This document shows positions 1 to 24,341 of a stretch of DNA of 24,341 bases, one piece after another (position 1 is the stretch's first letter; each line of letters opens with the position of its first letter). The DNA comes from a virus. Position numbers and translations under genes: made by a program. The stretch covers positions 1-24,341 of IMG/VR virus record IMGVR_UViG_3300025151_000295; one strand, written 5' to 3'. Under the pieces are notes generated by a model. The model saw nothing but the letters and a program-made list of their open reading frames with translations, made no database searches and was not told the origin of the DNA.

Positions 1-1
1 C

Positions 2-3000
2 AATGAAAGTTCTGTAACTCAGACCGCCGTCAACGACTCTTTCACAAACGGCAGCGCTTTGGCCCGACTTTTTACTGAAGATATCGGTTATGGTTTGCAG
101 TCAAACAGCATTGAGATCCCAGATTTAATTATAAGGGGGATTGAATTTACATCGACTGTAGACCTATCTAACACCAAGTTGAGCATAACATGCGCGGCTC
201 AAGGTAAGCATACCGATTCCCTAGATAACTTAGGCAGGCTGATAGGGTTTGGCGATAATACTAACGCGTCTCTATTCGAGTACGAGGGCGGTGATGCAGC
301 GGTAAAAACGTCACAAGGGGTGCAGACATACGTAATAGACACCTCTGCCACGGGGTATGAGATTGACACGTTTGGTGCAGGGTCGTTGAATTGGGCGGCT
401 GTGAAACATGTCATACACGGATGGAAACCTTTTTCATATTCTGGCCAATATGTTTATGTTGGTGCGCTGTATAATTTGGGCGTAATGGAGATGTTAGGCG
501 GTAGTACTACGTTTCCATGTTCGTTTGTTGACGCAGCGGCAGCAGTGTCGGCTGGTGCTTTAAATACAATATCGAATCAGATTGGACAATCCGGTTCACA
601 GTTTTTCTCGGTGCAAGATATCGCTATTGGTGACGGTGCGGATGACATTTACTGGAATTCTCAATATGAATCCATCGAGTTCCCGCCTGCTTATAATTAT
701 GCAAATGGCGTTGTACAGGTTCAAGCCGACGCCGGAGCATACGAGCTATCGATAAATGTGACGGCTGGTTCTACGGTTACCATGGATACAACAACCATAA
801 ATATGGGTAACTATCATAAATTCACGATAAAGGCGACAACAAGCACATCCGCGTCTTATAGCTTCGCTGGAGCTACAATTCTAAATGCTGACCCCACTTT
901 AAACGATATCGGCGCGGCAATTAGTAGCCTGACGTTTTCTGGCTGTAAAGAGATCGTTAAAAACAGTTGTGATTTAAGAGGTGGTGGATGTGTTTTAGAT
1001 GCTTGCGTGGATACGTATTGTGTCACTGTTACAACTCAAGCAGAGTTCGAGGACTTAAAAAACGTAAGTTTCACCAATAATAACTATTCGATACGGATCA
1101 CAGGGAACCACGGTGGAGCTACCTGGAGTTTATCAGGAGCTACTGTAAGCGGTGGTACAGGATCGTATGACATACGATATGAAGGTACAGGTACTTTAAC
1201 GGTAGAAGCGGATTCAGGGAGTGGGTGGACTCAAGTTAGAGCTGAAGCAACGGTTGGGACTCTGACAATATCAGCGCCTACCTTATCACTTACTGTTAAC
1301 TCTTCGGAAGCAAGCTCTGATATCAAGATCTTTGATACCAACACTCAGACGATTGAGGCAAGCACTACGGGAACAACTGTTAACACGACCGCTACAGGCA
1401 CGTATGACTGGACAGTACAAAAGGCTGGATTCTTACCGCAAAGAGGAACAGGTGTAGCATTAAGCGGCTCTAGCGTAACGGTAGACGTAACATTAGTTGC
1501 TGATCCTGTTTACTCATCAAGTCATGGGTTAACGTTTACGACTGATTACAGCTATAATGCGTCAACACGTGTAATGACAATCGTAGCGAATCAAGAAGGC
1601 CGAGACCTTTATTCTGCATTGATAGATGATTTTATCTCGGAAACCTCTTTGAGGAACTGCCCTTTTCCTTTAGTCGCGGTCGGTCCTGATCGGATAGATT
1701 TTGCGGCCGTTGGGTATTACAACACAGCTACTACCGTAGGAGCCACGATAGATAGCGGTGATATCCAATTTTGGAAAGGCGCAGGGATGGAGTGGGAGCA
1801 CGACACAACCGGCAATCCGACTAAAAAATACTATAGCATTAAATCTGCCAACACGTTACAAACTGGTTCAGTTGTTGGTTATACGCAGGTTAATAACGGC
1901 ACCCCTTCAGCGGCAACATTAGTTAGTGATAAGGTAAATGAGGTTATTCAGTTCTTTGAAGACACAAATGGGGACGGTACGCCAGACTACAACTATACCG
2001 GGCACCTACTATTTAAAGGCTTTAAGACTGGATATTATCAAGCAAGGTGGGATGTAATAAACGACTCGGGGGTGAGTACGTTAGAGCCATACGAGTACAC
2101 CATCAACCTGTTACAAGACGCTATAGCAGGGACAACGGGCGATCAGTCTATAACGATAACAACTCTAACAGATCATACGTCTAGTCCTAAAGTTGTTGGT
2201 AGCAAGAACTTCGATTATGAATTAGTAGACCCTGGAACTAATACGGCTGAGAACCTCTTATCTCAGTTTAACTATGATGTGTTTAATACGGTAAATACGT
2301 CAATCAGCGGGACTCTCTACACGTCTTATAAGGCGTTTGATCTACCTGATCTAATCATTGAGGCAGGCGCAAACTACGAAACAGAGCGGGGATATTTTGA
2401 GGGTGATGGAGCTGTTACGGATTTAAGCGGTGTTTATCTATCGAGATCAGCAGCAGATCATCCGAATATTTCTAGATTCCAATCTAACGACGGAACCTAC
2501 TATGTACCTGCGGTGGTATCTAATATCAATGTCTCAGGGATGCCAACGGCAGGCGCTAATATTCGTTTACAGATTCACAACGAAACAGCCAAGACAGCGA
2601 GTACGTGGGCGGCAACAACGGCTTATAGTCTTGGTGATAAGGTCTTAAGATCAACGGGATTAGGTACAGAGCAAACCGCCGGTTTATACATGGTCTGTAC
2701 AACAGCAGGTACGAGCAGTGGAAGTGAGCCTACATGGGATACAACGGTAGGCAATACAACGGCTGATGGTACGGTTACCTGGACGACATACGCAATACTA
2801 TTCTACGACGCTGACCCCGCTTCAGCGAGCTATGCAGACTCTTACACGGATGGTGAGGAGTTCATAGACGGCGACACATGGCGAGTAAGATTTGCGGAGA
2901 TGAATGGAGCTACGAGCTTTAAAACATATGAAAATACCGGCTTAGTAGGTTCAACAGGGTTTTCTGTTGTCGTTTCTGTTACCGCTGATTCTGTCTATGC

Positions 3001-3895
3001 TACAAATGCTATCGATGGATCAAGCACTACGGTAACTAATAAATTCACTGCTGATTTCACTAATAATGAAATAGACCTAGACACTAATACAGATTTCAAA
3101 GGCACCGAGACTTATGCTTATTATTGCTATGAGCTAACAGAGAGTAATGGAATGTACACGATTTGGGGCGCGATGACTGCTTTAGATGAATCTAATTATC
3201 GTAATGAGGTAAGCATATTTAGCATATTCCTTGACGAAACAGCAGGCTTTGTTAAACAGACAGATTCAGTCAGGCTGTTTAGAAGTGACGGCACGCGACC
3301 AGCGCGAGACCCAACCACCGGGGGTAATGGTATAGAGGTAAACTGGAGAAATCCTGTTTATGGCTATGATGCTGGGGGCGGTGGCTTCACTGCTTCAGAT
3401 AGAGCTACACTTGACGCAGCAGCTACACAAGCAAGCGTTAATACAATTGATTCTAATGTTGACGCTATTCTATTAGATACAGCAGATATGCAACCTAAAC
3501 TCGGTACTCCGGCTAGTGACATAAGCGCAGACATTGCAGCAGTCAAAGCAGAGACAGCTCTAATTGTAGCGGATACAAACGAGCTACAGGGAGACTGGGT
3601 AGACGGTGGTAGGTTGGATCTAATATTGGATGCAAGAGCTTCACAAAGCAGTGTAGACGGCTTAAACGACATATCAGCAGCAGATGTTAACGCACAATGT
3701 GATACAGCCATAAGCGATGCCTCATTGGCTACGGCTGCTAGTGTGGCTACGGTAGATTCTAATGTTGACGCGATAAAAGCTAAGACGGATCAATTGACGT
3801 TTACTAAGGCTAATGAATTAGATACTAATATCCAGTCTGTTAACGACGTTACCGTAACGGGTACAGGTGCAGACGGGGATGAGTGGGGAGCGTAA
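2..3895 (+). CDS. Giant fibre-like virion protein, 5'-truncated by window edge
   Basis: The frame is open from base 2, so the TTG at 59 is probably not the start; about 1297 C-terminal residues are visible. The protein is rich in Thr, Ser, Gly and Ala, with beta-type sequence throughout, typical of phage fibres or capsid appendages. Visible parts (numbered from base 2) are: a five-Cys stretch at 315-340; an Ig- or carboxypeptidase-regulatory-like segment near 425-500 containing TVQKAGFLPQRG; a DTNGDGTPD calcium-loop-like motif at 654-662; a WAATTAYSLGDKV...CTTAG...EPTW...DGTVTW module at about 868-930, which recurs in phage structural proteins; and a C-terminal tail with AETALIVADTNELQGD near 1183 and two SNVDAI repeats, a tail I recognise from phage fibre/capsid-associated proteins. 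The stop overlaps the next start (TAATG). The exact role (tail fibre, head fibre or adhesin) is inferred and no enzyme motif is seen. Confidence 0.75.
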   Translation, partial: NESSVTQTAVNDSFTNGSALARLFTEDIGYGLQSNSIEIPDLIIRGIEFTSTVDLSNTKLSITCAAQGKHTDSLDNLGRLIGFGDNTNASLFEYEGGDAAVKTSQGVQTYVIDTSATGYEIDTFGAGSLNWAAVKHVIHGWKPFSYSGQYVYVGALYNLGVMEMLGGSTTFPCSFVDAAAAVSAGALNTISNQIGQSGSQFFSVQDIAIGDGADDIYWNSQYESIEFPPAYNYANGVVQVQADAGAYELSINVTAGSTVTMDTTTINMGNYHKFTIKATTSTSASYSFAGATILNADPTLNDIGAAISSLTFSGCKEIVKNSCDLRGGGCVLDACVDTYCVTVTTQAEFEDLKNVSFTNNNYSIRITGNHGGATWSLSGATVSGGTGSYDIRYEGTGTLTVEADSGSGWTQVRAEATVGTLTISAPTLSLTVNSSEASSDIKIFDTNTQTIEASTTGTTVNTTATGTYDWTVQKAGFLPQRGTGVALSGSSVTVDVTLVADPVYSSSHGLTFTTDYSYNASTRVMTIVANQEGRDLYSALIDDFISETSLRNCPFPLVAVGPDRIDFAAVGYYNTATTVGATIDSGDIQFWKGAGMEWEHDTTGNPTKKYYSIKSANTLQTGSVVGYTQVNNGTPSAATLVSDKVNEVIQFFEDTNGDGTPDYNYTGHLLFKGFKTGYYQARWDVINDSGVSTLEPYEYTINLLQDAIAGTTGDQSITITTLTDHTSSPKVVGSKNFDYELVDPGTNTAENLLSQFNYDVFNTVNTSISGTLYTSYKAFDLPDLIIEAGANYETERGYFEGDGAVTDLSGVYLSRSAADHPNISRFQSNDGTYYVPAVVSNINVSGMPTAGANIRLQIHNETAKTASTWAATTAYSLGDKVLRSTGLGTEQTAGLYMVCTTAGTSSGSEPTWDTTVGNTTADGTVTWTTYAILFYDADPASASYADSYTDGEEFIDGDTWRVRFAEMNGATSFKTYENTGLVGSTGFSVVVSVTADSVYATNAIDGSSTTVTNKFTADFTNNEIDLDTNTDFKGTETYAYYCYELTESNGMYTIWGAMTALDESNYRNEVSIFSIFLDETAGFVKQTDSVRLFRSDGTRPARDPTTGGNGIEVNWRNPVYGYDAGGGGFTASDRATLDAAATQASVNTIDSNVDAILLDTADMQPKLGTPASDISADIAAVKAETALIVADTNELQGDWVDGGRLDLILDARASQSSVDGLNDISAADVNAQCDTAISDASLATAASVATVDSNVDAIKAKTDQLTFTKANELDTNIQSVNDVTVTGTGADGDEWGA
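3449..3771 (+). repeat. Paired 17-mer in fibre C-terminus
   Basis: GATTCTAATGTTGACGC occurs at 3449-3465 and again at 3755-3771, coding for two copies of the DSNVDAI segment in the fibre tail (first followed by LLDTADMQ, second by KAKTDQLT). This marks an internal duplication of a short coiled-coil-like unit about 306 bases apart, in register with the reading frame. Confidence 0.7.
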
Positions 3896-4311
3896 TGGCT
3901 AGTTCGTGGGGGTTAAGCTGGGGCAGTTCATGGGGTGATTCGTGGGGAGCCATATCAACAGAGGTATGGACTCAACAAACCAATGATTTATCGACTTGGA
4001 CTTTAGCAGCTAATGACTCAACGAGCTGGGTTAATCAGACTGTAGACGTGACAAGCTGGACAGTTGTCGCAAATGTCAATACAATGTGGGGTGTACAGAG
4101 CGTTGATTCAACTAGTTGGACTTTGCAAAGCAATGATTCAACAAGTTGGGTAGGGCAGGCTTTAAATAGCGATACGTGGACAGTACAGAGTGATAATGGT
4201 GAGGCTTGGTCAAATGCGTCAACAGATAATACAAGTTGGAGTGATCAAGCAGACGATGCTACTGGTTGGAGTCAGCAGTCTAATGATAACACTGCTTGGA
4301 TACTACAGTAG
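3895..4311 (+). CDS. Tryptophan-decapeptide repeat protein (138 aa), unknown function
   Basis: ATG at 3895 overlaps the fibre stop codon (TAATG), implying translational coupling; an in-frame GTG at 3883 is less likely. The protein has two repeat regions. First, SWG tetrapeptide-spaced repeats place Trp at residues 5, 9, 13 and 17. Second, Trp occurs at 25, 35, 45 and so on every ten residues to 135, twelve times without a miss, with rough consensus W-T-x-Q-S-x-D-x-T-S. No signal peptide, membrane segment or catalytic motif is visible. The fibre's own C-terminus ends in EWGA, which resembles the SWG units. By position it is probably a virion or appendage-associated protein, perhaps a short beta-solenoid or an accessory to the fibre, but this is inference. 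I do not recognise a named family. Confidence 0.8.
   Translation: MASSWGLSWGSSWGDSWGAISTEVWTQQTNDLSTWTLAANDSTSWVNQTVDVTSWTVVANVNTMWGVQSVDSTSWTLQSNDSTSWVGQALNSDTWTVQSDNGEAWSNASTDNTSWSDQADDATGWSQQSNDNTAWILQ
3967..4299 (+). repeat. 30-bp periodic repeat, one Trp codon per unit
   Basis: TGG codons sit at 3967, 3997, 4027, 4057, 4087, 4117, 4147, 4177, 4207, 4237, 4267 and 4297, exactly 30 bases apart. The DNA between them is only partly conserved, while the coded pattern (Trp, then Gln at +3 in most units, Asp at +6, Thr/Ser at +8/+9) is kept. That suggests an old internal duplication held by protein-level selection rather than a recent microsatellite expansion. A shorter 12-base period (TGG at 3907, 3919, 3931, 3943) precedes it. 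Confidence 0.9.
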
Positions 4312-4333
4312 TATTATTTAGTTGGAGGATAGC

Positions 4334-4630
4334 ATGCCAGCAGGCAAGAAATATGGCGGTAGAGTAAAGGGGACGCCAAACAAAAAGACACAAGGCGTTA
4401 TCGATAAACTGGCTGAACTGAAGTGTGATCCGATCGAAGGCATGGCAAAGATAGCAGAACAAGCTATGTCTGAAGGTGATTTACCATTGGCTGGTAATAT
4501 GTATAAAGAGCTAGCGCAGTATGTTGCACCGAAACGAAAAGCTATGGAGATAAGCGGCGATAAAGATGCGCCGTTAGCTATTACTCAAGTAGAGAGGACT
4601 ATAGTTGATACTCAAACGAAAGGTAGCTAG
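4334..4630 (+). CDS. Terminase small subunit-like DNA-packaging protein
   Basis: The protein has 98 residues. The ATG at 4334 is chosen because GGAGG (4324-4328) lies 5 bases upstream; the in-frame TTG at 4322 would overlap that ribosome binding site. The N-terminus is basic, with GGRVKGTPNKKTQ (about residues 7-19), followed by a helical region and a YVAPKRKAMEI segment. This is a pattern I know from small phage proteins encoded directly before large terminases, commonly annotated as small terminase subunits or packaging-associated proteins. Small terminases recognise phage DNA and regulate the TerL motor. It is shorter than P22 gp3 (162 aa), so the DNA-recognition role is inferred mostly from gene order. 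It overlaps the TerL start by 26 bases. Confidence 0.65.
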   Translation: MPAGKKYGGRVKGTPNKKTQGVIDKLAELKCDPIEGMAKIAEQAMSEGDLPLAGNMYKELAQYVAPKRKAMEISGDKDAPLAITQVERTIVDTQTKGS

Positions 4631-5891
4631 GGTTTTTCAGCCTCTTTTGGATGATGCTCGTTACAAAGGAGCTCACGGCGGAAGGGGAAGCGGGAAAAGT
4701 CATTTCTTTGCTGAGCAGCTTATTGAAGACTCGTTGTGTGAGCGTGGACTATTAAGCGTATGCATACGGGAAGTACAAAAGAGCCTTAAGGAATCGGCCT
4801 ATCGTTTGTTAACAGGCAAGCTAAAGGAATTGAATCTAGGCGAGAAAGACGGCTTCAAGATTTGGAAGGATCGGATAGAGACACCCGGAGACGGTCAGAT
4901 CATATTTCAGGGTATGCAGGATCACACGGCGGAGAGTATTAAGTCTTTAGAAGGCTTTAAGAGAGCATGGGTTGAAGAGTCACAGACGTTATCAGCTCTT
5001 TCAATGCGCCTGTTAAGGCCAACGATTAGGGCTGAGGGATCACAGATATGGTTTAGCTGGAACCCGCGAAGAAAGAATGATCCTGTTGATGAGCTGTTGA
5101 GACAAGGAGAGCCGCCTACTAATTCGGTAGTTGTACAGGCTAACTGGTCTGATAACCCCTGGTTCCCGAGTGTGTTAGAGGCTGAACGAGTAGATTGTTA
5201 TCACCAGGATCCCGATCAGTACGGGCATATATGGGATGGTGATTACATAAGCGTTGCAGAAGGCGCTTATTACGCTAAGCACTTAGCATTAGCCAGGAAA
5301 GATGGAAGGGTAGGAAGGCTTAGAGAGGATCCTTTATTGCCTTTTAAACTGTTTACGGATATCGGAGGAACAGGGGCTAAAGCGGATGCATTCGCAATGT
5401 GGGCGGCTCAATTTGTCGGAAAAGAGACAAGAGCTTTGAATTATTACGAAGTTCAAGGCCAGCCGTTACAGCACCATTTGAATTGGATGCGAGAAAGCGG
5501 CTATACTAAAGCTAATACAAAGGTTTATCTTCCACATGATGGGAGCACAAACGATAGAGTTTATGACGTTTCGTACGAATCAGCGTTTAAGCAAGCAGGC
5601 TATCAGGTAGAAGTAGTACCAAACCAAGGCAAGGGTGCGGCATCAAAAAGGATCGAAGCAGGCAGAAGAGTATTTAGTAACTGCTGGTTTGATTCTGAGA
5701 GGTGTGAAGGTGGCTTAGAAGCTTTGGGCTGGTATCATGAGAAGAAAGACGAGGCAAGGAATATAGGATTAGGTCCAGAACACGACTGGTCCTCACATGG
5801 CTCTGATGCGTTCGGATTGATGGCGATTGTTAGAGAGAGACCTACGCCAAAGTGGGATAAGATTAAATACCAAAATCAGGGGATTGTATGA
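4605..5891 (+). CDS. terL: Terminase large subunit (TerL), Terminase_3-like
   Basis: This is the ATP-driven packaging motor and headful or site-cutting nuclease that docks on the portal. It has 428 residues. The N-terminal ATPase shows a Walker A motif GGRGSGKS (25-32, Lys31), a Walker B region with WVEES (Glu124/125) and the coupling motif WFSWNP at about 145-150. The C-terminal RNase H-like nuclease shows candidate metal-binding Asp residues at 252 (FTDIGG), 312 (YLPHDGS) and 401 (SHGSDAFG). The start is TTG at 4605, with AGAGAGG (4591-4597) 7 bases upstream; no better start lies before Walker A. It begins inside the preceding gene, and its stop overlaps the next start (ATGA). Length and motif order fit the Terminase_3/PBSX-type family. 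Confidence 0.95.
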   Translation: MILKRKVARVFQPLLDDARYKGAHGGRGSGKSHFFAEQLIEDSLCERGLLSVCIREVQKSLKESAYRLLTGKLKELNLGEKDGFKIWKDRIETPGDGQIIFQGMQDHTAESIKSLEGFKRAWVEESQTLSALSMRLLRPTIRAEGSQIWFSWNPRRKNDPVDELLRQGEPPTNSVVVQANWSDNPWFPSVLEAERVDCYHQDPDQYGHIWDGDYISVAEGAYYAKHLALARKDGRVGRLREDPLLPFKLFTDIGGTGAKADAFAMWAAQFVGKETRALNYYEVQGQPLQHHLNWMRESGYTKANTKVYLPHDGSTNDRVYDVSYESAFKQAGYQVEVVPNQGKGAASKRIEAGRRVFSNCWFDSERCEGGLEALGWYHEKKDEARNIGLGPEHDWSSHGSDAFGLMAIVRERPTPKWDKIKYQNQGIV

Positions 5892-6016
5892 GCATACGAC
5901 TAACAGTAGAGGTTAACAAACTTAAAGAGCAAGTGTTAGAGCTACAAAAGCAGGTAGCAGAGCTTAAAGAGCGAAAGAAACCAGGTCCCAAACCGAAGGC
6001 TGTTGTAAATGGCTAA
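5888..6016 (+). CDS. 42-residue coiled-coil microprotein between TerL and portal
   Basis: ATG at 5888 overlaps the TerL stop (ATGA), with AGGGGA (5878-5883) just upstream. The end overlaps the portal start by 8 bases. The 42-residue product has an unbroken heptad pattern, with hydrophobic residues at L5, V9, L12, V16, L19, V23 and L26 and charged residues between. A basic, proline-rich tail (KPGPKPK) follows. This predicts a short parallel coiled coil with a nucleic-acid- or protein-binding tail. Tight coupling on both sides and the regular heptad argue for a real gene. Function is unknown; a role in terminase-portal docking or portal assembly is only a positional guess. Confidence 0.7.
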   Translation: MSIRLTVEVNKLKEQVLELQKQVAELKERKKPGPKPKAVVNG

Positions 6017-8003
6017 AATGAAAGAGCATGAACTACTAGCGATAGTAGAACAAGCAAGAGATGACGCTGTAAAGAATCAGGGGAAGTTTGTAAGCGACTC
6101 TGAGGAGTTTCTACAGTATTACCTTGGTCATCCCCTTGGTAACGAGGTAGAGGGGCAATCAAGCGTTATCAGTACCGATTGTTCACAAGTAGTTGATAGT
6201 GACATGACTTCTCTTGCTAGAATGTTTCTCGGGCCTCAAGAGGTTATGGAGTTCACGCCTCAGATTGGTTCTGAAGCTGACGTAATTGAAGCAGAGCAGA
6301 AGACTAAGTACATAAACTATCTCATAAGAGGTCAACAGGACTCATTCAGGATTATTCACGGATGGCTTAAAGATGCTCTTATACAGAAGATTAGCGTATT
6401 AAAATACGAGTATTACGAAGAGGAGAAAGTAAAGGTTAAGGAGTTCGATAACTTATCTGATGATGAGCTCATCTTATTAACCGAAGACCTGAAGAACCTT
6501 GAAGACGAGTTTGAGATTGTAGGGCGTGACCGTGACGAAACCGGCAACTACATCAAGATCGAATTAAAGAGAACAGAGAAAGGTGTACGTTACTCTAAGA
6601 TACCTCTCGAGAACTTTGTCGTTTCTCGTAACGCTACATGTAAAGATGATGCCGAGATTGTCGGAGATATTACCTTAATCTCTAAAGGCGATCTCATAGG
6701 GATGGGTTACGACGAGGAGCTTGTTAAACGTTTGCCATCCAAAGAACACAGCGTTAAGGACTCTAATTTATCAGCTGTTAGATTCCATTCAGAGGGTGGT
6801 GAGGACATATCGGAAGACGTCAAACATTGGGCATCTGAAGAGGTAGAGGTTTCTGATCTTTATATCTTAGTTGACTATGACGGCGACGGATTAGTTGAAA
6901 GAAGACGTGTAATACTTGCTGGTAATGAGATCTTGGAGAATGAGCAATTGGACCACGTTCCATATGCTCTTTTGTCTGCTGATCTGATGCCTGATTCTCT
7001 TATTGGTAGGTCATTAGTAGAGATTACTAAAAAGACTCAAGACATTAAAACGGCAATGTATAGACAGATCCTTGATAACATGTATCGTGTAAATAGTGCG
7101 CGTGTTGTCGTTAACGATATGGATACAAACATTGATGACTTACTTGTTAACAGACCGAACGGAATTGTAAGAACTAACAACCCTACTCCTGCTAATGCTG
7201 TGGCTATGCTTCAAACTCCATACATTGGGGACAAAGCTTTACAAGTGGTTCAATACGTTGACTCAGTACGTCAACAAGACACAGGTGGGATCATAGCTAA
7301 CCAGGGTTTAGACTCTGACCAACTACATAACGAGACAGCAACGCGGTTCAAGGGCGTTGAGAGAGCCGCTACAGCCAAGGTAGAGCACATAGCCAGGGTG
7401 TTTGCTGAGACAGGCTTTAAAGAGCTATACGAAGGCATGGCGTGGCTTGTGTCGCACTACCACAAAAATAAGGTTGAGATCATCTATCAGGGCGAACAGA
7501 TGATGATTGATCCTAGGTTCTGGAAGTATGACCATAGCATACGGTCTAATGTTGGATTAGCCGCGAGTACGGACGAGGCTTTAACGTCAAACTTAGGCAA
7601 TATCCTGACAGCTCTATTGTCGTTTAAAGAGCAAGGTATGACTCTTGTTGACGAGAAGAAGATATTTAATACCATGGATAAGATCATTAAATCTATGGGG
7701 ATGCATTCTTCGCAAGAGTTTGTTAATGATCCTGAGAAACCTGAACAAGTCTTAATGGCTGAGAACGAACAACTGAAGATGATGGTTGCTCAGTTACAAC
7801 AACAAGTTCAATCTAATCCTATAGCTGAAGCTGAGATGATCCGAGCGCAGGCTAAACTATCTGAAGCAGAGAACAGGCAGCAGATAGAAGCGGCTAAGAT
7901 GCTACAGAATCAGGACCAGTTCGAGCAGCAGCTAGAATATGACTATACAAAACTAGAAGTTGACGCAGCTACAGACATAATAGGGAAAGGCGTAAGTGGA
8001 TAA
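6009..8003 (+). CDS. Portal protein, P22-like
   Basis: The portal is the dodecameric ring at the packaging vertex through which DNA enters and leaves. The protein has 664 residues, close to P22 gp1 (725). Supporting motifs are VDYDGDGLVERRR near residues 288-300, a segment conserved in P22-like portals, and the stem/crown core with IANQGLDSDQLHNETATRF followed by a long helix at about 435-480. The C-terminal 110 residues are Gln/Glu/Ala-rich and strongly helical, consistent with a P22-style barrel helix. The start is ATG at 6009 with GAAGG (5995-5999) upstream; an in-frame ATG at 6018 is possible. It overlaps both neighbours by 8 bases. Confidence 0.92.
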   Translation: MAKMKEHELLAIVEQARDDAVKNQGKFVSDSEEFLQYYLGHPLGNEVEGQSSVISTDCSQVVDSDMTSLARMFLGPQEVMEFTPQIGSEADVIEAEQKTKYINYLIRGQQDSFRIIHGWLKDALIQKISVLKYEYYEEEKVKVKEFDNLSDDELILLTEDLKNLEDEFEIVGRDRDETGNYIKIELKRTEKGVRYSKIPLENFVVSRNATCKDDAEIVGDITLISKGDLIGMGYDEELVKRLPSKEHSVKDSNLSAVRFHSEGGEDISEDVKHWASEEVEVSDLYILVDYDGDGLVERRRVILAGNEILENEQLDHVPYALLSADLMPDSLIGRSLVEITKKTQDIKTAMYRQILDNMYRVNSARVVVNDMDTNIDDLLVNRPNGIVRTNNPTPANAVAMLQTPYIGDKALQVVQYVDSVRQQDTGGIIANQGLDSDQLHNETATRFKGVERAATAKVEHIARVFAETGFKELYEGMAWLVSHYHKNKVEIIYQGEQMMIDPRFWKYDHSIRSNVGLAASTDEALTSNLGNILTALLSFKEQGMTLVDEKKIFNTMDKIIKSMGMHSSQEFVNDPEKPEQVLMAENEQLKMMVAQLQQQVQSNPIAEAEMIRAQAKLSEAENRQQIEAAKMLQNQDQFEQQLEYDYTKLEVDAATDIIGKGVSG

Positions 8004-8265
8004 AGACTCAAGAAACAAGGCTCATAACTCCATTTCAAGAGCAGAAAGAGCGAGAATGATTATGCAAGACGAGATGCTACAAGAGGCATTAACGTCGATT
8101 AAAGGAGAGATTTACGCTAAGTTTCAGCGGACCAAGTACGACGAAACAGAACAGCGTGATGAATTATGGCGCAAGACGCAGGCTATTAATGCGTTTGAGT
8201 CATATTTAGAGCGAGTCATGACCGACGGGTTATTGGCTCAAGAAACTTTAAAACTTAACCAATAG
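7996..8265 (+). CDS. Small conserved phage protein between portal and scaffold
   Basis: The protein has 89 residues. It starts with GTG at 7996, inside the portal 3' end, with a purine-rich GGGAAAGG just upstream. It is predicted almost wholly helical and charged, with a central pattern of the type KFQRTKYDETEQRDELWRK. That pattern resembles small proteins often found between portal and scaffold genes in podoviruses and related phages. No function is known to me. Position suggests a role in prohead assembly, but it could also be a minor virion component. It contains no cysteine and no membrane segment. Confidence 0.75.
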   Translation: MDKDSRNKAHNSISRAERARMIMQDEMLQEALTSIKGEIYAKFQRTKYDETEQRDELWRKTQAINAFESYLERVMTDGLLAQETLKLNQ

Positions 8266-8277
8266 GAACACCCTTTT

Positions 8278-9201
8278 ATGGATTCCGATAACGCCGACGC
8301 ATTAGCGTTTTTAAGATCTAAGCGAGCAGACGACACTCAAAGTGCACCCGAAGCGAGCGAGGAGAACCACGTTCATGAAAGTGAAGAAGTGGATGCCGAC
8401 TCTGACTTGGAAGATGAGGCGCAACAGGAAGAAACGATTGAAACTTATGACGAGGAAGAGGAATCATACTTCGACATTGACGGCGAAGAGATCACCCTCA
8501 ACCAAATCAGAGAGTGGAAGCGCGGATTCTTGAGAGAATCAGATTATACGCAAAAGACTCAGTCTTTGAGTGCGGAGCGTAAAGAGTTTGAAGGGATGAA
8601 GGCTAAAACGCAGGAGAAGCTGCAAAAGCTTGATTCCACAATCTCTGATCTTGAATCTCTATTGCAGACTGAAGAAGATGCTATTGATTGGGACGAACTG
8701 ATTGAGACAGATCCTTCTCAGTATTTGAAGCTACAAAAGAAGCAGGCCGATAGACGTAGTAAGCTAAAGGCAGCTCAAGATAAGCGACAAGCTGAGGTGA
8801 GTAAAGCTCAAGAGGATTATCTCAAGCAACAGATGGTTAAAATGCGTGAACTAGCGCCTGATTGGATAGATGAGACTGGGAAGTATACAGATTCAATGTC
8901 TAGTGATATAGGTAATATTCAAGCATATTTACAGTCTAAAGCTTTTTCTTCTGACGACATTAACCAGGTTGTTGACGCGAGGTTATGGGCAGTATTTAGG
9001 GATGCGGCTAGATACAATTCTCTAAAAGACAAAAAGCCTAGTGTTGACAAGCAAATGAAAAAAGCGCCAAAGGTTATCAAGCCTACTAAAGGATCTCGAA
9101 AGGCTGTTAAACCGTCTCGTTTAGATGATGCGGCCAAGCAGTTTAAAAGGTCTGGAAGTGAGAAAGATGCCTTGGCTTATTTAAAAGCTAGGAGAAACTA
9201 A
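8278..9201 (+). CDS. Capsid scaffolding protein
   Basis: The protein has 307 residues. It directs coat assembly and is expected to leave the prohead before or during packaging. The N-terminus is very acidic, with runs of Glu/Asp at about 20-70. A FDIDGEEITLNQIREWKRGF segment and a DYTQKTQSLSAER segment follow at about 62-100, a pattern seen in phage scaffolds that precede DUF5309-like coats. A long charged coiled-coil region covers about 100-190. The C-terminus is basic (Lys/Arg-rich from about 255), as in scaffolds that bind coat through a positive C-terminal helix. No protease motif is visible. The start ATG has AGGAA 9 bases upstream. Only one base separates its stop codon from the coat start. 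Confidence 0.85.
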   Translation: MDSDNADALAFLRSKRADDTQSAPEASEENHVHESEEVDADSDLEDEAQQEETIETYDEEEESYFDIDGEEITLNQIREWKRGFLRESDYTQKTQSLSAERKEFEGMKAKTQEKLQKLDSTISDLESLLQTEEDAIDWDELIETDPSQYLKLQKKQADRRSKLKAAQDKRQAEVSKAQEDYLKQQMVKMRELAPDWIDETGKYTDSMSSDIGNIQAYLQSKAFSSDDINQVVDARLWAVFRDAARYNSLKDKKPSVDKQMKKAPKVIKPTKGSRKAVKPSRLDDAAKQFKRSGSEKDALAYLKARRN

Positions 9202-9202
9202 A

Positions 9203-10147
9203 ATGGCACAGCCAGCAGATACTTTTTCAAGTTATGACGCGGTGGGGAACCGAGAAGATCTTTCGGACTTCATTTCAATGATTTCACCAACCCGAACCCC
9301 TTTTCAAAGCGGAGTAGGCCGACGTTCAGCTAGTTCTACTAAAGTAGAATGGCAGCTAGATTCGTTGGCCGCTGCTTCCGGTTCGAATGCAGTGATTGAA
9401 GGGGATGATGCAACTACTGATGCATCAACCGCTACCTCTCGAGTGTTTAACTACACTCAGATCCTAGACAAGGTGCCTCGTGTTACCGGTACTCAACGAG
9501 CCCTTGATTCAGCCGGTAGAGCTGATGAAATGGATTATCAAATCATGAAGCGCACTAAGGAGATCAAACGAGATCTTGAGACTTCATTACTTGCTAATAA
9601 CGCTCAAGTAGCTGGTAACGACACCACAGCACGCGAGATGGGTGGGGCTGAGTCTTGGATAGCAACTAACACAAATCTAGGTAGCGGTGGTTCAGCGCCT
9701 ACTGGTGACGGCACTGACGCGCGTACTGGCGGTACTGATCGAGCATTCACTGAATCTCTTTTAAGTGACGTTATTAAGCAATGTTACGACTCAGGTGGTG
9801 AGCCCGGTACTATTTCGACTGGGTCCTTTAATAAGCAGGTCCTTTCACAGTTTAGCGGTGGCTCTACGTCTAATATCGACGCAGAGAAAAAGACCATTGT
9901 TAACGCTGTTGATGTGTATGTGTCTGACTTTGGCACCATGGCTGTTGTTCCTAACCGTTTTCAGGTGGCAGAATCTGTTCTGGTGCTTGAGATGGATAAG
10001 TGGGAAATTGCAGAGCTTCGACCGTTCCAACGAATGGACCTTGCTAAGACTGGCGACACAGACCGAGTGCAGTTGTTGATGGAAGTTACTCTAGTTTCTG
10101 TCAATGAAGCGGCCTCGGGCATTATCTCGGACCTTACTACAAGTTAA
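9203..10147 (+). CDS. Major capsid protein, SU10/DUF5309 type
   Basis: The protein has 314 residues and forms the icosahedral or elongated shell (HK97 fold expected). The N-terminal signature is characteristic of the SU10-like coat family: SSYDAVGNREDLSDFI, then SPTRTPFQSGV, EWQLDSLAAA and AVIEGDDAT within residues 1-75. This is followed by a QILDKVPRVTGTQ strand and the long helix MDYQIMKRTKEIKRDLETSL at about 112-131. A GGSGG-type loop lies near 155-175. The C-terminal half carries the strand-rich P/A-domain-like region (VYVSDFGTMAVVPNRFQV). The ribosome binding site GGAG (9191-9194) is 8 bases from ATG. It lies directly downstream of the scaffold, as expected. Confidence 0.93.
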   Translation: MAQPADTFSSYDAVGNREDLSDFISMISPTRTPFQSGVGRRSASSTKVEWQLDSLAAASGSNAVIEGDDATTDASTATSRVFNYTQILDKVPRVTGTQRALDSAGRADEMDYQIMKRTKEIKRDLETSLLANNAQVAGNDTTAREMGGAESWIATNTNLGSGGSAPTGDGTDARTGGTDRAFTESLLSDVIKQCYDSGGEPGTISTGSFNKQVLSQFSGGSTSNIDAEKKTIVNAVDVYVSDFGTMAVVPNRFQVAESVLVLEMDKWEIAELRPFQRMDLAKTGDTDRVQLLMEVTLVSVNEAASGIISDLTTS

Positions 10148-10163
10148 TGAAAGCTCTTTACTT

Positions 10164-10176
10164 TAAGGAGGTGATC
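10164..10176 (+). promoter_or_regulatory. Full-length Shine-Dalgarno (13 nt)
   Basis: TAAGGAGGTGATC is the exact reverse complement of the last 13 bases of gammaproteobacterial (E. coli-type) 16S rRNA. AGGAGG ends 6 bases before the ATG at 10178. No other ribosome binding site in the window is this complete. It predicts very strong translation of the following small protein. Confidence 0.9.
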
Positions 10177-10177
10177 A

Positions 10178-10537
10178 ATGTCTGCTTTTGACGGTAATGT
10201 GTCGTTTTTAAACGGCTATCTCGCAGATATCTCTACAGCTGGTCAGTGTTATATACCAGTTCCTGATAATTGTGAGGGTGAAATTATCGAAATACGCTCG
10301 GCGCTCGGAGGCGCTATTGGTACTGCTGATGCTACTCTTACTCCAAAGATTGGCGGCACTGCGGTAACTAATGGCGCTATTACTGTGACACAAAGTGGTT
10401 CAGCGGCTGGTGATGTAGATGTATCACGACCAACCGGGGCCAGGACTGTAGCGGCTGGTGATGCCATCGAGATTGAAACCGATGGCGCATCCAGTAACAC
10501 AGTTGAAGTGTTCTTTACTGTAGCGATTTTACGTTAA
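10178..10537 (+). CDS. Probable capsid decoration (head-stabilising) protein
   Basis: The protein has 119 residues. It lies directly after the coat gene and has the strongest ribosome binding site of the window, both signs of a protein needed in hundreds of copies. The sequence is beta-rich and Gly/Ala/Thr/Val-rich, with alternating hydrophobic strands (GEIIEIRSALGGAIG, TLTPKIGGTAV, GAITVTQSG, NTVEVFFTVAIL). There is one Cys and almost no helix. This suits a jelly-roll or Ig-like capsid cement protein. I do not recognise a named family, so the function rests on position, expression signal and composition. Confidence 0.7.
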   Translation: MSAFDGNVSFLNGYLADISTAGQCYIPVPDNCEGEIIEIRSALGGAIGTADATLTPKIGGTAVTNGAITVTQSGSAAGDVDVSRPTGARTVAAGDAIEIETDGASSNTVEVFFTVAILR

Positions 10538-10543
10538 TACAAT

Positions 10544-10561
10544 GCCCTCCTTCGGGAGGGC
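10544..10561 (+). terminator. Stable UUCG hairpin without U-tract (attenuator or processing site?)
   Basis: A perfect 7-bp stem, GCCCTCC/GGAGGGC, closes a TTCG loop in the C(UUCG)G context, which is known to be unusually stable. It sits 6 bases after the stop of the decoration gene and before the next gene's ribosome binding site. The bases after it (TATTGAGGTG) lack a T run, so a full intrinsic terminator is doubtful. A 3'-end stabiliser, processing site or partial terminator is more likely. Confidence 0.6.
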
Positions 10562-10574
10562 TATTGAGGTGACT

Positions 10575-10865
10575 ATGAAGTGTATGAAGATTTCAGTTGA
10601 GGGCGTTGGAGCCACTACGAGTGGCACTAGTGCTAGATCAGCTATCCCTAATGATGCATCGGGAAATAAAGCTAAATATGTTTTAATCTGTAGCGGTGGG
10701 ACGGTGTTTTTCCTCCCTGGCGACTCAACTGTTGACGCTACAAACTCCTCTCCAGTAGTTGGTGCAGACTCTCCGGTTCTTTTAGATGTTTCGGGGCATT
10801 CCCATATAGCTTATCTGCAAGGGACTGCTGGCGCTCGAATAACCATTACTCCGGTGGAATTCTGA
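10575..10865 (+). CDS. Small beta-rich putative virion protein, unknown
   Basis: The protein has 96 residues. ATG at 10575 is chosen because GAGG (10566-10569) lies 5 bases upstream. An in-frame ATG at 10542 has no ribosome binding site and its first codons lie within the UUCG hairpin. The product is small, Gly/Ser/Thr/Val-rich and beta-type, with segments such as KYVLICSGGTVFFLPGDS and SPVLLDVSGHSHIAYLQG. It resembles small head or tail decoration-like proteins in texture but I recognise no family. Its stop overlaps the next start (TGATG). Its place between decoration protein and adaptor suggests a head component. Confidence 0.7.
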   Translation: MKCMKISVEGVGATTSGTSARSAIPNDASGNKAKYVLICSGGTVFFLPGDSTVDATNSSPVVGADSPVLLDVSGHSHIAYLQGTAGARITITPVEF

Positions 10866-11191
10866 TGAAAGCGATAACGGAAAGAGACGGCGACGTAACA
10901 GAGATTTATCACAAAGACCCGCACGATGATAAGTTTCACGTTCAGATCGTTCAGGATGTTAGCCAGTATTTAAGGGTTAATCAGCATGAGAGGCACCAAA
11001 CAGAACGGGGTACGCCTTATTCTAATAAGTCTGCTTTTCATAAAGTGGCCTCTATCCCTGAGGTTGTCATTGCTCAGTGGTGGAAAGAATTAGGCTCTAA
11101 TCCCTTGGCTAAGGAGAATAGGCGCTGGTTAGTAGCTAAATTAAACTCTAACGAGTTCAAGAAGCTCAGAACGAGAGAGGGCCAAATTTAA
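10865..11191 (+). CDS. Conserved-looking phage protein of unknown function
   Basis: The protein has 108 residues and is joined to both neighbours by stop/start overlaps (TGATG before, TAATG after). It is polar and charged. The N-terminal half has KDPHDDKFHVQIVQDVSQYL. The C-terminal half has FHKVASIPEVVIAQWWKEL and a terminal WLVAKLNSNEFKKLRTREG helix. This kind of C-terminal 'LN...(F)..LRT..G' ending is familiar from unnamed proteins in podovirus structural modules, but I cannot give a family. Its location directly before the head-tail adaptor hints at a neck or head role. No enzyme motif or membrane segment is visible. Confidence 0.7.
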   Translation: MKAITERDGDVTEIYHKDPHDDKFHVQIVQDVSQYLRVNQHERHQTERGTPYSNKSAFHKVASIPEVVIAQWWKELGSNPLAKENRRWLVAKLNSNEFKKLRTREGQI

Positions 11192-11805
11192 TGGCTATCG
11201 ACAGCTATGCCAATCTGAAGCAAGCTATAGAAAGATTCAGTCATAGGACGGACATTTCTGACCTTATTGACGACTTTATAGACCTTGCTGAGAACACGAT
11301 TGATAAACAGCTGAGATTAAGGGCTAACGAATCCAGAGAAAGGGCTGCGGCTCCTACTTCTGATCGCTTCCTTGCGCTTCCTACTCGTTTTATTGAGATG
11401 CGTAGACTACAGCTGATTAATGGATCGGTGACTAAAGACATTAAATTCAAAGCGCCGGAAGCTCTTAAGATTGCCGACACTAGCGGTGAGCCTAAGTATT
11501 TCACCATTACCTCTCAGATAGAGTTCGACAGGACGCCGTCATCGGCTTATACAATCGAGATGGTGTTTTACAAAGGTCTTAACCCCCTTTCGTCTTCGAA
11601 CACGTCTAACAACGTCTTAACTAACTATCCCGATCTTTATCTATACGCCTCTTTGTACCATTTAAATAACTGGACCGGGGACGATGAGCAAATGGGTAAA
11701 TATTTAAACCTGTTTAACGCTGCTTTAACCTCTGCTAACAAGCAGGAAATGCGGGGAAGGTTTGGAGCTGCTCCGGTAATTGGTTTAGAGGGGTGGACGC
11801 CTTGA
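11191..11805 (+). CDS. Head-tail adaptor (P22 gp4/SU10 adaptor-like)
   Basis: The protein has 204 residues. It would bind beneath the portal and seal packaged DNA while providing the platform for the tail. The N-terminal half is helical (YANLKQAIERFSHRTDISDL; then an IDLAENTIDKQLRLR helix), as in adaptor proteins. A beta segment follows with RFLALPTRFIEMRRLQL and EPKYFTITSQIEF, and the C-terminus has the YPDLYLYASLYHLNNWTGDD helix. This order, ALP-(x)-R-(F)-(I/L)-E, and the size match adaptor proteins in SU10-like and other podovirus genomes. The 'NYPDLYLYASLYHL' element is especially typical. It starts at a TAATG overlap, with GAGAGAGGG upstream. Confidence 0.82.
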   Translation: MAIDSYANLKQAIERFSHRTDISDLIDDFIDLAENTIDKQLRLRANESRERAAAPTSDRFLALPTRFIEMRRLQLINGSVTKDIKFKAPEALKIADTSGEPKYFTITSQIEFDRTPSSAYTIEMVFYKGLNPLSSSNTSNNVLTNYPDLYLYASLYHLNNWTGDDEQMGKYLNLFNAALTSANKQEMRGRFGAAPVIGLEGWTP

Positions 11806-13238
11806 CCTATCAGACTATCAAGGCAAATCTGGTAGGCGGTTCTAATCCGAATAGAACCAGGTCTATATCGCAAGAAAGAACCTTGAACATGTACCCTGAG
11901 CCCGTCCCTAGTGGCGCGTATCCCTCTGTATTGCTTCCTTGGCCTGGTAGCAAGACTTTCTCAGATGGAACCGGCTCAGGAGATCCTAGAGGTATATACA
12001 CGCATAATCGAACGGGCGTTGTGTATAAGGTTGTTGGAACCTCTCTTTATTCTGTTGGCTCAGACGGGGTAGAAACATCTATCGGAACAATTAGCGGCTC
12101 AGGCTTGGTATTATTTGAGTCTGTAGAGGATTCTGTAGGAGATATAGCGTCCAAACTATTAATAACTTCAGATACGAATGGTTACGTTTACAACATAGAC
12201 ACAAACACGTTAACAACCGTTACAGATGGCTCATACAGTCCTGGGGGCTCGGTTGTATCAATAAATACTTTCGTTATCTGGCAGCTATTAGAAGACAATT
12301 ACGCAGTTGCTGACGTGGGCAACCCTGAGTCAATCCAAGGGGAGAATGTTTCAACCGTTCCCTCATTTGCTGATGACCTAGTTCAGATCTATAGATTCAG
12401 AGAAACCATCTATATGATGGGTGCTCGGTCGATAGAGCCTTATTATGATGGTGGTGCAGGCACTAACCCTTTAGTAGCTGTTCAGTCTGGAACATCGCCT
12501 GTGGGGCTGATTTCTAGGGGCTGTGTGTGCTCTAACGAAAACTTAATGTATTGGGTTGGCAATGATAAGATTCTTTACAGAACGAACGCCTATGAACCGC
12601 AAAGCGTCACTACTCCTTCAGTAGCTAACAAGTTAAAAGACTACGACTTTACCGGCGCTAGGGTTCGATGTATAAAGCAAGATGGCCAAAACTTTGTAAT
12701 GATCCTGACCTCTTCGGCGAGCTGGGTTTACTCTGAAGCAACTAATTTCTGGTTTGAATTAGCTTACAAGGCAGGGGAAGAGATCTATCTAGGCTACGAC
12801 TATACATATGCTTATGGGAAGCACTTAATACAGTCTAAAGTTGACGGAAAAGTACTAGAACTGGATGACGACACCTTCACTGATGACGGTCAAACCACTA
12901 TTAGAGAAAGAGTTACAGCGCCTATTAACGCCTCCGCATTGGGCAAGGATGGCGGTAGAATGATGATGAAAAGAGCTGAAATCATCATGGAAACGGGGAT
13001 AGGCAATCTCATAGAAGAAGATCCTGTAGTTATGGTTTCTGTTTCTGTTGACGGCGGCCAGACGTTTACCAATGAACAATGGATATCTGCTGGAAGAGAT
13101 GGAGAGAATAGGATAAGGGTCGAGTATTACGCCATGCTTTCTTTCCGACAGATCCAATTCAAATTAAGGACGAGTTCGGCTAACTTCTTCACGTTCCACT
13201 CTTTAGCGGTAGATCTTAAGATGGGGGGTGAGTTTTGA
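11802..13238 (+). CDS. P22 gp10-like tail accessory / packaged-DNA stabilisation protein
   Basis: The protein has 478 residues from TTG at 11802. This start forms a TTGA overlap with the adaptor stop and has GAGGGG (11788-11793) 8 bases upstream; the in-frame GTG at 11793 would sit within that site. The N-terminus NRTRSISQERTLNMYPEPV and PSVLLPWPGSKTF match the conserved beginning of gp10-type tail nozzle proteins (P22 gp10 is 472 aa). The body is repetitive beta sequence (blades with GVVYKVVGTSLYSV, MYWVGNDKILYRTN, KHLIQSKVDGKVLELD), consistent with the beta-propeller-like fold of this family. It would hexamerise under the adaptor and help retain DNA. Confidence 0.88.
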   Translation: MTYQTIKANLVGGSNPNRTRSISQERTLNMYPEPVPSGAYPSVLLPWPGSKTFSDGTGSGDPRGIYTHNRTGVVYKVVGTSLYSVGSDGVETSIGTISGSGLVLFESVEDSVGDIASKLLITSDTNGYVYNIDTNTLTTVTDGSYSPGGSVVSINTFVIWQLLEDNYAVADVGNPESIQGENVSTVPSFADDLVQIYRFRETIYMMGARSIEPYYDGGAGTNPLVAVQSGTSPVGLISRGCVCSNENLMYWVGNDKILYRTNAYEPQSVTTPSVANKLKDYDFTGARVRCIKQDGQNFVMILTSSASWVYSEATNFWFELAYKAGEEIYLGYDYTYAYGKHLIQSKVDGKVLELDDDTFTDDGQTTIRERVTAPINASALGKDGGRMMMKRAEIIMETGIGNLIEEDPVVMVSVSVDGGQTFTNEQWISAGRDGENRIRVEYYAMLSFRQIQFKLRTSSANFFTFHSLAVDLKMGGEF

Positions 13239-13822
13239 CGGACTTATCGCCGTTTCACTATCCTATTCCCAAGAAGTTCTTAAGTGACCCTGAATTAAGG
13301 CAGTGGGTGACGTATTTGCATAAGCATTTACAGCAAACATGGGTGAAGTTGGGCGGTTCTGAAGATGCCATTGAAACAACGGTTGTCAGGGATGCCTACG
13401 ACTCTACAATGTACGCCTCGGGATTAGAGGAAGCATTCAGAAGGATCGAGTGTTTAGAGAAGAGGAACCTATACCAGCCCGTCAATGAAGAAGCTTTAAA
13501 GAAGATATCTGAACTTGAAAACGGGCTTTCGTATGGTGAATCGCCAAAGATTAAGGAGCTAACTACAAAGACTATCGATAGAGAAGAGTTCACGGCGACT
13601 GACTTTATGTTCGTCAACGCTACTAATAATTCAACTCTTACTCTGCCAGCTAACCCTGTTACTAACAGTATTGTTATCTTTACAAAAGACGCTACTAGGT
13701 TTAAATTAAAGGGTAATGGTAAAAAGGTTAATGGGTCTTTTAGTGACATAGTATTTTACAAAGAGCGCTTAGCCAGACAGGTGCACTACTTTATAGACGT
13801 TGATGAGTGGTTTTTTATATGA
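13235..13822 (+). CDS. Putative tail needle/fibre-like protein
   Basis: The protein has 195 residues. It starts with TTG at 13235 in a TTGA overlap with the gp10-like gene, and GGGGGG (13223-13228) serves as ribosome binding site. The N-terminus LSPFHYPIPKKFLSDPELRQ is followed by a helical region with heptad-like spacing (about 60-105; EEAFRRIECLEKRNLY, LKKISELENGL). The C-terminal 75 residues are beta-type (NSTLTLPANPVTNSIVIF, KGNGKKVNGSFSDIVF) and end in an aromatic tail VDEWFFI. Coiled coil plus C-terminal beta domain, and placement right after gp10, match the position of the P22 gp26 needle. Sequence similarity to gp26 is not evident, so a short tail fibre is an equal alternative. Confidence 0.6.
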   Translation: MTDLSPFHYPIPKKFLSDPELRQWVTYLHKHLQQTWVKLGGSEDAIETTVVRDAYDSTMYASGLEEAFRRIECLEKRNLYQPVNEEALKKISELENGLSYGESPKIKELTTKTIDREEFTATDFMFVNATNNSTLTLPANPVTNSIVIFTKDATRFKLKGNGKKVNGSFSDIVFYKERLARQVHYFIDVDEWFFI

Positions 13823-13977
13823 GCGTTAATGGCGATAATTTTGTTAGAGAAGAGTATAATACTCAACTATTAGAGGAAATACGCAATTTATTAATCTTAT
13901 TAGCGGCAATGTTCGAAGCAGTACATGAAACAGGTTTAGAAAACGACGGTGGAGAGGGCATAGACCATGGCATTTAG
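13819..13977 (+). CDS. 52-residue microprotein, unknown
   Basis: ATG at 13819 overlaps the preceding stop (ATGA), and the gene ends 11 bases inside the next gene. The ribosome binding site is moderate (GAGTGG, 13805-13810, 8 bases upstream). The product is an acidic, amphipathic helix with a hydrophobic core, EEIRNLLILLAAMFEAV (about residues 19-35), and a Gly/Asp/Glu-rich tail. The hydrophobic run is too short and too interrupted for a confident membrane helix; oligomerisation is as likely. Coupling on both sides supports expression. I know no family. Confidence 0.6.
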   Translation: MSVNGDNFVREEYNTQLLEEIRNLLILLAAMFEAVHETGLENDGGEGIDHGI

Positions 13978-14500
13978 AGGTGTGACAGGTAACATACCCG
14001 ACGTAACAGACGATCATCAATTGAAGATTACTGGTTCTGTTGAAAGCGATTTAGAGTATGCTTCAGAAGTTAACGGGAAAGCATATAGCTGGAGCAGCTC
14101 TTTTGCTACGGCCGGAACAGATGTTGAAGTTATCTCTATAAAGAACACGTCATCTTCTGACGTTTTGGTTATAGATGAAATTGTCGTATGTGCTGCTGGG
14201 GCATGTGTGTTCACATTATTTGAGGTCACAAGCGGCACGGCGGCAGGCACTACGATAACCGGGCAAAACCTGAATTTAAGCTCTGGTTTAAGCGCGGCCG
14301 CCACAGCATACGGTAATGCAGCGGTTACAGGGTCATTATCGGGTAACACTCTAGCGTATCAGTGCGTAACAGCAGGTGATAGTACGATACTTGATACTAA
14401 GGGCGGTCTTGTTTTAGGCCAAGACGATGAAATAGCTTTAACTGCTAGCGCTAATACAACTGTATACCTCACTTTGATTGGACATTACAAGGAACTCTGA
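13967..14500 (+). CDS. Beta-rich putative surface/appendage protein
   Basis: The protein has 177 residues. ATG is at 13967, with GGAGAGGG (13951-13958) 8 bases upstream. It is almost entirely beta-type and rich in Ser, Thr, Ala and Val. Clear strand pairs include DVEVISIKNTSSSDVLVIDE (about 52-71) and TVYLTLIGHYKEL at the C-terminus. Middle segments TSGTAAGTTITGQNLNLSSG and AVTGSLSGNTLAYQ are typical of bounded beta-sandwich virion proteins. Three Cys lie at about 80-135. Position within a run of similar proteins and absence of enzyme motifs suggest an appendage or decoration role. Its stop overlaps the next start (TGATG). Confidence 0.7.
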   Translation: MAFRGVTGNIPDVTDDHQLKITGSVESDLEYASEVNGKAYSWSSSFATAGTDVEVISIKNTSSSDVLVIDEIVVCAAGACVFTLFEVTSGTAAGTTITGQNLNLSSGLSAAATAYGNAAVTGSLSGNTLAYQCVTAGDSTILDTKGGLVLGQDDEIALTASANTTVYLTLIGHYKEL

Positions 14501-15564
14501 TGCCACAGCGCACTATGCTCGAGGATGCAAAAGGGAACATTCTTGCGACCAAACAAGATAACGGCTACACGACCTTACGAGTCGCATCGACTGACGCTTA
14601 TGACTGGGACTCTAAAACTAAGCTTTTGTTGAATGAGGAGTATGGGCCTAATTTTAATCAAGACGCTGAGCCAAGCGGTACACCCGATGGAATTCATAAC
14701 GGCACCGACACAATTTTGTGGACCGCTACGGCGCTTAGTGGAAACTGGGATTTTGCGTCTACTGCACAAGCGCAAACGGGCACCAAGTCAATTGATGGCA
14801 CAGGCACACTAAACAATAGTCAAGCGGAGCTGGAACGGTCGAGCGCGATTGACCCTAGGCCGTACAACTCTTTAAGCGGTGGGATTTATCTAACTTTTTT
14901 TAATCCTGCTGCTAACGAGATCAGATTAAGGTTTAGGTTAGCTGGTGTTGATGTCGGGCAAGAGGTTAATCTAGGCGATGTTATTGATGCGTCGACTTTA
15001 AACTCTTGGCAAAACTTCAACATTCCGTTAAGCGATTTTGATTTAACGGGTGACGTGGACCAGTTAATAATCACAACTAAGCGTCAAGGTGATAAAGCAG
15101 CCAATTTTTATCTAGATAATATACAAATCGAAGAGGCGGGCTCATCTGTGTTTTATGCTGAGCCTGCACCAGGCAAGATCTTTGAGATTCAAACAGTTGA
15201 GGTTTTGATGGTTGACGCAATATCAACAGCCCTTCTAAACAGCTCAATGCCCGCGTTATCGTATGATAAATTTTTGAACGTAAACACGTTAAACACTGGA
15301 ATCACGATTCGACGTTTCAAAAACAATAAAGCTGTATTTTCTTTGACTGCACGAAAGTTAGGCGATTTATTGTATGGTAATTTTACAATTACAGACATGA
15401 TAAGCGATGGCACAAACACATTATTAAAGTTGAGAATGAAGCTTGATTGGTGGGCTCCGCTAGACTTTAGAACTAGGGATCGTGTCGAAGTTGTGATATC
15501 TGATGATTTGAGCGGATTAATTGAAGCTAAAGCAATGATACGCGGTAGAGAGAGGTCCTATTAA
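14500..15564 (+). CDS. Putative appendage protein with carbohydrate-binding-like jelly roll
   Basis: The protein has 354 residues, starting at a TGATG overlap with AAGGA upstream. The N-terminal 60 residues resemble an attachment segment (MLEDAKGNILATKQDNGYTT). Residues of about 70-215 look like a CBM/galactose-binding-type jelly roll: SLSGGIYLTFFNP, then LNSWQNFNIPLSDFDLTGDV and ANFYLDNIQIEE. The last of these, a DNI-type ending after a 'W..F.IPLSDF' strand, is typical of carbohydrate-binding sandwiches. The C-terminal 130 residues are a separate alpha/beta region (YDKFLNVNTLNTGITIRRF, WWAPLDFRTRDRVEVVISDD). It probably binds glycans on the host or is part of a head or tail fibre. Family assignment needs a profile search. 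Confidence 0.7.
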   Translation: MPQRTMLEDAKGNILATKQDNGYTTLRVASTDAYDWDSKTKLLLNEEYGPNFNQDAEPSGTPDGIHNGTDTILWTATALSGNWDFASTAQAQTGTKSIDGTGTLNNSQAELERSSAIDPRPYNSLSGGIYLTFFNPAANEIRLRFRLAGVDVGQEVNLGDVIDASTLNSWQNFNIPLSDFDLTGDVDQLIITTKRQGDKAANFYLDNIQIEEAGSSVFYAEPAPGKIFEIQTVEVLMVDAISTALLNSSMPALSYDKFLNVNTLNTGITIRRFKNNKAVFSLTARKLGDLLYGNFTITDMISDGTNTLLKLRMKLDWWAPLDFRTRDRVEVVISDDLSGLIEAKAMIRGRERSY

Positions 15565-15902
15565 TGGCTACAACACCAACCCCGTTTTTTGATCCACAGT
15601 TATTAGGGACAAGTATAGGGACTCTCTATACTACGCCAGCATCCACCACGTCTATTATTAAGCATCTAGCCTTAAAGAATGTTACGACTGGAGTCGTGGA
15701 GGTTACTATTCACATCGTTCCAGCTGGTGGAGTTGCTGGGGATGCAAACGAAGCATTTAAGCGAAAGCTGGCCGGTGAGGAAGATATTCAGGTATACTCT
15801 TTAATTAATGAGAATTTAGAAACAGGCGCAACAATCCAAGCCTTATGTGATACGGCAAGTGCGGTATCTATTCGGGGCGGTGGTAATGAGGTTGTAAGTT
15901 GA
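15564..15902 (+). CDS. Small beta-sandwich putative virion protein
   Basis: The protein has 112 residues, starting at a TAATG overlap with AGAGAGG upstream. It is beta-type with a conserved-looking order: LYTTPASTTSIIKHLALKN (about 21-39), VVEVTIHIVPAGG, then VYSLINENLETGATIQALCD and VSIRGGGNEVVS. The pattern 'TTSIIKHLALKNVTTGVVEVTI' is one I associate with small virion or appendage proteins in marine phages. I cannot name a family. The next gene starts at a TTGA overlap with its stop codon, so it belongs to the same coupled cassette as its neighbours. Confidence 0.7.
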   Translation: MATTPTPFFDPQLLGTSIGTLYTTPASTTSIIKHLALKNVTTGVVEVTIHIVPAGGVAGDANEAFKRKLAGEEDIQVYSLINENLETGATIQALCDTASAVSIRGGGNEVVS

Positions 15903-16060
15903 GGGTAGCTACTCTTGATGACAAACCATGGATGGATGAGTTGATAAGGTCTGAATGGGCGAATGTATCGGATGATCATTCTGATATTGATAATATTTAT
16001 TTTGATCCATCTAGGATGATTAGTTATATAGATGATGGCTTCATTGCTAATATAGAATAG
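15899..16060 (+). CDS. 53-residue protein resembling a GNAT N-terminus
   Basis: TTG at 15899 forms a TTGA overlap with the preceding stop and has GAGG (15888-15891) 7 bases upstream. The product begins MRVATLDDKPWMDELIRSEW and ends ISYIDDGFIANIE. The start, 'R.AT.DD.P.(M/I).EL', resembles the first strand and helix of GNAT acetyltransferases, a family encoded in the structural module of some podoviruses. The acetyl-CoA-binding core (R/Q-x-x-G-x-G/A) is absent because the frame stops at 16058-16060. It may be a truncated remnant or an unrelated acidic small protein. Confidence 0.5.
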   Translation: MRVATLDDKPWMDELIRSEWANVSDDHSDIDNIYFDPSRMISYIDDGFIANIE

Positions 16061-16069
16061 GGGTGTATT

Positions 16070-16504
16070 ATGGTATGGGGTGCGATACTAGGTGGTGCCG
16101 CTGGTTTATTGACCGCGCATCAACAATCAAAGGCAGCAAAGAAAGCGTCTAGCGCGCAGGAAAGAGCAGCAGATGAAGCGGCACAAGTCCAGCGTGAAGC
16201 CATGCAATCATTTAGAATGGCCTCAGAGCCCTTCAGATTTGGTGCACAGCAGTCTATTAACCCTCTTTTAAGCCTGTTAGGTATAGCGCCCGTAGCCCTT
16301 CCTACAACGCCTGTTTTTGACATGATGACAGGGTTGCCTAGGCCAGATCCCACAGACAGGATAGCGGAGATTAATGCTAGACTTGAAGAATTAAGAGCTA
16401 TTAGACCGCCTGACGAAAGCAATAATCCGATGGTTTTTAAGGATCCTAATCGAATGCCTGGCAACATTTCTAATCGCTTGCCTAAAGATAAGCTTGGGGG
16501 TTAA
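16070..16504 (+). CDS. Putative ejection (internal virion) protein, N-terminal-type half
   Basis: The protein has 144 residues. ATG is at 16070 with AGGGG (16059-16063) upstream. It has a Gly/Ala-rich hydrophobic N-terminus (WGAILGGAAGLLTAHQQ), then a long Ala/Gln/Lys helix (about 20-60) and SEPFRFGAQQSINPLLSLLG. This order resembles the N-terminal part of DNA-transfer/ejection proteins (P22 gp7/gp14 or p32 type), in which a glycine zipper helix is followed by a Q/A helix and 'PF..G..A...L..LLG'. The rest is polar, with DRIAEINARLEELR. It ends in KLGG on a G5 run just before the next gene, which carries what looks like the complementary C-terminal half. Confidence 0.65.
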   Translation: MVWGAILGGAAGLLTAHQQSKAAKKASSAQERAADEAAQVQREAMQSFRMASEPFRFGAQQSINPLLSLLGIAPVALPTTPVFDMMTGLPRPDPTDRIAEINARLEELRAIRPPDESNNPMVFKDPNRMPGNISNRLPKDKLGG

Positions 16505-16506
16505 TC

Positions 16507-17565
16507 ATGCCAGTAAAATACTTTTCATCCAAGAAGGGCCGTACTCTAAACCCTGAATGGGTGTGGTGGGAACAGGCAAAGGAAAATCTAGGCATAGACC
16601 ATGTGCCATCTGTGAAGGGTGGAACGTCCCGACAGGGTAAGCTGGTTGCAGAAGAAGTAGAAAGGCTTAAACTTGAAGCTGCTGGTATACAGGACAAGCC
16701 TGTTAATGATCTAACACAGGAGGAGAAAAAAGCTTTTGATGATGCTTATATATTAGATGAGCAGGTAACTTCACCCGAAGTTGATAAGGCTTTGAAGTCT
16801 TTTTGGCCTGGGCCTACTGGTGACATGAGTAGAGTCGGACTAGGGCCAAGGCGTGAGGAATTTGTAAAGGAAGCAGCAGCAAGGCCTGCGCCTGTAGCTG
16901 ATATGCAGCCAGACGCTATACAATCTGAAATCGCCGAACTAGAAGCAGAATTAGCCACTTTAACGCCTCAGACACCTGAAGTTATTGACGGTCAATTAGC
17001 TGGCTTCACTCCACCTCAAGCACCTGAATTACCTGGCGCTGAGATCTTAGAGAACCCACTTTTAAAAGCGATACAGGATGACGTTCAAAGGCGTGTTTTT
17101 GCTGGCCAAGCTTCACGAAGAAGAATAGCGCCTACTGAAACAGCCGTCGCTTTACAAAATGCGTTAATGCCAAATGCTTTAAACCTTGGATTGACTCAGC
17201 AAGCAAGAGAGCAGGAACAGCAACAGCAGAACATCTCTAATTTAATGAGATTATTTGGAATGGGTGGGAATATCGCAGCAGGCCAAGGAACAGTTGGAAC
17301 CACAGCGGCCGGTGGGATAGGCTCAGCATTGCAAGCAGGTGGAGCAGCACAAGCGGGCGGTGCGTTAGGGCAAGCTCAAGCGATAGGCGGTGGATTGACT
17401 AGTCTTTTCGGGCAAGGTGGGTCATTCCAAGGCTTATTTAACCAGCCCTCCCCCGTTCAGCATTTTACCGGTGAATACGGTGGGGTATCAGGCTGGAGAC
17501 CCATAGTTCAAGGCGAGGTCGCGGCTGGGCCGCTAACTGGATCGGGATCTTTTTTCGGGCCTTAA
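16507..17565 (+). CDS. Putative ejection (internal virion) protein, C-terminal-type half
   Basis: The protein has 352 residues. ATG is at 16507, preceded by GGGGG (16496-16500) at 6 bases. The first 120 residues are charged and unfamiliar. A helical IQSEIAELEAELATL segment lies at about 138-152. From about 180 on, the sequence resembles the C-terminal part of phage DNA-transfer proteins: NPLLKAIQDDVQRRVFAGQA, a Q-rich helix (QQAREQEQQQQNISNLMRLF) and a Gly/Ala/Gln low-complexity tail (about 255-305). Such proteins are stored in the head and injected with the DNA to form a conduit. Predicted flexible and partly disordered. Function is inferred from texture and from position before two further ejection-type genes. 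Confidence 0.65.
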   Translation: MPVKYFSSKKGRTLNPEWVWWEQAKENLGIDHVPSVKGGTSRQGKLVAEEVERLKLEAAGIQDKPVNDLTQEEKKAFDDAYILDEQVTSPEVDKALKSFWPGPTGDMSRVGLGPRREEFVKEAAARPAPVADMQPDAIQSEIAELEAELATLTPQTPEVIDGQLAGFTPPQAPELPGAEILENPLLKAIQDDVQRRVFAGQASRRRIAPTETAVALQNALMPNALNLGLTQQAREQEQQQQNISNLMRLFGMGGNIAAGQGTVGTTAAGGIGSALQAGGAAQAGGALGQAQAIGGGLTSLFGQGGSFQGLFNQPSPVQHFTGEYGGVSGWRPIVQGEVAAGPLTGSGSFFGP

Positions 17566-17581
17566 TGAAAAAGGTGAAGAT

Positions 17582-18664
17582 ATGATAGATATACCGCACG
17601 CAATCAGAGCAATGCAGCAAGCAAATCAGGCTCAAGAGTTTAATCAGCTAAAGATGATGCAGGCTAGGCAGGCTTTCCCGATTCAACAGCAGCTACAACA
17701 GCTAAAGCTACAACAAGCTCAACAGTCTTTACCAATGCTGCAACAGCTACAACAGCTAAAAATGCAACAGGTTCAACAGAATCTAGCGATGGGAGAGCAG
17801 GAGCAGCAAGCACAACAAGCTCAAGCGCAAAGAGCTCAGGCGGTGATGCTTGGCAATCTAGCAGAGCAGGCGTTAAACATTGAGGATGAGGACGTAAGAA
17901 ACACCTTCATTCTAGGCGCAGCTCAAAAAGCGGGGGTGCCTTTAGACGACCCAAGTCAGGTTACTGATGACGATTTGCAACAGATGGTAGCGGTTAGGAA
18001 CGTTATACAGCCAGGCACAAGAGATTCCAAGTTTGGCCGAGCATTTCAGGCGGTTGACGATCAAGGAAATTTAGTTTGGGCTCAGGTTGACGACCAAGGA
18101 AGAAAGCGGGTTATAGAGGGTTTGCGCCCCCTTGATATACAGCAGCAGCGGCTAGACTTGAGAAGGGAGATTGCTACAGGCAAGGCAGAGAGGGAAGAGA
18201 AGAAGTTTGAAGCAAAAGAAAAAGAGGTGAGAGAAACAAAACAAGCAGACATGAACGCATTAACTAACACGCTCTCGCAAGTTGACGCGATTATTAATGA
18301 CCCCGACTTTAGCGGGGCTGTTGGCCTTATAGATCAATTTACAGCTAGAGCGGGCGCGGCTTTCGGTACTAAGGCTGGCGTAGTAAATAGAAGGGCTGGT
18401 CGCCTCCTTAATACATCTATAGTTAAGATAGCTAAGAGCTTAGGGGCCAACCCCACAGACCGAGATATGGTCATATTGAAAAATACTCAGCCAGACCTAA
18501 GCGACCAGCCAAAAGTATGGCAGGACTGGTATGAAAATGAATTAATTCCAGCGGTTAACGCAAGACTTAGCGCTGCCGGGCAGGATGAAATAAGGCCTAT
18601 TAGTCCTGAACAGAGTGAAGTCAGGCGAAGACGTTACAACCCACAAACGAGGCAATTTGAATAA
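17582..18664 (+). CDS. Putative DNA-ejection protein with Gln-rich helical repeats
   Basis: The protein has 360 residues. ATG is at 17582 after AAGGTGA. The N-terminus is a Gln/Leu/Met-rich helix containing three 18-residue repeats (residues 14-67). A globular helical region follows (about 75-130; NIEDEDVRNTFILGAAQKAG), then a beta-hairpin-like segment (GRAFQAVDDQGNLVWAQVDD), a charged coiled coil (about 195-230), and a helical C-terminal domain with LLNTSIVKIAKSLGANPTD and KVWQDWYENELIPAVNARL. This architecture is common to phage internal virion/injection proteins. It overlaps the next gene by a TAATG junction. The exact P22 counterpart (gp7, gp20 or gp14) cannot be assigned by eye. Confidence 0.72.
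   Translation: MIDIPHAIRAMQQANQAQEFNQLKMMQARQAFPIQQQLQQLKLQQAQQSLPMLQQLQQLKMQQVQQNLAMGEQEQQAQQAQAQRAQAVMLGNLAEQALNIEDEDVRNTFILGAAQKAGVPLDDPSQVTDDDLQQMVAVRNVIQPGTRDSKFGRAFQAVDDQGNLVWAQVDDQGRKRVIEGLRPLDIQQQRLDLRREIATGKAEREEKKFEAKEKEVRETKQADMNALTNTLSQVDAIINDPDFSGAVGLIDQFTARAGAAFGTKAGVVNRRAGRLLNTSIVKIAKSLGANPTDRDMVILKNTQPDLSDQPKVWQDWYENELIPAVNARLSAAGQDEIRPISPEQSEVRRRRYNPQTRQFE
17621..17782 (+). repeat. Three tandem 54-bp units (18 aa each)
   Basis: The units code for residues 14-31, 32-49 and 50-67 of the ejection protein, with common core (F/L)-x-Q-L-K-(M/L)-x-Q. Units 2 and 3 share the identical 17-mer CAGCTACAACAGCTAAA at 17690-17706 and 17744-17760, exactly 54 bases apart. Unit 1 is more diverged. 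Confidence 0.85.
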
Positions 18665-20814
18665 TGCCAACTATTGTTGAAGTGAACGGAGAAGAATTAG
18701 AGTTTCCTGACTCCATGAGTGATGAGGAAATAAAAGCCGTGTTGGATGAGCAGTTCTCTACTGGCCAGCCTGAGTTAACTGCTCAAGGTGGAGGCCCGTT
18801 AGGAGAGGTTCTAGGCGGTCTAGAAACTGCTGGAACTGTTGTAAGTTCTGCAATAGCTGAGCCTATAGCCGGGCTTGCGGGCTTAAGCTCTGGCGTTATA
18901 GACATTGCAACAGGGCGGCCGTTTCAAGGTGGTGACGTGGTTGAGATGGTGCGGGACGCTCTTACATATGATCCCCGAACACCGGAAGGTGAAAGGAATA
19001 TACAAAGAATAGGCCAATTTTTAGAGCCTGTAGCTGAAGCAATGGAAGCAGCAGAAGAAACAACCGGTGAGGTTGGGTTTGAGGCTGGCGGGCCGTTCGT
19101 TGGTGCTTTGGCTTCGGCTCTCCCCGCTTTAGGGTTAGAGCTTTTGGGCGTTGGCGCGCCTAAAGCAGCGGCTAAGATTGCAAAAAGCAGAGCGGGCGTT
19201 TTATCTGAAGAGGCAGGGAAGATATCAAAGCAAGCTGATGACATGGCGAAGTTAGCTAGAGCTGAAGATCTAGAAAGTGTCGTCGAACAGATCTCAAGGG
19301 CTGACATTGATGACATGGCCGAGATAGTAGATTTGGACCCGGCATTCATAAAAGCTTCGGATGAATTAGGCGTTGATGTTGAACCGCTTGCGTCCTTTGC
19401 CAGTAAGAATCCACAATTCAGAAGTATTGAACAGGCTTTATCAGCCATCCCAGGCTCTGAGCTTGATGCTCAAGGCAGGGCGTTCGTAGGTGCGGTGAGC
19501 AAAAAGGCTGATACTTTAATTGAAAGGTATGGTGGGACCCTTGATAAAGCCAATTTAAGCGAGAGATTTAGGCAGGAGACCTTTGCTACTATTGACCAAC
19601 TTTTTGAACAGGCTGATGAGCTATACAATAAGTTAGATAACGCCATACCTAAAACTACATCCGTCAATCCTACGCAAACTTTAGCGTTTATAAACAAAAA
19701 AGGGCTTGAGGGTAAGCTACCGCCACTGCTTGCGGAAATTAAAAAGGATCTAACCCCGGAAACTAAAAGAGTAGTAGGCGTTACTGGATTGACTACTGAT
19801 GTTCCAACTAAGCAGGCAACCTTTGGCAGGCTAGCCCAGTTAAGGCGCGATGTGGGCCAAGCTATACAAAAAGGAACGGGGCCATTCAAGGACGCTGAAA
19901 CAGGCTTATTGAAGGCCGTATATTCAAGGATGAGGACAGACCAAGATAATGTAGCTAAAGCTAGGAAGATATTTGACGTTTCAAAAGCTGCTGATGGTCT
20001 AGTGATTCAAAGGAAGATGCTAGAGGACTCCATGAAAAGGCTTTTGGGAAATAAGCTTTCCGGAACCTTAACCGTCAAGGGTGGCACCGAGATACGCAGG
20101 CTTGTTAAACAAGGCGACATACAAAGGTTCAAAGAGTTTGTTAACGACGTACCTGAAGCCTTTAGGCAGGAGGTTGTGGTATCTGCTTTGAACGATATTT
20201 TCAAAGGTCGCGGAGTAAACCAACAGGCTTTAAATGTAACTGAGTTTTCTAAATTAATGGATGACCTAGACAGGCAGCCTACGCTAAAAAACGCATTATA
20301 TAGCAACTTGCCGAGCGGTGCCGGTAGAGATCTTGATAACCTGCATAAGCTGGCGAAAGGCATAAGTGTAGCGCAACAGGACAAAGTCCGAACCGGGATA
20401 GTTACAACGCTTTTCGATGAACAAACCGGGTTGCTTAGGAAAATGATTGGCAAAGGCGCTCAAATGGCTGTAGGTGGCGCAGTAGCTAAAACTACAGGAT
20501 CTCCGTTGCTTGCTAGTGTTACTGCTGACTTCTTGAGTGCTAGGACGTCAAAATCCCAAGCCGTGGGAGATCTTTTAGCGTCTGACCAATTCAGAACCTT
20601 GATAACTGACTCGGTAAGATCGGGCGTTATTGAGGGTGGAAGAATAACGCGCAAGCTCAAGCAGGCAGAAAAGCTTATGGAGAAGAGCGAAAAATACAAG
20701 GCTTGGGCTGATACTTTATCAGAGAGTGAGAAAGCTCAACTTGCTAGCGTTGGCTTAATATCTTATTTACTTGATGAACAAGAGGTTGAAGAGAATGTCC
20801 TGGACTCCAATTAG
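18664..20814 (+). CDS. Large putative ejection/internal virion protein
   Basis: The protein has 716 residues and starts at a TAATG overlap with GAGG upstream. The N-terminus VEVNGEELEFPDSMSDEEIK (5-24) is a short motif I recognise at the start of many large phage internal virion proteins. A Gly/Ala/Pro-rich amphipathic region follows (about 40-175; EPIAGLAGLSSGVIDIATG, GGPFVGALASALPALGLELL), possibly able to insert into membrane. Then comes a long helical body (175-590) and a second hydrophobic Gly/Ala segment (about 595-630; GAQMAVGGAVAKTTGSPLLA). I see no lytic transglycosylase or peptidase motif. Position as the last and largest ejection gene before the tailspikes fits the gp16/gp20 role in forming a trans-envelope DNA channel. 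Its last 20 bases overlap the tailspike start. Confidence 0.75.
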   Translation: MPTIVEVNGEELEFPDSMSDEEIKAVLDEQFSTGQPELTAQGGGPLGEVLGGLETAGTVVSSAIAEPIAGLAGLSSGVIDIATGRPFQGGDVVEMVRDALTYDPRTPEGERNIQRIGQFLEPVAEAMEAAEETTGEVGFEAGGPFVGALASALPALGLELLGVGAPKAAAKIAKSRAGVLSEEAGKISKQADDMAKLARAEDLESVVEQISRADIDDMAEIVDLDPAFIKASDELGVDVEPLASFASKNPQFRSIEQALSAIPGSELDAQGRAFVGAVSKKADTLIERYGGTLDKANLSERFRQETFATIDQLFEQADELYNKLDNAIPKTTSVNPTQTLAFINKKGLEGKLPPLLAEIKKDLTPETKRVVGVTGLTTDVPTKQATFGRLAQLRRDVGQAIQKGTGPFKDAETGLLKAVYSRMRTDQDNVAKARKIFDVSKAADGLVIQRKMLEDSMKRLLGNKLSGTLTVKGGTEIRRLVKQGDIQRFKEFVNDVPEAFRQEVVVSALNDIFKGRGVNQQALNVTEFSKLMDDLDRQPTLKNALYSNLPSGAGRDLDNLHKLAKGISVAQQDKVRTGIVTTLFDEQTGLLRKMIGKGAQMAVGGAVAKTTGSPLLASVTADFLSARTSKSQAVGDLLASDQFRTLITDSVRSGVIEGGRITRKLKQAEKLMEKSEKYKAWADTLSESEKAQLASVGLISYLLDEQEVEENVLDSN

Positions 20815-23203
20815 TGGAACAGTACCGCAATACCAACAGAGCACTGGAGACCTTGCTAGTGCGTACTATTTAAAAGCCTACGCTGCGGGGACATCCACAG
20901 CTATAAACATGGCCACCGATTCCACTGGAGGCACCACGCTAGATAAAATCCAAATAAACTCTAGCGGTTATCCTGTAAATTCTAGCGGTGGTGTGATAAT
21001 CCCTCACGTATCTCAAGCGTATAAACTAGTCCTATATAAAAACTCAACCGACGCTGACAACAACACAACAGCCAATGCTGATTGGGTTATTGATAGCCTA
21101 TCTCAGAGTGCAGCAGCGGTATCTAGTCAGAATGTTGAGATTGAGTATCAAAACGGTTCAGCAGCTACTGCTAACAAGTTCACCCTTGCTAGACTTGTAT
21201 ATACGGTTGGTGTGAATAATCTAGCGATCTTTGAAAACGGACAAAGATTAAGATTAGGCTCAAGCTACGACTACACAGAGACCTCTAGCACTGAAGTAAC
21301 CTTAACTTATACCCCATTGGATAACGCTGTATATACGTTCGTGCAAGGTGAAACGACCACATCTACAGTATCAGACGCTTCAGCAGTAACTTACACCCCC
21401 TCCGGATCTGGAGCTGTTGCTACTAATGTTCAGGCTAAGTTGCGGGAGAGTGTTTCGGTAAAGGATTTTGGTGCGGTTGGTGATGGGGTTACTGATGATA
21501 GTAGCGCGATAAATTCGGCGCTATCAGCATCTAAAGTTGTGAGGATTCCCCAGAATTTTTCGTGCTTGATATCGTCCAATATAGACGTGCCTTCATCTGG
21601 CTGCTCAATAGTTGGTGAAGGATTTACAAGTAAAATAATATTCTCAGGGAATAACCGCAGGATCAATACTAATTACGGCGACTTTGCCATGATGAATTTA
21701 GAAGTTGACGGGCAGAAGCCTACCGTGGGGTATGAGACAACGGACAATACAGACTATGGATGCCTAGTTGGAGATTCTGTAGCCGGCACTATCTCAGGCT
21801 TTCTTTTTGATAGGGTGCGGTTTAAGGATATCGGGCTTGATGGAATCAGGCTAGAAAATTGTAGTAATGTTACAACAACAGAAACATGTGAATTTATTAA
21901 TTGCAGAAGGTGGGGAGTAACTATCATTCCTGACGCTTACGCGATGGATAACGTAAGCATAAAAGGGTATTTTGATTCAGATTACGGTGGAGGACCTGTA
22001 GGCAAGGAGTACCCACTAGGCGCTGTGGATACCGAGCCAAATGCGGCACATCCTTCGCTAGACATGACTAACATTAGATATTCGGACATTCATTCAAACA
22101 CCGGCGAGATAGCTATACTAGACAAAGAATTTGATACTCTCGACTCGACCATGACTAACGTTAGTGTCACTAATGGCGTACTGAGGGTTTATAACAATAG
22201 GTTTAATATTAAGGGCGCAGATGTTAGCGGGTCATCTGGTTACTTTAAGGCAGATATTACAGACTCAATAGCTACTGAGATTAATCACGTAGATGTAACC
22301 TTTACAAATACCGGCAGGTCAGAGGTTAGGGACTCAACAAACAACAGGTTGAATCTGATAGCGGCTGATTATGTTGACGAGTCAGCGCTAGGTATAGGTG
22401 TTTCAAGCTCTGGAACTGGAACTTCATCGGGCAAGGTTTTAACAGACGTTGATGGGGAGTCTGTTTATTTAAGACAAATGAGCCTAACCACCGGAACAGG
22501 AACATACCTATTCCCACAAACCCTTAACGCGACAATATCCACTAACGACCAAGTTATACTTTATTTAGAGGTGGAAAGGACGGATAGCAATATCGTGACC
22601 GCTCCATTCTTCTTTGTGAGCATTGGGTCTGCTGGAAATATCGTTTCAACAACAAAGTTACTTAGCACTGGCGTTAATAAGATGTGCATTGCTTTGCAGT
22701 CTGGCGCTACCGTCGCCTCATGCCCAATAAACTTTGGCCTAAGCGGTACGGTAAATGCTCAGGTAGATTGCTTAATTAGAAAATGCTTTCTTTATGTTAA
22801 CCCCGATAAGTTTAATAATGAAATGCTTGATGTTTCATCTGTTGAAGTGACGGGATCATACATTGGGACAGCAACAGGAATAAGCGGTTCGCCGTCGGGG
22901 TCTATCAGTTATACGAGGAAAGGCAACATTGTTACACTAACCATTCCTTCGGGGGTTTTCACAGGCACCAGCACTTCAACCGCTTTCACAATCACAGGGG
23001 CACCAATCATTATAAGACCTACAGCAAGTAGGGTTGGTTTAGGGCGGGGGGTTGATAACTCAGCAGGACTCACTAATCCTATTAGTATGGAGATGACCAC
23101 AGCGGGGACTCTTACAATATCCTCGGACATGGCCGGTGGAACCTGGACCGCATCCGGGACAAAGGCCGTATCGAACACAACTATTACTTACAATGTGGAG
23201 TAA
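20795..23203 (+). CDS. Tailspike 1 with pectate-lyase-type beta-helix
   Basis: The protein has 802 residues from ATG at 20795, chosen for AGAGG (20781-20785) 9 bases upstream; in-frame TTG/ATG codons at 20771/20774 lack a site. Domains are: an N-terminal particle-binding region (1-105) with TPISGTVPQYQQSTGDLAS and YYLKAYAAGTSTAIN, typical of podovirus spikes; a second beta domain (113-190; VGVNNLAIFENGQRL); the pectate-lyase superfamily entry motif VSVKDFGAVGDGVTDD at about 218-233; a right-handed beta-helix to about 560; and a C-terminal beta domain (about 685-802; SISYTRKGNIVTLTIPSG), which probably trimerises or binds receptor. It likely recognises or depolymerises surface polysaccharide. 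Catalytic residues cannot be assigned by eye. Confidence 0.9.
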   Translation: MSWTPISGTVPQYQQSTGDLASAYYLKAYAAGTSTAINMATDSTGGTTLDKIQINSSGYPVNSSGGVIIPHVSQAYKLVLYKNSTDADNNTTANADWVIDSLSQSAAAVSSQNVEIEYQNGSAATANKFTLARLVYTVGVNNLAIFENGQRLRLGSSYDYTETSSTEVTLTYTPLDNAVYTFVQGETTTSTVSDASAVTYTPSGSGAVATNVQAKLRESVSVKDFGAVGDGVTDDSSAINSALSASKVVRIPQNFSCLISSNIDVPSSGCSIVGEGFTSKIIFSGNNRRINTNYGDFAMMNLEVDGQKPTVGYETTDNTDYGCLVGDSVAGTISGFLFDRVRFKDIGLDGIRLENCSNVTTTETCEFINCRRWGVTIIPDAYAMDNVSIKGYFDSDYGGGPVGKEYPLGAVDTEPNAAHPSLDMTNIRYSDIHSNTGEIAILDKEFDTLDSTMTNVSVTNGVLRVYNNRFNIKGADVSGSSGYFKADITDSIATEINHVDVTFTNTGRSEVRDSTNNRLNLIAADYVDESALGIGVSSSGTGTSSGKVLTDVDGESVYLRQMSLTTGTGTYLFPQTLNATISTNDQVILYLEVERTDSNIVTAPFFFVSIGSAGNIVSTTKLLSTGVNKMCIALQSGATVASCPINFGLSGTVNAQVDCLIRKCFLYVNPDKFNNEMLDVSSVEVTGSYIGTATGISGSPSGSISYTRKGNIVTLTIPSGVFTGTSTSTAFTITGAPIIIRPTASRVGLGRGVDNSAGLTNPISMEMTTAGTLTISSDMAGGTWTASGTKAVSNTTITYNVE

Positions 23204-23215
23204 GAGGAAACCAAA

Positions 23216-24341
23216 ATGGCAAGAACACGATTTTCAGGCGATCAATCAAACCTACAGATAGTTTCTGTTAAAGATTACGGGGCTGATGGTGATGGGGTTA
23301 CGGATGATGCGAGTGCGATACAGGCGGCTATTGATGCGGTGAGTACAGCCGGCGGGGGAGCTGTTAATTTTGATCCTCAAAAAACCTATACTATAGGCTC
23401 TGCCATTGAACCAAAAAGTAATGTATATCTTGTTTCAGAAGGTGGCGTGTCAACAATTAAGATACTTAGCGCGGCAGCCCATGCGTTTTTATCTAAAACC
23501 TCTGGCACGTTAGATAACGTAAAAATTAGGAATATTTCATTTGATGGTTCTATAAACTATCCCGCTAATTCTCAAACTTACCAGTTTGACGCGGGCTTAC
23601 TGTTGAACAAGGCTATATCCATAAGCGTAACGACAACTAACCTCGAAGTTAGCGGGTGCTATTTTTACCAATGCACGAACGGCGGCATAAGAATCAACGC
23701 GCAAAGCTGCGACAACATAAAGATAAAGGATAACCGATTCAATGAAGGGAGCTATGCGTCAAAATGCATTTCAGTGAAGACAAGCGGTTCACCAACCGAC
23801 GCTCAACGGAATAAAAACATCATAGTTAGTGGAAACACCATCAATACTAATGGACCGCAAATATGGTATGATCCCTCGAAAGACGATTACGTCTCAAGTG
23901 TTGACGCAATAGAACTAGATACATGCAGAAACTCAACCGTTTATGGTAATACTGTTTTCCAGTCTGGCGGGAACGGAATAAGGGTAGAGAAATGCAAGGG
24001 TGTATCGGTCGTTTCAAATACAATTTTGGAAGCCGGGTCAAACGGTATAACATTTTATAATGACTGTTTTGATTGCTCTTGCATTGGTAACACTATTATC
24101 AATTGGGGGCGAACACCACAAGCGTACGGAATAAGGGATTACAGCTCTACAAATGTAGTAGCAAGAGAATATCCGCACGCGACAAACGCCCCATTGCCCG
24201 CAGACCCAACGGCTTCGACGTGGTTCGACACATGGCCCTATTCGACAGATTCTAGCGTTGTTAATGCCGCGAATATAATTACTTATAGCGCATCCGATTA
24301 CTGGAATGGTACAAGCGGTATATTGCCGTTCCGAGGCTATG
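23216..24341 (+). CDS. Tailspike 2 with pectate-lyase-type beta-helix, cut by right edge
   Basis: ATG at 23216 follows GAGGA (23204-23208) by 7 bases. The frame stays open to the last base, giving 375 complete codons, so the stop lies outside the window. After only about 15 residues it enters the pectate-lyase-fold motif VSVKDYGADGDGVTDD, followed by AIQAAIDAV and GGGAVNFDP, then repeated beta-helix coils (NIKIKDNRFNEG, NSTVYGNTVFQSGGNGIRVE, GVSVVSNTILEAGSNGI). Many Asn/Gly turns and a few Cys are present. It lacks the N-terminal particle-binding domain seen in tailspike 1, so it may attach through another spike or by its short N-terminus. Substrate is unknown. Confidence 0.88.
   Translation, partial: MARTRFSGDQSNLQIVSVKDYGADGDGVTDDASAIQAAIDAVSTAGGGAVNFDPQKTYTIGSAIEPKSNVYLVSEGGVSTIKILSAAAHAFLSKTSGTLDNVKIRNISFDGSINYPANSQTYQFDAGLLLNKAISISVTTTNLEVSGCYFYQCTNGGIRINAQSCDNIKIKDNRFNEGSYASKCISVKTSGSPTDAQRNKNIIVSGNTINTNGPQIWYDPSKDDYVSSVDAIELDTCRNSTVYGNTVFQSGGNGIRVEKCKGVSVVSNTILEAGSNGITFYNDCFDCSCIGNTIINWGRTPQAYGIRDYSSTNVVAREYPHATNAPLPADPTASTWFDTWPYSTDSSVVNAANIITYSASDYWNGTSGILPFRGY

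Follow-up and report, generated by a model that had tools for sequence, protein, structure and literature searches.

What purpose is served by a protein with a tryptophan at exactly every tenth residue, encoded directly behind a long structural gene of a phage? The gene for this protein (W12) is carried by a 24.3 kb IMG/VR contig, the whole of which was analysed and is referred to as the window, and which is of a short-tailed phage type with an SU10-type portal and capsid (Pfam). The relevant features are as follows.

2–3895, + strand: long fibre/horn-like structural protein, 1297 aa visible, cut by the contig start; coiled-coil-like C-terminal part; homologues in relatives
3839–3892, + strand: tail motif VNDVTVTGTGADGDEWGA at the C-terminus, which is proposed to dock with the SWG head; a like tail lies ahead of that head in 28/28 readable cases
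3895–4311, + strand: W12 protein, 138 aa; orthologues in the same slot; dN/dS of 0.21 (L253/L319)
3895–3948, + strand: SWG head, four Trp at period 4 (residues 5, 9, 13, 17)
3967–4308, + strand: decapeptide array W-T/S-x-Q-A/S-D/N-S/D/N-x-T/S-x, twelve copies
4334–4630, + strand: probable small terminase (TerS), from its position before TerL, synteny and weak PHROG matches of unknown function
4605–5891, + strand: large terminase subunit (TerL; Pfam Terminase_3, 1.8e-27)
6009–8003, + strand: SU10-type portal protein (Pfam SU10_portal, 6e-143)

The order long fibre-like protein, W12, TerS, TerL and SU10-type portal was found, where complete, in ten loci besides the window. Elsewhere in the window, two adjacent genes, probably for tailspikes and matching pectate-lyase-like beta-helices (Pfam PF12708), occupied positions 20771–23203 and 23216–24340, the second being cut by the contig end, and a Gln/Leu-rich nine-base tandem repeat (LQQLKLQQAQQ) at 17582–17850 lay at the start of a 360 aa ORF.

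Translation of 3895–4311 confirmed the pattern described in a sequence-only reading of the same DNA, namely Trp at exact ten-residue spacing twelve times after four Trp at period four. The product has 16 Trp, of which four are residues 5, 9, 13 and 17 and twelve run from residue 25 to residue 135 in steps of ten; the array TGG codons run from 3967 to 4297 at one per 30 nt (n = 12), and the array stops three residues past the last Trp. When the protein was shuffled 200,000 times, the longest ten-residue Trp chain obtained was 7, and the chance that 12 body Trp placed at random would form one arithmetic series was ~1e-15. The composition was very polar and lacked Lys, Arg, His, Cys, Phe, Tyr and Pro. 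Slippage of the DNA was excluded as the source of the array, because TRF detected no tandem DNA repeat at the ORF, identity among the window decapeptides outside Trp was 32%, nine different codons were used for Ser/Thr, and the third codon position was the least conserved across decapeptides; together with the retention of the spacing in relatives, this upheld the earlier proposal of a structural rule. The W12 start overlaps the upstream stop by one base (TAATG) and is preceded by GGGGAG. A programmed frameshift from the fibre ORF into the W12 frame was considered and rejected, there being no slippery heptamer ahead of the stop.

Relatives were sought by scanning viral contigs for TGG every 30 bases, and matches were kept only if the Trp were isolated and the repeat identity was low; the 12-copy scan was able to detect 13 or more copies too. 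Most raw matches were simple repeats or lay in other frames (WLWLW, WENGTW, collagen-like) and were discarded. Nine independent relatives were recovered from uncultured phages, with SWG heads in L156, L253, L319 and L488 and other heads in L083, L408, L447, L465 and L412/L456. Met1 and the twelve Trp were the only invariant columns when 11 proteins, including that of the window, were aligned, and the twelve Trp were in register in every relative, with almost nothing else shared. Loss of the spacing in homologues, which the sequence-only reading had named as one observation that would refute it, was not seen: ten residues separated the Trp in 11/11 aligned proteins, bar one nine-residue unit in L412/L456, which nevertheless has twelve Trp in total. 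Each member of the fibre-TerS slot had exactly 12 copies, and one to three residues followed the last Trp in all family members. Family position preferences (Trp = 0) were Q at +3 (60% of units), D/N at +5 (73%) and T/S at +8 (57%), such that the previously noted Q at +3 held for the family, whereas the D previously noted at +6 is where most D falls in the window itself and is shifted to +5 (D/N) over the family. Twelve copies also ended an unrelated 1140 aa protein (L397).

Comparison of L253 with L319 gave a dN/dS of 0.21, and therefore the W12 protein is translated and constrained. The same value, together with the occurrence of all four third bases in head Gly codons, the mixed Ser/Thr codons and the presence of the SWG head in other gene settings and other phages, makes it barely credible that the array is a DNA-level feature with an incidental reading frame, such as a packaging or recombination site, as its position directly before TerS in the W12 phage group might suggest. 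Searches of W12 returned no Pfam or PHROG family match and no relevant PDB match, no clear family member was present among the matches listed from a TGG-period scan of genome contigs, and no isolated, annotated phage carrying a W12 gene was found. A blast match to Pseudomonas phage Amjad_SA was to a pentapeptide-repeat protein, matched by period only, and a PDB match to RDM3/KTF1 (8hyj_W, 4e-8) was compositional; both were set aside. Judged from its sequence and that of its relatives, W12 is a real, selected, unnamed phage module. Other periodic proteins were also observed, including pentapeptide runs (TWKDG/TWENG/IWENG) with Trp every five residues in 20–50 copies on viral contigs L081, L082, L110, L117, L018, L026, L101 and L115, and more than 20 repeats of the decapeptide DPYWSTLLAS on a Heimdallarchaeota contig (L548, 3–2783).

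An NTWT motif forms C-terminal arrays in uncultured-phage proteins, mostly of 200–330 residues. Among 116 such arrays, copies numbered four in 36, six in 75 and five in none, and a tree built without the arrays required at least 11 switches between four and six copies (15 by parsimony). Because there were four or six copies and never five, with 11–15 switches, two decapeptides (20 aa, two Trp) appear to form one structural unit. A strict 20-residue period ran ahead of the array in 112/115 proteins. Odd/even alternation within arrays was weak, with a pooled p of 0.023 in 12-copy members, and was absent in the six-copy family. The initial idea of one Trp per coil was therefore right as to a structural repeat but has to be amended as to its size, as copy numbers of 4, 6 and 12, and never 5 in C-terminal arrays, point to two decapeptides per unit. 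The window array has the features of these NT-W-T arrays, being polar, with Trp every ten residues and an even number of copies (12, against a minimum of four). Two array genes lie in tail-fibre clusters, one in Venkman EXVC282S beside a gene annotated tail collar/side tail fibre and one in MW202481, one gene ahead of a gp38-type adhesin.

AlphaFold2 gave no usable fold from either the W12 alignment (mean pLDDT 40) or the six-copy family (mean pLDDT 41). Low pLDDT and the very polar composition would be expected if W12 were a disordered multivalent tether, with regularly spaced Trp serving as sticky points along a low-complexity chain of polar and acidic character, comparable to the WG/GW decapeptides in plant RDM3/KTF1, and the sole PDB sequence match was indeed to the decapeptide W repeats of RDM3. 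We consider such a tether improbable, because unit length was constant in eleven proteins save one residue in one pair, copy number was fixed at 12, and the preferences at +3 and +5 represent more constraint than a disordered linker needs.

Many small phage proteins whose bodies are unrelated open with the sequence SWGxSWGxSWGxSWG; L156 and L214, for example, have the head MASSWGLSWGNSWGNSWGQISTD in common and then diverge completely. Four aromatics at period four were present in 29/29 genuine SWG heads inspected, and the window and 28 others combined four period-4 aromatics with an upstream VNxxxVxGxGxxxxxWGP tail. The upstream ORF abutting the head ended VN/VT-xxx-(V/I)-x-G-x-G-xxxxx-W in 28/28 readable cases; a head-directed scan had supplied most of these pairs, and the tail pattern was defined once they had been viewed. 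The background of this pattern was 1% (loose) or 0.15% (strict) of all ORFs in the loci. Conversely, 31/36 strict tails had an SWG head within 60 bases and 2/5 exceptions had one slightly further on, although this direction of the pairing is weaker because the loci were mostly head-selected. A search for the tail alone in 754 cellular genomes gave a single match, with a deviant tail and no SWG head. The bacterial genome locus L839 (1024–1780) has a deviant tail, GEGIKTNRWRGSP, followed by an ORF, VASYDRDSFSTDAYDEDAHWF, that overlaps and contains four aromatics at intervals; this may be another class of head and tail.

W12 proteins without an SWG head carried other aromatic-Gly heads (MKYFRLNYWGLNYWGANYFGE, MGYYASNCYKSNYYAAKYYGR, MIxSYYGRLxF), mostly of four aromatic units at period five, and the fibres upstream of them had different ends. 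In MW202621 the chain has two steps, as a fibre ending NRTAVTLDLT is followed by an adapter of 88 aa, which has YFG/YYG/YWG as its head and GDTWGPE as its tail, and then by an overlapping SWG protein; the annotated start of the gene at 4451–4897 (L837, MW202621.1), at 4484, is too late, and the SWG head is recovered when translation is taken from an upstream ATG that overlaps the stop of the preceding gene. Syn5 gp55 and its MW202577 homologue had no tail, and the proteins next to them had no head. From these patterns we infer that the SWG head and the upstream tail are a docking pair, while the pairing could instead reflect two neighbouring genes inherited as one cassette, with no contact needed. 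Among other proteins of this type, L146 and L004–L006 had SWG-type heads followed by W-N/T-G-S-A-W repeats with two Trp per 13 residues, and those of L145, L216, L226, L241, L245, L200 and L002 ended in an acidic stretch and a Leu run (EELLLLL), with nothing else in common.

A conserved head joined to unrelated bodies, as in L156 and L214, is also the arrangement of gp38 adhesins (PMC6851490), and arrays occur near adhesin genes. W12 might accordingly be a receptor- or polysaccharide-binding adhesin, in which exposed decapeptide Trp would stack on sugar rings and the body would be swapped for host range while the head kept the attachment. This is unlikely in our view: an exposed site should diversify, and many SWG bodies, unlike adhesins, are short and end in an E/D-rich and then a Leu-rich stretch. 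The Trp fit a core better than a variable site, because they never vary across otherwise unrelated sequences.

That SWG-type small proteins follow fibre genes, as the first reading suggested, was borne out for the class, with 28 genuine cases having a readable upstream gene; the upstream gene of the W12 locus may not encode a tail fibre, since parts of it match Syn5 gp53/gp54. The long protein of the window was homologous to the fibre proteins of L253, L319, L488, L412, L465 and L447. The L488 homologue matched gp53 of cyanophage Syn5 (31%, 1.5e-10, partial coverage) and, weakly, gp54 (E 0.006), with L002 as a bridge to the gp54 C-terminus, and the window protein itself matched the Syn5-gp54-like L002 protein at 3e-11 and, over aa 863–943, the 'head decoration' family phrog_20658 at 1e-10. 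Raytcheva et al. in 2014 reportedly identified Syn5 gp53 and gp54 as horn components. Syn5 has a horn opposite its tail, plus knob proteins (PMC10575957). Because the upstream protein matches gp53/gp54, the appendage may, on present sequence evidence, be a horn on the head and not a fibre of the tail.

W12 would then be a structural cap, without a role in host recognition, on a Syn5-like horn or another head appendage near the capsid. Beyond the partial homology and the phrog_20658 match, this is favoured by the confirmed presence in Syn5 of a horn and of knob proteins (PMC10575957), by the SWG genes of L002, L146 and L226, which follow gp55 homologues, by the Syn5 gene order (53-54-55-56-57-58-59-terminase), which resembles fibre-W12-TerS-TerL, and by MW202621 and PCA1 relatives, which adjoin capsid genes. 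However, one part only of the upstream protein matches, and NT-W array proteins are located in tail-fibre clusters. We rate the horn cap a serious contender, somewhat short of an even chance.

Overall, W12 is likely part of a virion appendage. The specific model that we favour, in which W12 is a coupled-translated component with its SWG head docked on the tail of a fibre or horn and its body made of six 20-residue beta units, seems about as probable as its negation. Under this model, W12 would be made by stop/start-coupled translation right behind the main appendage protein, and its head, with four Trp-Gly units, would attach to the VNxxxVxGxGxxxxPWGP C-terminal tail, by analogy with the attachment of phage S16 gp38 to the gp37 fibre tip via three tryptophans. 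The body behind the head would be exchangeable between proteins. Its twelve decapeptides would pair into six beta units of 20 residues, each holding two stacked Trp on the inside, and would give a stiff, short cap or tip of constant size, presumably at the end of the appendage, where it might contact the host or a polymer.

A broader and more tentative proposal, which we would sooner expect to fail than to hold, is a docking code: in two successive, translationally coupled appendage proteins, the class of C-terminal tail on the first would determine which class of aromatic-glycine head the second carries. Of the two pairings compared, one joins SWGx four times to PWGP tails, and the other joins period-5 units of the form [YF][YFW]G to DRxxATVDxxGxR tails. 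One body family would then be a previously undescribed Trp-laddered beta structure, its length quantised in 20-residue steps, with six in this slot. If true, this would provide a sequence-level rule for spotting stacked phage-appendage components in metagenomes, in which nearly all genes of this small kind lack annotation; it would also supply two short peptides ready for use in modular assembly. With its strict, countable Trp, the array also offers a well-defined test of a fold that neither sequence nor AlphaFold2 as run here resolved, and a way to ask directly why certain protein repeats come only in fixed or even numbers.

Among known systems, the gp38 adhesin at the tip of the T-even-type long tail fibre of Salmonella phage S16, which docks on the gp37 trimer by three Trp (PMC6851490), is like W12 in being a separate protein behind a fibre gene, in its repeated-Trp attachment and in joining a conserved attachment part to an exchangeable specificity part (PMC6851490); the W12 gene likewise lies directly downstream of a long fibre-like ORF, which it overlaps at TAATG. 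In contrast to the SWGx tetrapeptide head and Trp decapeptide body of W12, gp38 relies on a bundle of N-terminal helices, each bearing a single Trp, together with a polyglycine sandwich. The translated W12 body had no Gly-rich motifs of the kind that, as glycine-rich motifs (GRMs) with hypervariable segments, mark gp38, and W12 matched no gp38 or adhesin family in PHROG or Pfam, nor any relevant PDB entry. RTX nonapeptide beta-rolls and pentapeptide-repeat (Rfr) solenoids similarly have short fixed-length repeats without indels and 18–20 residues per coil, but W12 lacks the GGxGxDxUx and A(D/N)Lxx motifs, Trp is its sole invariant residue, and neither A(D/N)LxX repeats (PF00805-like) nor any Pfam match was found in it. 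By the features tested, W12 is not a member of the gp38, RTX or pentapeptide families.

Syn5 gp53-gp55 resemble the locus in the gp53-/gp54-like stretches of the upstream protein, in the position of some SWG genes after gp55 homologues and in a similar place before the terminase; homology to gp53/gp54 was confined to the upstream protein and was of partial coverage. They differ in that gp55 has no PWGP tail, gp56 has no SWG head, and gp53-gp56 have no W decapeptides. The NT-W-T tails of fibre-cluster proteins in marine phages (Venkman gp51 and the MW202481 'serine-rich adhesin') share the same 10-residue Trp repeat, have no indels and end 1–4 residues past the last Trp, but number 4 or 6 copies, are fused to the end of beta-like repeats of 20 residues, and lack an SWG head. 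W12 probably works like a fibre-tip or horn-tip add-on, in which the appendage component is of a known kind and the repeat, with a possible docking rule, is previously undescribed.
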